Shown one piece after another: positions 1-64,000 of a stretch of DNA of 64,000 bases (the first letter of the stretch is position 1; each line of letters opens with the position of its first letter). The notes under the pieces were generated by a model, which was given only the letters and a program-made list of their open reading frames with translations, did not search any database and was not told the origin of the DNA. The stretch comes from Anderseniella sp. Alg231-50 (GTDB lineage: Bacteria > Pseudomonadota > Alphaproteobacteria > Rhizobiales > Aestuariivirgaceae). The DNA is taken from positions 62,013-126,012 of the forward strand of contig NZ_LT703005.1 of assembly GCF_900149695.1 (NCBI RefSeq), given 5' to 3'. The translations under genes were made by a program, and so were the position numbers.

Positions 1-48
1 GTAAGCGGACTTAGCATCTTGGGCGTAAAACCTGTCGATGAGATGTAA
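1..48 (+). CDS. argS: Arginyl-tRNA synthetase, C-terminal tail (partial)
   Basis: The window opens inside a reading frame whose last 15 codons read VSGLSILGVKPVDEM and then TAA. This resembles the usual ArgS C-terminus, where the anticodon-binding domain ends in a GL-x-LLG-x-x-x-P-E/D-x-M pattern. In Hyphomicrobiales argS commonly precedes a SPOR-domain gene, which is what follows here 18 bases later. Only the tail is visible, so the call depends on this short match plus gene order. ArgS charges tRNA-Arg in the cytoplasm. Confidence 0.6.
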   Translation, partial: VSGLSILGVKPVDEM

Positions 49-66
49 GGGTTTGATGGGAACCGG

Positions 67-2463
67 ATGGATCAGGAATCAAATAGCAAACCGGGCAATC
101 GCGGCAGCTGGCGCGATCGCCTTGGTATAACCGACGACAGCTCTTCCAGGACGGAAGCGCCATCAACGCCGGCTGAGGCGCCGGCGAAACCGGCTGCTCG
201 CGGTGACGCAAAAGTGGTTGCAAAGCCGGCTCCCATGGCACCTCGTCCGGGTTCAGCGGCCAAGGCACCTGTCCGTTCAAAAACCGCTCCTGCCGGAAAT
301 CCGCAAGGTTCCGGGAAACCCAAACCGGCTTCCGAACGGCCTCAGGCTACCGGAGGCGCAAAGGACGACGCGTTTGCCGAACGTTTGCGCCAGCATCGTG
401 CCGCCGCTGAAGAGGCTGTAAAGAAACGCAGTTCATCTTCGAGCCTGGACAAATTCTCGTTTGCCAAAAAAGAGGTCGAAAACGCTCGTGCGGAATCAGC
501 CCCGGCAGGCAGGCCGGCGGCCAAACCTCCTCGGCCGGCGGCTCCGCCTGCCAAGCCGGCCGTATCATCACCCGCGCCGTCTCCGGCGCCCGCTGCCTCG
601 ATGGCGCAACGTCCTGTTGCTCCTGCGCCCCGTTCGAACCAGTTGCAACCGGTTCGCGCGCCAGGTGTGGCCGGTGCCCCGCCAAGGCCCGGACAATTTG
701 CGCCACCACCGCAGTCACCGTACAACCAGCCTCCTTACGGCCAACCGCCGCAGCCGCCGCAACCTTCGCAAGGTTACAGGCCGGCAGGCCCTGGTTATGC
801 GCAGCCACCCGTGCCGCGTCAGCATCCACCGCAGGGATACCCACCGCAGGGAGCCGATCCTTACGGGCGTGGCGGATATGCAGCGCCGCGTCCACCGGCT
901 CCACAGCCTGCGCCCGGCCAGGGACAGCGCTTTGCGCCGCAGTCCAGCGAATACGATCTGTTTGAAGACAACGGCTACCGCCCGGCAGCGCCGCTTGGGC
1001 GGTCCGGACCTGCGCCATCGCGCAATGAACCCCTGCGTCCGGATTTTGATGATCCGTTTGATGACCAGCGGGAGTATGGCGGTCGCACGGCCAACGACTA
1101 TTCCCAGGCCTATCGCGAGTATGACGACGAGGATTACGAAGAGGACGAGCCCCGCCGCTGGGGCGGGCTGGTTATGGTCGTCATTGCATTGCTGGCTATC
1201 GGCACAATCGCGGCCGGCCTGATTTATTGGTATACCCAGCAAAAAACCCCGGCTGGCGGCACAACAGCGGAAGTGCCGGTGATCAATGCACCGGAAACTC
1301 CGACCAAAGCACAACCGGATGCCACTGCAAATCCTCCCGCTGCGGCACCGGCACAAGGTAAAAAACTGATCTACGACCGTATCCTTGGTACAGGTAGCGG
1401 CACTGAGCCGGAGAGAATCGTCCCGCGGCAAGAAACTCCGCAGGCGCCGTCCAGCAATAGCGGTGAGGGAAATCTGCTTCCATTACCGCTGCCGCCGCCG
1501 CCACAGACCCAGGGCTCACTGACACCCGGAGAGGCCGGGCCGGAGCCCGCGCAGCAAACTGCCAGCACGGCACGGGAAAATCAGGAAGATCAGGGGGCCG
1601 CCGGGGGGAACGAACCGGCGGCTTCTGCCGTTTTGACACCGGCTCCTCCCGCGCCGACACAACAAGTATTGACGCAGCAAGCGCGGCAAGGGTCGATTGG
1701 CCAGCCTCCAATTCCACGCCGTAAACCGCGGAATCTCGTTGCCGCTGTTCAGCAGGCACCGTCGACACAGTTCCAGCCGGTATTGCAGCCAACACCGGTT
1801 CCGGCTCCCTCACAGCAACTGAATGCGCCGGTAGACCTGCAACAGCAGGCGGCCATCGTTGCTCCGCAGGTACAGGCACCAGTAAGCAATCAAATACCTG
1901 CACCGGCACCCGCACCGGCGGTACCGCAAACTCGCAGTGCATCACGCGACGACGATCCACTTTCCGGTTTGCGTGCCCCCTTGAATGCGCCAAGCCAGCC
2001 TGCTCAGCAGGTTCCGCAGACGTTCCAGCAGCAGGTTCCGCAGACGTTCCAGCAGCAGACACCCCAGACGTTCCAGCAGCAGGCCGTTGTAACCCCACAA
2101 CCGCTGCCCACACCTGCGCCTGCGCCACAGCAACCGATTACGCAGCAATCCTTGCAGTCGTTCTCACCGCCTCCGGCAAGTCAGAACCAGGCAGCCAATG
2201 CACCAACCGGATCCGGATATGTGGTGCAGCTTGCTGCCTACAGGTCGGAACAGGAAGCCCTGGGACAATTTCAGCAACTGCGGTCAAGACACGGCAATAT
2301 CATCGGCAACCTGCCACCGGCAGTTCAGCAAACCAATCTCGGCGCCAGCGGCATCTTCTATCGCCTGGGAATGGGGCCGATGTCGTCAAAACAGGCAGCG
2401 ACCGAACTGTGTAACAAGCTCATCGCTGCCGGCGAGCGCGATTGCCTGGTCCGCCGCCGCTAG
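67..2463 (+). CDS. SPOR-domain inner-membrane protein (cell-division/envelope)
   Basis: A 798-residue bitopic membrane protein. Residues 1 to about 362 are cytoplasmic and rich in Pro, Ala and Gln, with an acidic patch just before the membrane. One transmembrane helix lies at about 365-388. A long Pro/Gln/Ala-rich periplasmic linker follows, including three tandem eight-residue repeats (VPQTFQQQ type) near 649-672. The last 85 residues form a SPOR domain beginning GYVVQLAAYRSE and ending LVRRR. SPOR domains bind glycan strands stripped of stem peptides at division sites, so a septal or envelope role is likely. The ATG at 67 follows a GGGAA Shine-Dalgarno-like stretch. The position after argS is typical of the order. 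The nagZ-scpA-scpB genes that usually follow are absent, so gene order breaks here. Confidence 0.85.
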   Translation: MDQESNSKPGNRGSWRDRLGITDDSSSRTEAPSTPAEAPAKPAARGDAKVVAKPAPMAPRPGSAAKAPVRSKTAPAGNPQGSGKPKPASERPQATGGAKDDAFAERLRQHRAAAEEAVKKRSSSSSLDKFSFAKKEVENARAESAPAGRPAAKPPRPAAPPAKPAVSSPAPSPAPAASMAQRPVAPAPRSNQLQPVRAPGVAGAPPRPGQFAPPPQSPYNQPPYGQPPQPPQPSQGYRPAGPGYAQPPVPRQHPPQGYPPQGADPYGRGGYAAPRPPAPQPAPGQGQRFAPQSSEYDLFEDNGYRPAAPLGRSGPAPSRNEPLRPDFDDPFDDQREYGGRTANDYSQAYREYDDEDYEEDEPRRWGGLVMVVIALLAIGTIAAGLIYWYTQQKTPAGGTTAEVPVINAPETPTKAQPDATANPPAAAPAQGKKLIYDRILGTGSGTEPERIVPRQETPQAPSSNSGEGNLLPLPLPPPPQTQGSLTPGEAGPEPAQQTASTARENQEDQGAAGGNEPAASAVLTPAPPAPTQQVLTQQARQGSIGQPPIPRRKPRNLVAAVQQAPSTQFQPVLQPTPVPAPSQQLNAPVDLQQQAAIVAPQVQAPVSNQIPAPAPAPAVPQTRSASRDDDPLSGLRAPLNAPSQPAQQVPQTFQQQVPQTFQQQTPQTFQQQAVVTPQPLPTPAPAPQQPITQQSLQSFSPPPASQNQAANAPTGSGYVVQLAAYRSEQEALGQFQQLRSRHGNIIGNLPPAVQQTNLGASGIFYRLGMGPMSSKQAATELCNKLIAAGERDCLVRRR
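2011..2082 (+). repeat. Three 24-bp in-frame tandem repeats in the SPOR-protein linker
   Basis: Three adjacent 24-base units at 2011-2034, 2035-2058 and 2059-2082 encode VPQTFQQQ, VPQTFQQQ and TPQTFQQQ. The first two units are identical in DNA sequence and the third differs at a few positions, which suggests recent slippage duplication. Copy number could vary between strains without breaking the frame. Confidence 0.9.
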
Positions 2464-2784
2464 GCTTGGAAGCCTCAATTCCGTTCAGCCACAACGCCAC
2501 AGCAGCATCAAATGCTGGAGTCACCCTGTGTAGATGTCGGAGCCATGCAAGCTGCGGGCAGGGTGTTCGCGCGCACTGGCTGGTGATGGCAACGCCGTTA
2601 CTGACGCAAGCGCCGCCAATCGGAGTTTACAAACTGTAAGGCATGTTTTGATGCAGCCGCACAAGGTTTGCCGGATCGTAACACCTTGGAGGCAGGTTGA
2701 CTCCCACGTTCGTGGCGTCCAGCCGGCGTATTGGCTGCACTTGGCGATCGTTTCGGAGACAATGATTGTGTTTGTGATCGGGAC
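2464..2784. other. Intergenic stretch without a recognisable gene
   Basis: This 321-base gap follows the SPOR gene. Immediately after the stop codon there is a short inverted repeat, AGGCTT-GG-AAGCCT at 2463-2476, whose two-base loop is too tight and has no T-run, so it is not a convincing terminator. The open frames across the gap give low-complexity peptides with no domain. Nothing else was recognised. Confidence 0.5.
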
Positions 2785-2979
2785 ATGAATTTACTGAAGC
2801 AACACCTGCAGGCCATACTTCGCAGCATCACCGCAGTTGGCGTGATGATCATTGCGCTTGACCTGTTCCAGCTTGCCTGGCCCTATAAACTGATTATCGG
2901 CTCGATTGTGCTGTTTATCGTTTTCAGTTTCACAGGAATATGTGACGACGATAACGAAATCCACAACGATCGCCGTTGA
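2785..2979 (+). CDS. Small hypothetical membrane protein
   Basis: A 64-residue ORF starting MNLLKQHLQAILRS. It contains two hydrophobic stretches, about residues 15-31 and 36-53, and a very acidic, polar tail (CDDDNEIHNDRR), as expected of a small two-helix inner-membrane protein. Third codon positions favour G/C, which supports coding. The frame is open upstream to 2731, but the ATG at 2785 places the hydrophobic region sensibly; its ribosome-binding site is weak. No family was recognised and no function is proposed. Confidence 0.45.
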   Translation: MNLLKQHLQAILRSITAVGVMIIALDLFQLAWPYKLIIGSIVLFIVFSFTGICDDDNEIHNDRR

Positions 2980-3124
2980 CGCTGCGGAGAATGACTGCAT
3001 TCGGCTCCCACTCTTTGTCGCCGTCGTCGCGCTGCTTGGTTCGTCACTGTATCTCGGAGCTTTCAACCCGGCAGTCGCCGGAAATACTGCGGCTACAAAC
3101 CCATCGTTCAATCCGGGCATGTAA
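2942..3124 (+). CDS. Possible small exported or membrane peptide
   Basis: A 60-residue ORF from a GTG at 2942, preceded by AGGA four bases upstream. It overlaps the end of the previous small ORF by 38 bases in another frame. It has a polar N-terminus, one hydrophobic segment (LPLFVAVVALLGSSLYLGAF) and a short polar tail. Third-position G/C bias is present past the overlap. The overlap and RBS would fit translational coupling, but with no recognised homologue this stays tentative. Confidence 0.3.
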   Translation: MTTITKSTTIAVDAAENDCIRLPLFVAVVALLGSSLYLGAFNPAVAGNTAATNPSFNPGM

Positions 3125-3307
3125 TTCGGTCAACCAGGTCGCATCGCAACAATATGTCCAGAGCTTGTCACACACGTGCCTGCGTCATTGACGAAACCAG
3201 ACTTCGCCTGAACGCGCTCAGTGGAAAACTATAGGAACACAGGGTGTTGCTTGAACAGAGCGCGACAGACTTTGCTGTTCTATATCAGTCGTTTGAATAA
3301 AATAATC

Positions 3308-3395
3308 TGGCGGAGGGGGAGGGATTCGAACCCCCGGGACCGTGAAGCCCAACGGTTTTCAAGACCGCCGCATTCGACCACTCTGCCACCCCTCC
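3308..3395 (-). tRNA. tRNA-Ser (anticodon UGA)
   Basis: On the minus strand an 88-base tRNA starts GGAGGGGTGGCAGAGTGG and ends in an encoded CCA (TGG at 3308-3310). The acceptor arm pairs GGAGGGG with CCCCTCC. The anticodon loop reads CTTGAAA, giving UGA, which decodes UCA and UCG serine codons. The long variable arm (about GTTGGGCTTCACGGTC) is the class II feature expected of tRNA-Ser, and the T-arm contains GGTTCGAATCC. It stands alone between genes. Confidence 0.97.
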
Positions 3396-3437
3396 GCAAT
3401 GAGATGATGGATGGATAATGTCCAATGTCAGAAAAAG

Positions 3438-3466
3438 GGTTTAATCGGCCAGGTGCCGCTGTGCAA
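3438..3466 (-). promoter_or_regulatory. Candidate promoter for tRNA-Ser
   Basis: Reading the minus strand, TTGCAC (3466-3461) is followed after 17 bases by TAAACC (3443-3438), about 43 bases upstream of the mature tRNA 5' end. The -35 match is good and the -10 match is poor, so this is only a plausible housekeeping sigma-70 promoter. Confidence 0.25.
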
Positions 3467-3595
3467 GACCATTGCGTGAATTAAAACCAACCTACAGTCG
3501 TTTTCATAATCCGTTCACCACAATTGTCCTACTGTGGCCACAGATCAATCGTAGTGGACTGAACAATAAGCATTATAAGCGGCGCTGGTACGATA

Positions 3596-4024
3596 ATGAA
3601 AAAAATATGGTTCGGTTTGATATTGTTCGCATCTGGCGTTCAGGCTGCAGTTGCGCAAACGGCACACAGTGCATTGGGCATATGGGCGGATGAAGACGGC
3701 AAATCCAATATAGAAATAGCAAGGTGCGGCGGTTCTCTGTGCGGCCGGGTTGTCTGGCTCAAGGAACCCAACAACGAAAACGGCCAGCCCAAAACAGATA
3801 TCAACAACCCCGACGCAGCGCAAAGAGGCAGGCCATTGCTTGGGCTGACGATCATCAGCAACGTGCAGCCGGAGGATGAAACCCAGCTCAAGGGGCTGGT
3901 TTACAATGCCGAAGACGGCAAGATCTATGACCTTTATCTGAAACCGCAACGCACCACTATGGAAGTCGAAGGCTGTTTTGCGGTCATCCTGTGCGGTTCG
4001 CAGATCTGGACACGGGTTCAATAA
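3596..4024 (+). CDS. DUF2147-domain secreted protein
   Basis: A 142-residue protein with an N-terminal signal peptide (charged MKK, hydrophobic core, likely cleavage near AVAQ-TAHS). The mature part matches the DUF2147 pattern: an opening G-I-W-x-D/E-x-D-G-K-x-x-I-E-I, the C-G-G-S-L-C-G-R-V-V-W segment, and a conserved GLVYNAEDGKIYD block with a closing Cys pair. Members are periplasmic, usually around 120-150 residues, and of unknown biochemical role; some are linked to envelope or lipid stress. Six cysteines fall in the mature part or its boundary, so disulfides are possible. The region before it holds a perfect palindrome, CTGTGGCCACAG, at 3532-3543. Confidence 0.8.
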   Translation: MKKIWFGLILFASGVQAAVAQTAHSALGIWADEDGKSNIEIARCGGSLCGRVVWLKEPNNENGQPKTDINNPDAAQRGRPLLGLTIISNVQPEDETQLKGLVYNAEDGKIYDLYLKPQRTTMEVEGCFAVILCGSQIWTRVQ

Positions 4025-4116
4025 CCGTCTGACTAACCGGTCGGGCCACTGCAGGGCTGGCCAAGCTCAAGGCAGGCATGTAATAAGGCGATGTCTTTAG
4101 GGGGGCTTTGGGGAGA

Positions 4117-5040
4117 ATGATGAAAGTAATCACGAAATTCGCAATTGCAGCCGGTGCGATAATCCTGTCCGGCATGGTGTCGACGGTGTCATGGGCGCAA
4201 ACCAGTGATGATAATACCGTCATAGAAACCCCTCAGGACGCAGTAGATACGCCGCCGACGTTTGAGGAAAAGCTCAAATTGGCCGCCGAGGGCGACATCG
4301 ACATTCAAATTTCACTGGCCAAGGACTACCTGTCCGGTGACAACAACACGCCAGTACGTCCTGTAGACGCAGCCAGGTGGCTGACCAAAGCATCAAAAAA
4401 GGGCAATGCGGAAGCGCAATTCCTGTTGGCAAATCTGTTGCGCGAAGGGGCCAAGGGTCTCAAGGCCAACGAGAAAAATGCCGTGACCCTGTATGCCAGC
4501 GCCGCCGACAAGGGACACGTCGAAGCAGCATATTGGGCCGCCGACGCCTACCACTACGGCAAGGGTGTCAAGAAGGCGGAAATCAAGGCTATCGGGTTCT
4601 ATGAAAAAGCAGCCGATCTCGGGCATGTCGCGTCCAAGAACAATCTTGGCCTAATGTACCTTCAGGGCAAAGGTGTCGACCGCGATCTGCAAACCGCTTT
4701 CCGCTTGTTCAGCGATACATCGAAGTCAGGCAACTCCTGGGGCCAGAACAACCTTGGCGGCATGTATGAGATGGGCTGGGGAACCGTGAAGGACACCGCC
4801 AGAGCCCTCCAGCTCTATCAAAGATCTGCCACTGCAGGAAACATCCACGGTGCCAGCAACATGGTGCGCCTCAGGGCCGTTCTCGAAGTTGCGGCCAAGG
4901 CGGAAGCCGCCGAGCAGGAAAATCAGGACACGACAACCCCGTCAACTGATGCCGCACCTCAGGCAAGTGATACACCTGACCCGGATGCGGACCCGGCGCC
5001 GGCTGAAACCCAGATTCTCGGCGGATCATCGACCAATTGA
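4117..5040 (+). CDS. Sel1-like repeat (SLR) exported protein
   Basis: About 307 residues. A signal peptide (MMKVITKFAIAAGAIILSG...SWAQ) is followed by a linker and about five Sel1-like helical repeats between residues 45 and 265, with hallmark pieces such as A-x-F-L-L-A-N-L-L-R-E-G, AAYWAADAYHYGKGV, NNLGLMYLQGKGV and NNLGGMYEMGWG. The C-terminal 45 residues are acidic and rich in Pro, Thr and Ala, probably disordered. Such repeats scaffold protein-protein contacts in the periplasm or envelope; the specific partner cannot be read from sequence. The start is placed at ATG 4117 (ATG 4120 is equally possible), with a G-rich Shine-Dalgarno tract near 4101; a TTG at 4108 is open but less likely. 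Confidence 0.8.
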   Translation: MMKVITKFAIAAGAIILSGMVSTVSWAQTSDDNTVIETPQDAVDTPPTFEEKLKLAAEGDIDIQISLAKDYLSGDNNTPVRPVDAARWLTKASKKGNAEAQFLLANLLREGAKGLKANEKNAVTLYASAADKGHVEAAYWAADAYHYGKGVKKAEIKAIGFYEKAADLGHVASKNNLGLMYLQGKGVDRDLQTAFRLFSDTSKSGNSWGQNNLGGMYEMGWGTVKDTARALQLYQRSATAGNIHGASNMVRLRAVLEVAAKAEAAEQENQDTTTPSTDAAPQASDTPDPDADPAPAETQILGGSSTN

Positions 5041-5077
5041 ATCTGGTGCCGGCCAGTAGAAGACGCCGCGGAAAGAT

Positions 5078-6433
5078 TCACTGGGTGCCATTTTGACGGT
5101 CCGCCATCAGGCCTGACAGGTCAGGTACGTCAGCTGACTGCGGCATCGCCAGGATGCAGTCTATCAGATCATCCGGGTCCGGGTGCCGGCCATGAACCAG
5201 CAAACCACGCGCCTTCGCCACCATGTCGTTGTGTGACAACGGCAGTTCCGGGTCGCCGCGTGCATCAGTCACCTCGTGCGAGATCATCGACCCGTCTTCC
5301 AGTTCAACCTCTATCCGGCTGCCCCAATGGCGCGGATAGGCGGACTGAAACTGGTCAACGACCGATACTGTGGTTCGGGAGCGCAGATCACGGGCTTCGC
5401 CACGTGCCTCAGCTTCAAAATTCTCGAATAACACGGCGCCTTCAAGCAACGCGGTTGCCACGCAGTGCTGCAGGGAGAACTTGCCCGCATAGGCTGTGTC
5501 GGCTTCCACCCGGTCACACAGGTCAAGTGCTGCCTGATAGGCAAAAACCCGGACAGCACGGATGGGTATGCCGTCCGGCAATTGCCGATGAAGGGTCAAC
5601 CCGCATTCAATGGCAGGATGGGTGTGCCGGCATGACGGCCAGGGCTTGATTGAGGTCTGATGCAGTTGCCATGGATCACTGTCGGCCGGCAAAAGCAGCG
5701 TTTCATCGGGGTTGGGGCAAGTTGCCCGGTAAAACCCGCGCTCACCTTCAAGGATTTCCGGGGCGCCGGTGAAGCCGTGTTCAGCAAGGGTTGCTGCAAC
5801 AAGGCCGGCCTCGGCGCCGCGTCCGGCATGCAGATGCTTGGTTTCAGCACCTGTGTCGAGAAATTGCCATAACCCCGCTGATTGCGATCCGGCATTGCCA
5901 AGCGCATTCACGCATGCCGCAGCATCAAGCTCCAACAGGCTGGCAACTGCCATGGCAGACCCGAACGGCCCGCAGGTCGCGGTGTTGTGCCAGATCTTGT
6001 AGTGTTCCGGGCCAACGCTCATGCCGACCCTGCAACAGGCTTCAAAGCCTCGCAGGATGGCCGTCAGGGCGGCTTTGCCGTTTGAACCGGCGCCCATTGC
6101 GAACACGGCGGGAACGACTATGCAACCGGGATGTACCACAGACGCCCGGTGCAGATCATCGACTTCAAGTATGTGGCACAAACTACCGTACAGGAACGAC
6201 AACCTTGCCCGGTCAACTGGATGCCCGGCGCCATTGGACATCGAGTTTTGCCAGGCCAGAAGCTTGCGCCCCTGTACCGAATTTCGACCTGCAACAATGT
6301 TGGCAACCGCATCGAGCGTGAACAGTGCAGCTGCCGTGAGATCGTCGTTCGATACGGGACGCGCCATGATTGCAGCGCTCAATTGCGTTGTCAGCGAAGT
6401 GGTCAGTTCGACCGGAGAGGGCATCTGGTTCAT
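5078..6433 (-). CDS. MmgE/PrpD family protein
   Basis: About 451 residues from the ATG at 6433; the frame stays open to 6604, but the extra N-terminus is basic and unlike the family. The opening SLTTQLSAAIM...ALFTLDAVANIVAGR is the usual helical start. Family signatures include NGAGHPVDRA, a catalytic-region D-D-L-H-R-A-S-V-V-H-P-G, GFEACCRVGM and KPWPSCRHTHPAIE. The family contains 2-methylcitrate dehydratase (PrpD), cis-aconitate decarboxylase and many uncharacterised relatives. No prpB or prpC lies nearby, so the substrate is unknown and a propionate role should not be assumed. It is divergent from rlpA with a 188-base gap. Confidence 0.8.
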   Translation of the reverse strand: MNQMPSPVELTTSLTTQLSAAIMARPVSNDDLTAAALFTLDAVANIVAGRNSVQGRKLLAWQNSMSNGAGHPVDRARLSFLYGSLCHILEVDDLHRASVVHPGCIVVPAVFAMGAGSNGKAALTAILRGFEACCRVGMSVGPEHYKIWHNTATCGPFGSAMAVASLLELDAAACVNALGNAGSQSAGLWQFLDTGAETKHLHAGRGAEAGLVAATLAEHGFTGAPEILEGERGFYRATCPNPDETLLLPADSDPWQLHQTSIKPWPSCRHTHPAIECGLTLHRQLPDGIPIRAVRVFAYQAALDLCDRVEADTAYAGKFSLQHCVATALLEGAVLFENFEAEARGEARDLRSRTTVSVVDQFQSAYPRHWGSRIEVELEDGSMISHEVTDARGDPELPLSHNDMVAKARGLLVHGRHPDPDDLIDCILAMPQSADVPDLSGLMADRQNGTQ

Positions 6434-6621
6434 GCGACGGACTATAGATTGCCTGTCTGCCGCAGGAAAGCGGGAACGTAAGGCAGGTGTTGCCGTCAAG
6501 TATCTGTTAACCGTGTTTCTGAACCTCGCCTTTACCGTCATTGGTGCAAGCTCGTTAAACATTTTGCGAAACCCGTCGGGGGATCGCGGGCCAAAGTACG
6601 GCACTTGAAATTGGGAACACT

Positions 6622-7581
6622 GTGATCATGACAGATCAGAATTTGCGGCTGCCAACCCGCCGGAGCAATCGGTTTTATTTCATTGGGGCAGGGGTTATGT
6701 GCGCTGTAGCCGTCGCGCTCGCAGGATGCTCGGGATCCTCGAAAAAAGACCCGTTTGCCGGTGTCGGGTCACCCATATGGGATGATGCCAAGGGACCGAT
6801 GCCCAAAGGCGGCGGCAGGCGTCATGTCGGCAAGTCCTATCAGGTTGCAGACATCTGGTTCCACCCGAAGCATGAACCAAACTATTCCAAGACGGGTGTC
6901 GCGTCGTGGTACGGTCCAAAATTCAACAGGCGCATGACTTCAAATGGCGAATGGTTCGATATGGAGCAGATGACTGCTGCCCACACAACCATGGAACTGC
7001 CGAGTTATGCCAAGGTCACAAACCTTGAAAATGGCCGCGAAGTCATTGTGCGGGTCAACGACCGCGGTCCGTTCGTGAACGACCGGATCATTGACATGTC
7101 CAAGCGTTCAGCTGACCTGCTCGGGTTCCGGGGCAGGGGCAAGACCAAGGCCCACGTACAGTATATCGGCCCGGCTCCCCTGAAAGATCCAACCTATGGC
7201 CACCTTGCTGCAATGAACCAGGAACTCAAGCGACGCACGCCGTTGAACGAGATGATCGCCAGCGCCGATCTGCGTGACGGTCGCTACGGTGATAACCAGT
7301 CGTCATACAATGCCGCTAATGCTGCCGCGCCTGCAAGCGCCGGCACAGGTGGATATTACATTCAGGTAGCAGCATTCGCCGATCCCGGAAACGCGCAACG
7401 CACCAAGGAATCACTGGCCGATCTGGGCAGCGTCCAGATCAAGCCTGCCAATGGCTCTTTCGGCCCCTTGTACCGGGTCCGGGTCGGACCACTAGACAAT
7501 CATGCAACCGCGCAGTCTGCCCTGGAGCAGGTACGTGCGCGCGGTCATCATGACGCTGTTGTGAATTCCGCTGTCAACTGA
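6622..7581 (+). CDS. rlpA: RlpA family septal ring lipoprotein (lytic transglycosylase)
   Basis: 319 residues. A lipoprotein signal ends in the lipobox L-A-G-C at residues 33-36. The double-psi beta-barrel (RlpA/DPBB) domain spans about 92-175 with TGVASWYGPKFN, TSNGEWFDM, A-A-H-T-T, VRVNDRGPF and a conserved D-R-I-I-D-M-S segment. A SPOR domain closes the protein (about 243-317, GGYYIQVAAFADPGNAQ). RlpA cleaves naked glycan strands at the septum, with the SPOR domain targeting it there. Start: GTG 6622 lies five bases after GGGA; ATG 6628 is eleven bases away, so either is possible. It is followed closely by dacA, a conserved pairing in alphaproteobacteria. Confidence 0.92.
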   Translation: MIMTDQNLRLPTRRSNRFYFIGAGVMCAVAVALAGCSGSSKKDPFAGVGSPIWDDAKGPMPKGGGRRHVGKSYQVADIWFHPKHEPNYSKTGVASWYGPKFNRRMTSNGEWFDMEQMTAAHTTMELPSYAKVTNLENGREVIVRVNDRGPFVNDRIIDMSKRSADLLGFRGRGKTKAHVQYIGPAPLKDPTYGHLAAMNQELKRRTPLNEMIASADLRDGRYGDNQSSYNAANAAAPASAGTGGYYIQVAAFADPGNAQRTKESLADLGSVQIKPANGSFGPLYRVRVGPLDNHATAQSALEQVRARGHHDAVVNSAVN

Positions 7582-7671
7582 TTGATCTACAATTCGAACC
7601 GGCCTGTTGATTGCGCGCATGCGGATGCGTAATGTGAAGCGAATCCATCAACTCAAACAACGGCGGTCGCC

Positions 7672-8865
7672 ATGCTAGAAACAGCAAGGTACAACACCAA
7701 CGCACAGGCCCGGCACTTCCTGGCCTGTGCAGTGATTGCCATAACGCTGCTGGTTGCGTTGCCATGGAAAACAGCAGCAGCCCAGGAATTCGAGACCATC
7801 GCCGACTATGCCATTGTCATGGACAGCCGGTCCGGCAAGGTTCTGTTTGAGAAAAACGCCGACGAGCTGGTGCCACCGGCCAGCATGAGCAAGATCATGA
7901 CCATGATCATGGTGTTCGAGCGGCTCAAACAGGGTCGTTTGAAACTAACCGATGAATTCACCATCACCGAAGACGCCTGGCGCCGGGGCGGGGCACCGTC
8001 CAGAAGCTCCACAATGTACGCCGAAGTGGGTTCGAAAGTTTCGTTGGAGAATCTGATCAAGGGAGTCGTGATCCACTCCGGCAACGACGCTGCGATTGCA
8101 ATTGCACAAGCCATCGGAGGCACCGAAGACGGTTTCGCCGATGACATGACCAGGCGCGCGCGCGAACTTGGACTGCCGAAATCCACCTTCAAGAACGCCA
8201 CGGGCCTGCCCGCGGAAGGTCATTTGACCACGATGCGTGAACTGGCCAGCCTGACCCGGTACATCATCGAAGTGTTTCCGGATTACTACAAGTACTACGG
8301 CATACGCGAATTCACCTGGAACAACATCACGCAACAAAACCGCAACCCGCTGCTGGGCAAGTATCGCGGCGCCGACGGGGTGAAGACCGGATACATCAGG
8401 CAGTCCGGTTATGGCATGATCGGATCCGCCGAACGTGAAGGCAGGCGCCTTGTCGTTGTGGTCGGCGGCATGAAATCCAGGCGCGACCGTGCCCAGGAAG
8501 CCGAAAGGCTACTCGATTTCGGATTCAGGAAATTTCGTGCTGTCCGGCTGTTTTCGGCAGGCGATACCGTAGGACAGGCCCGTGTCTGGGGCGGCGAAGC
8601 CCCCTCTGTGAAGCTGGTCACCAAAAAGGACATTCTGACACTGCTGTCGGAAGAGGAACAGGCGACCGCGGAAGTGCAACTTGTTTATTCCGGCCCCTTG
8701 AAGGCGCCGATCAAGGGCGGCACCGCGATTGGTGTCGTGCGTATCCTCAGCGACGGCAAGCTGGTGTACAAGGCTCCCGTTCACACCAAGAACAGCGTTC
8801 CGGCAACCGACAGCATATGGAAAAAGGCTCTCGATTCAGCGCTTTTCATGGCACTCGGTGGTTGA
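7672..8865 (+). CDS. dacA: D-alanyl-D-alanine carboxypeptidase (PBP5/6 class)
   Basis: 397 residues with a signal peptide (hydrophobic 15-32, cleavage near AAAQ). The three serine-acyltransferase motifs are intact: S71-M-S-K74, S135-G-N137 and K237-T-G239. The C-terminal domain (about 290-380) matches the PBP5 beta-rich tail, and residues 380-397 may form the amphipathic membrane anchor (SIWKKALDSALFMALGG). The enzyme removes the terminal D-Ala from pentapeptides in the periplasm and limits cross-linking. It lies between rlpA and tmk as in other Hyphomicrobiales, with 15 bases to tmk, so co-transcription is likely. Confidence 0.93.
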   Translation: MLETARYNTNAQARHFLACAVIAITLLVALPWKTAAAQEFETIADYAIVMDSRSGKVLFEKNADELVPPASMSKIMTMIMVFERLKQGRLKLTDEFTITEDAWRRGGAPSRSSTMYAEVGSKVSLENLIKGVVIHSGNDAAIAIAQAIGGTEDGFADDMTRRARELGLPKSTFKNATGLPAEGHLTTMRELASLTRYIIEVFPDYYKYYGIREFTWNNITQQNRNPLLGKYRGADGVKTGYIRQSGYGMIGSAEREGRRLVVVVGGMKSRRDRAQEAERLLDFGFRKFRAVRLFSAGDTVGQARVWGGEAPSVKLVTKKDILTLLSEEEQATAEVQLVYSGPLKAPIKGGTAIGVVRILSDGKLVYKAPVHTKNSVPATDSIWKKALDSALFMALGG

Positions 8866-8880
8866 TAGTTTAAGGCCCAC

Positions 8881-9513
8881 ATGAAACGGGCATTGTTCAT
8901 TACATTCGAGGGCGGCGAGGGCACCGGCAAGAGTACGCAGACTGCGTTGCTCGCTGACCGGTTGCGCGAATCCGGACACCAGGTGGTGGAAACCCGTGAG
9001 CCGGGTGGATCACCGGACGCAGACGCGATACGGCAATTGCTGGTCAGCGGTGAGACCGGCAGGTGGAGCGTAACCGCGGAAATCCTGCTCAACTACGCGG
9101 CGCGCGAAAGCCATTTGCACCAGACCATTGTCCCTGCACTGGAGAATGGCGCAATCGTCATCTGCGACCGTTTTGCCGACTCGACCCGTGCGTACCAGGG
9201 CTATGCAGGCGACGGCGACCATAATCTTATCGAACAACTGGATCGGAAAATTGTAGGCCATGTGCAGCCGAACCTCACCCTGGTGTTTGACCTCGATCCA
9301 GGCATTGGCCTCGAAAGGGCCGGATTGCGCGGTGGCGACGACCGCTTTGAGCGCAAGGGCCTGGATTTCCACAACCGGCTGCGGGACGGCTATCTGGCTG
9401 TGGCCGGCAAGTTTTCAGACAGATGCAGCATCATCGATGCGTCCGGTTCTGTTGACATGGTTGCAGCGTCGGTCTGGCAGGCCGTAGTGCCTCATCTTGG
9501 GGACACAGGTTAA
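8881..9513 (+). CDS. tmk: Thymidylate kinase
   Basis: 210 residues, the normal length. The P-loop EGGEGTGKST is at residues 10-19, the T-R-E-P-G-G motif follows near 38-43, DRFADSTRAYQG is the nucleotide/TMP-binding DR(Y/F) motif, and the lid region contains ERKGLDFHNRLRDGY. It phosphorylates dTMP to dTDP for DNA synthesis in the cytoplasm. The stop overlaps the holB start by one base (TAATG), so the two are translationally coupled, the common alphaproteobacterial arrangement. Confidence 0.96.
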   Translation: MKRALFITFEGGEGTGKSTQTALLADRLRESGHQVVETREPGGSPDADAIRQLLVSGETGRWSVTAEILLNYAARESHLHQTIVPALENGAIVICDRFADSTRAYQGYAGDGDHNLIEQLDRKIVGHVQPNLTLVFDLDPGIGLERAGLRGGDDRFERKGLDFHNRLRDGYLAVAGKFSDRCSIIDASGSVDMVAASVWQAVVPHLGDTG

Positions 9514-10550
9514 TGGCTGCCAAGGACGACGAACAAACCGACCCGCGCGAAACGGTACTGCATCCCCGCCATGCTCAGCATCTCATCGGCCACCGTGCAG
9601 CCGAGAAGCATCTGCTGGAGGCCTATCACTCAGGCCGGTTTCATCATGGCTGGTTGATTACAGGACCGCAGGGCATTGGCAAGGCCACGTTGGCCTACCG
9701 TCTTGCGCGCTATCTCCTGCGCTATCGAGATCATGAAACCGCGCCTTCAGATACATTGTCGGTGCCAGACGATGACATTGTCACGGCACAGGTATCGGCA
9801 CGGTCCCATCCCGACCTGCTGGTCCTGCAGCGAGACGTCGACAAGGGGAAACTCAAGGCCGGAATAACGGTGGATGCCAGCAGGAAGGCAGCGGATTTTT
9901 TCGGCAAGACCGCCGGTGCGGGCGGTTGGCGAATTGCCATTGTTGATGTCGCCGATGAAATGAACACGGCTGCAGCCAACTCAATACTGAAGACCCTCGA
10001 AGAACCACCGGAGCGAAGCCTGTTCATCCTGCTATGTCACGAGCCCGGCAGGTTGTTGCCGACGATCCGCTCCCGGTGCATCGAACTGCCGCTGCATCCA
10101 TTGTCTCCGGAAGACACTGCAGCCGCGCTTGAACAGCTGCCGGACGGGTTGGGCAAGCCGGCAATTGTGCACGTTGGAACTGCCAATGGCAGGCCCGGTC
10201 TCGCCCTGGCTCTGGCCGAAACCGGTGCCGGTGCGATCTTCGACCGGTTCGCCAAAGCGGCAGAATCGGGTCGCCTGGACGTGAAAACCCGAATGGCCAT
10301 CGCCAATTCCTTGCACGGCCGGGGGACTGATGATCGGTTCAATGTATTCTGCTCACTGCTTGACGACTGGATTACCTCTGCCGCCGCTACTGCCATCAGG
10401 GCATCGGCGACCATCGGACAGGGCCAGGCACTTGCAGATTGTCATCAGACAATCGGGCATTCCATTCGCGAAACAAATGCCCTAAACCTCGACCGGCGCC
10501 TGACAATGCTGCAGGCGTTTGACCTTATCGAGCAAGCCCGCAAGGCATGA
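9513..10550 (+). CDS. holB: DNA polymerase III subunit delta'
   Basis: 345 residues of the AAA+ clamp-loader family. [19 protein letters not shown] near residue 49 is the Walker A-like region, and [29 protein letters not shown] is the conserved delta' core, with a sensor-1 region ([19 protein letters not shown]). The zinc-module cysteines seen in many delta' proteins are not evident. It assembles the beta clamp on DNA with delta and tau/gamma. It overlaps tmk by one base and ends ten bases before the metG start, forming one operon. Confidence 0.93.
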
Positions 10551-10560
10551 AGATTTCCAG

Positions 10561-12111
10561 ATGACCGAAAAGCCTACATTTTACATCACCACGGCGATTT
10601 CCTATCCCAATGGTGCGCCGCATATTGGCCACGCCTATGAAGCATTGGCGACCGATGCCATGGCGCGTTTCAAGCGGCTGGATGGATATGATGTTCTTTT
10701 CGTTACCGGCACCGATGAACACGGTCAGAAAATCCAGCAAACCGCCCAGAAGCAGGATCGTACCGCAGCTGAATTCGTCGATGAAATGGCGCCCAAGTTC
10801 GAGGCCATGGTCAAGGCTCTGAACTGCTCCAACGACGACTTCATCCGCACGTCCGAGCCGCGCCACTACGAGGCCGTCCAGACCATCTGGAAAAAGATGA
10901 AAGCCGCCGGCGACATCTATCTGGACAAGTATGCCGGCTGGTATTCAGTCCGCGACGAAGCGTTCTACGGCGAAGATGAACTTGAGGACCGCGACGGCGG
11001 CAAGTTTGCCATCAAGACCGGTACGCCCGTTGAATGGGTGGAAGAAGAAAGTTATTTTTTCAAACTGTCTGCCTACCAGGACAAGCTGCTGCAGCTCTAT
11101 AACGAGCACCCGGAATACATAGGTCCGTCCGAGCGCCGCAACGAGGTTGTAAGTTTCGTCAGCGGTGGCCTGAAAGACCTTTCGGTTTCGCGCACGACAT
11201 TCGACTGGGGCATTCCGGTGCCGGATGCGCCCGGTCATATCATGTATGTCTGGGTCGATGCATTGACCAACTACATGACGGCAACCGGATATCTCACCGA
11301 CGATCCGGACCTGGCGAAGTTCTGGCCGGCTGATGTTCATGTCATCGGCAAGGACATTGTGCGGTTTCATGCCGTCTACTGGCCGGCATTCCTGATGTCT
11401 GCCGGCCTGCCGCTGCCCAAGCGCGTGTTCGGTCACGGCTTCCTGTTCAATCGCGGAGAGAAAATGTCGAAATCGGTCGGCAATGTTGTCGATCCGCAGT
11501 CGATGATCGACCAGTACGGTGTCGACCAGGTGCGGTATTTCTTCATGCGTGAAGTGCCGTTCGGCCAGGACGGCAATTACAGTCATGAAGCCATTGTGAA
11601 CCGGGTGAACGCCGACCTTGCCAATGACCTCGGCAACCTGGCACAGCGCTCCCTGTCGATGATCGCCAAGAATTGCGAAGGCAAAATGCCGTCTCCGGGC
11701 GAACTGGCGACAGAGGACAAGGAAATTCTGGCAGCGGTGGATGCGCTGCTGCCGCAGTGTCGTGAACACCACGAGGTGCAGGCGCTGCACAAGTCACTGG
11801 ACGCCATCTGGAAAGTGGTCGCCGATGCCAACCGGTATTTTGCCGGCCAGGAACCATGGGCGCTGAAGAAAACGGACCCTGAGCGCATGGCGACGGTGCT
11901 GTACGTGACTGCAGAAGTCATTCGTCAGGTTGCCATACTTGCGCAGCCCTACATGCCGGCATCGGCGTCGAAACTCCTCGACCTGCTGGTAGTGCCGGAT
12001 GATGCAAGAGAATTCGCGCATCTGGGTGAGGCTGGCCGGTTACCGTCCGATACTGAACTTCCGAAACCGGAAGGCGTGTTTCCGCGTTATGTAGAAGACG
12101 AACAAGCCTGA
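10561..12111 (+). CDS. metG: Methionyl-tRNA synthetase
   Basis: 516 residues from ATG 10561; an in-frame ATG 42 bases upstream falls inside holB and adds residues not seen in the family. The HIGH motif appears as PHIGHAYEA near 18-26, [12 protein letters not shown] follows, and the KMSKS loop is intact ([15 protein letters not shown]). No zinc-knuckle cysteine set appears in the connective peptide, and no C-terminal tRNA-binding dimerisation domain is present, as in the shorter alphaproteobacterial type. It charges initiator and elongator tRNA-Met. It lies between holB and tatD in the conserved operon. Confidence 0.96.
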
Positions 12112-12130
12112 ACAAGAAGCGTGACGTGCC

Positions 12131-12940
12131 ATGAAACCCGCCATCGTAGACAGCCATTGCCATCTCGATTTCGACGTCCTGCATGACGACTTGACCGGTG
12201 TGATCTCCCGCGCCCACGAAGCCGGTGTTCACATGATGGTGTCGATTTCCACAAGGGTCAAAAATTTTGACGCCATTCGTGCTATTGCGGATGCGCATGA
12301 AGAGGTGTTCTGCACTGTCGGCACGCACCCTCACAATGCGGCGGAAGAACCGGACGTGACCGCAGAACAACTGATTGCGCTGGCACGATATGCCAAGTGC
12401 ATCGGCATCGGTGAAGCCGGTCTGGATTACCACTATGACAATTCGCCACGTGAGGCGCAGGCTCAGGGGTTTCGTACCCACATTGCCGCGGCGCGGGAGA
12501 CCGGCCTGCCGCTGGTAATTCATTCGCGTTCGGCGGAGGCTGACACCGCAGAAATCCTCGAGGATGAAATGGGGAAGGGGGCCTTCAAGCCGCTCCTGCA
12601 CTGCTTTTCATCCCGGGTTGAACTGGCGCAGCGCGGTCTGGCTCTCGGAGGTTATCTTTCATTCTCCGGCATCCTGACATTCAAGTCGGCGGAAGCAATC
12701 CGGGACGCGGCCAGATTGTGCCCGCTGGACAAGATGCTTGTGGAAACCGATGCGCCATATCTGGCGCCGGTGCCGCATCGCGGCCAGAGCAATGAACCGG
12801 CCTTTACTGCCCATACCCTGGCGCACCTGGCCGATGTCAAAGGCATCAGTGTCGAGGACATGGCCCGGATCACGTCGGACAACTTCTTCCGTCTGTTTGA
12901 CAAGGCCCCGCGGCCTGCAGTTTTCGGAGTTGCTGCATGA
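12131..12940 (+). CDS. TatD family metal-dependent hydrolase (YcfH-like)
   Basis: 269 residues with a complete TatD metallohydrolase set: DSHCHLDF (metal-binding His pair) near the N-terminus, GTHPHNA, IGEAGLDYHY (metal-bridging Glu), L-V-I-H-S-R, LLHCFSS and ETDAPYLAP. TatD proteins are 3'-5' DNA/RNA exonucleases or D-tyrosyl-tRNA deacylase-like enzymes. The location after metG and before the MBL gene is the classic YcfH position. The stop overlaps the next start by four bases (ATGA). Confidence 0.93.
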   Translation: MKPAIVDSHCHLDFDVLHDDLTGVISRAHEAGVHMMVSISTRVKNFDAIRAIADAHEEVFCTVGTHPHNAAEEPDVTAEQLIALARYAKCIGIGEAGLDYHYDNSPREAQAQGFRTHIAAARETGLPLVIHSRSAEADTAEILEDEMGKGAFKPLLHCFSSRVELAQRGLALGGYLSFSGILTFKSAEAIRDAARLCPLDKMLVETDAPYLAPVPHRGQSNEPAFTAHTLAHLADVKGISVEDMARITSDNFFRLFDKAPRPAVFGVAA

Positions 12941-13734
12941 GCCTGACATTGACCATTCTGGGCTGCGGGTCATCAGGTGGCGTTCCGCGCATCGGCAACA
13001 ACTGGGGCCAGTGTGACCCGGATGAACCGAAAAACCGCCGCAAGCGATGTTCCGTGTTGCTGGACAAGCGGGAAGGGGATGCCGTCACCCGCGTCCTGGT
13101 CGACACCACGCCTGACCTTGTTTCCCAACTCAACAGCGCGGATGCGGCAGCACTTGACGGGGTATGGTTCACCCACGAACACGCCGACCACACCCATGGC
13201 ATCGATGATTTACGCCAGGTTGCAATCAACATGAGGTCACGGGTCAGCGTGTGGGCGGAACGAAATACCGCCGACATGCTCATGTCGAGGTTCAGTTATT
13301 GCTTCGTCACGCCGCCGGGCTCGTCCTATCCGCCGATACTCGAGATGAACGGCATCCAACCCGAGACGCCGGTGTCCACTACTGGCGCAGCGGGCGAGAT
13401 AAACGCCATGCCGTTTGAGGTGAACCATGGTGACATAGACGCTCTGGGCTTCCGCGTCGGTGACGTTGCCTACACACCGGACCTCATCAAGGTGCCGGAG
13501 CATTCGCTGCAATATCTGGACGGCCTGGACATATGGATCGTTGACGCACTCAGGCGCACGCCGCATCCAAGTCACTTCAGTCTTGATGATGCACTTGCAT
13601 GGATTGAACGCATCAAACCCAAGCGCGCCATATTGACCAACATGCACATCGATATGGACTACCAGGCACTGTGCAGCGAATTGCCTGCAAATGTGGTGCC
13701 CGCATACGATGGAATGATCGTGGAGATCGGTTGA
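12937..13734 (+). CDS. MBL-fold metallohydrolase, PhnP-like
   Basis: 265 residues. It opens with GCGSSGGVPRIGNNWG and has the HEHADHTHGIDDLR metal-binding motif (HxHxDH), E-V-N-H-G-D later, and TNMHIDMDY near the C-terminus. This is the phosphoribosyl 1,2-cyclic phosphodiesterase-like (PhnP) branch that follows tatD and metG in alphaproteobacteria. There is no phosphonate cluster here, so the substrate is probably another cyclic nucleotide or phosphodiester. It overlaps tatD by four bases and the next gene by one base. Confidence 0.9.
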   Translation: MSLTLTILGCGSSGGVPRIGNNWGQCDPDEPKNRRKRCSVLLDKREGDAVTRVLVDTTPDLVSQLNSADAAALDGVWFTHEHADHTHGIDDLRQVAINMRSRVSVWAERNTADMLMSRFSYCFVTPPGSSYPPILEMNGIQPETPVSTTGAAGEINAMPFEVNHGDIDALGFRVGDVAYTPDLIKVPEHSLQYLDGLDIWIVDALRRTPHPSHFSLDDALAWIERIKPKRAILTNMHIDMDYQALCSELPANVVPAYDGMIVEIG

Positions 13735-14318
13735 TGAATGCTCTTTTACGAGCATATGCCCAAGCCTGGTCGCAAGCCGGTGTTCCGAAGCTTGCCGCAC
13801 TGATAGGCACGATTGAAGCACCTGATGGTTTGTTGTCACCGGAAGACCAGGTGCCGGCCTCCCTGAAACAGGACTATGACCAGGCTGTTGAGGCCCTGAC
13901 CGTGTTCCCGAAACTGAAACAACAACTGTCAAGGATTGGCGACCGTTTACCGTGGATGCAGGGTGCTATGAGAATGCCGGCTTCCTTTCAGGGCAGATTT
14001 GCGTATGTCGAGCTGGCCGGGCCAACGGGCATGATCGCAATCAGCGACATTAGATTTGGTCTCTACCTGCAGCAACACGACACTGTTTACCCAAGCCACT
14101 GGCATGAGGCAGTAGAAGATTATCTGATCGCCAGCGGCACCGCGTTGTGGCAGGTCGATGATGCAGGTTTCAACGCCCAGCCGCCAGGTACACACATCAA
14201 GCATGCATCAAACCAGCCGCACGCCACGACCACGCTGCAGGATCCGTTGCTGGCCATGTGGTTCTGGCAAGGTGATATCCGGAACAGCACTTATCGTGTT
14301 GTGGGTGTGGATGCCTGA
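13734..14318 (+). CDS. Dimethylsulfoniopropionate lyase-family cupin
   Basis: 194 residues; the ATG at 13734 overlaps the previous stop by one base (TGATG), so the gene is coupled to the metallohydrolase. The C-terminal cupin carries YPSHWHEAVEDYLIASG and PPGTHIKHASNQPHATTT. These supply the H-x-H, E, Y and later H ligands expected of the DddL/DddQ/DddW-type fold, and LLAMWFWQGDI is the usual last strand. Family membership is fairly clear, but many members linked to housekeeping genes have no shown DMSP-cleaving activity, so a role in DMS production is only a hypothesis. It ends the tmk-holB-metG-tatD run and is convergent with the AraC gene. Confidence 0.75.
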   Translation: MNALLRAYAQAWSQAGVPKLAALIGTIEAPDGLLSPEDQVPASLKQDYDQAVEALTVFPKLKQQLSRIGDRLPWMQGAMRMPASFQGRFAYVELAGPTGMIAISDIRFGLYLQQHDTVYPSHWHEAVEDYLIASGTALWQVDDAGFNAQPPGTHIKHASNQPHATTTLQDPLLAMWFWQGDIRNSTYRVVGVDA

Positions 14319-14358
14319 CGTAAGCGTCCTTCAACATCGCGGATAACCACACACCAAG

Positions 14359-15150
14359 TCAGCTTTCTGTTTGAGCCACCACTTTGGACGGTGCCTGTCC
14401 CATGGCTTTGCCGAAGGCGGCCGTGAACGCGCTTGGACTTCGGTAGCCATGCAGCTTCGCGACAACGGACACTGGTACACCCTGCGACAGACTTTCAAGT
14501 GCACTTTGAAAACGCACACGCTGACGCCATTGGATGAAACTCATCCCCAGATCCCGTTCAAACAACCGCGCCAGCGTTCGAGCAGAGGCGCCGCACACGG
14601 CCGACCAGCCATCCAGTGTTCTGCGGTCTGAAGGATCAGCCAAAAGTTCCGCGCACACCTTCTGTAACCTGATATCCCGGGGCAGGGGCACATGCAGTGA
14701 CAGTGCCTGGGCCCGGTCAATTTCCTGCTCGATCAATTTGGCAATCAGGCTGCCGCGACTATCGGGACCATATGCAACCGGCTCTTCCCCCAGTGCCAGG
14801 ATCAGTTCCTTCAGCAATCCGGGAACAGTCATGACGCTCAATTTCTGCGGACGCGTCCTGATCGCCAGCGGATCAATATACAATGTACGCATGTCCACAG
14901 CGCCGTGCATGCTGACTGAATGGGAAATACCGGCGGGTATGTAAGCGGCACCATCGGGCGGCACCACCCATGCGTCCCGTTTTGTTCTCAGCCGCATCAC
15001 GCCGTTTATGGCATACAGCAGCTGAACTCGTTCGTGCTGATGCGGCGGAATGGAAAAACCATCGGAAAAGCTCTTTGCCATGACCACAATCGGCTGCGGC
15101 AGATTCTGGTAGTCAACTGGATTGGTGCTGCGTGAGGTAATGGTACTCAC
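14359..15150 (-). CDS. AraC-family regulator with N-terminal cupin
   Basis: 263 residues from a GTG start. The N-terminal sensing cupin (about 15-95) includes IPPHQHERVQLLYAINGVMRL and PPDGAAYIPAGISHSV. The C-terminal AraC DNA-binding region (about 160-260) carries two helix-turn-helix motifs, with C-G-A-S-A-R-T-L-A-R-L-F-E-R-D-L-G-M and S-V-V-A-K-L-H-G-Y-R-S-P-S-A-F-T-A-A-F. This is the cytosolic-cupin subgroup (NimR/YdiP-like) that usually controls an adjacent exporter. It is divergent from the MFS gene with about 55 bases between starts, so it probably regulates that transporter. The inducer is unknown. Confidence 0.88.
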   Translation of the reverse strand: MSTITSRSTNPVDYQNLPQPIVVMAKSFSDGFSIPPHQHERVQLLYAINGVMRLRTKRDAWVVPPDGAAYIPAGISHSVSMHGAVDMRTLYIDPLAIRTRPQKLSVMTVPGLLKELILALGEEPVAYGPDSRGSLIAKLIEQEIDRAQALSLHVPLPRDIRLQKVCAELLADPSDRRTLDGWSAVCGASARTLARLFERDLGMSFIQWRQRVRFQSALESLSQGVPVSVVAKLHGYRSPSAFTAAFGKAMGQAPSKVVAQTES

Positions 15151-15205
15151 CGGATCTTCCTATACCCTGAATAGCGCATTTGGCTTGTTTTCGACGAATT
15201 GTGGC

Positions 15206-16546
15206 ATGACATCGAAAATCAGACAATTCTATTATGAACGCCCGAGCGGCAAATTCATCGCCGCATATGAAGGTTTCACAACCGTGACCAGAGATCGCTG
15301 TTACTTCCTGCTGTTGAACATTGGCCACTTCCTCGACCACCTGTTCACCCTGATATTCGCTACTGTTGCCGCGCTGGCTCTGCACCGGGAGTGGGGCGTC
15401 GGTTATGCCGAACTGCTCGTCTATGCGACGCCCGGGTTCTTTGCATTCGGTCTTTTCTCGCTGCCTGCCGGTTGGCTTGCAGACAAGTGGAGCAGGGACG
15501 GAATGATGGTTGTTTTCTTTGTTGGCATCGGCCTGTCCGCCATAGCCACCAGCTTTGCCGCGACGCCGATGCAGATTGGTTTTGGCCTGTTCGTGATTGG
15601 CATGTTCGCCGCTATCTACCATCCGGTCGGCCTCGCCATTGTCACCATGACCTGGCGCAATACCGGCATGCGCATCGCCGCCAATGGGGTCTGGGGAAAT
15701 CTTGGCGTGGCATGCGCTGCGCTGATCACCGGCTACCTGATCGACAATGGCGGCTGGCGCATGGCGTTCGTCCTGCCGGGCATATTCTCAATTGTGACCG
15801 GACTGGCTTACCTGGCCTTGCGGCGCGATGCCATCCGCGCCGACCGGACGCCAGGCAAAGCAGAACAGGCAGTATCGAAATTTGGGCCGTCACCGACAAT
15901 GCGGACATTGCTGCTGCGCGTCTCCGCAATTGTGTTCGTGACAACCGCAGTTTCTTCAATCATCTTTCAGTCAACGACTTTCGCACTGCCGAAAATATTC
16001 GACGAACGCCTGCAAGGCTTCGCCGGTCAGCTCTCCGCGTTAACGAAGACGCTTGGCGACGCTGGACACAGTGACATGGCGACCATGATAGGATCATTGG
16101 CATTCTTCGTGTTTGCTGCGGCATCCATAGCGCAACTGGTTGTCGGCAGCATGCTGGATCGCTTCGGCCCACGAACAGTGTTCATGACAGTGGCAGCCAT
16201 GCAGCTGTTGTTCTTCTCGCTGATGCCGGGCCTGACTGACAGCATCGCGTTCTTCGTTGCGCTTGGTTTCATGCTGGGCGCGTTCGGCCAGATACCGATC
16301 AACGACTACATGATCGGCAAGATGGCCAGCGGCCCATACCGCGCACGTATCTACGGCGTCAGGTATGTTGTCGCGTTTTCCGTGCTTGCCGTGTCATTAC
16401 CGCTCATTGCATTCGTCTATGAGAATTGGGGTTTCGACATGCTGTTCCGCATTCTGGCCGGCGCAGCGCTGCTGATCCTGTGCGCGGTGGCAGCACTGCC
16501 GCGCAAACTGCCGACGCCGGAGACATCTACGGCAGCAGCAGAATAG
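15206..16546 (+). CDS. MFS transporter, fosmidomycin-resistance (FSR) type
   Basis: About 446 residues from ATG 15206; the open frame begins at 15122, but that would overlap the divergent AraC gene and add residues outside the family. Twelve hydrophobic helices are apparent. FSR-type features include YFLLLNIGHFLDHLFTLIF at helix 1, GWLADKWSRDGMMV (the MFS loop 2-3 motif), FAAIYHPVGLAIV and IPINDYMIGK near helix 11. The family exports drugs or small metabolites by proton antiport. With the divergent AraC-cupin regulator it looks like a self-contained efflux module. Confidence 0.87.
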   Translation: MTSKIRQFYYERPSGKFIAAYEGFTTVTRDRCYFLLLNIGHFLDHLFTLIFATVAALALHREWGVGYAELLVYATPGFFAFGLFSLPAGWLADKWSRDGMMVVFFVGIGLSAIATSFAATPMQIGFGLFVIGMFAAIYHPVGLAIVTMTWRNTGMRIAANGVWGNLGVACAALITGYLIDNGGWRMAFVLPGIFSIVTGLAYLALRRDAIRADRTPGKAEQAVSKFGPSPTMRTLLLRVSAIVFVTTAVSSIIFQSTTFALPKIFDERLQGFAGQLSALTKTLGDAGHSDMATMIGSLAFFVFAAASIAQLVVGSMLDRFGPRTVFMTVAAMQLLFFSLMPGLTDSIAFFVALGFMLGAFGQIPINDYMIGKMASGPYRARIYGVRYVVAFSVLAVSLPLIAFVYENWGFDMLFRILAGAALLILCAVAALPRKLPTPETSTAAAE

Positions 16547-16600
16547 GACTAATGCAGCCAGGCAGATAGGAATACACGCAAAACTGTCATTTCCCCATGG

Positions 16601-16660
16601 CATAATATTCCATAATATATATTATGCGAATATCCTGCATAGCTACATAGCTACATGCTA
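16601..16660. repeat. AT-rich palindrome and short tandem repeats
   Basis: A perfect 16-base palindrome, CATAATATATATTATG, lies at 16611-16626, preceded by a partial copy (CATAATATTC). It is followed by CATAGCTA, CATAGCTA and CATGCTA in tandem at 16638-16660. The composition is far more A+T-rich than the surroundings. It lies in the gap between the MFS and DUF3592 genes, downstream of both, and could be a junction scar or protein-binding site. No T-run terminator was identified. Confidence 0.6.
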
Positions 16661-16763
16661 CAAAGCACATATGTGAAACTGATCGCTGACAGCTAACAGC
16701 TCGTGGAATTTGCGCGAACATTGCTGGAAGGTGTTGTACGGGAGAATCTTCCAGTCGGTCACT

Positions 16764-17279
16764 TCACGACACTGTAAACCTCACCAGCAATCCGAGCGCC
16801 CAGAAAATGGCCCCGCCCCCGAACAGAATGAACAGCGGAAACAGGAAAAGTTCGAAAGTCTGGTAAATCTTTGCAGTGCTTTCGGGATTGGACTGCAGAT
16901 ACAGGATCGGTACCTTTTGCCGTGTTTGGTAACGAAAGAATTCCCCGTAGCCAAACGGCGACTCAAACTCGACTTTCTTGCCGTTCTTCGTCTTGAAAGC
17001 GATAACGGGAGCAAAGCTCTTGTCTCGGACTCCAGAACCGCTAGTGGGTTCCTGTTGATTGTTTGCTACCACGACACCCTCGGTCACGGTTGCTTGAAGC
17101 CAAAAGGAAACGTTGCCGAAGAACATGTAAAGACCAAGCGCCATCACCGCCAGGCCGCCCCATCGAAAAATGTAGTGCATAATCACAAAAGGCAGGCTGT
17201 CTCGATCAATCCCGGAAATTTTTCCCTGATTCTTGGATTTTGCAAACCAACTGCGTAGTGGGCGCCGTTTTCCAGTCAT
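16764..17279 (-). CDS. DUF3592-domain membrane protein
   Basis: 171 residues with two transmembrane helices, about 39-62 and 142-167, flanking a soluble domain. That domain has the DUF3592 layout: an ATVTEGVVVANN strand, a polar loop, P-V-I-A-F-K-T-K-N-G-K-K-V-E-F, FRYQTRQKVPILYLQSNPESTAKI. Family members are common in phages, plasmids and defence islands as well as chromosomes, and no biochemical function is established. Codon use has less third-position G/C than neighbours, and the flanks include AT-rich repeats on one side, suggesting recent acquisition. A later start (MHYIFRWGG at 17180) is possible. Confidence 0.75.
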   Translation of the reverse strand: MTGKRRPLRSWFAKSKNQGKISGIDRDSLPFVIMHYIFRWGGLAVMALGLYMFFGNVSFWLQATVTEGVVVANNQQEPTSGSGVRDKSFAPVIAFKTKNGKKVEFESPFGYGEFFRYQTRQKVPILYLQSNPESTAKIYQTFELFLFPLFILFGGGAIFWALGLLVRFTVS

Positions 17280-17546
17280 GAGATATGTGTCCGTTTACTT
17301 GCTAGTGGACACCAATGACTGAGCCGGTTGCTGGCTCAAACGGTCGATGATGCGACAGCGTGTGCTGTCAGAAAAAGCCTTGAAAACGAGGTCGAGCAAA
17401 TCATCTGTCATCGAGCACAAACATCCAGTAATTTTGCTGCCTGTCAAGCTGGTCAAAAACCATCCAGGCCAATTGGGTACCTGTTGGTCGCTGTGGCGGG
17501 TTCGTAGTAAACAGCCCGACAGTTAAATCATGCAAGGAGATGCGTT

Positions 17547-17939
17547 ATGGACCAGTTCACCGGCGGCTGCACTTGCGGCAATGTACGACTTGTGGCCTCC
17601 GGGTCCCCGTACCGGGTTGGCTTGTGTCATTGCCTCGACTGTCGCAAACATCACGGCGCCCTGTTTCATGCATCCGCGATATTCCCCGAGGATGCGGTAG
17701 AGATTGATGGCGAAGTCCGCGACTATGCCGGACGGTTTTTCTGTCCGCGCTGCGGCTCGTCTGTTTTCGCTCGAAGCGCAGATGAAATTGAGGTGAACCT
17801 GGGATCCCTGGATGCTCCCGATCAACTGACGCCAACCTACGAAAGCTGGATCTGCCGCCGCGAATCCTGGTTGCCGCCGTTTCCGCTCAAGCACCGTTAC
17901 GAGCGCGATCGTGACCACACCGGGCGCTCTGAAGAGTAG
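17547..17939 (+). CDS. GFA (glutathione-dependent formaldehyde-activating) family protein
   Basis: 130 residues. The Mss4-like zinc fold is intact: GGCTCGNVRL (C-x-C), CHCLDCRKHHG (C-x-C-x-x-C) and FCPRCGSSVFA (C-x-x-C). Most annotated members are not shown to act on formaldehyde; the fold binds zinc and sometimes glutathione. The ATG is preceded by AAGGAGATGCGTT, a strong Shine-Dalgarno. The gene stands alone, with a 267-base gap upstream holding short hairpins (for example GACAGC-GTGT-GCTGTC near 17353) but no clear terminator. Confidence 0.85.
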   Translation: MDQFTGGCTCGNVRLVASGSPYRVGLCHCLDCRKHHGALFHASAIFPEDAVEIDGEVRDYAGRFFCPRCGSSVFARSADEIEVNLGSLDAPDQLTPTYESWICRRESWLPPFPLKHRYERDRDHTGRSEE

Positions 17940-17960
17940 ATACCTCGACCGAACACACGA

Positions 17961-18437
17961 CTATCTTGCCAATCGCTTTTCCATGACAAAATTGGTCAGC
18001 GATACATCACCCATCTGCACGGACTGTTGCCTGACCACCCACCAGCCCTGGCGTTCGAAGAACCTGCGCGCCATATGGCTGGCCTCGGTATCAAGACGCC
18101 TGATATCCAACCGCAATGCCTCGGCCTCGACCTTCTCATAAAGGGCCCTGGCGATACCTTTGCCAATCAGGTCAGGAGCGACAAATGCAAGGTCTATGTG
18201 CCCTCCTGCGTCCAGCGTCATGAAACCGGCAAGCCTCGTGTCCAGTTGAGCTACAAAGGTTTGTTGTTTGAACAGCCTGTCACGCCATTGGTCTGTCTCC
18301 GGTACTTTTTCAGCCCAGGCGGCCCTTTGGTCAGCATCATAATATCCGGCCGCACCCTGCCTCACGGCATCATAAAAGATCTGCGCCGTTTCACAGACGT
18401 CATCATCGCCACACTTTCTGATACTGAGGTTTTTCAT
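17961..18437 (-). CDS. GNAT family N-acetyltransferase
   Basis: 158 residues from ATG 18437; an in-frame ATG nine codons upstream gives a short Ala-rich lead not needed by the fold. The start LSIRKCGDDDVCETAQIFYDAVR is the usual GNAT opening. LAGFMTLDAGGHIDLAFVAPDLIGKGIARALYEKVEAEA gives strands beta 4-5 and the acetyl-CoA loop (Q/R-x-x-G-x-G/A), here G-K-G-I-A, followed by a C-terminal SHMARRFFERQGW. The acceptor substrate is unknown. It lies downstream of the SMP-30 gene, with a hairpin between them. Confidence 0.85.
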   Translation of the reverse strand: MKNLSIRKCGDDDVCETAQIFYDAVRQGAAGYYDADQRAAWAEKVPETDQWRDRLFKQQTFVAQLDTRLAGFMTLDAGGHIDLAFVAPDLIGKGIARALYEKVEAEALRLDIRRLDTEASHMARRFFERQGWWVVRQQSVQMGDVSLTNFVMEKRLAR

Positions 18438-18481
18438 GTCGCTGATACTGCCTGCGGCCGCCAATAACCGGTGACGTTGAA

Positions 18482-18503
18482 AGGACGCGCTATTGCGCGT
18501 CCT
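18482..18503 (-). terminator. Hairpin after the SMP-30 gene
   Basis: AGGACGCGC-TATT-GCGCGTCCT forms a nine-base-pair GC-rich stem with a four-base loop. Read on the minus strand it follows the SMP-30 gene and is trailed by TTTCAACG, so it may end that transcript before the GNAT gene, although the U-tract is short. Confidence 0.55.
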
Positions 18504-18532
18504 CTACTCTTTAGAATGCTGATCCATTGAAG

Positions 18533-19810
18533 TCAGCTGGGTGCCGCGCCCTGTGTTTGTGTATAGACGGCATAGAGCGACTGGCTCGCCACCATGAACA
18601 AACGATTGCGCTTGGGACCCCCGAAGCAGAGGTTGCCGCAGATTTCCGGCAGCCTGATACGACCGACCAGTTTACCGTCCGGGTTCCACACGGTTACGCC
18701 GCTGTAACCGACATTGCGTCCGGCATTGCTCGATATCCAGACATGACCGGAAACATCGCAGCGCACACCGTCGGGGCCGCACTTCACACCATCGACCATG
18801 CAATCGGTAAACAGCCGATGATTGGAGACACTGCCGTCATCACCGACATCCATGACGTACACATTGCCCTGCCCGCCGGGCCCGGTGTCGCCTGGCCCCT
18901 TGCCCGTACTCGCAACATAAAGCCGCTTATGGTCGGGCGAAAAGCAAAGACCATTGGGATCAGGTATCTGTTCCTCGGTTGCAACAACAGTAATCGTGCC
19001 GTCCGGAGCCAACCGGTAGGTCTGGGTCGGCAGCTCGCGCTTCCACTGTGTGCCAATCCCGGCCGGTTGTCCGAGTGTAGGGTTCAGCCTGCCGTCCGGA
19101 TTGGTCGGCCCGCCGGCAATATCAGGGGCACCCTCATAGACCAGGCTGCCATATGGCGGGTCTGTAAACCATACACTGCCGTCGGGGTGCGCAACAGCGT
19201 CGTTGGGTGAGTTCAACCGTTTGCCGTCATAGGAATCGGCAAGCACCTTGGCCGAACCGTCAAGTTCGTAGCGAACCACGCGCCGCATCAAATGCTGGCA
19301 GGATATCTGCCGCCCCTGGAAGTCGAACGTGTTGCCGTTACTGTTGTTCGACGGACTCCGGAACACGCTGACGTGGCCGTCGTCTTCGATCCAGCGCATC
19401 TGCCGGTTGTTCGGAATATCACTCCAGACCAGGTAGCGCCCGACACTGTTCCAGGCCGGTCCCTCGGCCCAAAGGGCTCCGGTCCACAGGCGCTTGATAG
19501 CGCTGTTCGGTTGCGCAAGGCCATTGAATGACGGATCGACCGCGATCACATCCGGATCCCAGAAGTATGTGGTTGGCGCACCACCGGGTGCAAAGTCGCG
19601 CGGCGGGCTGGTGACCGTAGATGGTGGTGCTACCGGCCCCGGTTCCTGGGTAAGCGCCGGCCGGGCGCCGATGGCAATCGCCCCTGCTCCCGCACCGACA
19701 GCACCTGCAGCCCAGAGAAAGTGGCGGCGGTTAAGACCGTGCCCGGCGTCCGGTTTCCCGGCTGCCGTATCGGTCGCGTCAATCGAGTTGCGTTTTCGCT
19801 CTCTTGACAT
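18533..19810 (-). CDS. SMP-30/gluconolactonase family protein, Tat-exported
   Basis: 425 residues. The N-terminus has a twin-arginine signal, NRRHFLWAAGAVGAGAGAIA, with the Arg pair at 28-29 and a hydrophobic core to about 48. The rest is a six-bladed beta-propeller of the gluconolactonase/LRE type: LWAEGPAWNSVGRYLVWSDI, GNTFDFQGR, KRLNSPNDAVAHPDGSVWFTDPPYG, PNGLCFSPDHKRLYV and PDGVRCDVSGHVWISS. Glu, Asn and Asp metal ligands of the family (A-E-G-P, S-P-N-D, C-D) are visible. Lactone hydrolysis in the periplasm is the likely reaction. A palindrome at 19972-19992 upstream may be its operator. Confidence 0.88.
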   Translation of the reverse strand: MSRERKRNSIDATDTAAGKPDAGHGLNRRHFLWAAGAVGAGAGAIAIGARPALTQEPGPVAPPSTVTSPPRDFAPGGAPTTYFWDPDVIAVDPSFNGLAQPNSAIKRLWTGALWAEGPAWNSVGRYLVWSDIPNNRQMRWIEDDGHVSVFRSPSNNSNGNTFDFQGRQISCQHLMRRVVRYELDGSAKVLADSYDGKRLNSPNDAVAHPDGSVWFTDPPYGSLVYEGAPDIAGGPTNPDGRLNPTLGQPAGIGTQWKRELPTQTYRLAPDGTITVVATEEQIPDPNGLCFSPDHKRLYVASTGKGPGDTGPGGQGNVYVMDVGDDGSVSNHRLFTDCMVDGVKCGPDGVRCDVSGHVWISSNAGRNVGYSGVTVWNPDGKLVGRIRLPEICGNLCFGGPKRNRLFMVASQSLYAVYTQTQGAAPS

Positions 19811-19971
19811 GTTTCTTCCCTTCCTGGTTATACACTAGCCACCTTCGCCGAGCAGGTAGTGATGCTTGGTCTGTGCCGTCCGTTCCGGTGTCAGTTAATC
19901 CCTGTGCGCTAACCGAATGGTCAAGTCACACTATCGCCGCCTGCTGGATCGTGAATCCCCCTTCTTTGCGT

Positions 19972-19992
19972 ATCTTGGTATACTGCCAAGAT
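19972..19992. promoter_or_regulatory. Inverted repeat upstream of the SMP-30 gene (possible GntR/FadR-type operator)
   Basis: ATCTTGG-TATACTG-CCAAGAT has seven-base perfect arms and a seven-base centre. The TTGG-TATAC-CCAA flavour recalls FadR-subfamily GntR operators (TTGGTATACCAA). It is 162 bases upstream of the SMP-30 start and downstream of tetR, so it could also be a transcription-ending hairpin for tetR; no T-run supports that. Confidence 0.35.
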
Positions 19993-20070
19993 GTAACTGG
20001 TACTGACGATACGGCCTGTGTCTGTCACTTTCAAGGACACGGGACGCAAAGAGCCGGGCCCGGTGCGACG

Positions 20071-20598
20071 TTACTGAACTCTGCCCAGCAATCCGCTGGC
20101 CACATCCTCAAACATTTCGATGCTGTCCATGGTATTGGCCAACAACATGGCACCTTCCAGGGCTGCAATGATTTCCGCGGACTTGGGCTTGCTGGCTGCG
20201 CCATCCAACGCTTCATCCAGCCAGTCGATGTTGGCCTGGAAGAACACCCGAACCGCATCGGCGACCTGCACCGGCAATCCCCTCGCCTCGGCGCCCAGCA
20301 TGGCACACAGGCAAATGGCGTTCTCCTGAACCAGCGCATGCCGGAAGACGCCAATGTAGCCGGCAAGCCTGTCCTGCGGTGTCGTCGCATGCATTGCCAG
20401 ATCTAGCGCCTCAAACACTTTTGCCGTGTAAGCAGCCACAACCGCTACGCCCAGATCCTCCTTGCGTGGAAAGTGATAATGCACGCTGGCGCTCTTGACA
20501 CCGACATCACTGGCAAGGTCACGGAAACTGACGGCGCCATAGCCGTCCAAACGCAACCTGGCCTCTGCTGCTTCAAGTATTCTGTCGTGCATGGACAT
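20071..20598 (-). CDS. TetR/AcrR-family transcriptional repressor
   Basis: 175 residues. The N-terminal HTH follows the TetR pattern: ILEAAEARLRLDGYGAVSFRDLASDVGVKSASVHYHFPRKEDLG. The C-terminal ligand-binding half is all-helical. AGGAG lies six bases before the ATG. The gene is divergent from the GST gene, and two inverted repeats sit in the 111-base gap, one over its own predicted -10 box, so autorepression and control of the GST-cupin genes is the natural reading. The ligand is likely a small electrophile or toxic substrate of the GST, an inference from context. Confidence 0.9.
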   Translation of the reverse strand: MSMHDRILEAAEARLRLDGYGAVSFRDLASDVGVKSASVHYHFPRKEDLGVAVVAAYTAKVFEALDLAMHATTPQDRLAGYIGVFRHALVQENAICLCAMLGAEARGLPVQVADAVRVFFQANIDWLDEALDGAASKPKSAEIIAALEGAMLLANTMDSIEMFEDVASGLLGRVQ

Positions 20599-20620
20599 GT
20601 TCAGCTCCTGCAGAAATATC

Positions 20621-20640
20621 TACCTATCATTAGATAGGCT
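20621..20640. promoter_or_regulatory. Predicted TetR operator 1
   Basis: CCTATC-ATTA-GATAGG is a six-base-arm inverted repeat (core 20623-20638). It covers the predicted minus-strand -10 (TATCTA, 20636-20631) of tetR, which pairs with TTGCAA (20658-20653) at 16 bases. Binding here would repress tetR itself. Confidence 0.65.
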
Positions 20641-20641
20641 A

Positions 20642-20668
20642 TTGACGATCGATTGCAAAGCTTATAGT
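20642..20668 (+). promoter_or_regulatory. Predicted promoter of the GST-cupin genes
   Basis: TTGACG (20642-20647) and TATAGT (20663-20668) are separated by 15 bases, slightly short of ideal. The promoter lies between the two inverted repeats, so a regulator on either site would overlap or flank RNA polymerase. Confidence 0.45.
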
Positions 20669-20675
20669 GCTCATC

Positions 20676-20691
20676 TACCTACTGATAGGTA
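20676..20691. promoter_or_regulatory. Predicted TetR operator 2
   Basis: TACCTA-CTGA-TAGGTA is a perfect six-base-arm inverted repeat just downstream of the predicted GST -10. It shares the ACCTA/TAGG core with operator 1, as expected for two sites of the same repressor. AGGAG follows at 20699 ahead of the GST ATG. Confidence 0.65.
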
Positions 20692-20709
20692 AACAAACAG
20701 GAGAGCGAA

Positions 20710-21330
20710 ATGAAGATCCATGATTTCCCCGGTTTCCCGAACCCGGCCCGTATCCGCATTGCACTTGCCGAAAAAGGTTTGACCGACAAGGTGGAATTTA
20801 TCCATGTCGATGTTCCGGCGGGTGAACATCAACGCGAAGAATTCCGCAGCAAGAACCCGTCCGCCGCGGTGCCGGTACTCGAACTGGAAGACGGCACGAT
20901 GATTTCCGAATGCACGGCCATTACCGAATACCTGGACAATCTGGATGGTGCCCCTACCCTGACCGGCACAACCCCGAAGCAACGTGCGGTAACCAGCATG
21001 ATGCAGCGCCGCGCCGAAGCCGGATTGCTGGATGCAGTAGCCGCCTATTTTCACCACGCCACACCCGGCCTTGGCCCGGATATCGAGAAGACGCAATGTG
21101 AACCGTGGGGTAAGTTGCAACGTGATCGCGCATTGGACGGCATGCGTTACCTTGACAAGGTTCTGGCAGATCGCCCGTATGTTGCCGGTGAGGATTTTTC
21201 CGTTGCCGATATCACGGCCTTCGCCGGTCTGGCATTCGCAGACTTTGCCAAGATTGACATTCCGGCTGATTGCGGGAACCTGAAAGCCTGGCACCGGAAG
21301 GTGGCACAGCGTCCGAGCATAGCCGGCTAA
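20710..21330 (+). CDS. Glutathione S-transferase family protein
   Basis: 206 residues. The thioredoxin-like N-terminal domain has FPGFPNPARIRIALAEKGL, PSAAVPVLELEDGTMISECTAITEYLD (the cis-Pro and ES/EC glutathione-binding motif), then an all-helical C-terminal domain with DFSVADITAFAGLAFADFAKI. The usual N-terminal catalytic Ser/Cys position reads Asn-Pro, so activity could differ from a classical GST. It sits behind a TetR-regulated promoter with the ChrR-type cupin 27 bases downstream, implying one detoxification transcript. Confidence 0.9.
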   Translation: MKIHDFPGFPNPARIRIALAEKGLTDKVEFIHVDVPAGEHQREEFRSKNPSAAVPVLELEDGTMISECTAITEYLDNLDGAPTLTGTTPKQRAVTSMMQRRAEAGLLDAVAAYFHHATPGLGPDIEKTQCEPWGKLQRDRALDGMRYLDKVLADRPYVAGEDFSVADITAFAGLAFADFAKIDIPADCGNLKAWHRKVAQRPSIAG

Positions 21331-21357
21331 CCACGCAACAACGAAAGAGCAAACTCA

Positions 21358-22038
21358 ATGCAACTCAACGCAGATTTTTCAAAACGCGCGGCAGTTCACG
21401 GCGAACAGACTGAGTGGGTGAAATCGCCAATGCCCGGGGTGGACAGGCGCATGCTGGACCGGCTCGGCGAGGAGGTGGCGCGAGCCACCACCATCGTTCG
21501 CTATGCGCCGGGCAGCAAGTTTTCGCCCCATGTGCATACCGGTGGTGAAGAATTCATGGTGCTGGATGGTGTGTTTCAGGACGAACACGGCGACTTTCCC
21601 GCCGGCAGCTACATCCGCAACCCTCCTGAATCCAGCCACACCCCGGGCTCCGAGCCCGGCTGTGTGATCATGGTGAAGCTTTGGCAGTTCGACATGGCAG
21701 ACCGCACCCACGTTCGCATCGATACCAACAAAATGCGCGCCCTGCCCATGGCCGACCGCCCCGGCGTTTCAGTCATGCCACTGTTTCATGATCGCCGTGA
21801 GGATGTGAGGATGGAAATCTGGGATGCCGGCGCTACTGTCGACCTTGCCGTTCCCGACGGCATTGAACTGTTTGTCGTAGACGGAAGCTTCGTGGAAAGT
21901 GGCGAAACCTTCCAATCTCAGTCATGGCTCCGGCTGCCCTGCGGTGATACCTTGCGCGCAACCGCAGGCAAGGATGGATGCAAGGTATGGATCAAGGCAG
22001 ATCACCTCAAGGAAACACCGACGGCTCCGGCGACCTGA
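21358..22038 (+). CDS. ChrR-type cupin-domain protein
   Basis: 226 residues with two cupin-like halves. The first (about 15-110) has YAPGSKFSPHVHTGGEEFMVLDGVFQDE, giving the H-x-H-x3-E ligand set, and later SSHTPGSEPGC; this is the ChrR cupin-like domain pattern (ChrR is the zinc anti-sigma factor for singlet-oxygen RpoE). The N-terminal anti-sigma domain and any sigma-factor gene are missing, so it acts as a stand-alone cupin enzyme or sensor. The second half (about 130-220) is a weaker cupin repeat. It follows the GST gene and overlaps mazG by about 60 bases. Confidence 0.82.
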   Translation: MQLNADFSKRAAVHGEQTEWVKSPMPGVDRRMLDRLGEEVARATTIVRYAPGSKFSPHVHTGGEEFMVLDGVFQDEHGDFPAGSYIRNPPESSHTPGSEPGCVIMVKLWQFDMADRTHVRIDTNKMRALPMADRPGVSVMPLFHDRREDVRMEIWDAGATVDLAVPDGIELFVVDGSFVESGETFQSQSWLRLPCGDTLRATAGKDGCKVWIKADHLKETPTAPAT

Positions 22039-22859
22039 CATCGCCGGGCCCCGAAACCCTCCCCAGGCAGGAAATAACCACCCTGCTGGCAATCATGCAG
22101 GCGTTGCGGACACCTGAAACCGGGTGTCCGTGGGACCTGCAGCAGGATTTCTCGTCGATCGCGCCATACACCCTGGAAGAAGCTTATGAGGTGGTGGACG
22201 CCATTGAGCGCGCAGAGATGGATGACCTGCGAGATGAACTGGGCGACCTGCTGCTGCAGGTGGTCTATCACGCCCAGATGGCAAAAGAGGCCGGTCACTT
22301 TGAATTTGCCGACGTGGTAGAAGCGATCTCAACGAAAATGGTCCGGCGCCACCCGCATGTATTTGGTGATGCCGCAACACGGGCCGCCGGAGTAGAAACA
22401 GGCTTTTGGGAGCGCGCCAAGGATGCCGAACGGCAAGGCACGGCAAAACAGCGCGAACGGGTGCTTGACGATATTCCCGCCGCCCTGCCTGCACTGACGC
22501 GCGCCCTGAAACTACAAAAACGTGCCGCCCGGGTTGGATTCGACTGGCCGGATATTTCACAGGTTCTGGACAAGATTGTCGAAGAGGCACAGGAACTGAC
22601 AGAGGCCCGCAACAGCCTTCCCGTAGAAAAACAGGCCGAGGAATTTGGTGACCTGTTGTTCGTGATGGTCAATCTGGGTCGTCATCTGGGTCTGGACGCG
22701 GAAGACGCATTGCGTCAGGCCAACTCAAAATTCACTCGCCGTTTCAATTACATAGAAGACACGCTGGAGGCACGCGGGAGCTCAGTCGAAGACGCTGACC
22801 TCAACGAGATGGACATGATCTGGAACGAAATACGCCAGCGTGACAACGGCGCAGATTAG
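21978..22859 (+). CDS. mazG: Nucleoside triphosphate pyrophosphohydrolase MazG
   Basis: About 293 residues; the first ATG lies inside the upstream cupin gene, and ATG 21987 is equally possible. The tandem MazG halves are visible. The first has CPWDLQQDFSSIAPYTLEEAYEVVDAIE and DELGDLLLQVVYHAQMA with the E-x-x-E/x12-28/E-x-x-D magnesium motif; the second has EEAQELTEA and EEFGDLLFVMVNLGRHLG. It hydrolyses NTPs and non-canonical dNTPs to NMP and pyrophosphate. It converges on hflX with nine bases between stops. Nearness to hflX and hfq is typical of Hyphomicrobiales. Confidence 0.94.
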   Translation: MQGMDQGRSPQGNTDGSGDLTSPGPETLPRQEITTLLAIMQALRTPETGCPWDLQQDFSSIAPYTLEEAYEVVDAIERAEMDDLRDELGDLLLQVVYHAQMAKEAGHFEFADVVEAISTKMVRRHPHVFGDAATRAAGVETGFWERAKDAERQGTAKQRERVLDDIPAALPALTRALKLQKRAARVGFDWPDISQVLDKIVEEAQELTEARNSLPVEKQAEEFGDLLFVMVNLGRHLGLDAEDALRQANSKFTRRFNYIEDTLEARGSSVEDADLNEMDMIWNEIRQRDNGAD

Positions 22860-22868
22860 CTCGATCGC

Positions 22869-24230
22869 TTAATCGACCGTCGAAGCCGGGCTCAACCGCT
22901 CTCCAAGACGTTTTTGAGCTGCTCCCGCCTGCCGGTCGTCGAACCGCGCTTTAATCGTGATCCGCCCATCCTCGTGATCCTGCCGCGACAGAACTTCGGA
23001 ATGCTCGTAAATCCAGGCCAGTTCCGCCCCCTCGCCTGTCGCCAGAGAAACATCCAGCACAGGATTGCGATGGGCCAGCCGGCGCTCCAGCATATCCAGC
23101 ATTTCCGGAACGCCCTGCCCGGTCAGGGCCGAGACCATGAGGACATTGTCCTTGCGGGCACTCTCTTCCTGGAGCACCTCGGCATGTTCGGGAACCACCA
23201 GGTCGATCTTGTTCCACACCTCGACAATCGTTGACAGGCGTTCATCGCTGACCCCGAGGTCGCGCAGCACGGCCATGACATCACCGGCCTGCTCCTGAGT
23301 TTCGGAATGTGCGATGTCGCGCACGTGCAGGATGATATCCGCCTCCAGCACCTCTTCCAGGGTCGCCCGGAAAGCTGCAACCAGCATGGTCGGCAAATCG
23401 GAAATGAAACCAACCGTATCCGACAGAATGACTTTTCGTCCCCGCGGCAGTTCAATCTGGCGCATTGTCGGATCGAGAGTTGCAAACAGCAAATCTTTCG
23501 CCATGACGCCTGCATCAGTCAAACGGTTGAACAATGTCGACTTGCCGGCATTGGTATACCCAACCAGTGCGACAACAGGATATGGCACCTTTGCCCGGCT
23601 CTCACGGTGAAGTGTTCTGGTACGAATGACCTGGTCCAGCTGCTTCTTCAGACGCGAGATGCGGTCCTGGATGATGCGCCGGTCAGCTTCAAGCTGGCTT
23701 TCGCCCGGACCGCCCATGAACCCGTGCCCACCACGCTGGCGTTCCAGGTGGGTCCATGAGCGCACCAGCCTGCTCTTCTGGTAATCCAGATGCGCCAGCT
23801 CAACCTGCAGCGTACCTTCCCTGGTACTGGCACGCCGGCCGAAGATTTCCAGAATCAATCCGGTCCTGTCCACGACCTTGACCTTCCAGGCACGTTCCAG
23901 GTTGCGCTGTTGACCGGGAGACAATTGGACATTGAGAACGGCGAGATCGGCTTCCGTTTCTTCTATCTGCCGGCCGAGTTGCTTTACCTTGCCCGAGCCG
24001 AAAAACGAGGCCGGATTCAGACTGGGTACCGGAACCACCAACGCATCGGCTATCTCCAGTTCAATGGCCAGCGCCAGGCCAACCGCTTCTTCCAGCTTGT
24101 CATCGGCATCACGCCAGCCGGATGCGACCTGCCTGTTCTTGACATCAGGGTGAATAACGAAAGCCCGCGTGACCACGGGCCCTTCAATCTGAAAATCGAC
24201 GCCACCGCCGTTTTGAGTGTTCATTTGCAA
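22869..24230 (-). CDS. hflX: GTPase HflX
   Basis: 453 residues. The N-terminal HflX domain carries NPASFFGSGKVKQL and VVDRTGLILEIFGRRASTREGTLQVELAHL, then the glycine-rich GGHGFMGGPGESQLE linker. The GTPase domain has G1 GYTNAGKST, G2 around FATLDPT, G3 DTVGFI and G4 N-K-I-D. HflX binds ribosomes and splits stalled or hibernating 70S particles. It lies downstream of hfq with about 80 bases between them, the conserved pair, and may share its transcript. Confidence 0.95.
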   Translation of the reverse strand: MQMNTQNGGGVDFQIEGPVVTRAFVIHPDVKNRQVASGWRDADDKLEEAVGLALAIELEIADALVVPVPSLNPASFFGSGKVKQLGRQIEETEADLAVLNVQLSPGQQRNLERAWKVKVVDRTGLILEIFGRRASTREGTLQVELAHLDYQKSRLVRSWTHLERQRGGHGFMGGPGESQLEADRRIIQDRISRLKKQLDQVIRTRTLHRESRAKVPYPVVALVGYTNAGKSTLFNRLTDAGVMAKDLLFATLDPTMRQIELPRGRKVILSDTVGFISDLPTMLVAAFRATLEEVLEADIILHVRDIAHSETQEQAGDVMAVLRDLGVSDERLSTIVEVWNKIDLVVPEHAEVLQEESARKDNVLMVSALTGQGVPEMLDMLERRLAHRNPVLDVSLATGEGAELAWIYEHSEVLSRQDHEDGRITIKARFDDRQAGAAQKRLGERLSPASTVD

Positions 24231-24253
24231 GATTTACTTTTTGCTATCGGTTG

Positions 24254-24276
24254 AACCGGCACCATCTTTGCCGGTT
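24254..24276 (-). other. Hairpin between hfq and hflX
   Basis: AACCGGC-ACCATCTTT-GCCGGTT can form a seven-base-pair stem. On the minus strand it follows hfq and precedes hflX, but there is no following U-run, so it may attenuate, process or simply separate the two rather than terminate. Confidence 0.3.
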
Positions 24277-24310
24277 CCATCTTTACAATGCTATCCGATC
24301 AGCCCGGCTA

Positions 24311-24553
24311 CTATTCGCTGTTGTCGTCGTCGTAGAGCGAAATCTGCTGTCCGGGCATAATGGTCGATATGGCATGCTTGTATACCAGCTGGGACATCCC
24401 GTCACGACGCAACAGCACACAGAAATTGTCGAACCAGGTAATAACGCCCTGCAGCTTCACCCCATTCACGAGAAACACGGTGACAGACACCTTGTTGCGC
24501 CGCACAGTGTTCAGAAAGGTATCCTGGAGATTTTGTTGTTTTTCTTGCGCCAT
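24311..24553 (-). CDS. hfq: RNA chaperone Hfq
   Basis: 80 residues, the normal alphaproteobacterial length. The Sm1 motif ([20 protein letters not shown] ... [12 protein letters not shown]) and Sm2 [11 protein letters not shown] are intact. Gln8/Phe42-type distal and proximal RNA-binding residues are visible (Q8, F42 region WFDNF). The short acidic tail YDDDNSE replaces the long E. coli tail. It forms the hexamer that pairs sRNAs with mRNAs. An A-rich leader with GAGAG precedes the ATG. Confidence 0.97.
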
Positions 24554-24800
24554 TTTGGACTCTCTTTTTATTTTTTTTGGGCGCTCTAGTATTCCCGTTG
24601 GAATTCTAATGACCAGCCCCGGAACTTGCCCACCGACTTAGTAACTATAAAGACTGCACCCAGCATGCACCAGCGTCAATTGTTCTCAGATCGCCAAGGG
24701 TATGAGTCAACCTGCATAAAGCCGCAGAAAGCGCTGGCAACGTGTTGATAATATGTCTTTTTTTCAATCAAAATAAGAGCGGATTGAACTGCCCGAGGTA

Positions 24801-26177
24801 TTAGAAGTATTCAATGCTGACACGGAACAGGTGTTGAATTTCCTCGATCTTGTCGCGCAGCGCAAACATGATCACCCTGTCTTTCGGCCTGATTTCAGTA
24901 TCGCCGGTGGGGATTATTACCTGCTCATCGCGGACCACGGCACCAATTCTGATGCCCTCGGGCAAGTCTGCCTCACGTAACGGCTTGCCTATCATGGGCG
25001 AGGTTTCCAGCGCCTCGGCCTCCACCACTTCCCCATCGCCACCTTCAACGCCATGCACGCCCCTGATGCGACCGCGCCGGACATGCTGAAGCACACTGGA
25101 GACCGTAACCGAGCGCGGATCGATATAGGCATCGATGCCGAGAGGGGAAATCAGCGGGCGGGCGTCGAGGTTCGACACAAGACACGCGGTTGAGCGGGCA
25201 CCGTGCTGCTTTGCCAGCATTGCCGACAGCACATTGACCTTGTCGTCATTGGTGAGCGCTATATAGGTTTCGGTGCGGCCGATTTCGGCTTCCTGCAGCA
25301 GGTTGGCGTCAAGCGCGCTGCCACTCAGGACAACCGAGTTGGTCAACAGGTTTGCAACCTCTTCCGCCCGCTTGATGTTGGGCTCGATGATGGTCACCTT
25401 GATGCTGGAGTCCCGCTCTTCAAGCTTGCGGGCGACGTACATGCCTATTGTACCGCCGCCACCGATCAACACCCGGTTTGCCGGTCGCTCTTCGTGGCCA
25501 AACAATGCCAGCGTTCGGGCTGCCTGGCTCTGGTCGGTAACCACATATACCCGGTCACCCGGCAACATCTGATCGTCGGACTTGGGCACAAAAAGCGCAT
25601 GATCGCGAACAATACCGCACACAACCGCCTTCAGGTCCGGAAACAAGCCGGTCAGTTGCGAAAGCGAGGTATTGACCACCGGGCAATCCTCTTCGAGCTT
25701 GATACCGAGCGTCAGTACTTTTTCGTCGGCAAAGTAGATCGCCTCAAACGCTCCAGGCAATGCGAGCCTGCGAAGCACCATTTCACCAACGGCCACTTCC
25801 GGCGATATGACAACGTCGATTGCGGTATTGTCACGGGTAAACAGACTGGAGTATTGCGGCAGCAGATATGACTGGTCCCGGACCCGGGCCACCCGGGTAG
25901 GTATATTGAACAGCGCCTTGGCCACTTCACATGCCATCATGTTGACCTCGTCCACAAAGGTCACCGCAATGATCATGTCCGCTTCGCCGGCCCCGGCCTC
26001 GTTGAGCACATCGGGATGCGCGCCATGCCCGACAATCCCGCGCACATCGGTGCTCCCCGAGATTGCCTCCACAAGCGCGGCTGAAATGTCGATAACCGTC
26101 ACGTCATGGTTTTCAATAGCGAGACGCTCGGCGATGCCTCTGCCGACCTGTCCGGCACCACAAATGATGATCTTCAT
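24801..26177 (-). CDS. trkA: Trk potassium uptake peripheral protein TrkA
   Basis: 458 residues with two RCK halves. KIIICGAGQVGRGIAERLA and NRVLIGGGGTIGMYVARKLE are the two NAD-binding Rossmann motifs, each followed by a TrkA-C domain (L-G-I-K-L-E-E-D-C-P-V, A-L-E-T-S-P-M-I-G-K-P-L). It gates the TrkH/TrkG potassium channel, which is not in this window. Position after ntrX and before hfq is the conserved Hyphomicrobiales order; the 247-base gap to hfq suggests hfq has its own promoter. Confidence 0.94.
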   Translation of the reverse strand: MKIIICGAGQVGRGIAERLAIENHDVTVIDISAALVEAISGSTDVRGIVGHGAHPDVLNEAGAGEADMIIAVTFVDEVNMMACEVAKALFNIPTRVARVRDQSYLLPQYSSLFTRDNTAIDVVISPEVAVGEMVLRRLALPGAFEAIYFADEKVLTLGIKLEEDCPVVNTSLSQLTGLFPDLKAVVCGIVRDHALFVPKSDDQMLPGDRVYVVTDQSQAARTLALFGHEERPANRVLIGGGGTIGMYVARKLEERDSSIKVTIIEPNIKRAEEVANLLTNSVVLSGSALDANLLQEAEIGRTETYIALTNDDKVNVLSAMLAKQHGARSTACLVSNLDARPLISPLGIDAYIDPRSVTVSSVLQHVRRGRIRGVHGVEGGDGEVVEAEALETSPMIGKPLREADLPEGIRIGAVVRDEQVIIPTGDTEIRPKDRVIMFALRDKIEEIQHLFRVSIEYF

Positions 26178-26306
26178 TCAGATTCCCGAATCACCCTGCT
26201 GCAGGAAAAGTAAATCGAATTCACGGGACATTGGGCCAACACGCCCGCAAAGACAAGTCGGCTATTGCTGCATCCAACGCCTACTTGATGGCTTGCTTAA
26301 CTGTAT

Positions 26307-27722
26307 TCAGCCCCCGACCGCCGACTGGGCCGCCTCGCTGTCGTCTCGTTCAGTTACGGTGATATCAAGTGCCCTCATCTTTCGGTGAAGGGCAGAGCGC
26401 TCCATGCCCACAAAGGACGCCGTCTTTGAGATATTACCGCCGAAGCGACTGAGCTGGGCCCTTATGTATTCGGTCTCGAAAGTGTCACGTGCCTCTTTCA
26501 AAGGCATTGACATCAGGTTCTCAATTCCGTTTCCACTCCCGTTACTGCTGGTCGCGCCGGTCAGGTCGGCGGGCAACAATTCAGCGGAAATCGGCTCGTC
26601 GGCCTCACCACCTGACATGATCAACAAGCGCTCAACCGAATTCTTCAACTGCCGCACATTGCCGTTCCAGTCCATCGTCTGGATCATGGCCAGTGCATCG
26701 TCTGCAAAGGTCCTCAGCGGCTTGCTCGACTGTGTGGAATACAGGGTGCAAAAATGCTGAACCAACTCCGGAATGTCCTCCCGGTGCTCGTGCAGCGACG
26801 GCAGGTTGATCGGCACAACCGCCAGCCTGTGCAACAGATCTTCTCGAAATGCCTCGGCCTTGACCAGGGCATTGAGGTCCTTGGAACTGGAACTGACGAT
26901 ACGAACATCAACCTTTACCTGCTTGGCGCCACCTACCCGATTGAAGGTCTGATCGACGAGAACCCGGAGCACCTTGCCCTGGGTTTCAATGGGCATATCC
27001 GCCACTTCGTCCAGGTACAGTGTACCGCCGTGCGCCGCTTCAAGCCTGCCAACCCTGGTGGGATTGCCGTCCTGGCCCTCAACGCCAAACAATTCTTCTT
27101 CCATACGTTCAGGAAGCATTGTGGCGGCCGGTAACACAACGAACGGTGCCTCGGCCCGTGTTGACCAGCTGTGAATACTGCGTGCCGCAAGTTCCTTGCC
27201 CGATCCCATTGGACCAAACAGCATAATGCGCCCGTTGCTGGGCGCAGCACGCTTCAGCACGAGCGTCAAGTCTCGGATCACATTGGAGGAACCGATTATG
27301 TCGGAACTCTCACCGCTCTGGCTGCGCAACTGTTCGTTCTCACGCTTCAGCCGGGAATTCTCAAGCGCCCTGCCGACCACATGTATCAACCGGTCTGCCT
27401 TGAACGGTTTTTCGATATACTCATAAGCACCCCGTTTGATCGCGGACACGGCCGTCTCGATATTGCCGTGCCCCGAGATAATCACCACCGGCAGGTCCTT
27501 ATGAACTTTCTTTATCTCAATCAGCAGATCCAGCCCGTCAAGGCGCGAGCCCTGCAACCAGATATCAAGTATGACCATTGCCGGGCGCCGCTCGGCTATC
27601 GCTGCCAGGGCGGCGTCACTATTACCGGCCAGGCGGGCTTCATACCCTTCATCCTCCAGAATACCGCCAATCAATTCACGTATATCTTCTTCGTCATCGA
27701 TTATCAGTAGGTCAACCGCCAT
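26307..27722 (-). CDS. ntrX: NtrX response regulator
   Basis: 471 residues. The receiver domain has the phosphoacceptor D53 (VILDIWLQG). The central AAA+ domain keeps Walker A (GPMGSGKE) and Walker B-like (G-G-T-L-Y-L-D-E-V-A) but lacks the sigma-54-contacting GAFTGA loop; the matching place reads GVEGQDGNPTRVGRLE. The C-terminal Fis-type HTH is FGGNISKTASFVGMERSALHRKMRAL. NtrX therefore probably controls sigma-70 promoters, as reported for other alphaproteobacterial NtrX. It follows ntrY with two bases between them and is phosphorylated by NtrY in nitrogen and redox signalling. Confidence 0.94.
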   Translation of the reverse strand: MAVDLLIIDDEEDIRELIGGILEDEGYEARLAGNSDAALAAIAERRPAMVILDIWLQGSRLDGLDLLIEIKKVHKDLPVVIISGHGNIETAVSAIKRGAYEYIEKPFKADRLIHVVGRALENSRLKRENEQLRSQSGESSDIIGSSNVIRDLTLVLKRAAPSNGRIMLFGPMGSGKELAARSIHSWSTRAEAPFVVLPAATMLPERMEEELFGVEGQDGNPTRVGRLEAAHGGTLYLDEVADMPIETQGKVLRVLVDQTFNRVGGAKQVKVDVRIVSSSSKDLNALVKAEAFREDLLHRLAVVPINLPSLHEHREDIPELVQHFCTLYSTQSSKPLRTFADDALAMIQTMDWNGNVRQLKNSVERLLIMSGGEADEPISAELLPADLTGATSSNGSGNGIENLMSMPLKEARDTFETEYIRAQLSRFGGNISKTASFVGMERSALHRKMRALDITVTERDDSEAAQSAVGG

Positions 27723-27724
27723 TT

Positions 27725-30037
27725 TCAGGCCCTTTCCGCAAGGTGATCGCTGGGTTTCCCATCCGCACTATGGTCTGCCAGATCGCTTTCGCGTGCGTCG
27801 TCTTCCGGTGCCTTTTTGAACTCCAGACTCACACACGCGCCACGTCCATTGTGAAAATTGGCCGGGGCATCACTCAAAGTCAGCCGGCCGGAATGCTCTT
27901 CCATGATCCGCGTCACTATTGCCAGGCCAAGGCCTGTACCCTTTTCGCGTGTGGTCATGTATGGCTCGGTCAGCCTGGAACGGTTCTCGTCCGGCAATCC
28001 GATCCCGTTGTCGGCAACTGAAACGGTAACTCTCGTCTTGGTCTGTTTTATGGAAACCTGGATCTCGCCGGGCACCGAAGGATCTGACAGCAGGCGGGTT
28101 TCAATGGACTCCCGGGCATTCTTGACAAGGTTGGTCATGGCCTGGTCGACCAGCCGCCTGTCCAGCGGCAATACAACCGGGTCTTCGGGAAAACTGGTTT
28201 CGAACCTTACCGTTTCGTCGCTGGCCTTTTGCAGAACCAGCGCCTCGCGCACCAGGGCAGTCAGGTTATTGGGTTCCAGTTGCGCACTTGGCATACGTGC
28301 AAATGAGGAAAATTCGTCAACCATGCGGCCAATGTCGCCGACCTGGCGAACGATGGTGTCGGTGCACTGGTCGAACACTTTACGATCGCCGGTTATCTGG
28401 TCTCCGTATTTTCGCCGCAGCCGCTCCGCAGACAATTGTATCGGCGTGAGCGGATTTTTGATCTCATGTGCAATTCGCCGTGCAATATCCGCCCAGGCAG
28501 AGTTCCTCTGTGCTGAGACAAGTTCCGTAGTGTCGTCAAAGGTGACAACGTAGCCGTCCGTGCCCTCATCGCCGCGCTCTGTGGTTACGCCGGTCATGAA
28601 GGTTCGTTCCTGGTCTCCGACACGGCGGGTTATGGTGCCGTCCGCATATCCGTCAAACCGGCCTTTCGCTTTCGAGAAGATCGACCTGATTTCAGGTAGC
28701 ACATCGAGCACGGCCTTGTCTGTGACGTCGCTTTGCTCAAGTTCGAGCAGTTCAAGAGCCGACTTGTTGCACAACGTTATGGTACCGCTTTCATCGAGGC
28801 CGAGCACACCGGCACTAACTCCGCCCAGAACCGCTTCGGTAAAGCGGCGGCGTTCATCAAGCTCGGCATTGGTAGTGGTCAGTTCTTCGCGCTGGGATTG
28901 CAGCCGATCGGTCATCTGATTGAAGGTTGCCCCCAGCGTCGCCATGTCACCGGTTGCGTTTTCAATAGAAACCTTGGTGTCAAGCTCGCCGGCGCTCACC
29001 AGCCGGGCCGCCGATACCAGCGACACAATGGGCTGCACCAGCCTGTTTGAAAACAACAGGCCCAGCCAAATCGCCGACAACAGAAAGATAAACGCAATTC
29101 CTGCATACAAGGCGGCAAAGTTAAGCTGCAGTGATCTGCGCTGGGCAATCAGATTGTCAAATTCGGTCCGTTGCGAACGGGCCTTTCCGAGTTGTTTGAT
29201 AACTTCCGGATTCACCAGGCGATAGAGATACAGATAGTATCCGTCGACTTTCTCCAGCCTGATCAACGCCCGGATCACGTTACTGCCTTCATCTGGCTGG
29301 CGAACCACCATTTCTCCCGTGGTTGCCTGAGCAATGTCCTCCGGAGCCGGGGGACGGAACTTGACCAGCTTGTTGGCTGTTGCGGAAACCGCAATTTCCT
29401 TGGTGGTCGGGTTCATGACGAACAGACCTGACAGCCCGCGTACTGAGCCGAAAGTCGCTACCCTGCGGATCATTTTTTCCCGATTGAGGGTAAACTCGTC
29501 AGCCCTTTGATTGATCTCGTTGGCGATAAATGCTGCGTCGCTGCGCGCTACCTCGAGGTTTTCGCGTATATAGGCTTCGGCGACCGCTTCGGCAGAATCA
29601 ACAATTGACTGCGTCTGCCCTGACAACCAGATGTCCAACCCCCTGTTCAGGGTCACGGTGGCAAATGCCGCAACGATTATGGCCGGCAGCACCGCAAACA
29701 AAGACAGCAGGGCGACAATGCGAATATGCAGGCCGGAGCCCGGTACCCGTCGCATCCTTGCCATTGTCAGCTTGGTCAGTTGCCAGGCAATCAGACCGGC
29801 CATCAGCGTCAACAATATACCATTGGCAAAAAGCAACAGGCGCGCATTGTCCGGTTGCGGCTCCAGGTGCGTCAGCCCGGTCAGGTAAAGATAGGTTCCC
29901 AGACCACACAGAACAGTCAGGCTGGCTAGGGACATACCTGCCCAGTTCAACCATTTGTTGCTGAGAAACGACTCCGCAGACTGGTCATGCAGCGGATCGG
30001 ATGTTTGCGGGCTGGATATGTCCGACAACACAGTCAT
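27725..30037 (-). CDS. ntrY: NtrY membrane sensor histidine kinase
   Basis: 770 residues. Membrane helices lie at about 29-55, 63-87, 107-130 and 310-335, enclosing a periplasmic region of about 180 residues. A HAMP domain (QPIVSLVSAARLVSAGELD), a PAS domain (LGGVSAGVLGLDESGTITLC), the dimerisation helix with phosphoacceptor His524 (IAHEIKNPLTPIQLSAERLR) and an ATPase domain (N-x-x-x-N-A-R-E, DNGIGLP, GTGLGLAI) follow. It senses an uncertain signal (redox or nitrogen status) and phosphorylates NtrX. A pair of inverted repeats lies 46-87 bases upstream of the start, making autoregulation or NtrC-type control likely. Confidence 0.95.
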   Translation of the reverse strand: MTVLSDISSPQTSDPLHDQSAESFLSNKWLNWAGMSLASLTVLCGLGTYLYLTGLTHLEPQPDNARLLLFANGILLTLMAGLIAWQLTKLTMARMRRVPGSGLHIRIVALLSLFAVLPAIIVAAFATVTLNRGLDIWLSGQTQSIVDSAEAVAEAYIRENLEVARSDAAFIANEINQRADEFTLNREKMIRRVATFGSVRGLSGLFVMNPTTKEIAVSATANKLVKFRPPAPEDIAQATTGEMVVRQPDEGSNVIRALIRLEKVDGYYLYLYRLVNPEVIKQLGKARSQRTEFDNLIAQRRSLQLNFAALYAGIAFIFLLSAIWLGLLFSNRLVQPIVSLVSAARLVSAGELDTKVSIENATGDMATLGATFNQMTDRLQSQREELTTTNAELDERRRFTEAVLGGVSAGVLGLDESGTITLCNKSALELLELEQSDVTDKAVLDVLPEIRSIFSKAKGRFDGYADGTITRRVGDQERTFMTGVTTERGDEGTDGYVVTFDDTTELVSAQRNSAWADIARRIAHEIKNPLTPIQLSAERLRRKYGDQITGDRKVFDQCTDTIVRQVGDIGRMVDEFSSFARMPSAQLEPNNLTALVREALVLQKASDETVRFETSFPEDPVVLPLDRRLVDQAMTNLVKNARESIETRLLSDPSVPGEIQVSIKQTKTRVTVSVADNGIGLPDENRSRLTEPYMTTREKGTGLGLAIVTRIMEEHSGRLTLSDAPANFHNGRGACVSLEFKKAPEDDARESDLADHSADGKPSDHLAERA

Positions 30038-30082
30038 GGAGCGCTGGACCCGGTTTCAAGGTAAAAACTGCACCCCCGTGCG

Positions 30083-30102
30083 GTGTTGCAAAAACGCAAC
30101 AC
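30083..30102. promoter_or_regulatory. Inverted repeat A upstream of ntrY
   Basis: GTGTTGC-AAAAAC-GCAACAC has perfect seven-base arms and a six-base centre. It is 46-65 bases upstream of the ntrY start in the 243-base gap after ntrC. The dyad and spacing to repeat B suggest a dimeric regulator; NtrX or NtrC are the obvious candidates, but the sequence is not the classical TGCACC-N5-GGTGCA enteric NtrC site. Confidence 0.55.
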
Positions 30103-30106
30103 TAAT

Positions 30107-30124
30107 GTGGCAAATATGTGACAC
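30107..30124. promoter_or_regulatory. Inverted repeat B upstream of ntrY
   Basis: GTGGCA-AATATG-TGACAC has six-base arms with one mismatch and the same six-base centre as repeat A. The centres of A and B are 23 bases apart, about two helical turns, so two dimers would bind the same DNA face. Confidence 0.5.
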
Positions 30125-30280
30125 CTGCCCGGCATGACGTTGAATTCCCGGCAAACTGACACAAATAAGCGTGAATGCCCGCATGTACCGCCTGGATGTC
30201 TAAAAACATGTGGATAAATTCTACAAAAACAGAAGCTTAAGACGCTAAATTGATTCCGTTTTAATTCGCAGTTGAAGAGG

Positions 30281-31741
30281 TTAGTGCCTCGTCCCCGGAG
30301 TCTTGACCACACTGAGCCCGAGCTCCTTGATTCTGGTGCGCAGCGTATTGCGGTTGATGCCAAGCAGGTTAGCCGCCTTTATCTGGTTGCCGCCGGTGGA
30401 CGCCAGCGTGGCGTTGATCAGCGGCACTTCCACCTGCTGGATCACACGATGGTACAGACCATCCGGCGGCAGATTGGGCTGGAAGCCGGCAAAATACTGA
30501 ACCAGGTGGTTTTCGACAAATTCAGACAGCGAGTTGTATGACGCCGGGTCCTTGTCTGCACCCGGTGAACTCTGGATTGCAAACTCCTGCTCAACCGTGG
30601 TTGCCGAAATCTCGTCACCGACATGAACGGCACAAAGCCGGCTTACGAAATTCTCGAGCTCACGTATGTTCCCCGGCCACCGGGCGCGGCGCAGCGCATC
30701 TATGGCACCGGCGGAAAACGTCTTGAACGGCAGTCCCTGCTGCTCGTTCCGGCGCAGAAAATGGTTCACCAGATCAGGTATGTCATCGGTTCGTTCGCGC
30801 AATGGCGGCAACCGTAACGGCACCACGTTAAGCCGGAAAAACAGGTCTTCACGGAACATGCCCTGGGCGATCAGCTGATTCAGATCGCGGTGGGTTGCCG
30901 CAACAATCCGGACATCCGTCTTGATTGGCCTCACACCGCCAACAGACGTGTACTCGCCTTCCTGAAGGACGCGCAGCAGCCGTGTCTGCGCCTCCATAGG
31001 CATGTCGCCGATTTCATCAAGGAACAATGTTCCGCCATGGGCCTGCTCAAACCGGCCCAGGTACCTGGATACCGCACCCGTGAAGGCCCCTTTCTCATGC
31101 CCGAACAATTCGGATTCAATCAGTTCCCTGGGAATTGCAGCCATGTTCATTGCAACAAACGGCGCCGCCTTGCGCCCGGAGAAATCATGCAATGCGCGCG
31201 CCACAAGTTCCTTGCCGGTGCCGCTTTCACCCTGGATCATCACCGTGAGATCCGTCTGCGTCATACGCGCGACAATCCGGTAAATATCCTGCATGGCGGT
31301 CGAGCGGCCGACAATCGGCATGCCATCGCTTTCTTCTGCTGCCTGGCGCTGCCGGACAGGTTGATCAGCCTTGCGGGAATCTTCCAGAGCCTGACCGACG
31401 GTTGTAACCAGTGCATTGAGATCAAATGGTTTCGGGAGATAATCATAGGCACCGCGTTCACTTGCGGTGATGGCAGTCATGATGGTGTTTCGCGCACTCA
31501 TCACGATCACGGGCAGGCGCGGACGCTTGGCCCTGATGCGCGGCAGGATATCAAATCCGCTTTCATCGGGAAGAACCACATCGGTCAGAACAACGTCGCC
31601 GTGCCCTTCACTGACCCACCGCCATAACGACGCGGCATTGCTTGCCGCGCGCACATCATAGCCCGCCCGGGTCAGCGCCTGGGTGACGACGGTTCTGATC
31701 GCCGCGTCGTCATCGGCTACAAGTACAGTTCCCGGCGTCAT
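30281..31741 (-). CDS. ntrC: NtrC nitrogen response regulator
   Basis: 486 residues. Receiver with D54 ([11 protein letters not shown]), then a sigma-54 activator AAA+ domain with Walker A GESGTGKE, the GAFTGA loop ([14 protein letters not shown]), and the Walker [14 protein letters not shown]. The Fis-type HTH at the C-terminus reads [21 protein letters not shown]. Unlike NtrX here, and unlike Rhodobacter NtrC, the GAFTGA element is intact, so it should activate sigma-54 promoters such as those for glutamine synthetase and ammonium transport. It lies downstream of ntrB with 90 bases between them. Confidence 0.96.
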
Positions 31742-31831
31742 TCACCAGTTCCTCTCGCACAAATTGAAACAACAATATTTTGCGTTTTCATGTAGTTACC
31801 CTTGGCCCCGTTCTCAGGAATGCATCGCCCC

Positions 31832-32932
31832 TCATTCGATTTCACCCATTGAAACCGGCAACAACACCCTGAAAATCGTGCCCTCGTCCTGTGTTGAAGC
31901 GTCGACGATCCCGCCGTGGTCACGCACAAGCTTCGCGACCAGGGCAAGACCCAATCCGCGTCCGCTGTCCTTGGAAGTAACGAAAGGGTCAAACAGGTGC
32001 TGGGCAACATCGTCGGAGATGCCTGCCCCATTGTCATGAACGGCAATTTCAAGCGGTAGGGATACTGACCGCTCGCTGCCGGATATCTGCATTCGGATGC
32101 CCGGCTTATACGATGTGGATAAGGTAATTTTTCCAGCGGCCCCGGTTTTGTCAATCGCTTCGGAAGCGTTTTTGACCAGGTTGAGAAACACCTGGATAAG
32201 CTGGTCCCGGTTGCCGCTGATGTGCGGCAGGGAGGGATCATAGCTCTCGACAAAGGCAATGTGGGACGCAAACCCGCTGGCCGCCAGTTTGCGCACGTGC
32301 TCCAGGACCGTGTGCACGTTCAGAGGTTCCATGGCAGGTGCCCTCTCGTCCGAGAACACTTCCATCTGATCGACCAGTTCACGAATACGGTCTGTCTCGC
32401 TGCATATCAGCTGGGTCAGTTCCCGGTCCTCGACAGGCGCGTTCGTTTCCAGCAGCTGTGCCGCGCCACGAATACCGGACAGCGGGTTTTTGATCTCATG
32501 CGCCAGCATCGACGCCATGCCGGACACAGACCGTGCCGCCTGCAGGTTATTGAGTTGCCGGTCGAACGCCAGTGCAACGGAACGCTGTAGTATGACCAGT
32601 ATGATACTGCCCGGATCTTCCGGTATGACCCCTGCCTGAATGTCGACGGTTCGGCCACCGCCGGTGCGCGGCGTTCCCAGTTTCACGCCATACTCAGACA
32701 GGGTCGTTCCAGTCGCGCGCAGTCTTGTGGTTGCAGTATACAGCGGGCTTGCGAACGGCACGATATCGTCGAGGCCCATGCGTTTGAGCATCGACTGGCT
32801 GACAGAGAAGAACTCTTCAGCCGCTGCATTGGCGGCAACGATCCTGTCATCGGCCGAAATGACCACGACCGGGCTGGGCAGAGATTGCAGCATCACGCTC
32901 GCGGAGAACTCGTTTTGGTCATGTGTATTCAT
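31832..32932 (-). CDS. ntrB: NtrB nitrogen sensor histidine kinase
   Basis: 366 residues, cytoplasmic with no transmembrane helix. A PAS domain (about 14-120, LQSLPSPVVVISADDRIVAAN) is followed by the H-box with His145 (MLAHEIKNPLSGIRGAAQLL) and the ATPase boxes (N-L-V-K-N-A-S-E-A-I, DNGAGIS, D-S-G-R-G-L-G-L-A-L). NtrB phosphorylates or dephosphorylates NtrC under PII control according to nitrogen status. Its start overlaps the dusB stop by four bases (ATGA), giving a dusB-ntrB-ntrC operon, the standard alphaproteobacterial arrangement (nifR3-ntrB-ntrC). Confidence 0.96.
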   Translation of the reverse strand: MNTHDQNEFSASVMLQSLPSPVVVISADDRIVAANAAAEEFFSVSQSMLKRMGLDDIVPFASPLYTATTRLRATGTTLSEYGVKLGTPRTGGGRTVDIQAGVIPEDPGSIILVILQRSVALAFDRQLNNLQAARSVSGMASMLAHEIKNPLSGIRGAAQLLETNAPVEDRELTQLICSETDRIRELVDQMEVFSDERAPAMEPLNVHTVLEHVRKLAASGFASHIAFVESYDPSLPHISGNRDQLIQVFLNLVKNASEAIDKTGAAGKITLSTSYKPGIRMQISGSERSVSLPLEIAVHDNGAGISDDVAQHLFDPFVTSKDSGRGLGLALVAKLVRDHGGIVDASTQDEGTIFRVLLPVSMGEIE

Positions 32933-33951
32933 GCTGCAACCATTCTTTGCGCTGCAGAGCGGAGTTGGCTCCGCAATTCATCGAGGCCGGATTTAACCTC
33001 GTCTGCATTGTCCAGTTTCAGCAGTCTGGCGCGCCACTTCGACATTTCGGCCTGGTCGTACAACCCCTTGTCCCGCCAGCGTTCGAGCGCCCACCCGATA
33101 TGCTTGCGCGCGATACGAACGCCGTTTGGCACCCCGTAGTGCTTGATGATCTGCTCGTAGTGTTCGAAAACAATGGCGGCCTGCTGGTCGATTGCCGGTT
33201 CTTCGATGCCGCAACCAGGATCGAGCTGGTTGGCCAAGACCCCCGGCCACCAGGGTCGCCCATAAGCTCCCCTGCCGATCATGACCCCGTCTGCGCCGGA
33301 TGCGTCCAGCATGGCGTTTACGTCGTCGATACTGGCACCATCGCCATTTGCAATAAGCGGAATTGTGATTGCCTGGCCGACTGACCTGATAGCCGCCCAG
33401 TCGGCCTTTCCCTTGTAAAACTGATTGCGGGTGCGGCCATGCACTGTGATCATGCAGACACCCAGCTGTTCGGCACGCGCGGCCAGTTCCGGTGCATTCA
33501 GACAATCAAAATCCCAACCCAGCCGCATTTTGAGTGTGACCGGCACACTGCTTGCCCGCACCGTTGCATCTATCAGGCTGCAGGCGTGGTCGAGATCACG
33601 CATGAGCGCTGACCCGGACAACTTGCCGGCCACCTCACGCGCCGGACAGCCCATGTTGATGTCGATGATATCCGCACCGATCTTCTGCGCCAGCTCCGCG
33701 CCGCGCGCCATCCACTCAGGCTCGCGGCCTGCCAGCTGCAGCACGAAAGGAAACACCCTCCCTGCCCCGGTTGCCCGGCGCACTATATCCGGCCTCGCCT
33801 CCACCAGTGCATTGCTTGCAACCATTTCCGATACCACAAGGCCGGCACCGTATTTATGTGCCAGAACCCTGAACGGCTCATCGGTTACACCAGACATGGG
33901 AGCCAGGAAGACGCGATTGCGAATTTCGTGCGCTCCAATAAAAATGCCCAT
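32929..33951 (-). CDS. dusB: tRNA-dihydrouridine synthase (NifR3/DusB-like)
   Basis: 340 residues. TIM-barrel flavoprotein with VFLAPMSGVTDEPFR at the N-terminus, the catalytic Cys in DINMGCPAREV, the KMRLGWD strand, TVHGRTRNQFYKGKADW and V-M-I-G-R-G-A-Y-G-R-P phosphate/FMN loops. It reduces uridine to dihydrouridine in tRNA D-loops with NADPH. Its link to ntrBC (hence the old name nifR3) is a general alphaproteobacterial feature. A candidate promoter lies about 38 bases upstream. Confidence 0.95.
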   Translation of the reverse strand: MGIFIGAHEIRNRVFLAPMSGVTDEPFRVLAHKYGAGLVVSEMVASNALVEARPDIVRRATGAGRVFPFVLQLAGREPEWMARGAELAQKIGADIIDINMGCPAREVAGKLSGSALMRDLDHACSLIDATVRASSVPVTLKMRLGWDFDCLNAPELAARAEQLGVCMITVHGRTRNQFYKGKADWAAIRSVGQAITIPLIANGDGASIDDVNAMLDASGADGVMIGRGAYGRPWWPGVLANQLDPGCGIEEPAIDQQAAIVFEHYEQIIKHYGVPNGVRIARKHIGWALERWRDKGLYDQAEMSKWRARLLKLDNADEVKSGLDELRSQLRSAAQRMVAA

Positions 33952-33988
33952 AAATTAGACGCTCAAGCTTTTCGTTTAATTTTCAGGC

Positions 33989-34016
33989 ACATTAACATCT
34001 GGCCGCGACATTGCAA
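33989..34016 (-). promoter_or_regulatory. Candidate promoter of dusB-ntrBC
   Basis: On the minus strand TTGCAA (34016-34011) and TAATGT (33994-33989) are separated by 16 bases, ending 38 bases before the dusB ATG. The match to sigma-70 consensus is partial. Confidence 0.35.
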
Positions 34017-34111
34017 TTGTTCTATTTGCCGCGCACGCAGCTTGCCCTTCGGGTGACCGGCCTGTTAGAGGTTCACCCGCAGACCAGGCTTCCAATCAGG
34101 GCGGCAAAGTT

Positions 34112-35284
34112 ATGACCACAGCAGTTATCATCGTTGCAGCAGGCGCCGGCTTGCGTGTCGGCGGAGAAGTGCCGAAGCAATACCAGCAAATCGGTGGGCA
34201 AGCCGTGCTACGCCATACGGTGCGGGCTTTTCAACGACATGAGGGTATTGATCACATACAGGTGGTTATCGGAGACAACCACGATGAACTCTACAGGGCT
34301 GCTGTTTCAGACATGAACCTGCCAGAGCCGGTCCAGGGCGGTACGACGCGACAGGCGTCGGTGTATAACGGGTTGCAGGCAATAGCTGCGCTGAAACCGA
34401 CCAAGGTCTTGATCCATGATGCAGCAAGGCCGTTTGTTGATACGGAAATCATTTCATCAGTCATTGACGAACTGTCGCGGTCACCGGGTTGCATTCCCGC
34501 TGTCGCTGTAGCCGATACGCTGAAACGCACAAATGACGGCATCATTGTCGAAACGGTCGACCGCTCCGGACTATGGGGCGCCCAGACACCACAGGCGTTT
34601 CGATTCAGCGACATTTTAAAAGCGCATGTCTCCGCAGCCGCGAGCGAGCGAGCGGATTTTACCGATGATGCATCAATCGCCGAATGGGCCGGACTGGACG
34701 TTGCAATCATTCCGGGACGGCCGGAGAACACCAAGATCACGACAAGTGCGGATCTGCAACAGGCAGAAAAACGGTTGAATACGAGGACATCAGAAATGCT
34801 GAACGATGTAAGAGTGGGTCACGGTTATGACGTACACGCCTTTGAAGACGGTGACCACGTTGTCCTGTGCGGCCTGAAAATACCGCATACCAGGAAACTG
34901 AAGGGCCATTCCGATGCCGACGTCGGCCTGCATACGCTGACCGATGCCATTTTGGGAGCCTTGTGCGAAGGCGATATCGGCAAGCACTTCCCGCCGACCG
35001 ATGAAAAATGGAAAGGCGCCGCATCAGACATCTTTCTCAAACATGCCGCAAAGCTGGTTGCTGACAGGGGTGGAATGATCTCGCATGTTGATCTGACACT
35101 CATCTGCCAGGCGCCAAAAATGCGACCCCACGTGGATGCCATGCGTGTTAATGTGGCGCAAATCATCGGCATTGCCGTTGACCGGGTATCGGTGAAAGCC
35201 ACCACAACGGAATGGCTGGGTTTCACAGGCCGCGAAGAAGGCATTGCAGCCGCCGCTACCGCCACAGTCCGATTGCCGGAGTGA
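34112..35284 (+). CDS. ispDF: Bifunctional IspD/IspF (MEP cytidylyltransferase / MECDP synthase)
   Basis: 390 residues. The IspD half (about 1-225) has the nucleotide-binding start VAAGAGLRVGGEVPKQYQ, IHDAARPFVD and GLWGAQTPQAFR. The IspF half starts near residue 229 (MLNDVRVGHGYDVHAFEDG) and includes the zinc ligands D-V-H, KGHSDADVGLHTLTDAILGA and the ATTTEWLGF active-site loop. The fusion covers the third and fifth steps of the MEP isoprenoid pathway and is typical of alphaproteobacteria. It faces dusB divergently and is four bases upstream of the CinA-type gene. Confidence 0.96.
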   Translation: MTTAVIIVAAGAGLRVGGEVPKQYQQIGGQAVLRHTVRAFQRHEGIDHIQVVIGDNHDELYRAAVSDMNLPEPVQGGTTRQASVYNGLQAIAALKPTKVLIHDAARPFVDTEIISSVIDELSRSPGCIPAVAVADTLKRTNDGIIVETVDRSGLWGAQTPQAFRFSDILKAHVSAAASERADFTDDASIAEWAGLDVAIIPGRPENTKITTSADLQQAEKRLNTRTSEMLNDVRVGHGYDVHAFEDGDHVVLCGLKIPHTRKLKGHSDADVGLHTLTDAILGALCEGDIGKHFPPTDEKWKGAASDIFLKHAAKLVADRGGMISHVDLTLICQAPKMRPHVDAMRVNVAQIIGIAVDRVSVKATTTEWLGFTGREEGIAAAATATVRLPE

Positions 35285-35288
35285 CCTT

Positions 35289-35801
35289 ATGTTTGATCGT
35301 CAGTTAGTCATTGAAGCAAAGGACACGCTCGACATGCTGCGTGATGGCGGACTGATGCTGGCAACTGCAGAAAGCTGCACCGGTGGATTGATTGCCGGTC
35401 TCCTGACCAGCATCGCAGGCTCATCAGGCATGGTCGACCGCGGCTTCATCACCTATTCCAACGAGGCCAAGTCGGAAATGCTGGATGTGCCCATGGCACT
35501 GATTGAACAGCATGGCGCGGTATCGGAACAGGTGGCCCGTGAAATGGCGGAAGGCGCGCTGCGAAACTCGCGCGCAAATGTCTCCGTCTCCGTAACCGGC
35601 ATCGCCGGCCCCCGCGGCGCTACAAAAGGAAAACCGGTAGGACTGGTTCACTTCGGGTGCGCCCGTCCGGAGATGAGTACACACCATGTCTGCATGACCT
35701 ATGGCGACATTGGCCGCAACGAAGTTCGCCACGCCGCAATTGGCACCGCACTGGCCATGGTTCGCCAGTCCATCAGCCAGGGTGGCGGAATGCTGGCCTG
35801 A
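35289..35801 (+). CDS. CinA-family nicotinamide-nucleotide amidohydrolase (PncC)
   Basis: 170 residues from ATG 35289; an earlier in-frame start lies inside ispDF. It is the C-terminal CinA (PncC) domain alone: MLATAESCTGGLIAGLLTSIAGSS, D-R-G-F-I-T-Y-S-N-E-A-K and VSVTGIAGPRGATKGKPVGLV. It deamidates nicotinamide mononucleotide to nicotinate mononucleotide for NAD recycling. It lies directly after ispDF, the usual alphaproteobacterial partner. Confidence 0.93.
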   Translation: MFDRQLVIEAKDTLDMLRDGGLMLATAESCTGGLIAGLLTSIAGSSGMVDRGFITYSNEAKSEMLDVPMALIEQHGAVSEQVAREMAEGALRNSRANVSVSVTGIAGPRGATKGKPVGLVHFGCARPEMSTHHVCMTYGDIGRNEVRHAAIGTALAMVRQSISQGGGMLA

Positions 35802-35896
35802 GCGCGGAACTGCAGCATTTGCCTGCCCGGTTCTGGAAATTCAATGTCATACTCCCCATATAAAGCCTAACTGAAATTTTACGGGGGTATATACTT

Positions 35897-36352
35897 ATGC
35901 GTCTAATCCTGAACATTCTTTGGCTTCTGTTTGGCGGCATCTGGTCCGCCATAGCCTGGTTACTGGTCGGAATCCTGGCGGCAATCACCATTGTCGGCCT
36001 GCCGTGGGCCCGGTCCTGTTTCATGCTGGCGAATTATACGTTATGGCCGTTCGGACGCGATGTAATCGCCCGTGACGAACTTTACGGTCGTGAAGACATC
36101 GGAACCGGTGCGCTGGGATTGTTCGGCAACGTGGTGTGGTTCGTACTGGCCGGATGGTGGCTGGCAATCATGCACCTGACATTTGCCGTCGCCAACGCCA
36201 TCACCATAATCGGCATCCCGTTTGCCTGGGCTCACGTAAAGCTGGCCGGAGCCTCCCTGTTTCCCGTCGGCAAGACCGTGCAGGACCTGGAGATTGTCGA
36301 CGAGGCGATGCGCAATACAGCCCGCAGCCGCGTGGAAGAAATACGCAGCTGA
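35897..36352 (+). CDS. YccF-domain inner-membrane protein
   Basis: 151 residues with a tandem YccF arrangement: two hydrophobic modules, about 5-45 and 75-120, each ending in a T-I-V/I-G-L/I-P-W/F-A segment (ITIVGLPWARSCFMLANY and ITIIGIPFAWAHVKLAGASL). This matches E. coli YccF, a membrane protein of unknown role. The start follows a GGGGG stretch nine bases upstream. A strong bidirectional terminator lies just past its stop. Confidence 0.87.
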   Translation: MRLILNILWLLFGGIWSAIAWLLVGILAAITIVGLPWARSCFMLANYTLWPFGRDVIARDELYGREDIGTGALGLFGNVVWFVLAGWWLAIMHLTFAVANAITIIGIPFAWAHVKLAGASLFPVGKTVQDLEIVDEAMRNTARSRVEEIRS

Positions 36353-36383
36353 CACTGCCAACCGGACAATTCAAGACAAGAAA

Positions 36384-36418
36384 ATGGCCGCAGAACCAAT
36401 CTGCGGCCATATCTTTTT
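36384..36418. terminator. Bidirectional rho-independent terminator
   Basis: ATGGCCGCAGA-ACCAA-TCTGCGGCCAT is a perfect eleven-base-pair stem. On the plus strand it is followed by TCTTTTT (ends yccF), and on the minus strand by TTTTCTTG (ends the LysM gene), so it serves the two convergent genes. Confidence 0.92.
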
Positions 36419-36421
36419 GGG

Positions 36422-36865
36422 CTAGTCGAGTTCCGGAATACGCAGAACCTGGCCGGGATAAATCTTGTCCGGATGGCTCAGCATGGGTTTGTTGGCTTCA
36501 AAGATCACATTGTATTTTGCGCCTTTGCCCTTGCCATAGTGCGCCTCGGAAATTTTCCAGAGGTTGTCGCCTTTCTTCACCGTATAGAAGACGGGATCCT
36601 TCTGGGATGGCGCGGTCAGATTGCTCTCGACCTTGGACACCCCGAGCGTATTGCCGACGGCAATAATCGCCTTTTCAAGAATTGACTGGTCTGCAACATC
36701 CCCGGTTACAATGGCCTTGTCACCGTCTATTTCGACTTTCACGTTCTCGGTGCCGAGCTTGTGTGAATCAAGTTCCTTCTTCAGCGCGTCCGCTGTTGGC
36801 GCTTCCTCATCACTCCCGATACCAAGTGCTTTGCCGGCGCTCTTGATGAAATCGAAAATTCCCAT
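36422..36865 (-). CDS. lysM: BON-LysM peptidoglycan-associated protein (YgaU-like)
   Basis: 147 residues. MGIFDFIKSAGKALGIG opens the protein, a BON domain spans about 35-90 (VKVEIDGDKAIVTGDVADQS), and a LysM domain closes it (YTVKKGDNLWKISEAHYGKG ... P-D-K-I-Y-P-G-Q-V-L-R-I-P). This is the YgaU/Kbp layout: in E. coli Kbp binds potassium and is induced by osmotic stress. No signal peptide is evident, which also matches Kbp. AAGGAGA precedes the ATG. It is divergent from the peroxiredoxin gene. Confidence 0.9.
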   Translation of the reverse strand: MGIFDFIKSAGKALGIGSDEEAPTADALKKELDSHKLGTENVKVEIDGDKAIVTGDVADQSILEKAIIAVGNTLGVSKVESNLTAPSQKDPVFYTVKKGDNLWKISEAHYGKGKGAKYNVIFEANKPMLSHPDKIYPGQVLRIPELD

Positions 36866-37013
36866 TGTGTTCTCCTTGCTGTAGACTTGCCGCTCCTCAC
36901 GCGATCACCTATTTGTGACCTACTTTTGCACTGAACGTCTACCAAAAACATTTGCTGAATTTTAGTGTAAAAACACGTACGTACAGGAACAGTATTTTTT
37001 ACAGGAGGTTATT

Positions 37014-37676
37014 ATGGCTCTGCAGATTGGCGATACCGCCCCGAACTTCGATGCGGAAACGACGGAAGGCAATATCAATTTCTATGACTGGGCGGGCGAC
37101 TCCTGGGTGGTGATCTTCTCGCATCCGAAAGATTTCACGCCGGTGTGCACCACCGAACTTGGTGCAATGGCAGGCATCGCGGACCAGTTTGCTGCCCGTA
37201 ATACCAAGATAATCGGGTTGTCGGTCGACAGCGTCGATGATCATCAGCGCTGGAAGAAAGACATCGCGGATGCAACCGGCAACGCCGTTCATTACCCAAT
37301 GATCGGCGACACCGAAATGACAGTGGCCAAGCTGTTCGGCATGATCCATCCAAACGCAACCGGCAAGGCGGCCGAGCGTACCGCAGCAGACAACAAGACC
37401 GTTCGCACCGTGTTCGTCATTGGACCGGACCGGGAGGTGAAGCTGACCCTCGCCTACCCCATGAGCACCGGTCGCAACTTTGATGAAATCCTGCGCGTAC
37501 TGGATTCGATTCAGCTGACCGCCAAACACAAGGTGGCGACACCGGTAAACTGGCAAAACGGCGACGACGTTATCATCGTGCCGGCCGTGTCTGATGAGGA
37601 AGCCAAGGAGAAATTCCCGCAGGGCTGGAAGTCTCCCAAGCCCTACATCCGCCTGGTCAGCCAGCCTGAAGACTGA
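37014..37676 (+). CDS. 1-Cys peroxiredoxin (Prx6-type)
   Basis: 220 residues. The peroxidatic motif is FSHPKDFTPVCTTELGAMA (Cys near residue 45) with the catalytic Arg in N-K-T-V-R-T-V-F-V-I and the Thr preceding the Cys. No resolving Cys occurs in the C-terminal region, which ends in the Prx6-type W-Q-N-G-D-D-V-I-I-V-P and FPQGWKSPKPYIRLV, so it is of the 1-Cys class that needs an external thiol, often glutathione with a GST. ACAGGAGG five bases before ATG gives strong translation. A GST gene follows. Confidence 0.94.
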   Translation: MALQIGDTAPNFDAETTEGNINFYDWAGDSWVVIFSHPKDFTPVCTTELGAMAGIADQFAARNTKIIGLSVDSVDDHQRWKKDIADATGNAVHYPMIGDTEMTVAKLFGMIHPNATGKAAERTAADNKTVRTVFVIGPDREVKLTLAYPMSTGRNFDEILRVLDSIQLTAKHKVATPVNWQNGDDVIIVPAVSDEEAKEKFPQGWKSPKPYIRLVSQPED

Positions 37677-37702
37677 CGTTCTCAACAATACCGCGATGAC
37701 AG

Positions 37703-37732
37703 AAAGGCCAGACCCGCAAGTCTGGCCTTTTT
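37703..37732 (+). terminator. Rho-independent terminator of the peroxiredoxin gene
   Basis: GGCCAGAC-CCGCAA-GTCTGGCC is an eight-base-pair GC-rich stem followed by TTTTT and preceded by AAA. It lies 27 bases past the peroxiredoxin stop and should end that transcript before the downstream GST gene. Confidence 0.93.
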
Positions 37733-37804
37733 CAGTTGGCGGACAGGTCAACTGTCAGCTAGGTTCACTGCACAACAATCACATTCAGACGGGAGGCGTT
37801 TGCC

Positions 37805-38419
37805 TTGAAACTTCACCACAATCCAGCTTCACCGTTCGTACGCATGGTCATGGTGACCGCTCATGAACTCAACATTGCAGATCAGATCGAAAAAATTGAA
37901 ACGGGTGTCTTCCTCCCCGATCGGGTCAATGACGGCGTCGCCGCAGATAATCCACTCGGCAAGATACCGGCACTGGTCACCGATCATGGCACAGCGCTGT
38001 ATGACAGCCGGGTCATCTGCGAGTACCTGTGCCACCATGCCGGCGACAAGCAGTTGCTGCCGGACGAACCGGTGTCCAGATTCCGTATTCTGACTTTGCA
38101 GTCTCTGGCAATCGGCCTGATGGATGCCGGCGTTTCGCGCCGCTATGAAACTGCTGTACGCCCTGAGGAGAAGCGCTGGCCGGACTGGGTGGCCCGTCAA
38201 CATACCCGTATGGAAGCCGGAATGGACGATCTCGAGGCCAACTGGGCCAATGAACTGGGTGAGGTAAATGCCGGTTCCCTGGCAGTTGCCATAGTCCTGG
38301 CCTATTTCGATTTCCGCTATGGTGATCTTGGCTGGCGTGACAACCGGCCAAAACTGGCGGCTTTCTATGAGGACTTTGCCAAGCGGTCCTCGATGACGGC
38401 AACCCTGCCGCCAGCGTGA
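37805..38419 (+). CDS. Glutathione S-transferase family protein
   Basis: 204 residues from a TTG start, supported by GGGAGG eight bases upstream and by the family start K-L-H-H-N-P-A-S-P-F-V-R-M-V. The N-terminal domain has the conserved S-P-F-V-R active-site Ser region, GKIPALVTDHGTALYDSRVICEYL (cis-Pro and DSR, the usual ES glutathione contact). The helical C-terminal domain follows. It may reduce the neighbouring 1-Cys peroxiredoxin, an inference from human Prx6-GST-pi chemistry; the terminator between them argues against a shared transcript. The DUF2182-DUF1326 pair follows after 13 bases. Confidence 0.88.
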   Translation: MKLHHNPASPFVRMVMVTAHELNIADQIEKIETGVFLPDRVNDGVAADNPLGKIPALVTDHGTALYDSRVICEYLCHHAGDKQLLPDEPVSRFRILTLQSLAIGLMDAGVSRRYETAVRPEEKRWPDWVARQHTRMEAGMDDLEANWANELGEVNAGSLAVAIVLAYFDFRYGDLGWRDNRPKLAAFYEDFAKRSSMTATLPPA

Positions 38420-38432
38420 GTGCATACCTGCG

Positions 38433-39191
38433 ATGATCCGTATTATTGAACACCCCGGATTTCTGGTCAGCACCATCATGCTCAGCCTGGCGGCAGCCTT
38501 GTGGTGGATGATGTGGGCCCATATGGGAAATGCCGCTCACATGGCCGACATGGCCATGATGGTGAACTGGAGCGCGAAAAGCCTGACCGGCACATCGGCA
38601 ATGTGGTTGTTCATGATGCTCGCCATGATGTTACCCGCCATGGTGCCGATGGTCGCAACCTACGCTCTGGTCTCGAAAAATGAAACACAGGGTGCAGCGC
38701 TGGCGCTGCGGGTTGGGGTTTTCTCTGCCGGATACTTCTCCTTGTGGGCGGTGTTTTCCATAGCCGCGGCCTTTCTGCAGACGGCACTGGCACAGACCCC
38801 CTGGTTTGAATCAGGCGGCACCCAGGCTTTGCCTGTTGCCTCGGGTGTATTACTGATTGCCGCCGGCGCCTGGCAACTCACCCCCATAAAGGATACCTGC
38901 CTGCAGCATTGCCGCAGCCCGATGACTTTCCTGCTGGCACACTGGCAAGGCGGCCTGAAAGGTGCATTTCCCCTCGGCCTGCACCACGGAGCGTTTTGCG
39001 TCGGCTGTTGCGGCATGATCATGGGATTGATGTTTGTATTCGGTGCCATGACCGTGTGGTGGATGGCCGTGCTGGCGCTGTATTTTGTTGCGGAAAAAAC
39101 CATACCTAGAGCAGAAACCTGGGGACGGATCGCCGGCATTGTGCTGATTGTTGCAGGCCTGTACGTTCTGGTTGGAACACTTTGGAGATAA
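38433..39191 (+). CDS. DUF2182 predicted metal-binding membrane protein
   Basis: 252 residues with about six transmembrane helices. It is rich in potential copper or zinc ligands: MMWAHMGNAAHMADMAMM near residue 29, MWLFMMLAMMLPAMVPM near 55-71, D-T-C-L-Q-H-C near 152-158 and HHGAFCVGCCGMIMG near 184-198. This Met/Cys/His pattern in membrane helices fits the DUF2182 family, whose member PpoB2 acts as a copper chaperone for tyrosinase in Marinomonas (from memory, to be checked). The substrate metal here is inferred. A DUF1326 gene follows after seven bases, the usual partner. Confidence 0.85.
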   Translation: MIRIIEHPGFLVSTIMLSLAAALWWMMWAHMGNAAHMADMAMMVNWSAKSLTGTSAMWLFMMLAMMLPAMVPMVATYALVSKNETQGAALALRVGVFSAGYFSLWAVFSIAAAFLQTALAQTPWFESGGTQALPVASGVLLIAAGAWQLTPIKDTCLQHCRSPMTFLLAHWQGGLKGAFPLGLHHGAFCVGCCGMIMGLMFVFGAMTVWWMAVLALYFVAEKTIPRAETWGRIAGIVLIVAGLYVLVGTLWR

Positions 39192-39198
39192 CGACGAC

Positions 39199-39816
39199 AT
39201 GGCCGAAATCGAAGACTGGAAAATCAAGGGTGAACTGGCCCTCAACTGTAATTGCGACCTGTTTTGTCCCTGCGTCGTGTCTCTGGGTGCCGCGAAACCC
39301 ACACACGGATACTGCCAGGCCTGGATGGCGGTGCGCATTGATGATGGCCACTGGGGATCAACCAGCCTGAAGGGGGTAAATGTAGCCGCCCTTTTGGATA
39401 TTCCCGGTCGCATGGGAGAAGGCGGATGGTCGGTCGGCCTGTACATCGATGACAAGGCCAGTGATGACCAGGCCCACGCGCTTGAAATGATCCTGTCCGG
39501 CTCCGCCAAGGGCACGACCGGCCTGTTCAAACTGCTGGTCGCTAATTTCCTTGGCACTCAACGCATGCCGGTCACCTATGAAACGGACGGTACGGAACGC
39601 TCGGTCACGGCGGGACGCAAGATCATGGCGAGCATAAAACAGATAGATGGCGCCCGGCCAGGTGAACCGGTAACGGTCCAGAACACCACATACTGGATGG
39701 GACCGGAAGTGATCGTGGCACAAGGCGTCAAGGCCAAGGTGCGCGATTTCGGGCGCGTATGGACCTTTGACGACAAGTCCGCCGAATTGTGCAATATCGA
39801 GTGGTCGGGGCCGTAA
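39199..39816 (+). CDS. DUF1326-domain protein
   Basis: 205 residues from ATG 39199 (GGAG is 11 bases upstream; earlier in-frame residues lie inside the previous gene). The key motif is LNCNCDLFCPCVVS near residues 15-28, which places four Cys in a C-x-C-x3-C-x-C arrangement, a likely metal or thiol site. The family motifs T-H-G-Y-C-Q-A-W and E-M-I-L-S-G follow, with an all-beta C-terminal half. No signal peptide or membrane helix is seen. DUF1326 and DUF2182 genes are recurrent neighbours, so a joint job in metal handling is likely, but no biochemical role is established. Confidence 0.88.
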   Translation: MAEIEDWKIKGELALNCNCDLFCPCVVSLGAAKPTHGYCQAWMAVRIDDGHWGSTSLKGVNVAALLDIPGRMGEGGWSVGLYIDDKASDDQAHALEMILSGSAKGTTGLFKLLVANFLGTQRMPVTYETDGTERSVTAGRKIMASIKQIDGARPGEPVTVQNTTYWMGPEVIVAQGVKAKVRDFGRVWTFDDKSAELCNIEWSGP

Positions 39817-39828
39817 CCCGGTCACCTC

Positions 39829-40608
39829 TCACTCGCCTTTGAACACCGGCTTGCGTTTTTCCAGAAAAGCCGAAACGCCCTCGTCGTAGTCGTGACTCGC
39901 TGCTGCTTCCGCCTGTAGTTTGGCTTCAACCGCCAGGTGGGCATCCAATCCGTGTGAAGATGATGCATTAATTGCCTGTTTTATCAGCGAAAACGCCTTG
40001 GTGGGCTGCCTCGCCAACCGGCTTGCAATCCGGGTGGCATCGTCCATCAGGTCGTCGTCATCACTCACCTGCCAGATCAACCCCCATTCCAGCGCCTTTT
40101 CCGCGGGCAAGGGCTCGGCCAGCATCGCCATTCCCTTGGCGCGCGCCTCGCCGACCTGTCTCGGCAGCGTCCAGGTGCCGCCGGCATCGGGGATCAGGCC
40201 GATGCGGGCAAACGCCTGCAGGAAGGACGCCGACCGGCCAGCCAGAATAATATCGCAGGCCAGCGCTAGATTGGCTCCGGCACCTGCTGCAACCCCGTTT
40301 ACCGCACACACCACCGGCATCGGCAGGTTGCGGATCCGGGCCACCAGCGGATTGAAATCATCTTCCAGCAGCTCCAGAATCTCACCGGGCCCGTCCATCC
40401 GCAGGTCGGCCAGGTCCTGGCCTGCGCAAAACGCCCTGCCCGCACCAGTAAGCAGTACCGCGCGCGCGCCGTTACTCTCTATTTCATCGAATGCTGACCG
40501 TAACTCCGCATGCATATTGCGGGTCGTCGAGTTCAACTTGTCGGGGCGGTTAAGCGTCACAACCGCCAAATTGTCGTTGAGATCGAATGTGATGTCGGAG
40601 TATTCCAT
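39829..40608 (-). CDS. paaG: Enoyl-CoA hydratase/isomerase, PaaG-like
   Basis: 259 residues of the crotonase fold. The opening LAVVTLNRPDKLNSTTR is typical, the oxyanion-hole loop is AGRAFCAGQDLADLR, and VVCAVNGVAAGAGANLALACDIILAG plus ARIGLIPDAGGTWTLPR form the active-site region with the PaaG-type Asp in I-P-D-A-G-G. PaaG isomerises ring-1,2-epoxyphenylacetyl-CoA to the oxepin form. No other paa genes are in the window, so it could serve another beta-oxidation step. It is divergent from the UbiH-type gene with 100 bases between starts. Confidence 0.85.
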   Translation of the reverse strand: MEYSDITFDLNDNLAVVTLNRPDKLNSTTRNMHAELRSAFDEIESNGARAVLLTGAGRAFCAGQDLADLRMDGPGEILELLEDDFNPLVARIRNLPMPVVCAVNGVAAGAGANLALACDIILAGRSASFLQAFARIGLIPDAGGTWTLPRQVGEARAKGMAMLAEPLPAEKALEWGLIWQVSDDDDLMDDATRIASRLARQPTKAFSLIKQAINASSSHGLDAHLAVEAKLQAEAAASHDYDEGVSAFLEKRKPVFKGE

Positions 40609-40708
40609 TTGTGAGGTCCTGATGCTTTATCGGTGCCGCCGGATTGATTTGACTGAACGAAGTGTGCCTCACCTTCGAGGCCGCGTGCAATCGGCAAGGT
40701 GAACACAT

Positions 40709-41932
40709 ATGCAAAACGGGTCTGAGTTTGATGTGGTGGTTGCCGGTGCCGGTCCAGCCGGCCTGGCATCGGCCTGCCTGCTGGCCCAGGCTGGATGCCG
40801 CATCGCCTGCATAGCTCCAGGCATTGAGCTGCTGACATCGCCACGCTCCGATGAACCTGTCCGGCGCACCGTTGCCCTGATGCAACCCGCCATTCGGTTG
40901 CTTGCAACGCTTGGCGTCTGGCCGGGCAAACTGCAACCCGGCAGCGCCCCGCTTGAACTGCTTAAAATCGTAGACGATACCCTCGCCACGTTTTCCGCAC
41001 CCACGGTCACTTTTTCTTCAAGTGAACTCGGAGAAGGTCCATTCGGCTGGAACATCCCGCTGGACTTGCTGGTGCATGAACTGGCCCACGCGGCAAAGGC
41101 TGCCGGTGTTACCCTGATCAACGCATCCGTACGCGGCTGCCAGCTTGGCGCGGGCAAGGCGGAACTGTCACTGGACACCGAAGCCAAGTTGGGTGCCGTT
41201 GTCGTTATCGCTGCAGATGGGCGCCAGTCCGTCCTGCGTCGGGACGCCGGCATCTCCGTCAATGAATGGCAATATGACCAGACCGCCCTTGCACTCAGCT
41301 TTTCCCACACCTCGGCGCATCACGGCATGTCTGTCGAATATCACAAGACGTCCGGCCCGTTTACCACGGTGCCCCTGCCCGGCAACAAATCAAGCCTGGT
41401 ATGGATGGTCCGGCCGCATGACGTCGACCCGATCTGCGCACTTTCCGAAGATCAACTGGCCGCACGGTTGCAACTTGAGATGCACGGTGACCTGGGCCTC
41501 GTTGAAGACGTGACAACACCGGCCACCATTCCCATGACCGGCATGGCCGCCCGCAAGTTCGCTGCAAATCGAGTGTTGCTGGTGGGAGAAGCCGCCCATG
41601 TCGTGCCGCCCATCGGCGCGCAGGGCCTGAATATGAGCTTGCGGGACGCCGCCTTTGCAGCGGAAGCCATCTCTGATGCCCTTCGCCTGTACGAAGACCC
41701 AGGCAGCGACAAATTGTGCGCCGCCTACGATACCGCCAGACGCGCAGACGTGGTGCCGCGCCAGGCCGCGGTGGACACCATGAACCGCTCGCTGATCTCC
41801 GAATTCTTCCCGCTGCACCTCGGCCGCGCCGTCGGCATGACCGCCCTGCAGCACATCCCGCCCCTGAAACGCCGGGCCATGCTGGAGGGCATGAATCCCA
41901 CCGGTTCGCTACCGCGGGCAATGCGGGGCTAG
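40709..41932 (+). CDS. UbiH/UbiF/Coq6-family FAD monooxygenase
   Basis: 407 residues. FAD-binding motifs are VVVAGAGPAGLASACLLAQAG at the N-terminus, the middle Asp-Gly (IAADGRQSVLRR), and VLLVGEAAHVVPPIGAQGLNMSLRDA near 285-310, with the usual Gly-Asp replaced by Gly-Glu. The family hydroxylates ubiquinone precursors; alphaproteobacteria often use UbiL/UbiM-type members that modify one or two ring positions. No other ubi gene lies here. The start ATG is at 40709. Confidence 0.88.
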   Translation: MQNGSEFDVVVAGAGPAGLASACLLAQAGCRIACIAPGIELLTSPRSDEPVRRTVALMQPAIRLLATLGVWPGKLQPGSAPLELLKIVDDTLATFSAPTVTFSSSELGEGPFGWNIPLDLLVHELAHAAKAAGVTLINASVRGCQLGAGKAELSLDTEAKLGAVVVIAADGRQSVLRRDAGISVNEWQYDQTALALSFSHTSAHHGMSVEYHKTSGPFTTVPLPGNKSSLVWMVRPHDVDPICALSEDQLAARLQLEMHGDLGLVEDVTTPATIPMTGMAARKFAANRVLLVGEAAHVVPPIGAQGLNMSLRDAAFAAEAISDALRLYEDPGSDKLCAAYDTARRADVVPRQAAVDTMNRSLISEFFPLHLGRAVGMTALQHIPPLKRRAMLEGMNPTGSLPRAMRG

Positions 41933-42165
41933 AGTATCCATGGCGCATCAAAAGATTACTTGGTGTACATCAGGTCGGTGGCTTCTGGAGCCAGCCATTC
42001 TCCCAAAGCGAAGCGTAAGCCTTTTGTGATTTAATCCGCTGCACCGCGCCGAACGACCGAACAGGGCGGAATGCTGTCATTCACCACGACTTGCATAAAC
42101 GACAGCTATGCCGGCGCAGCTGCCGTTCATATGCGTCGCATAAACGTCCATTTTCTGGAAACGCG

Positions 42166-42561
42166 TCAAAACCACATGTCCTTCACCGTCCGACCGTCAC
42201 CCGGAAGTTCTCTAAAGCTGTCGTGCCCCTCAAAGTGACGGATTGGTATCTCGCTGATCGGTGAAGGGTCAGACATCCGTACATTTACGGCAGTCCGTTT
42301 TCGCCCGTTTTCGCTCTCAAAACTTGCAACGTAGTGCGTCACACACCCACAAATGGTGCAGAAGTGTACGTCAACATCTTCGCTATCGCGACGCTGATAG
42401 GTACTTGTTTGCCCGGTCACTTGAATGTCATAGCCGATATACCCGTAGGCCCAAAGGACGCCGTAGCGCCGACAAATCGTACAATTGCAGGCCGTGACGG
42501 ACTCTGGCAACGCATCGAGTGTCCAGCTAATTTCGCCGCAGTGGCATGTTCCTTTCAGCAT
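42166..42561 (-). CDS. GFA family zinc-fold protein (second copy)
   Basis: 131 residues from ATG 42561, preceded by GAGAGGAAA; the frame is open further upstream without a family match. Zinc ligands are GTCHCGEISW (C-x-C), ACNCTICRRYG (C-x-C-x-x-C) and FCTICGCVTHY (C-x-x-C). It is not close in sequence to the GFA protein at 17547. Codon choice has less third-position G/C than neighbouring genes, and the preceding gap has two copies of GCATAAACG, so later acquisition is possible. No substrate is known. Confidence 0.8.
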   Translation of the reverse strand: MLKGTCHCGEISWTLDALPESVTACNCTICRRYGVLWAYGYIGYDIQVTGQTSTYQRRDSEDVDVHFCTICGCVTHYVASFESENGRKRTAVNVRMSDPSPISEIPIRHFEGHDSFRELPGDGRTVKDMWF

Positions 42562-42706
42562 ACAGCAATTTCCTCTCTCGACATTGTTGCCGTTCTCTGC
42601 GCGACACATAATCGGCAGTTCCCGGCCGAAAAATCCCCCGAAAGGCGTGGAAGTAATCTCTGGTTCCATTAACCGATGTTGTGCTGGTTACCGGGAACTC
42701 TCAGAT

Positions 42707-43852
42707 CTATTTCTGGTTGAGCACGATATCGTTGTGCGCACCCACGCCGGGGGCGGCCTTCTCCACACTGGCATCGTCACGAAACTGCGGTGCGACGGCC
42801 ACCGGTGTCGCCGGCAGTGTATCGCCTGCTTCATTGACAAGCGTGTGGTCGAACAGGCCACGGCCGTGAAAATGCATGTCGCGCATGGCTTCCGGCAAAG
42901 TCTTTACCACCGTGCAGCAGCAGTTCGCCTGCGCCAGGATGGGCTCCCAGTGATAGCCCGGAAACTCCGAAATCAGTGACCGGACGGCTTCGATCGTACC
43001 AGCCGGGTCCGACTGGTCGTTGTGGAATTCAGGAGCAAGCTTGACGGCTTCACAAAACCCGTCCCAGAACTTCTGCTCCAGTGCGGCAACGGCAACATGC
43101 CGGCCATCGGATGTCGGATAAATCTGGTAGCGCGGCGAGCCGCCGGTCAAGAGGCTGGTGCCGTTTGCAGGCCAGAACCCGGACGCCAGGCCATTGCCGA
43201 TCGCCCACCACATCAGCATGAACATGTTGTCCGCCATGGCGATATCGAGATGCGTACCCTCGCCGGTCTTTTCGCGGTTCAGAAGCGCCAGAAGAATGTT
43301 CACAACCGCTGGATAGGTCCCGCCGGCGATATCCGCCGCCAGGAACGGCGGCACAGTCGGGTTGGCTTCCGGCCCCATGCTCAGCGACAGCAAGCCGGTA
43401 TCCCCGATGTAATTCAGGTCATGTCCGGTTTTCTCGACCCGGTCGCCGGTCTGGCCATATCCGGTAATGGAACAATAGATGATCCCCGGATTGACCAGAG
43501 CCATGGCATCGTAGCCCAGCCCCAATCTGTCCATCACGCCGGGACGAAACTGCTCGACCACAATGTCAGCTTCCCGGATAAGCGGCAGCAGAAACTCCAG
43601 TTGCCGATCGGATTTCAGATCCAGCGCCAGCGACTGTTTTCCGCGGTTGAGCATGGCGAAGCTGGCGGGTTCCCGGCCCCATTTGGGTTCGTAGGAGCGC
43701 ATCTCTTCGCCATCACCGGGCCGTTCAATCTTGATCACCTGTGCGCCGGCCTCAACCAGAAACAGGGTCGCCATAGGGCCCGGCAGCAGTGTCGAAAAGT
43801 CGAGAACCTTGATCCCGCTCAACGGCTGTGCGGATGCTGAAGTGCCTGTCAT
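42707..43852 (-). CDS. CaiB/BaiF CoA-transferase family, AMACR-like
   Basis: About 381 residues from ATG 43852; the frame is open to 43996 but the extra residues are not family-like. The start LSGIKVLDFSTLLPGPMATL is the CaiB/BaiF opening. A triad matching alpha-methylacyl-CoA racemase is present: His in TGHDLNYIGDTG, Asp in F-L-A-A-D-I-A-G-G-T and Glu in VAVAALEQKFW, as in MCR H126/D156/E241. This makes 2-methylacyl-CoA epimerisation more likely than CoA transfer, but both occur in the family. It is divergent from a malyl-CoA lyase gene, hinting at linked methyl-branched CoA metabolism. Confidence 0.82.
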   Translation of the reverse strand: MTGTSASAQPLSGIKVLDFSTLLPGPMATLFLVEAGAQVIKIERPGDGEEMRSYEPKWGREPASFAMLNRGKQSLALDLKSDRQLEFLLPLIREADIVVEQFRPGVMDRLGLGYDAMALVNPGIIYCSITGYGQTGDRVEKTGHDLNYIGDTGLLSLSMGPEANPTVPPFLAADIAGGTYPAVVNILLALLNREKTGEGTHLDIAMADNMFMLMWWAIGNGLASGFWPANGTSLLTGGSPRYQIYPTSDGRHVAVAALEQKFWDGFCEAVKLAPEFHNDQSDPAGTIEAVRSLISEFPGYHWEPILAQANCCCTVVKTLPEAMRDMHFHGRGLFDHTLVNEAGDTLPATPVAVAPQFRDDASVEKAAPGVGAHNDIVLNQK

Positions 43853-44039
43853 AATCCCAAAATCTGATCCGGAAACCCAACTTACCGTACTCGTGTAGCT
43901 GCCAAACCTGCTGTGTGCAACACACGGGTAGCAAAATTTAAATAAGCCATTGTGGAGCGGGAGAAGCTGCCCTAAACAATTTGTGCATCGCAACAAATTT
44001 CAAGCAGGCCTGACATCGGCCCGAATGACAGCAGGTATC

Positions 44040-45095
44040 ATGAAACTTCCATCGCAATTCTATAAGCCGCTCGCCATAGGCGCCCCTGCCCCCATGCGCG
44101 AACCCCCTGTCAAGATTGAACGGATGATCCATTTCCTGCCACCGCAGATAGAAAAGATGCGCAACAAGGTGGAAAGCCTGATTCCACAAGTCGACGTCAT
44201 TCTCGGAAACCTCGAAGACGCGATCCCCGCCGATGACAAGATCGCTGCCCGTGAGGGTTTCATTGAAATGGCGCTGGCGCATGATTATGGCACCACCGGC
44301 TTGTGGACGCGCATCAATTGCCTGAACAGCCCATGGGCGCTCGATGACATTACCCGGTGTGTGCTGGAAGCAGGAAACAAGCTGGATGTGATGATGTTGC
44401 CAAAGGTCGAAGGCGCCTGGGATATCCACTACCTCGACCAGTTGCTTGCACAGTTGGAGGCCCGCGCCGGCATCACCCGGCCGATCATGATCCACGCCAT
44501 TCTGGAAACCGCACAAGGGGTAAAGAATGTCGAGGAAATCGCGGCAGCCAGCCCGCGCATGCACGGCATGTCACTGGGCCCTGCCGATCTCGCAGCTTCG
44601 CGCGGCATGAAAACCACCCGTGTCGGTGGTGGACATCCCCACTACGGCGTTTTGGCAGACGGTTCCGTCCATGGTGCCAGAGACAGTTCAGCGCGGCCGT
44701 TCTACCAGCAGGACCTGTGGCACTACACGGTCGGCAAGATGGTCGATGCCTGCGCAGCAAACGGTATCAAGGCGTTTTACGGCCCGTTTGGCGATTTTTC
44801 TGACCCTGATGCCTGTGAGGCACAGTTCCGCAACGCATTCCTGCAGGGTTGCCTCGGGGCATGGTCACTCCACCCGTCACAGGTCGAGATTGCCAAGCGG
44901 GTCTTCTCACCCGATCCGGCAGAGGTGAAGTTTGCACTCAGGATTCTCGAAGCCATGCCCGACGGTACCGGCGCCGTCATGATTGACGGAAAAATGCAGG
45001 ATGACGCCACCTGGAAACAGGCCCGCGTCATAGCTGATCTGGCCCGGCTGGTTGCAGCCAAGGAGCCGGACATGGCGGAAATTTATGGTTTATAA
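44040..45095 (+). CDS. mcl: L-malyl-CoA / beta-methylmalyl-CoA lyase (Chloroflexus Mcl type)
   Basis: 351 residues from ATG 44040 ([21 protein letters not shown]). From memory the protein follows Chloroflexus aurantiacus Mcl (348 residues) closely along its length: [60 protein letters not shown] and [21 protein letters not shown]. Mcl cleaves malyl-CoA to acetyl-CoA and glyoxylate, or methylmalyl-CoA to propionyl-CoA and glyoxylate, in the 3-hydroxypropionate bicycle or ethylmalonyl-CoA pathway. The alphaproteobacterial Mcl1 of the ethylmalonyl-CoA pathway is a different subgroup, so transfer is possible. Magnesium ligands E and D are in N-L-E-D-A and later. Confidence 0.87.
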
Positions 45096-45176
45096 TCAGC
45101 GCGCCGTTCAGTAACTATCAACTTAATTTTTTGAACCGAGCTTGAATCAAGCCGCAATTGGATGCATTTATAGGCG

Positions 45177-45518
45177 ATGATCGCGATCAACAGACAGGCA
45201 CGATTCGGAATAGGACAGGTGGTAAAGCATCGCCTGTTCCCGTTTCGTGGTGTCATCTTCGATGTCGATCCCACGTTCTCAAACACTGAGGAATGGTGGG
45301 ATTCCATCCCGGAGGAAACCCGGCCCTCCAAGGACCAGCCGTTTTACCATCTGCTGGCCGAAAACGAGGAAACCGAATACATAGCCTATGTATCGGAGCA
45401 AAACCTGCTTGCCGACGACACCGGCGACCCGGTACGCCATCCGCAGATCCCCGAGTTTTTCGAAACTTATGATCCGGAAAAGCATACCTACCTGCCGCGC
45501 GACAGCGCAACTCACTGA
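45177..45518 (+). CDS. hspQ: Heat-shock protein HspQ
   Basis: 113 residues of the HspQ/YccV family. Signatures include ARFGIGQVVKHRLFPFRGVIFDVDPTF, E-E-W-W-D-S-I-P, QPFYHLLAENEETEYIAYVSEQNL and the closing H-P-Q-I-P-E-F-F. HspQ modulates Lon specificity and binds hemimethylated or DnaA-related targets in enterobacteria; its role is less studied in alphaproteobacteria. CTTGAA at about 45140 and CATTTAT at 45164 lie in the leader, resembling a sigma-32 promoter but with the elements spaced about 20 bases apart, a little long. Confidence 0.93.
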   Translation: MIAINRQARFGIGQVVKHRLFPFRGVIFDVDPTFSNTEEWWDSIPEETRPSKDQPFYHLLAENEETEYIAYVSEQNLLADDTGDPVRHPQIPEFFETYDPEKHTYLPRDSATH

Positions 45519-45671
45519 CACTTCGTTGCAGTATGGCGAACCTGGCAGCAACACACGTTGCGCAACACCACGCTCAAACGTAAAACCATCATTTTGAGAT
45601 TGTCATCCTGGCGTTGTAGACCATCACGGTTTCTGTCGCTTTTTGCCGCGAATCCGATCTAGATTGTCCGC

Positions 45672-47453
45672 ATGAATATGATGCTCAGACTGCTTTATGC
45701 ATGCATGGTTTGGTTGGCGCTGGCAGCGCCGGTGCAGGCTGAGCCCAGGCACGCCATCGCCATGCTCGGTGAACCGGCATTGCCGGCCGATTACACGCAT
45801 TTTCCATACGTGAATCCGGACGCACCAAAAGGCGGCGCCCTGCGCATGGCACGAACGGGGAGCTTTGACAGCGTCAATCCGTTTATCATCAAGGGCCAGG
45901 CCGTGGCCGGACCGCGCACGCTGGTGTTTGAAAGTCTGCTGGCGCGTTCGCGCGCAGAACCATTCACACTGTACGGCCATATCGCGGAGACCATCGACGT
46001 CAATACGGAACGCACCGAGGTAACCTTCCGGATAAATCCGAAGGCCCGGTTTTCTGACGGTGAACCAATCCAGGCTGACGACATTGTGTATTCACTGGAG
46101 ACGCTGCGCGATCACGGACGTCCCAACCACCGCACCTACTATTCAAAGGTGGCGTCCATCGAAACACCCGACAATCTGACGGTCCGGATGAAACTTGAGC
46201 CTGGTGACAGGGAACTGGTGCTTATTCTCGGCCTGATGCCGGTTCTTCCCAGGCACGTATTTGAAAAACGTGACTTTGAGCAAACCACGCTGGACAAGCT
46301 TGTCGGCTCGGGACCTTATGTTTTCGATAAGATCGATGCCGGTGATCACGTCATCTATCGCCGCGACCCGAATTACTGGGCAAAGGACCTGCCCGGTACG
46401 CGCGGCCAGTTCAATTACGACACTATTCGCTATGACTACTACCGCGATACGCAAGGCGCATTCGAAGCCTTCAAGAAGGGCGAGTCGATGTTGCGGACCG
46501 AAGGTGATGCCTCACGCTGGGCCGTTGGCTATGCGGATGTCGAAGACAAGCCGGTGGTGCTGGAAACCGTCAACGTCGGCCTGCCGAAACCGGCCTGGTC
46601 CCTGGTATTCAATACCCGCCGGTCAATATTTGCAGACAAGCGGGTGCGCGAAGCACTGATCCTGACCTTCGATTTTGAATGGATCAACAAGAACCTGTTT
46701 CATGACAAGATGCAGCGCACGCAAGGATTTTTCTACGGTTCTGCTCTCAGCGCTATCGACCGGCCCGCCACGGCAAACGAACGCGAAATGCTCAGGCTTG
46801 CAGGCGCAGACATCCGGGCCGATATCCTGGACGGCACATTTTCCCTGCCGGTTTCGGACGGATCCGGACGGGACAGAAAAAACCTCCGCAAAGCCCTGAA
46901 ATTGCTGAATGAAGCCGGGTGGAAAACCGGTACAAACGGTGTTGAGAATTCGAACGGCCAGGGTCTGTCATTTGAAATAACTGTGGCCAGCAGACCACAG
47001 GAACGCATCGCGCTGGCATGGCAGCGCATGTTGCGGACCATAGGTGTCGATATGTCAATCCGGCAGGTTGATTCAGCGCAGTTCCAGCGGCGTTTGCAAA
47101 CCTATGACTTCGACATGATCCCGTTTATCTGGTCCAACTCACTGTCGCCGGGTAACGAACAGGCGTTCTATTGGGGATCTCAGGGCCGTAGCCAGGACGG
47201 TACCCGCAATTACATGGGAGCGGATGACCCGGCAATCGACAAGATGATCGCGCAGCTCCTGTCGGCGCGGAACAAGGCGTCATTTGAAGACGCTGTTCGT
47301 GGCCTGGACCGTTTGCTGCTGGAAGGTCACTACGCTTTGCAACTGTTCCATCCCCCCGGACAATGGCTGGCACGCTGGAACCAGGTCAGGCGACCTGCCC
47401 AGCCTTCACTTGCCGGGTTCCTTCCTCAAACCGGCTGGATTGAGAACCAATGA
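45672..47453 (+). CDS. Extracellular solute-binding protein, YejA-like (family 5)
   Basis: 593 residues with a signal peptide (MNMMLRLLYACMVWLALAAPVQA). The SBP_bac_5 fold is clear: Y-T-H-F-P-Y-V-N-P-D-A-P-K-G-G-A-L, GSFDSVNPFIIKG, SDGEPIQADDIVYSLETLRDHG, GSGPYVFDKIDAGDHVIYRRDPNYW and VFNTRRSIFADKRVREALILTFDFEW. This is the microcin C/oligopeptide (YejA) branch. The permease and ATPase genes (yejBEF) that usually follow are missing; the stop overlaps the start of an acyl-CoA ligase gene by four bases. It probably delivers peptides to a transporter encoded elsewhere. Confidence 0.9.
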   Translation: MNMMLRLLYACMVWLALAAPVQAEPRHAIAMLGEPALPADYTHFPYVNPDAPKGGALRMARTGSFDSVNPFIIKGQAVAGPRTLVFESLLARSRAEPFTLYGHIAETIDVNTERTEVTFRINPKARFSDGEPIQADDIVYSLETLRDHGRPNHRTYYSKVASIETPDNLTVRMKLEPGDRELVLILGLMPVLPRHVFEKRDFEQTTLDKLVGSGPYVFDKIDAGDHVIYRRDPNYWAKDLPGTRGQFNYDTIRYDYYRDTQGAFEAFKKGESMLRTEGDASRWAVGYADVEDKPVVLETVNVGLPKPAWSLVFNTRRSIFADKRVREALILTFDFEWINKNLFHDKMQRTQGFFYGSALSAIDRPATANEREMLRLAGADIRADILDGTFSLPVSDGSGRDRKNLRKALKLLNEAGWKTGTNGVENSNGQGLSFEITVASRPQERIALAWQRMLRTIGVDMSIRQVDSAQFQRRLQTYDFDMIPFIWSNSLSPGNEQAFYWGSQGRSQDGTRNYMGADDPAIDKMIAQLLSARNKASFEDAVRGLDRLLLEGHYALQLFHPPGQWLARWNQVRRPAQPSLAGFLPQTGWIENQ

Positions 47454-49003
47454 CAGGTTTTACCGGCGAACTGCCGCCAGCCAGGTTCAACCTGACCCGG
47501 TACTGCCTTGCCCAGAGCGCCCGGGAACACGCAGACAAGATCGCACTGACAATTGCCGACGGCACCAGTTATCACACACTGAGTTTTGCCGAGATTGAGG
47601 ACATTGTGCTCCGGCTGGCATCCGCGTTCAGGCTGCTCGGATTTGAGCGCGGCGCCCGCATCCTGATCCGGATGGGCAACAGTTTTGATTATGCAGCCGT
47701 GTTCTTCGCAGCCAACGCCGCCGAACTGGTACCGATACCGGCCTCATCGATGTTGTCGGCCGACGAGATATCTTTCGTCCTGGCAGACAGCCAGGCGGCT
47801 GCCATTGTCCACGACGGTGTGCTTGACCTGCCTGATTTACCGGTGGGCTGCAGGCTGATTACCCCCGGTGACACTGCCACGTTCAAGTCCGGACCCCGCG
47901 GCCAGTACGCCGACACGGCTTCCACCACACCAGCCTATATGGTGTACACGTCCGGAACCTCAGGCCGCCCCAAAGGGGTGTTGCATGCACAACGCGCCGT
48001 ATGGGGACGCCGTCCCATGTATCAGGGCTGGTATGGTTTGACGCCCGGAGACACGATCCTGCACACAGGCGCCTTCAACTGGACCTACACATTGGGAACC
48101 GCCCTGTTTGACCCGTGGGCCAACGGCGCAAGTTCCATCGTCTATACTGGTCCGCGCGACCGCTCGATCTGGCTCAGGTTGATCGCAGATCTCAACCCCA
48201 CAATCTTGGCCTCCGTCCCGGCATTGTACCGCCAGATGCTCAGCGATGGCGGACTGTCACCTGATACAATCGGCTCGCTTCGCCACGGCCTGACTGCCGG
48301 AGAAGCAATTTTTCCCGGCCTGCAGAAGGAGTGGCTGGAAACAACCGGCATCGCGCTATATGAAGCGTTGGGGATGAGCGAAATCTCCACCTATATCTCC
48401 AGTTCTCCGCACGTGCCCACCAAGCCCGGCAGCCCCGGAAAACCACAAATGAACCGTAGCGTTTGCATATTGCCGGTATCGGGCGACGACGAACCATTAC
48501 AGCCCGGTGAAACCGGACTGATCGGCGTCCATCGCTCTGACCCCGGAATGATGTTGCGATACTGGAACCGCCCCGACGATGACCATACCGTATATCGCGG
48601 AGACTGGTTCGTGGGCGGCGATCTCGGGCATTTCGACGACGAAGGCTACATCTGGTATGAAGGCCGCAATGACGATGTCATGACGTCTTTCGGTTACCGT
48701 ATCTCGCCACTGGAAGTTGAAGTTACCCTGATGCGTCACCCTGCTATTCAGCAGGTCGGTGTTACCGAGGTCGAACTCAATCCGGGCATGAAACTGGTCA
48801 CGGCATTTGTCGTCATGCGCGAACACGAAACTTTGACGGCGTCCGACGTGATCGATTTTGCATCAAACTCCCTGGCACGCTACAAGGTACCAAAGCAGGT
48901 CTTCTTTGTTGCGGCATTGCCGCAATCCAGCAACGGCAAGATCATCAGAAAGAACCTGTCCTCATTGCTCAAGCAATCCAAGGATCACGCCAATGACGAC
49001 TGA
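47450..49003 (+). CDS. Acyl-CoA synthetase (AMP-forming; benzoate-CoA-ligase-like)
   Basis: 517 residues of the ANL superfamily. The P-loop-like signature is YTSGTSGRPKGVLHAQRA, ALGMSEISTYISSSP supplies the A5 motif, GDWFVGGDLGHFDDEGYIWYEGRNDDVMTSFGYRISPLEVE the A7-A8 hinge, and Lys in S-S-N-G-K-I-I-R-K-N-L the catalytic A10. The ligand is an organic acid, perhaps aromatic, activated to an acyl-CoA via an adenylate. It overlaps the upstream binding-protein gene by four bases and the downstream DsbA gene by eleven, so the three are one transcript and probably translationally coupled. Confidence 0.88.
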   Translation: MTGFTGELPPARFNLTRYCLAQSAREHADKIALTIADGTSYHTLSFAEIEDIVLRLASAFRLLGFERGARILIRMGNSFDYAAVFFAANAAELVPIPASSMLSADEISFVLADSQAAAIVHDGVLDLPDLPVGCRLITPGDTATFKSGPRGQYADTASTTPAYMVYTSGTSGRPKGVLHAQRAVWGRRPMYQGWYGLTPGDTILHTGAFNWTYTLGTALFDPWANGASSIVYTGPRDRSIWLRLIADLNPTILASVPALYRQMLSDGGLSPDTIGSLRHGLTAGEAIFPGLQKEWLETTGIALYEALGMSEISTYISSSPHVPTKPGSPGKPQMNRSVCILPVSGDDEPLQPGETGLIGVHRSDPGMMLRYWNRPDDDHTVYRGDWFVGGDLGHFDDEGYIWYEGRNDDVMTSFGYRISPLEVEVTLMRHPAIQQVGVTEVELNPGMKLVTAFVVMREHETLTASDVIDFASNSLARYKVPKQVFFVAALPQSSNGKIIRKNLSSLLKQSKDHANDD

Positions 49004-49667
49004 CCCCGCCGACACAATCGAGATCGATGTAATCTCGGACGTCATGTGCCCATGGTGCTACATTGGCAAGCGCCGTCTGGAAAAGGCACTTGCCATGGTT
49101 CCCGATGTGCCGGTGGATATTCGCTGGCGTCCTTTTCAACTCGACCACACGATTCCCGAATCCGGGATGGACCGAAAGGAATACCTGCGCAACAAGTTCG
49201 GCTCCGATGAACAGGCCGCACAGGTCTACGGGCCGGTTCGTGCTGCAGGCAAGGACGAGGAAATTCCCTTCGAATTCGACAAGATAACCATCTCCCCGAA
49301 TACGCTGAATGCTCACCGGGTCATTCGCTGGGCCATGGCGGAAGGCGTGCAGGACGCAGCCGTCGAACGGTTGTTCCAGCTGTATTTTATCGAAGGTGCC
49401 AATCTGACCGACAAGAAAGTACTCGCGGATGCAGCGGTTGAAGCAGGCCTTGAGCGAGCCGTCGTCGAACGCCTGCTTGAAAGTGAAGCAGACCTTGAAG
49501 AGACCAGGGCCGAAATCTCCCAGGCGCAGCAAATGGGCGTTACCGGCGTGCCTGCCTTCATCATCGGCAGCAGGTACGCGGTCATGGGCGCCCGCGAACC
49601 CGAAGCCATTGCTCAGGCCATTGCCGAAGTGGTCAAGGAACGCTCCGCGCCGGCGGGCAATGCCTGA
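48993..49667 (+). CDS. DsbA-family oxidoreductase (FrnE-like)
   Basis: 224 residues from ATG 48993. The active site is DVMCPWCYIGKRRLE (C-P-W-C), there is no signal peptide, and the insertion domain is helical, as in cytosolic FrnE/2-hydroxychromene isomerase-like DsbA proteins. MGVTGVPAFIIGSRYAVMGA holds the cis-Pro motif (T-G-V-P) before strand 4. It can act as a disulfide oxidoreductase or isomerase of small molecules. It is coupled to the acyl-CoA ligase and nearly abuts the TerB-like gene on the other strand (four bases). Confidence 0.9.
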   Translation: MTTDPADTIEIDVISDVMCPWCYIGKRRLEKALAMVPDVPVDIRWRPFQLDHTIPESGMDRKEYLRNKFGSDEQAAQVYGPVRAAGKDEEIPFEFDKITISPNTLNAHRVIRWAMAEGVQDAAVERLFQLYFIEGANLTDKKVLADAAVEAGLERAVVERLLESEADLEETRAEISQAQQMGVTGVPAFIIGSRYAVMGAREPEAIAQAIAEVVKERSAPAGNA

Positions 49668-49671
49668 AAAA

Positions 49672-50193
49672 TCAACTTAGATTGAGAGACCTGTTAAGGG
49701 TTGCGATCGCCTGAATCTGCTCGTCATTCAAGTCTCCGCCTGCCTGCGCGGCTGTCGTTACCATTGCCAGTAACTCGCGGCGTTCATCTGAATTGAGTTT
49801 CTCGTTGAGCATGTTTTTCAGCCGCAAAATTACATTGTTTGTATCAATCACCTGCTCGGTTGCCCAGCGAGCATAAACATACGCCTCTTCCACGGCATCG
49901 GGGCGGGTCAGCTCGGAAAGCTGATCCCGAATTGAAGCGATCTCCGGTTCGCTGAGAGGATCGTCCAACTCCGCGATGGAAATCATCAATGCTGCCGCTG
50001 CAACGATAGGTTCGCCAATTGATGTTATGGGAGACTCGCCGGCTTTCTTCTTCAGTTTGGCCGTTCGAAATTGTCCTTGAATGCGACCGACAACATCGGC
50101 GACTTCGCTGGTAGCTTCGCTGATGTACTTCATCCGGTAATACCAGAACGTCAAGGCCCCCAGCACACCGAGAATACCCAGTACAACATGCAT
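49672..50193 (-). CDS. Membrane-anchored TerB-like protein (hypothetical)
   Basis: 173 residues. One N-terminal helix (MHVVLGILGVLGALTFWYY) anchors a cytoplasmic helical domain of about 120 residues, including SPITSIGEPIVAAAALMISIAELDDPLSEPEIASI and ERRELLAMVTTAAQAGGDLN. The acidic helical pattern resembles TerB/DjlA-N-type domains, which bind metal through conserved Asp/Glu, but the match is by eye and uncertain. GGGGAG six bases before the ATG supports the start. It lies between the DsbA gene and mfd. Its role is unknown. Confidence 0.55.
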   Translation of the reverse strand: MHVVLGILGVLGALTFWYYRMKYISEATSEVADVVGRIQGQFRTAKLKKKAGESPITSIGEPIVAAAALMISIAELDDPLSEPEIASIRDQLSELTRPDAVEEAYVYARWATEQVIDTNNVILRLKNMLNEKLNSDERRELLAMVTTAAQAGGDLNDEQIQAIATLNRSLNLS

Positions 50194-50264
50194 GATCAGC
50201 TCCCCGCTTTCCCGCCATAACTGCCTTTACGGCATAATGTTGAGACTCGCGGGCGGATGCAAGA

Positions 50265-53200
50265 CTAATTCGGTGGTGTGCTGACATTCGCCAGCTTCAC
50301 AAGTGTCTGCATCAACTGCCGGGTGCCGGCCAGCCTGTCGGCCGGTGTTTCCCAGGTCCTAATGATCACCAGTTTCATGTCGGGTCGAATCTTGGCGCGG
50401 CTGCCCTGGTCGTTGATCCATTGCACGAGGGCGTCAGGATTGGGGAACTTGCCGTCCCTGAACTGGAACACGGCACCTTTTGGACCTGCATCGATGTTTG
50501 ACACATTGGCAATACGGCACAGCAACTTCACCGACACAATGTCGATCAGGTGTTCAACCTCTTCCGGCAGGCTGCCGAACCGGTCCTGCAGTTCCGCTGC
50601 AAATCCGTCCAGTTCCTCCTGTGTCGGCAAATCCGCCATCCGCCGATAAACACCGAGCCTGACCTGCAGGTCGGGGATGAAGCTTTCCGGCAACAGGACG
50701 GAGGTGCCGACATTGATCTGCGGAGACCACTGGCCATCGGCCTCTATGTCGAGCTCGCCGGAGCGCAGAGACGCAACAGCTTCCTCCAGCATATGCTGGT
50801 ACAATTCAAACCCAACCTCCTTGATGTGGCCGGACTGTTCCTCACCAAGCAGGTTCCCGCCGCCGCGAATATCAAGGTCATGACTGGCCAGCGAGAAACC
50901 GGCCCCCAGCGAGTCGAGGGATTGCAGCACTTTGAGGCGCTTCTCCGCCGGTGCGGTGAGTGTCTTGTTGGCGGGAACGGTAAACAGGGCGTAGGCGCGT
51001 TGCTTGGAGCGCCCCACTCTGCCCCTGATCTGGTACAGCTGCGCCAGGCCGAACATGTCGGCCCGGTGCACGATCAGGGTATTGGCGGTCGGTATATCAA
51101 GGCCGGATTCAATAATCGTCGTTGCCAGCAGCACGTCATATTGCCGGTCATAAAAACCGGTCATGATGTCATCCAGCTCGGTAGGTGCCATACGGCCGTT
51201 TGCAATCGCGAATTTGACCTCCGGCACCTGGGCCTTGAGGAAATCGCCGACGACGGACAGGTCGGAAATGCGCGGCACCACATAGAAGCTCTGGCCACCG
51301 CGATACAGTTCGCGCAGCAGGGTTTCGCGAATGATGACCGGATCAAACGGGGAGATGTATGTCCGCACCGCAAGCCGGTCGAGCGGCGGTGTTGTAATCA
51401 GGGAAAGCTCGCGCACACCGGATAATGCCAGCTGCAGGGTGCGCGGAATGGGAGTTGCGGTCAGCGTAAGTACATGCACATCGGCGCGCATTTCCTTCAG
51501 CTTTTCCTTGTGCTTCACGCCAAAGTGCTGCTCTTCGTCAATGATCAACAAACCGAGATCGCGGAATTTGACGTCCTCGGCCAGCAGCGCATGAGTACCG
51601 ATCATGATGTCTACGGTGCCGTCGGAAATTCCCTTCTTGGCTTCATTGACATCCTTCCGGCTCACCAGCCGGGAGGCCTGGGCAACCCTGACCGGCAAGC
51701 CCTTGAAACGCTCGGCGAATGTTGCATAGTGCTGGCGCGCCAGCAATGTCGTCGGCACCACCACTGCGACCTGCTTGCCGGCCATGACGGCGATGAAGGC
51801 CGAGCGCAGAGCTACCTCCGTCTTGCCAAACCCGACATCACCGCAGATCAGCCGGTCCATGGGCCGGCCACGCGCCAGGTCGGAAACGACAGCGTCTATG
51901 GCGGTAAGTTGATCTTCGGTTTCCTCGTAGGGGAACCTGGAGGCAAACTCATCATAAATGCCGTCCGGCAGTGTCAGCACTTCACCGTCGCGCAATTCAC
52001 GTTGCGCGGCCGTCTTGATCAACTGGCTGGCGATCTCCCGGACACGTTCCTTGAGGCGGGCCTTGCGGGCCTGCCACGCCACGCCGCCCAGCTTGTCCAG
52101 GTTGACGCCGGCCTCGTCCGAGCCATAGCGCGACAAAAGTTCAATGTTTTCCACCGGCAGGAACAGCCGGTCTCCGCCGTGATACTGCAGAAACAGGCAG
52201 TCATGCGGCGCGCCCTGAACATCGATGACCTTCAGGCCCTCGAAGCGACCGATACCATGATCCACATGGACCACGAGATCTCCTGAATTGAGAGAAGCCA
52301 GTTCCGAGATAAAGTCGCTGGCCTTGCGCTGGCGCTTGCCACGCCGCACCAGCCGATCACCGAGAATATCCTGTTCTGCGACAACAGCCAGATCATCGGT
52401 TTCAAAACCGGTCTCCAGGCCGAGCACGACAACCGACACCATGTCCTTTGACCGCTTGAGCGCCTCCGGACCATCCTTGGCAGGCACAACCAGGCCAAGC
52501 TCATGGTCCTTCACGATACCCTGCAACCGGTCACGCGACCCTTCGGTCCACGCCGCCAGCAACACCCGTTTGCCGGATTTTTGTTGCGCGCGGACGTGGT
52601 CGACCACTGCGTCATAGACATTGCGCCCGGCTTCGGCGCGTTCAGCGGCAAAACTGCGCCCCTGCCTGCCCTGGGCCGAAATCACCCGCAGGCTTGAGCC
52701 TTCCGGTGCTTCAAACGGCGTCAACGCGATAACCGGGTGCTGCGCGGCAAGGTCAGACCATGCCTCCCCGTTCAGGAACATCTTTTCTGGCGGCAGCGGT
52801 TTATAGACCGGCGCACCGAATGTGTCCTTGTTAAGGGCTTCAATACGCGCCTGATAGTATTCGTCGATCTGGGCATTCCTGGCCTCGATGGACTCATCGG
52901 CAAGATGATCCATGGTGAGGACGCAGTTACCTGCATAATCCAGCAGGGTCTCCAGCTTGTCATAGAACAGCGCCAGCCAGTGCTCGACACCCTGATACCG
53001 CCTGCCGGCTGATACCGCTTCGTAGACAGCATCATTCATGCCAGTGCCGGAGAACTGGGCCGTATAGGCGGTGCGAAACTGGGCAATTGTGTCAGCGTTC
53101 AGCAGGACTTCGCTTGCCGCATCCAATTTCAGGCCGTGCAACTGGCCTGTGGTGCGCTGCGACTGGGCATCAAAACTGCGAATGGATTCGAGTGTGTCAC

Positions 53201-53768
53201 CGAAGAAATCCAGCCTTACCGGCTCTTCACTTCCGGGTGGGAATATGTCGATGATACCGCCCCTGATGGCAAAGTCGCCGGGGTCGACCACCGTGCCGGT
53301 GCGGGAAAACCCGTTGATCGCCAGGTATTCCTGCAGTTCGTTCGTATCCACCCGGTTGCCCGGCAGGGCCTCGAAACTGGCGGACCGGATGATGTCCCGG
53401 GGTGGTACTTTCTGGACGATGGCATTGGCAGTCGTCAGAACAACAGCCGGCTTGTCAATCTTGCCTGCGGACAAGCGCGTCAACGCGCTCATGCGCCGGG
53501 CCAGGATGTCTGCAACCGGCGACACCCGGTCATACGGCAGGCAGTCCCAGGCCGGAAACTGGATGATGTTCACATCCGGTGCAAAAAACGATATCGCCTC
53601 TCCGATCATCGAAGCCCGCTGGTCATCGCGTGCCACATGCACCACCAACCGGTCTTCCGCCAGCCGGGCTATCTCACCGGCAACCTTGCCGTCTATACCC
53701 TCGGGCGCGCCCGACACGATCACCTTGCCGGGTGACGCAATAGCACTTTTTAGTTCAACGCGTTTCAT
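50265..53768 (-). CDS. mfd: Transcription-repair coupling factor Mfd
   Basis: 1167 residues. The UvrB-homology region lies at about 1-340. The RNA-polymerase-interaction domain contains G-D-L-V-V-H-V-D-H-G-I-G-R-F-E-G. The helicase has Walker A CGDVGFGKTEVALR, the DEEQ box LLIIDEEQHFGV, TATPIPRTLQLALSG and TTIIESGLDIPTANTLI, and the C-terminal TRCF domain (L-G-V-Y-R-R-M-A-D-L-P) follows. Mfd releases stalled RNA polymerase at lesions and recruits UvrA. Its start overlaps the SdhE stop by four bases, the standard alphaproteobacterial sdhE-mfd pair. Confidence 0.97.
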   Translation of the reverse strand: MKRVELKSAIASPGKVIVSGAPEGIDGKVAGEIARLAEDRLVVHVARDDQRASMIGEAISFFAPDVNIIQFPAWDCLPYDRVSPVADILARRMSALTRLSAGKIDKPAVVLTTANAIVQKVPPRDIIRSASFEALPGNRVDTNELQEYLAINGFSRTGTVVDPGDFAIRGGIIDIFPPGSEEPVRLDFFGDTLESIRSFDAQSQRTTGQLHGLKLDAASEVLLNADTIAQFRTAYTAQFSGTGMNDAVYEAVSAGRRYQGVEHWLALFYDKLETLLDYAGNCVLTMDHLADESIEARNAQIDEYYQARIEALNKDTFGAPVYKPLPPEKMFLNGEAWSDLAAQHPVIALTPFEAPEGSSLRVISAQGRQGRSFAAERAEAGRNVYDAVVDHVRAQQKSGKRVLLAAWTEGSRDRLQGIVKDHELGLVVPAKDGPEALKRSKDMVSVVVLGLETGFETDDLAVVAEQDILGDRLVRRGKRQRKASDFISELASLNSGDLVVHVDHGIGRFEGLKVIDVQGAPHDCLFLQYHGGDRLFLPVENIELLSRYGSDEAGVNLDKLGGVAWQARKARLKERVREIASQLIKTAAQRELRDGEVLTLPDGIYDEFASRFPYEETEDQLTAIDAVVSDLARGRPMDRLICGDVGFGKTEVALRSAFIAVMAGKQVAVVVPTTLLARQHYATFAERFKGLPVRVAQASRLVSRKDVNEAKKGISDGTVDIMIGTHALLAEDVKFRDLGLLIIDEEQHFGVKHKEKLKEMRADVHVLTLTATPIPRTLQLALSGVRELSLITTPPLDRLAVRTYISPFDPVIIRETLLRELYRGGQSFYVVPRISDLSVVGDFLKAQVPEVKFAIANGRMAPTELDDIMTGFYDRQYDVLLATTIIESGLDIPTANTLIVHRADMFGLAQLYQIRGRVGRSKQRAYALFTVPANKTLTAPAEKRLKVLQSLDSLGAGFSLASHDLDIRGGGNLLGEEQSGHIKEVGFELYQHMLEEAVASLRSGELDIEADGQWSPQINVGTSVLLPESFIPDLQVRLGVYRRMADLPTQEELDGFAAELQDRFGSLPEEVEHLIDIVSVKLLCRIANVSNIDAGPKGAVFQFRDGKFPNPDALVQWINDQGSRAKIRPDMKLVIIRTWETPADRLAGTRQLMQTLVKLANVSTPPN

Positions 53769-54049
53769 TCCGGATTACCGAAAAATGTCTCGTCAAATCG
53801 CGCAGCTAACATCTCTTGCAGCAATGCCGACTGCTGGTCTTCCGGTACCGGCTGTGCCTCGGTAAGCCAGGCAAGCAGATCCTGGTCCGGGATTTCCAGA
53901 ATACGTTCCAGTTCCCGCAGTTCCGCTTCGTCGGATTGCTCAATCCGGTCGCGCACGAAAGTACCCACGACAATATCCATCTCCTTGATGCCCCGATGGC
54001 AGGCTCGCCAGACAATGCGTTTGCGCCGATTTTCGTCAGTTACAGTCAC
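53765..54049 (-). CDS. sdhE: FAD assembly factor SdhE
   Basis: 94 residues from a GTG at 54049, with no better in-frame ATG and a weak Shine-Dalgarno; the open frame continues upstream without family match. The core reads RRKRIVWRACHRGIKEMDIVVGTFV, with the R-G motif and acidic helix (E-L-E-R-I-L-E-I-P-D-Q-D-L-L-A-W-L) that bind the flavoprotein subunit. SdhE inserts FAD into SdhA. It overlaps mfd and is divergent from recG, the conserved alphaproteobacterial trio. Confidence 0.9.
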   Translation of the reverse strand: MTVTDENRRKRIVWRACHRGIKEMDIVVGTFVRDRIEQSDEAELRELERILEIPDQDLLAWLTEAQPVPEDQQSALLQEMLAARFDETFFGNPE

Positions 54050-54189
54050 AGCTTTTGTCCGATGGAAAAGGAATGAACAGCATGTAGAGGTTGGAGATAA
54101 CGTGCTCGCCGGTTTATGAAAGAACCACACATGAAACGCAACCGGGCAAGACGACTGTCCTGACAATTCAACCGAAAAACAAGACAACC

Positions 54190-56316
54190 ATGCGACCGGA
54201 AATCCTGAACAGGTATTTTGCCTCCGCCAGCGCACTGAAAGGCATCGGTGCCAAGGTCGAAAAGACCCTTGCCGGACTGGTGCGTCCGCAAAGCGGCGAA
54301 CCGGGTTCTGCGGACCTGTCCGCCCGACTGGTCGACCTGTTGTTTCATTTGCCGGTCGGTGTGATTGACCGGCGCAATCGCCCCACGATCAACAATCTGC
54401 CTCCAAGCGGCATCGTCACAATCGAAGCTGAGGTGGGACGGCACAAGGCGCCTCCACGCCACAACAAGCGGGTGCCCTACCGTGTTGAAGTATTTGATGA
54501 AACAGGATCACTGCCGCTGGTGTTTTTTCATTCACACGGCCCCTATCTTGAACGAACATTGCCGGAAGGCGAGACCCGGTTCATCTCCGGCAAGATCGAA
54601 TGGTATGACGGCACACCGCAAATCGTTCATCCGGACCATGTTCTGACGGCAGAACAGTTTTCCGAAATGCCCTTGCTTGAACCGGTCTACCCGCTAACCG
54701 CCGGTGTATCAGGCAAGGTGCTCGGCAAGGCGATCAGACAGATCCTCGCCGACATCCCGCAATTGCCGGAATGGCAGGATGCAGCATGGATAGCCGCTCG
54801 CAAGCTCCCGGAGTTTCAGACCGCGCTGGAAACCTTGCACAGTCCGCAAGACACAACCGGCCTGGAACCGGACAGTCCGGCGCGGCAACGGCTTGCCTAT
54901 GACGAGCTGCTGGCAAACCAGCTGGCACTGTCGCTGGTGCGCCGTCACATGAAACGGGCCACCGGCAGGACGATAAAGGGCGATGGTCGGGCGCGGCAAA
55001 ACATCATCGACGCTTTGCCGTTCTCCCTGACCGTCAGCCAGGAACTCGCCGTTTCTGAAATCCTCGCCGACATGGCGTCACCTGACCGTATGTTGCGGTT
55101 GCTGCAGGGTGACGTCGGTTCGGGCAAGACGATAGTCGGATTGCTCGCCATGGCCACCTCCGCCGAGGCCGGCACCCAGTCCGCGCTAATGGTGCCAACC
55201 GACATCCTGGCCCGCCAGCACATTGCCGGCATTGAGCCGTTGGCCCAGGCCGCCGGCTTGAGGGCAGCCGTTCTGACCGGCCGCGAAAAAGGTGCGGTGC
55301 GCCAGCAACTCCTCGACGATCTTGCGTCCGGTGATATCGACATACTGGTCGGCACGCACGCATTGTTCCAGGAAGGTGTCGGTTTTGCCGATCTCGGTCT
55401 CGTCATCATTGACGAACAACACCGCTTCGGTGTGCACCAGCGCCTGGCCCTGCAATCCAAGTCAAAACGCCCGAGCGACCTCCTCGTTATGACGGCCACA
55501 CCGATCCCGCGCACGTTGGCGCTGACAGCATACGGTGACATGGACATAACACGGTTGACCGGCAAGCCTGCCGGCCGTCAGCCGATAGACACCCGTGTGA
55601 TGCCCTTGGAGAAACTCGACCAGATTACAGACGGGCTGGAACGGGCAGTTGCCCAGGGCAAGCGCGCCTATTGGGTATGTCCGCTGGTTGAAGAAAGCGA
55701 CTTTATCGACAAGACCGCTGCGGAGGCCCGGTTCACCAGCCTCAAGACCCGGTTCGGCGACAAAGTTGGTCTGGTCCATGGCCGTATGAAAGGCGCCGAA
55801 AAGGACACGGTGATGGCCCGCTTCAAGACCGGCGAGTTATCCATCCTTGTTTCCACAACGGTCATCGAGGTCGGTGTGGATGTACCTGAAGCCTCCATCA
55901 TGATCATTGAAAATGCCGAACGGTTCGGACTGGCCCAGTTACATCAGCTTCGCGGACGTGTCGGTCGTGGCTCTGATGCTTCAAGCTGTGTGTTGATTTA
56001 TGACGGGGTACTTGGCGAAACCGCAGCCGCGCGCCTGAAAACAATGCGCGAAACCGAGGATGGGTTCATCATTGCCGAAGAAGACCTGAAACTGCGCGGT
56101 TCCGGAGAAGTCCTCGGTACCAGGCAATCGGGTGTCGCCAGCTTCAGACTGGCTGACCTCGGCCAGCATGGCGAGTTGCTGCAGGCGGCGCGCGACGACG
56201 CAAAACTCATACTGGAAACAGATCCTCACCTGACCGGCGCGAGATCGGAAGCCTTGCGCATCATGCTGTACCTGTTTGAGCGTGATGATGCCATCCGGCT
56301 GCTGTCTGCAGGTTGA
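54190..56316 (+). CDS. recG: ATP-dependent DNA helicase RecG
   Basis: 708 residues from ATG 54190 (MRPEILNRYFASASALKGIG), the usual family start; the frame is open a further 33 codons upstream. The N-terminal wedge has P-V-G-V-I-D-R-R and the OB strand. The helicase has Walker A LQGDVGSGKTIVGLLAM, the D-E-Q-H box VIIDEQHRFGVHQR, TATPIPRTLALTAYGDMD, TTVIEVGVDVPEASIMIIE and LHQLRGRVGRG. RecG reverses stalled forks and branch-migrates Holliday junctions. Confidence 0.97.
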   Translation: MRPEILNRYFASASALKGIGAKVEKTLAGLVRPQSGEPGSADLSARLVDLLFHLPVGVIDRRNRPTINNLPPSGIVTIEAEVGRHKAPPRHNKRVPYRVEVFDETGSLPLVFFHSHGPYLERTLPEGETRFISGKIEWYDGTPQIVHPDHVLTAEQFSEMPLLEPVYPLTAGVSGKVLGKAIRQILADIPQLPEWQDAAWIAARKLPEFQTALETLHSPQDTTGLEPDSPARQRLAYDELLANQLALSLVRRHMKRATGRTIKGDGRARQNIIDALPFSLTVSQELAVSEILADMASPDRMLRLLQGDVGSGKTIVGLLAMATSAEAGTQSALMVPTDILARQHIAGIEPLAQAAGLRAAVLTGREKGAVRQQLLDDLASGDIDILVGTHALFQEGVGFADLGLVIIDEQHRFGVHQRLALQSKSKRPSDLLVMTATPIPRTLALTAYGDMDITRLTGKPAGRQPIDTRVMPLEKLDQITDGLERAVAQGKRAYWVCPLVEESDFIDKTAAEARFTSLKTRFGDKVGLVHGRMKGAEKDTVMARFKTGELSILVSTTVIEVGVDVPEASIMIIENAERFGLAQLHQLRGRVGRGSDASSCVLIYDGVLGETAAARLKTMRETEDGFIIAEEDLKLRGSGEVLGTRQSGVASFRLADLGQHGELLQAARDDAKLILETDPHLTGARSEALRIMLYLFERDDAIRLLSAG

Positions 56317-56359
56317 TAACCCTGTCCGGCCGGAACATGTTTCAATCCCGGAGCCGCAA

Positions 56360-57112
56360 TCAGCGTTTCTTGGCCGGTTTCTTTGCTGCCGGTTTCTTGC
56401 CGGACCTGGCGGGCTTCTGTCCTGGTTTCAAGACCTGATCCGGGTGCGCTATCAGCATGGACAGCGTGTCATCATCTTCTGAAATTGATACGTTTGCTTC
56501 CCGCATCTGCTTCGGTGTGACAAGTCCTGCGGAAATCACCAGCTTGGCAGCCTCTTCAACAGTCAGGTCCATGATCGTGACCTGGTCTTTCTCGACGAAA
56601 AACAGGAAACCCGAAGTGGGATTTGGTGTCGTCGGCATGAACGCTGAATAGTAGGTCGTGCCGGGTTCGAGACCGATCTCCCCGGAATCAAGTTCGCGTG
56701 CAATGAAGCAGACCACATTGACGCCCTCGCGGGGATAACCGATGAACCCAACGGACGAAAAATTACTGGCATTGGAAGACAGCGCCGTTTCGAAAATCTG
56801 TTTTACCGCCTTGTAGACAGACCGGATAATCGGCATCCGGTCGAGCGTCCGTTCGCCGAAATTCAGCAGTGTCCTGCCAACAAGGTTCGCCGCCAGCGCA
56901 CCTATCAGGGTGATCCCGACAAGTGCGAAAACCAATCCGACCCCGGGCACTGAAAACGGCAGATAGGAATCGGGATTGTAGACTGTCGGGATGTATGGCT
57001 TGAGCCAGCTGTCGAACAGCGATACGAACCACCACACCAGCCAGACTGTGATTGCAATCGGCGCAGCAACAACAACGCCGGTCAGGAAATATGTTCTCAA
57101 CCTGCCAAGCAT
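56360..57112 (-). CDS. DUF502-domain membrane protein
   Basis: 250 residues. Two N-terminal transmembrane helices, about 8-33 and 50-77, are followed by the DUF502 domain, with R-T-L-L-N-F-G-E-R-T-L-D-R-M-P-I-I-R-S-V-Y, FVEKDQVTIMDLTVEEAAKLVISAG near the end. The C-terminal 30 residues are Lys/Ala-Pro-rich (P-A-R-S-G-K-K-P-A-A-K-K), probably disordered. The function is not known. It converges on recG with 43 bases between. Confidence 0.85.
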   Translation of the reverse strand: MLGRLRTYFLTGVVVAAPIAITVWLVWWFVSLFDSWLKPYIPTVYNPDSYLPFSVPGVGLVFALVGITLIGALAANLVGRTLLNFGERTLDRMPIIRSVYKAVKQIFETALSSNASNFSSVGFIGYPREGVNVVCFIARELDSGEIGLEPGTTYYSAFMPTTPNPTSGFLFFVEKDQVTIMDLTVEEAAKLVISAGLVTPKQMREANVSISEDDDTLSMLIAHPDQVLKPGQKPARSGKKPAAKKPAKKR

Positions 57113-57259
57113 CGACTACGGAAATACCCTCAAAAAACCAAACAATCGCTTGATGGACAAAGTGTCATGGTGCTTGCCATAGCATGGTCTCAGCACGACT
57201 GCTACAACCCTGTTGCAAATCACAAACCCTGACAACCATCATCGCAGGAGTCGTTAAAC

Positions 57260-57640
57260 TTGTCAGCCCGGTTAACAGCGCGCCAGCACATTTTGCGGGC
57301 TCTTGGTGTTGTATTTGTAGGGTTGGGATTTGTCGGCGCCTTCCTGCCGCTGCTGCCAACCACGCCTTTTTTGCTACTGGCTCTGGCATGCTTCGCACGA
57401 TCATCCCCGGCCATACACGATTGGCTGATCAGTCACCGCATACTTGGACCCTACATCGTGGACTGGGAACGCGACCGGTCGATCCCGTTGGCGGCGAAGC
57501 TGATGTCGATTGTAATGATGACGGCAAGTTTTGCCTGGCTGGCGCTGGGAACCAGTGCGCCCGCCATCGCATTATGGATGACGGGCGCAATCTTGATCTG
57601 CGTCGCGGCCTATATCCTTACAAGGCCGACATCACGGTAG
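57260..57640 (+). CDS. DUF454 (YbaN-like) inner-membrane protein
   Basis: 126 residues from a TTG start, supported by GCAGGAG nine bases upstream. Hydrophobic helices lie near 13-31, 32-45, 80-95 and 98-117. The YbaN/DUF454 pattern is GFVGAFLPLLPTTPFLLLALACFARSS ... ILGPYIVDWE. The family is often found beside haem or iron genes, but no such partner is visible here. Role unknown. Confidence 0.85.
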   Translation: MSARLTARQHILRALGVVFVGLGFVGAFLPLLPTTPFLLLALACFARSSPAIHDWLISHRILGPYIVDWERDRSIPLAAKLMSIVMMTASFAWLALGTSAPAIALWMTGAILICVAAYILTRPTSR

Positions 57641-57652
57641 TTGCTCGTCGGC

Positions 57653-59047
57653 CTAACCCGTGGCCCGGGCAATGAAACAGCCGGTACCTTTACGCTTCAG
57701 GCTGCGGCAGAGACGCTTGGCCTGTGATTTCTTGAGTTTGTGCACGCGCAGCCGGTAGTAGATGCCCTGCCCCTCGACATCGGCACGCACGACGGCGGCT
57801 GTTTTGTTGCGCAACAATTTGTTGTGACGGTTTTTCAGCGAATCCCAGTTGTCCCATGCCTTGTCCGGCTGGCGCTGCGACACCAGTTGAACGGTCCAGC
57901 CTTCCAGCTTGGCGGTGACATTGGATGCTTCATCTGCCGCATTGACGTTTGCTGTTTGCACAGGCGCGGCGACAGGTTCGACATTGACCGGTTCCGGCGC
58001 TTTGGTTGTCGCAGCAGTAGTGATCGCTTTTGTAGTTGTCTCTGCAGGAATTTCCGGTACGGCGGCAACCTGCTCCACTGATATGCTTTCCGGGTTTTCA
58101 GACTTAAGCGACACCGCCGCTGCAATCGTTTCCACCTTTGCTTCCGGTTTCTTCGCTGATGCCAGAGTGGTCGCGGCATCGTTTGGTTCGCCACCACCGG
58201 TCAGATTGGCTGACGGCGCAACCGGTTCCCGCAGTGCAATCCGCGTTACGGCTCCAGACGGTGCCTTGGTAGATCCGGTGATGATGTCATCCGCCATCAG
58301 GTTTTGCGTCGGCAATACCGCAAGGCGGATCTGTCGTTCGCTGGGATTTTCCGGCACATCCAGGCCGAGATCAGCCAGCCGTTCCCGAACCGGTGCAAAA
58401 TCTGGTTTGATCGAATAGGCCTGGAACAGAACCGCAGTAGCTTCATCCCGGTGGCCCAATTTGGCCAGGGTCAATGCCTTGCCATACAGCGCCAGATGCT
58501 TGTGCGGGTAATTCAGCTTGGTGGCGCGGGCAAAGTCGATGAGCGCATAATCGTACTGACCCGATTCACGCAGGGCGTTGGCCCGCGAGTAGAAAGCTTC
58601 CGCCAGATACGGGTCCAGGTACAACGCGTTTGTATAATCATCTATGGCTGCTGACTGACGGCCCGAATTCGAATATGCGAGACCGCGATTGTACAAGGCC
58701 ACGGCGCGCGTTTTGGCGCTCAGGGCATCCAGTTCAATCGCCTGGCTGTAATCGTCAATCGCCGCGTCATGGGCTGCCAGTTTCTGATGTGCCAGCGCGC
58801 GGTTCAATAATGCACGGGCCTTGTCGGCAAGCGGGATATCTTCAAGAGAAATAACAACTGAATATTCGGCAATCGCCATTGTCGGCTTGCCGGATACAAG
58901 GTTTGTGTAGGCTGACTGCATGATGGCAGCCGGCGCGGCGGAGCTGACCCCGATGGTTTTTGAGGCGGCTGCGACGGCATTGGTGGCTACTCCGGCAACC
59001 AGGAACGCAGATAAAACAGACGCACGAACAACTAACTGTACTTTCAT
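57653..59047 (-). CDS. TPR-SPOR exported protein
   Basis: 464 residues with a signal peptide (VQLVVRASVLSAFLVAGVATNAVAA). Tetratricopeptide repeats cover about 45-225, with AIDDYSQAIELDALSAKTRAVALYNRGLAY and YDYALIDFARATKLNYPHKHLALYGKAL as clear units. A long Ala/Thr/Val-rich linker follows, and the last 80 residues form a SPOR domain (G-W-T-V-Q-L-V-S-Q-R-Q-P-D-K-A-W, closing with RLCRSLKRKGTGCFIARATG). TPR binding plus SPOR targeting suggests a periplasmic scaffold that recruits partners to septal peptidoglycan. It is convergent with the DUF454 gene. Confidence 0.85.
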   Translation of the reverse strand: MKVQLVVRASVLSAFLVAGVATNAVAAASKTIGVSSAAPAAIMQSAYTNLVSGKPTMAIAEYSVVISLEDIPLADKARALLNRALAHQKLAAHDAAIDDYSQAIELDALSAKTRAVALYNRGLAYSNSGRQSAAIDDYTNALYLDPYLAEAFYSRANALRESGQYDYALIDFARATKLNYPHKHLALYGKALTLAKLGHRDEATAVLFQAYSIKPDFAPVRERLADLGLDVPENPSERQIRLAVLPTQNLMADDIITGSTKAPSGAVTRIALREPVAPSANLTGGGEPNDAATTLASAKKPEAKVETIAAAVSLKSENPESISVEQVAAVPEIPAETTTKAITTAATTKAPEPVNVEPVAAPVQTANVNAADEASNVTAKLEGWTVQLVSQRQPDKAWDNWDSLKNRHNKLLRNKTAAVVRADVEGQGIYYRLRVHKLKKSQAKRLCRSLKRKGTGCFIARATG

Positions 59048-59084
59048 GCCGGCGATAGTGCCGTCACATGGTTAAACAAAGCCT

Positions 59085-59112
59085 AAGCGAAATAAGAAAA
59101 ATTTCGCTTTTT
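59085..59112. terminator. Hairpin in the glmS / TPR-SPOR gap
   Basis: AAGCGAAAT-AAGAAAA-ATTTCGCTT forms a nine-base-pair stem followed on the plus strand by TTTTT. Both flanking genes are on the minus strand, so it may end the glmS transcript; on that strand the U-run is less perfect (AGGCTTTGTTT follows). Confidence 0.5.
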
Positions 59113-59135
59113 CCCGGGCACTGCTGCTGCCGGGT

Positions 59136-60962
59136 CTATTCCACCGTCACCGATTTGGCCAAATTTCGGGGCTGATCAACATCCGTTCCGATGAATACCG
59201 CTGCATGATACGCCAGCAGTTGCATGGGCACGGCATAGATCATCGGTGAAATGAACGGATCTGCTTCCGGCACCGCAATGGTCTCGAATGCGTCCGCTGC
59301 ATGGGCCGATGCACCGGTTTCATCGGTCACCAGTATCACCTGGCCGCCACGTGCTGCGACTTCCTGCATGTTGGATATGGTCTTTTCAAACAGCTCGTCG
59401 CGCGGTGCAATAACAACCACCGGAACATGCTCGTCAATCAACGCAATGGGGCCGTGTTTCAACTCACCGGCTGCATAACCTTCAGCATGAATATAGGAGA
59501 TTTCCTTCAACTTCAGCGCGCCTTCCATGGCGATCGGGTAGTTGACCCCCCGGCCCAGATAGAGCACATCGCGAGCTACGGCCACCTTCCGGGCCACGTC
59601 TTCAATATGACCCTCCATTGCCATCATGCCGGACATGATGCGCGGCAGGCCGATCAACGCCTTGACCAGCCTTTGTTCTTCGCTGGCGTCGATGGTCTGC
59701 CGGGCCTTCGCGGCAGCAACTGCCAGGCAGGCCAGAACACTCAGCTGGCAGGTAAACGCTTTGGTCGATGCTACGCCGATCTCGGGCCCGGCAAAAGTTC
59801 GCAAGACGGCGGAACTCTCTCTCGCAATGGTCGATTCAGGCACGTTCACGATTGCCACCACCTTGTGCCCCTGAGACAGGCTGTAGCGGACGGCTGCAAG
59901 GGTGTCGGCGGTTTCGCCGGATTGCGATATGACGATGGTGATGCCGTTCTTGTCCAGCGGCGCTTCGCGGTAACGGAATTCTGACGCAATATCGACTTCG
60001 ACCGGCAGGCGGGCAATTTTCTCGAACCAGTACTTTGCAGTGAGCGCGGCGTAAAACGCCGTCCCGCAGGCGGTAATCGTCACTGACGAAACGTCCGAAA
60101 AGTCGAACGGCATGTCATCGGGCAGCATGATTGTACTGTCGGAAAAACTGACATACTCAGCCAGGGTGTGACCGATGACCTCCGGTTGCTCCTCGATTTC
60201 CTTGGCCATGAAATGCCTGTGATTGCCCTTGTCGACGAGCATTGTCGACGCCTGGCTGAAATTGACGTCGCGAACCACCGGCTGATCGTTCTCATCAAAA
60301 ATTTCGGCCCCGGCACGGGTCAGGACAACCCAGTCGCCGTCATTCAGGTAACTGACCCGGTTGGTGAACGGAGCCAGCGCTACCGCGTCCGAGCCCAGAA
60401 ACATCTGGCCGTCGCCGTGTCCAACGGCGAGCGGAGCACCCTGGCGTGCGCCCATCATCAGGTCGTGCTCGCCGCGCACCAGAATGCCCAGCGAAAAGGC
60501 TCCTTCAAGCTGCTTCAGGGTTTTTGACACCGCGTCTTTCGGGGTGAAACCGGCATCCAGCTTCTGGTTGACCAGTTGCGCCACAACCTCTGTGTCAGTT
60601 TCAGTGTCGCAAACAATGCCGTCTTTCGCGAGCTCGTCTTTCAACGCCCGGTAGTTTTCGATGATACCGTTGTGAACGACGACAACATTACCGGCCTGGT
60701 GCGGATGCGCGTTGGTTTCGTTCGGAGCGCCATGAGTGGCCCACCTGGTGTGTCCGATCCCGGTCGTGGCGTCCCATCCGTTGCCGGTCACCTTGGCGTA
60801 CAGGTTGTCGAGTTTTCCCGGCGCCCGGACCCGGTCGATTGCGCCGTCCGTCAAAACCGCGATGCCGGCAGAGTCATAACCGCGATACTCCAGCCGCCGC
60901 AGCGCCTCGACCAGTTGCATGGCGACAGGTTCGGTGCCCAGAATGCCTACAATACCGCACAT
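59136..60962 (-). CDS. glmS: Glutamine-fructose-6-phosphate aminotransferase (isomerising)
   Basis: 608 residues. The N-terminal nucleophile Cys2 heads MCGIVGILGTEPVAMQLVEAL, the glutaminase domain continues with RRLEYRGYDSAGIAVL and GHTRWATHGAPNETNAHPH, and two SIS domains follow with ITACGTAFYAALTAKYWFE, ISQSGETADTLAAVRY, GRGVNYPIAMEGALKLKEIS and the closing PRNLAKSVTVE. It makes glucosamine-6-phosphate for peptidoglycan and lipopolysaccharide. glmU lies six bases upstream, the standard alphaproteobacterial operon. Confidence 0.97.
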   Translation of the reverse strand: MCGIVGILGTEPVAMQLVEALRRLEYRGYDSAGIAVLTDGAIDRVRAPGKLDNLYAKVTGNGWDATTGIGHTRWATHGAPNETNAHPHQAGNVVVVHNGIIENYRALKDELAKDGIVCDTETDTEVVAQLVNQKLDAGFTPKDAVSKTLKQLEGAFSLGILVRGEHDLMMGARQGAPLAVGHGDGQMFLGSDAVALAPFTNRVSYLNDGDWVVLTRAGAEIFDENDQPVVRDVNFSQASTMLVDKGNHRHFMAKEIEEQPEVIGHTLAEYVSFSDSTIMLPDDMPFDFSDVSSVTITACGTAFYAALTAKYWFEKIARLPVEVDIASEFRYREAPLDKNGITIVISQSGETADTLAAVRYSLSQGHKVVAIVNVPESTIARESSAVLRTFAGPEIGVASTKAFTCQLSVLACLAVAAAKARQTIDASEEQRLVKALIGLPRIMSGMMAMEGHIEDVARKVAVARDVLYLGRGVNYPIAMEGALKLKEISYIHAEGYAAGELKHGPIALIDEHVPVVVIAPRDELFEKTISNMQEVAARGGQVILVTDETGASAHAADAFETIAVPEADPFISPMIYAVPMQLLAYHAAVFIGTDVDQPRNLAKSVTVE

Positions 60963-60968
60963 AGATGC

Positions 60969-62342
60969 CTATTCCTTTTTCTTCCCCGCAGCCGCAGATT
61001 TCTGCTTACGTGCACTTTGAACCTGGTTGTAACGGGTCGCCCAGCCTTCCCGGGTCTCCTGCGAGCCGCGGGCAATCGCCAGTGCGCCGGCTTCCACGTC
61101 CCTGGTGATCACGCTGCCGGATCCCACATAGGCGCCTTCTCCTATTTTAACCGGTGCGACAAGAGCAGAATTGGATCCAATGAAGGCCCCTTGGCCGATA
61201 TCCGTATGATGTTTGAAAAACCCGTCATAATTGCAGGTGATGGTGCCGGCTCCCACATTTGCCTTTTCGCCCACGCGCGCATCACCAACATAGCTGAGAT
61301 GGTTCACTTTGGCACCTTGTTCCAGGTGCGCGTTTTTCACTTCGACGAAATTACCGACCTTCACATTGTGTGCAAGCCTGCTTCCCGGCCGAATGCGGGC
61401 ATAAGGGCCAAGTTCAACGCCTTCACCGATCTGCGCATTTTCAATATGGCAAAACGCACGTACCACGCTGCCCGACCCGATTGACACGCCTTGTCCTATG
61501 ACGACATTCGGTTCTATGACGACATCACTGCCAATGACGGTGTCGGCGCTCAGGAATACGGTTTCCGGCGCGATCAGCGTCGCTCCCTCGGCCATGGCCC
61601 TGTGCCTGTAGCGGCGCTGGAATTCAGCCTCCACCACAGCCAGTTCGGCCCTGGTATTGACCCCCTGAATTTCATGCTCGGGACAGGTGACCAACGCAAC
61701 CTGTTCGCCCGCACTGTTCGCCAATGCAACGATGTCGGTCAGATAATATTCGCCCTTTGCATTGTCGTTGCCGATCTTCGGCAGAAGGTCGCGCAACAAC
61801 TTCGCATCAAATGCCATGACCCCGGAATTGCAAAGTGTGATGGCACGTTCGTCTTCCGATGCGTCTGCATGTTCGCGAATACCCGATACGTGATCCGGTC
61901 CATTGGTGAGCAAGCGGCCGTATCCGGATGGATCGACAGCATTAAATCCCAGCACCGCCAGCCTGGCACCGTTTGCCACTGCCGCCGTCATCCGGCCGAG
62001 CGTTTCCTGGCCCATAAGCGGATCAGCCCCGAACAACACCAGGACAGTGCCGTCAAATCCGTCCAGCGCAGGCATGGCCTTGGATGCAGCATCACCGGTG
62101 CCGCATGCCGGTGACTGAACAACAATGTCGGCACCGGGCGCGTAACCCTTGACTTCCGCCTCGATGGCCTCTGCTCCGTCGCCGACGACAACACAGATAC
62201 GGGCAGCGCCAAGATCATTGGCGGCGGTCACCACGTGCCCGACAAGAGTGCGTCCGGCAGCCTTGTGCAGGACCTTTGGCAATTGAGAACACATGCGCGT
62301 TCCCATACCGGCTGCAAGTACGATACATGCAATATCTGTCAT
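60969..62342 (-). CDS. glmU: Bifunctional GlmU (N-acetylglucosamine-1-phosphate uridyltransferase / glucosamine-1-phosphate acetyltransferase)
   Basis: 457 residues. The uridyltransferase domain has VLAAGMGTRMCSQLPKVLHKAAG at the start, with LLPKIGNDNAKGEYYLTD. The left-handed beta-helix acetyltransferase region (about 240-440) has repeats such as VIGSDVVIEPNVVIGQGVSIG and the active-site V-G-N-F-V-E-V-K and N-Y-D-G motifs. It supplies UDP-GlcNAc from glucosamine-1-phosphate. It is upstream of glmS with a six-base gap. Confidence 0.97.
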   Translation of the reverse strand: MTDIACIVLAAGMGTRMCSQLPKVLHKAAGRTLVGHVVTAANDLGAARICVVVGDGAEAIEAEVKGYAPGADIVVQSPACGTGDAASKAMPALDGFDGTVLVLFGADPLMGQETLGRMTAAVANGARLAVLGFNAVDPSGYGRLLTNGPDHVSGIREHADASEDERAITLCNSGVMAFDAKLLRDLLPKIGNDNAKGEYYLTDIVALANSAGEQVALVTCPEHEIQGVNTRAELAVVEAEFQRRYRHRAMAEGATLIAPETVFLSADTVIGSDVVIEPNVVIGQGVSIGSGSVVRAFCHIENAQIGEGVELGPYARIRPGSRLAHNVKVGNFVEVKNAHLEQGAKVNHLSYVGDARVGEKANVGAGTITCNYDGFFKHHTDIGQGAFIGSNSALVAPVKIGEGAYVGSGSVITRDVEAGALAIARGSQETREGWATRYNQVQSARKQKSAAAGKKKE

Positions 62343-62606
62343 GGAGCCATTGCCTTGTCCGCTTTATGGATCATTCTACAATCTGGTTCATTGCTGAGCA
62401 TCCGTTGTTCCTAAGACGCTGATCCCCACAAAACAACCCACAGGCGGGTCGGAATCTTCCTGCTCCGGCTGGAGGGTTTACCTGGCACATCAACCGCAAA
62501 CATGAAAATGCGATTCGCAAGCGTAGTACTACCTGTTATTGTTGGACCGCCAGCGCATTGATGGTTGTGCAGCACTTTGCCCGGGACTTCGGCTGCGGTG
62601 AAAACC

Positions 62607-64000
62607 TTATTGCGGAAGTTTTATTGCAGGTGACGAAGACATTTGCCCGCTGCGACGGTCAGTAAATCTGGTCAGCAGGAAAATTGGCACCAGGCCGATG
62701 GCGACTATCACCAGCGAGCCGGTTGCCGCTTCCGACAACCGTTCATCAGACGCGAGCTGATAGACCCGGACTGCCAGAGTGTCAAAGTTGAACGGCCGGA
62801 CAATCAGGGTTGCCGGCAGCTCCTTCAGAACGTCAACAAACACGATTGCGGCGGACATAAGCACCGACCGCCGCAGTAACGGCAGGTGCACCATGGCAAT
62901 GACACCGCGCCGCGTACGCCCCAGCGTGCGCGCTACATCGTCGATGTGAACCGGAATGCGCTTGAAGCCGGTTTCAATTGCACCGTTGGCAACAGCCAGA
63001 AATCTTACCGTATAGGCGAACAGTAACGCCACCACAGTGCCTGACAACAAAAGACCGGTTGAAATGCCAAACCAGCTGCGCGCCAGCCCGTCCAGCCAGT
63101 TATCGAATGCTCCCAACGGAATCAACACACCCACCGCGATTATGGTGCCGGGAATAGCATACCCCATCGTGGATAGCCTCACGAGAGCGGCTCCCGCTCC
63201 ACCGCCGGAACGCCGCAGGCAATATCCGGTCAGGATTGCACAAGCGGTAACGACAACTGCGGCACCGCCTGCCAGCAGGAAACTGTTGCCGGCATAGACC
63301 ATGAGCCGGCTGCCCAGGAAGCCGTCGCCGCCGTCAATATGAAGATCCAGCAGTATGAGGACGGGAAGTACAAAGCCCAGCAGAACAGGAACAGCACAAG
63401 CCACAAAAGCAAAACCGGCCGCCCAACCCCGCAATAAGACCGGTTGCGGCTTCAGAGCGCGGCTTGACGTGTCGTAGTAGGCCTGACGGGATCTGGACCA
63501 GTGCTCCAGCGCCACCAGCACGAAGACGAATGCCAGCAGGGCGGAGGACAGTTGTGCAGCACCAACCCTGTCGCCCATGCCGAACCAGGTCCGGTAAATG
63601 GCGGTGGTAAAGGTCTGGACACCAAAATACTGGACCGTGCCGAAGTCAGCGATTGCCTCCATCAGGGCCAGGGCAACACCGGCCGCGATGGCTGGCCGGG
63701 CCATTGGCAGGGCCACCGTACCAAAAACGTTCCACGGGCTGCGTCCCAGCGTGCGGGCCACGTCAAGCAGGCCGCGTGATTGCTCCTGAAATGCTGTACG
63801 TGCCAGAAAGAACACATATGGGTAGAGCACCAGCACCAGCATCAGGCTCACGCCCCACAAGGAATGTATGTCCGGAAACCAGTAATCGTGCCGGGTCCAT
63901 CCGAACAGGTCGCGCAACCCGGTTTGCAGCGGTCCTGCAAACACCAGGAAGTCAGTATAGGCATACCCGATGATGTAGGCAGGCATGGCCAGCGGCAGCA
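62607..64000 (-). CDS. Ferric iron ABC transporter permease, FbpB/AfuB-like (partial)
   Basis: At least 464 residues are visible; the reading frame runs off the window end, preceded there by LPLA-MPAYIIGYAY. It has two fused permease halves with about six helices each. The EAA loops are DVARTLGRSPWNVFGTVALPMARP and DDVARTLGRTRRGVIAMVHLPLLRR, marking contact sites for the ATPase. FADFGTVQYFGVQTF-type features (here IADFGTVQYFGVQTFTTAIYRTWFGMGD) are characteristic of iron(III) uptake permeases. The start and the ATPase and binding-protein genes lie outside the window. Confidence 0.9.
   Translation of the reverse strand, partial: LPLAMPAYIIGYAYTDFLVFAGPLQTGLRDLFGWTRHDYWFPDIHSLWGVSLMLVLVLYPYVFFLARTAFQEQSRGLLDVARTLGRSPWNVFGTVALPMARPAIAAGVALALMEAIADFGTVQYFGVQTFTTAIYRTWFGMGDRVGAAQLSSALLAFVFVLVALEHWSRSRQAYYDTSSRALKPQPVLLRGWAAGFAFVACAVPVLLGFVLPVLILLDLHIDGGDGFLGSRLMVYAGNSFLLAGGAAVVVTACAILTGYCLRRSGGGAGAALVRLSTMGYAIPGTIIAVGVLIPLGAFDNWLDGLARSWFGISTGLLLSGTVVALLFAYTVRFLAVANGAIETGFKRIPVHIDDVARTLGRTRRGVIAMVHLPLLRRSVLMSAAIVFVDVLKELPATLIVRPFNFDTLAVRVYQLASDERLSEAATGSLVIVAIGLVPIFLLTRFTDRRSGQMSSSPAIKLPQ

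Follow-up and report, generated by a model that had tools for sequence, protein, structure and literature searches.

The ppoB2 and DUF1326 genes of Anderseniella sp. Alg231-50 lie side by side in the window (the whole 64,000-nucleotide stretch of DNA that was analyzed), and comparison across genomes indicates that the pair is a true unit. On balance, we favor the reading that it encodes a two-part copper-delivery module in which the DUF1326 protein, as a cytosolic Cu(I) donor, would feed the membrane protein PpoB2, which would in turn metallate an oxidase.

The ppoB2 gene (38433..39191, + strand) encodes a predicted inner-membrane protein of 252 aa that matches PF09948, formerly DUF2182 (E = 8.4e-60, 202 bits against a Pfam cut-off of 28.7). 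The DUF1326 gene (39199..39816, + strand) encodes a soluble protein of 205 aa with five invariant cysteines that matches PF07040 (E = 2.4e-50, 171.6 bits against a Pfam cut-off of 25). The two are separated by seven bases (39192–39198), which bears out the positions and the spacing given in an earlier note on this DNA. DUF1326 starts at the ATG at 39199 and has a GGAG approximately 11 nt upstream; a 222-aa ORF from the TTG at 39148 is the mechanical longest frame only and was rejected as the gene model. Neither a signal peptide nor a membrane helix is evident in the protein, which is consistent with a cytosolic location. The earlier note described both families as unassigned and named DUF2182 as the copper chaperone PpoB2. 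That name agrees with Pfam, where PF09948 now carries the name 'PpoB2, copper chaperone', and the description as unassigned holds for DUF1326, which is without an assigned function. Neither window protein matches any NCBIfam model, the Rfam search gave no RNA in the vicinity, and promoter and terminator counts near the pair were at the level of shuffled sequence. No copper enzyme adjoins the pair in the window.

Pairing was measured in a sample of 150 genomes of the order and a sample of 299 genomes of the phylum. Genes in the compared loci were called by codon usage with the anchor genes forced in. DUF1326 occurs in 39 of the 150 genomes and PpoB2 in 62 of them, and every one of these DUF1326 genomes also has PpoB2 (39/39, Fisher 4e-20). 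PpoB2 adjoins 46 of the 52 full-length DUF1326 genes in the 150 genomes and 41 of 45 DUF1326 genes in the phylum sample. The two genes are neighbors in Actinomycetota and Betaproteobacteria plasmid records too, divergently in one case. The 46 adjacent pairs divide into 24 with the order of the window, PpoB2-DUF1326 (type A), and 22 with the order DUF1326-PpoB2 (type B). In the DUF1326 tree and the PpoB2 tree alike, a single branch separates type B from the rest, so gene order, DUF1326 clade, and PpoB2 clade go together, including in genomes that have both types. Pairwise distances of the type A partners are correlated (rho = 0.72, 0/2000 permutations), a value to which shared species history contributes. 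One locus (L089, G009:C130, 146–1444) has two tandem DUF1326 genes upstream of a single PpoB2, so the soluble partner may differ between loci in stoichiometry or role.

In an alignment of 40 DUF1326 sequences, whose identity to the window protein extends down to 24%, no residue with a reactive side chain is invariant other than the five cysteines. Four of them form the C17-x-C19-x3-C23-x-C25 motif (39247..39273, + strand) and the fifth is C39 (39313..39315, + strand), all invariant in 40/40 sequences. The candidate ligands of PpoB2 are M57, M61, M65, M66, C156, C160, C189, C192, C193, M197, and M206, each 90–100% conserved; the window protein has the full set of 11, as do 39 of the 48 sequences aligned. 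M57, M61, M65, and M66 form a methionine face on helix 2 (38601..38630, + strand; 94–100% of 48 relatives), C156-x3-C160 lies in a loop (38898..38912, + strand; 90% and 96%), and C189-x2-C192-C193 lies in helix 5 (38997..39011, + strand; 100%, 92%, and 92%). The C156-x3-C160 loop carries a mean of 3.7 Lys plus Arg residues, and no such enrichment is seen in the loop that precedes helix 2 or in those that follow helices 3 and 5; by the positive-inside rule, the cysteine loop is therefore probably cytoplasmic, on the side where DUF1326 is expected. Loss of at least two of the five PpoB2 cysteines was seen in 0 of 38 proteins with a DUF1326 neighbor versus 4 of 10 without one (p = 0.001).

The motifs MMWAHMGNAAHMADMAMM, HHGAFCVGCC, and C-x-C-x3-C-x-C listed in the earlier note are present, the last as CNCDLFCPC, but the loop motif needs correction because it reads C156-LQ-H-C160, which is C-x2-H-C and not C-x3-H-C. 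The Met/His-rich N-terminus of PpoB2 to which that note drew attention (residues 26–43, 38508..38561, + strand) is denser than composition gives, with nine Met plus His in the best 18 residues, a density matched by 20 of 10,000 shuffles. The segment is nevertheless unconserved in the family, where each of its Met and His residues is common to at most 29% of 48 relatives, and the conserved candidate ligands are instead the helix-2 methionines and the five cysteines.

The AlphaFold2 model of PpoB2 is all-helical (pLDDT 91) and has no convincing match among solved structures. Its PDB fold matches have Z scores of 5 or lower, which is uninformative for a helical bundle, and TIM17 and CcdA were rejected as relatives at chance-level E values of 0.78 and 7.7. 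The DUF1326 model (pLDDT 95) resembles acetoacetate decarboxylase and MppR (Foldseek E = 3.5e-5; Z = 11.1, rmsd 4.1, 161 residues), with the next group at Z = 8.9. A weak phmmer match of DUF1326 to yeast Ree1 (YJL217W, 3o12; E = 0.074) is a single-sequence match that is missing from the profile search and from the fold matches listed, and the lead was not kept. Profile matches of DUF1326 to streptococcal cell-wall and pilus proteins are at chance level (E = 0.1–0.3).

The predicted fold and the frequency of acyl-CoA enzymes among the neighbors would suit an enzyme of the acetoacetate decarboxylase superfamily that has PpoB2 as its transporter and uses its cysteines structurally, for example to bind zinc. 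Even the best lysine column, however, which is located at the N-terminus, holds Lys in about half of the DUF1326 sequences (21/40), so the Schiff-base lysine is absent and the protein is not an acetoacetate decarboxylase. This lack, with the cysteines as the sole invariant reactive side chains, makes an enzymatic role improbable. The Cys pairs in the loop and helix of PpoB2 and the five cysteines of DUF1326 could also be read as a thiol-disulfide relay that passes electrons across the membrane in the manner of DsbD or CcdA and involves no metal. Methionine has no role in a thiol relay, yet the four helix-2 methionines are as conserved as the cysteines. In addition, no thioredoxin-like partner recurs, and neither fold nor profile searches gave a convincing match to CcdA or DsbD. 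A relay of this kind is likewise improbable.

The copper-delivery reading accounts for the ligands as follows. The five cysteines of DUF1326 (C-x-C-x3-C-x-C plus C39) would hold Cu(I) in the cytosol, and DUF1326 would pass the ion to PpoB2 at its cytoplasmic C-x3-C loop. From there, Cu(I) would move via helix 5, with its C-x2-CC, and the methionine face of helix 2, and PpoB2 would give the ion to the oxidase during oxidase maturation. The model thus supposes Cu(I) as the metal, contact between DUF1326 and PpoB2, the direction of transfer, the membrane topology, and the client. The earlier note proposed that copper or zinc moves from the DUF1326 protein to the membrane protein. Copper is the metal best supported by the adjacency of the genes, the invariant cysteines, the one characterized PpoB2, and the copper oxidases near relatives; zinc found no support in any context.

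Comparison of neighboring genes for copper enzymes found that copper amine oxidase and SBP56 recur near relatives of the pair and tyrosinase beside PpoB2 without DUF1326. Nine of the 24 type A pairs, from six families, have a copper amine oxidase (PF01179) gene no more than 3.4 kb away and convergent with the pair (G079, G094, G037, G006, G038, G047, G036, G126, and G057). The chance expectation for these nine is approximately 0.02, a figure that assumes independent loci when the loci are not fully so. SBP56 is near nine loci and is also near the lone DUF1326 gene of G018. The type B loci have no shared copper partner and no consistent neighbor in the scan. In L121 (G087, 4852–7921, − strand), a strongly diverged lone PpoB2, from which most conserved cysteines are gone, forms a tandem with a copper amine oxidase, and there is no DUF1326.

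Two other PpoB2 paralogs are encoded in the genome that contains the window. One is at approximately 1.63 Mb of C1 (L114, G000:C1:1621808-1637317; 6938–9248, − strand), where a tyrosinase frame (7725–9248) ends 7 nt before the PpoB2 frame (6938–7717). This tyrosinase has a C-terminal DUF7868 domain, and a second genome (G112, L230, 12861–15330) likewise has a tyrosinase and a PpoB2 as neighbors. The tyrosinase-linked PpoB2s are strongly diverged from the DUF1326-linked PpoB2s in the tree. The third paralog (L113, G000:C2:438649-453176; 6743–7543) has neither DUF1326 nor an evident copper enzyme as a neighbor, has C156, C192, and C193 replaced by Ser, and has its nearest relative in G115 (L120). 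Away from the window, the genome also encodes one copper amine oxidase (C1:2019052), two SBP56 proteins (C2:653286 and C1:1668839), and two tyrosinases, one with its own PpoB2 and the second at C2:177826. The distant copper amine oxidase, the two SBP56 proteins, and the second tyrosinase are candidate clients of the window pair.

The window pair is flanked by LysM, peroxiredoxin (37014..37676, + strand), and GST (37805..38419, + strand) genes on one side and by genes for a PaaG-type enoyl-CoA isomerase (39829..40608, − strand; TIGR02280, 362 bits against a cut-off of 345), UbiH, a CoA-transferase, an HpcH/CitE lyase, and HspQ on the other. In relatives, the same genes flank the amine-oxidase-type pair (window 36422–45518 compared with L103 and relatives), and the order in L103 is enoyl-CoA hydratase, PpoB2, DUF1326, GST, copper amine oxidase, peroxiredoxin, and LysM. 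Compared with that site, the window has no copper amine oxidase and its pair has the opposite orientation with respect to the flanks. The GST gene, which is convergent with the pair in relatives, runs in the same direction here and ends 13 nt before the start of ppoB2. The DUF1326 proteins of the amine-oxidase site form a clade alone (support 100/99.8), and forcing the window DUF1326 into that clade costs 44 log units with an AU p of 0.004, which is somewhat optimistic because the group was named after the first tree was seen. The window DUF1326 groups instead with L068, L075, and L124 and, in the DUF1326 tree, lies close to the dmdA-linked clade. The absent oxidase, the inverted pair, and the different clade point to replacement, and most likely the resident pair and oxidase gave way to a pair of other origin. 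Such a replacement also explains the peroxiredoxin and GST genes as part of the site and not as evidence of a redox role for the pair. Amine oxidation makes H2O2, and the peroxiredoxin and GST may serve that reaction.

In Rhodobacteraceae, dmdA and acuI are the commonest partners of the pair, and the standard order is GntR - PpoB2 - DUF1326 - (often DinB) - dmdA - acuI. The pair is likewise flanked by dmdA and acuI in Acidimicrobiia, and dmdA-like genes are found in 20 of 39 DUF1326 genomes versus 5 of 111 others. To our knowledge, the products of dmdA and acuI are not copper enzymes. A Marinovum algicola plasmid (pMaD9, L205) encodes PpoB2 and DUF1326 with an acyl-CoA synthetase, DmdA, an AcuI-type reductase, and SBP56. 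Its record labels PpoB2 and DUF1326 as 'involved in DMSP breakdown', a label for which no source was found. The SBP56 of this plasmid has no evident signal peptide, so the export route would not serve SBP56 there. In Hyphomicrobium, SBP56 is a Cu-dependent methanethiol oxidase (PMC5739008). A record titled Oceanobacillus (L124, WNWL01000001.1) contains an alphaproteobacteria-like GntR-PpoB2-DUF1326-acuI locus, and the assembly is probably mislabeled or contaminated.

The DMSP context admits a protective role in which the pair buffers or guards against copper-thiolate stress when DMSP demethylation releases methanethiol, giving copper tolerance and loading no enzyme. The dmdA and acuI arrangements in Rhodobacteraceae and Acidimicrobiia, the enrichment of dmdA-like genes, and the Marinovum label fit such a role, as does the position of the window DUF1326 nearer the dmdA-linked clade than the amine-oxidase clade. 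Many pairs are in genomes without dmdA, however, neither the amine-oxidase nor the tyrosinase context has a connection with DMSP, and no known copper-resistance genes were seen near the pairs; we regard protection as unlikely. The genes upstream of the window pair offer a further explanation. The earlier note rightly placed peroxiredoxin and GST there and took them as a hint of redox stress, and in this genome the four genes are indeed co-directional, with the short GST-ppoB2 spacing, as expected if their products act together. That link was not sustained. Peroxiredoxin and GST are conserved flanks of the site, they lie head-on to the pair in relatives, and in several relatives they enclose a copper amine oxidase. 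The pair is also found elsewhere without them, which excludes them as general operon partners, and the window pair differs in ancestry from the usual pair of the site. A joint redox-stress function here is thus very hard to credit.

The copper-delivery module remains the favored reading, and it can be extended. Tentatively, DUF1326 could represent a novel type of Cu(I) metallochaperone of the cytosol, with an acetoacetate-decarboxylase fold, a five-cysteine site, and PpoB2-type membrane chaperones as its only partners. Together, the two could serve metallation in general, having been taken up independently by amine oxidases and, in marine bacteria, by the DMSP-demethylation/methanethiol pathway. 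If so, copper supply would be part of DMSP sulfur processing by these organisms. The near-constant pairing, the invariant cysteines, and the copper-oxidase and DMSP contexts make the function of DUF1326 directly testable. Both families are already in the catalogs, and a copper role has been published for one PpoB2; the apparent novelty lies in the association of PpoB2 with DUF1326 and the contexts in which it occurs. Neither DUF1326 nor DUF2182 was found by name in the open-access papers searched.

Four known systems bear comparison with the pair. The acetoacetate decarboxylase superfamily (3bgt and 4jmd) shares the predicted fold of DUF1326 (Z of approximately 11 over about 160 residues), but DUF1326 has only ~8% identity to it, no conserved catalytic lysine, and five invariant cysteines. 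The dmdA-acuI operon of marine Rhodobacteraceae is the commonest physical partner of relatives of the window pair, whereas the window has neither gene nearby and the AcuI and DmdA-like protein of this genome are encoded elsewhere. The SCO1/SenC gene next to mtoX, linked to methanethiol oxidase maturation, is similar in that a putative copper chaperone is encoded with a copper oxidase of methylated-sulfur metabolism; the partners at mtoX are SCO1/SenC and MauG, in contrast to the multi-helix membrane protein and beta-rich soluble protein found here (PMC5739008). The fourth is the ppoB1-ppoB2 tyrosinase operon of Marinomonas mediterranea, where PpoB2 is a copper-transfer protein of COG5486 and the one characterized family member, for which copper transfer to an oxidase is shown (PMC2855505). 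It has the same membrane family beside a copper oxidase, and the tyrosinase-PpoB2 locus of this genome is an operon of the same kind, although that PpoB2 has lost several of the conserved cysteines. Transfer of function from Marinomonas PpoB2 is insecure because the tyrosinase-linked PpoB2s are far from the DUF1326-linked ones, and the window PpoB2 differs from the Marinomonas arrangement in being paired with DUF1326 and having no oxidase adjoining.
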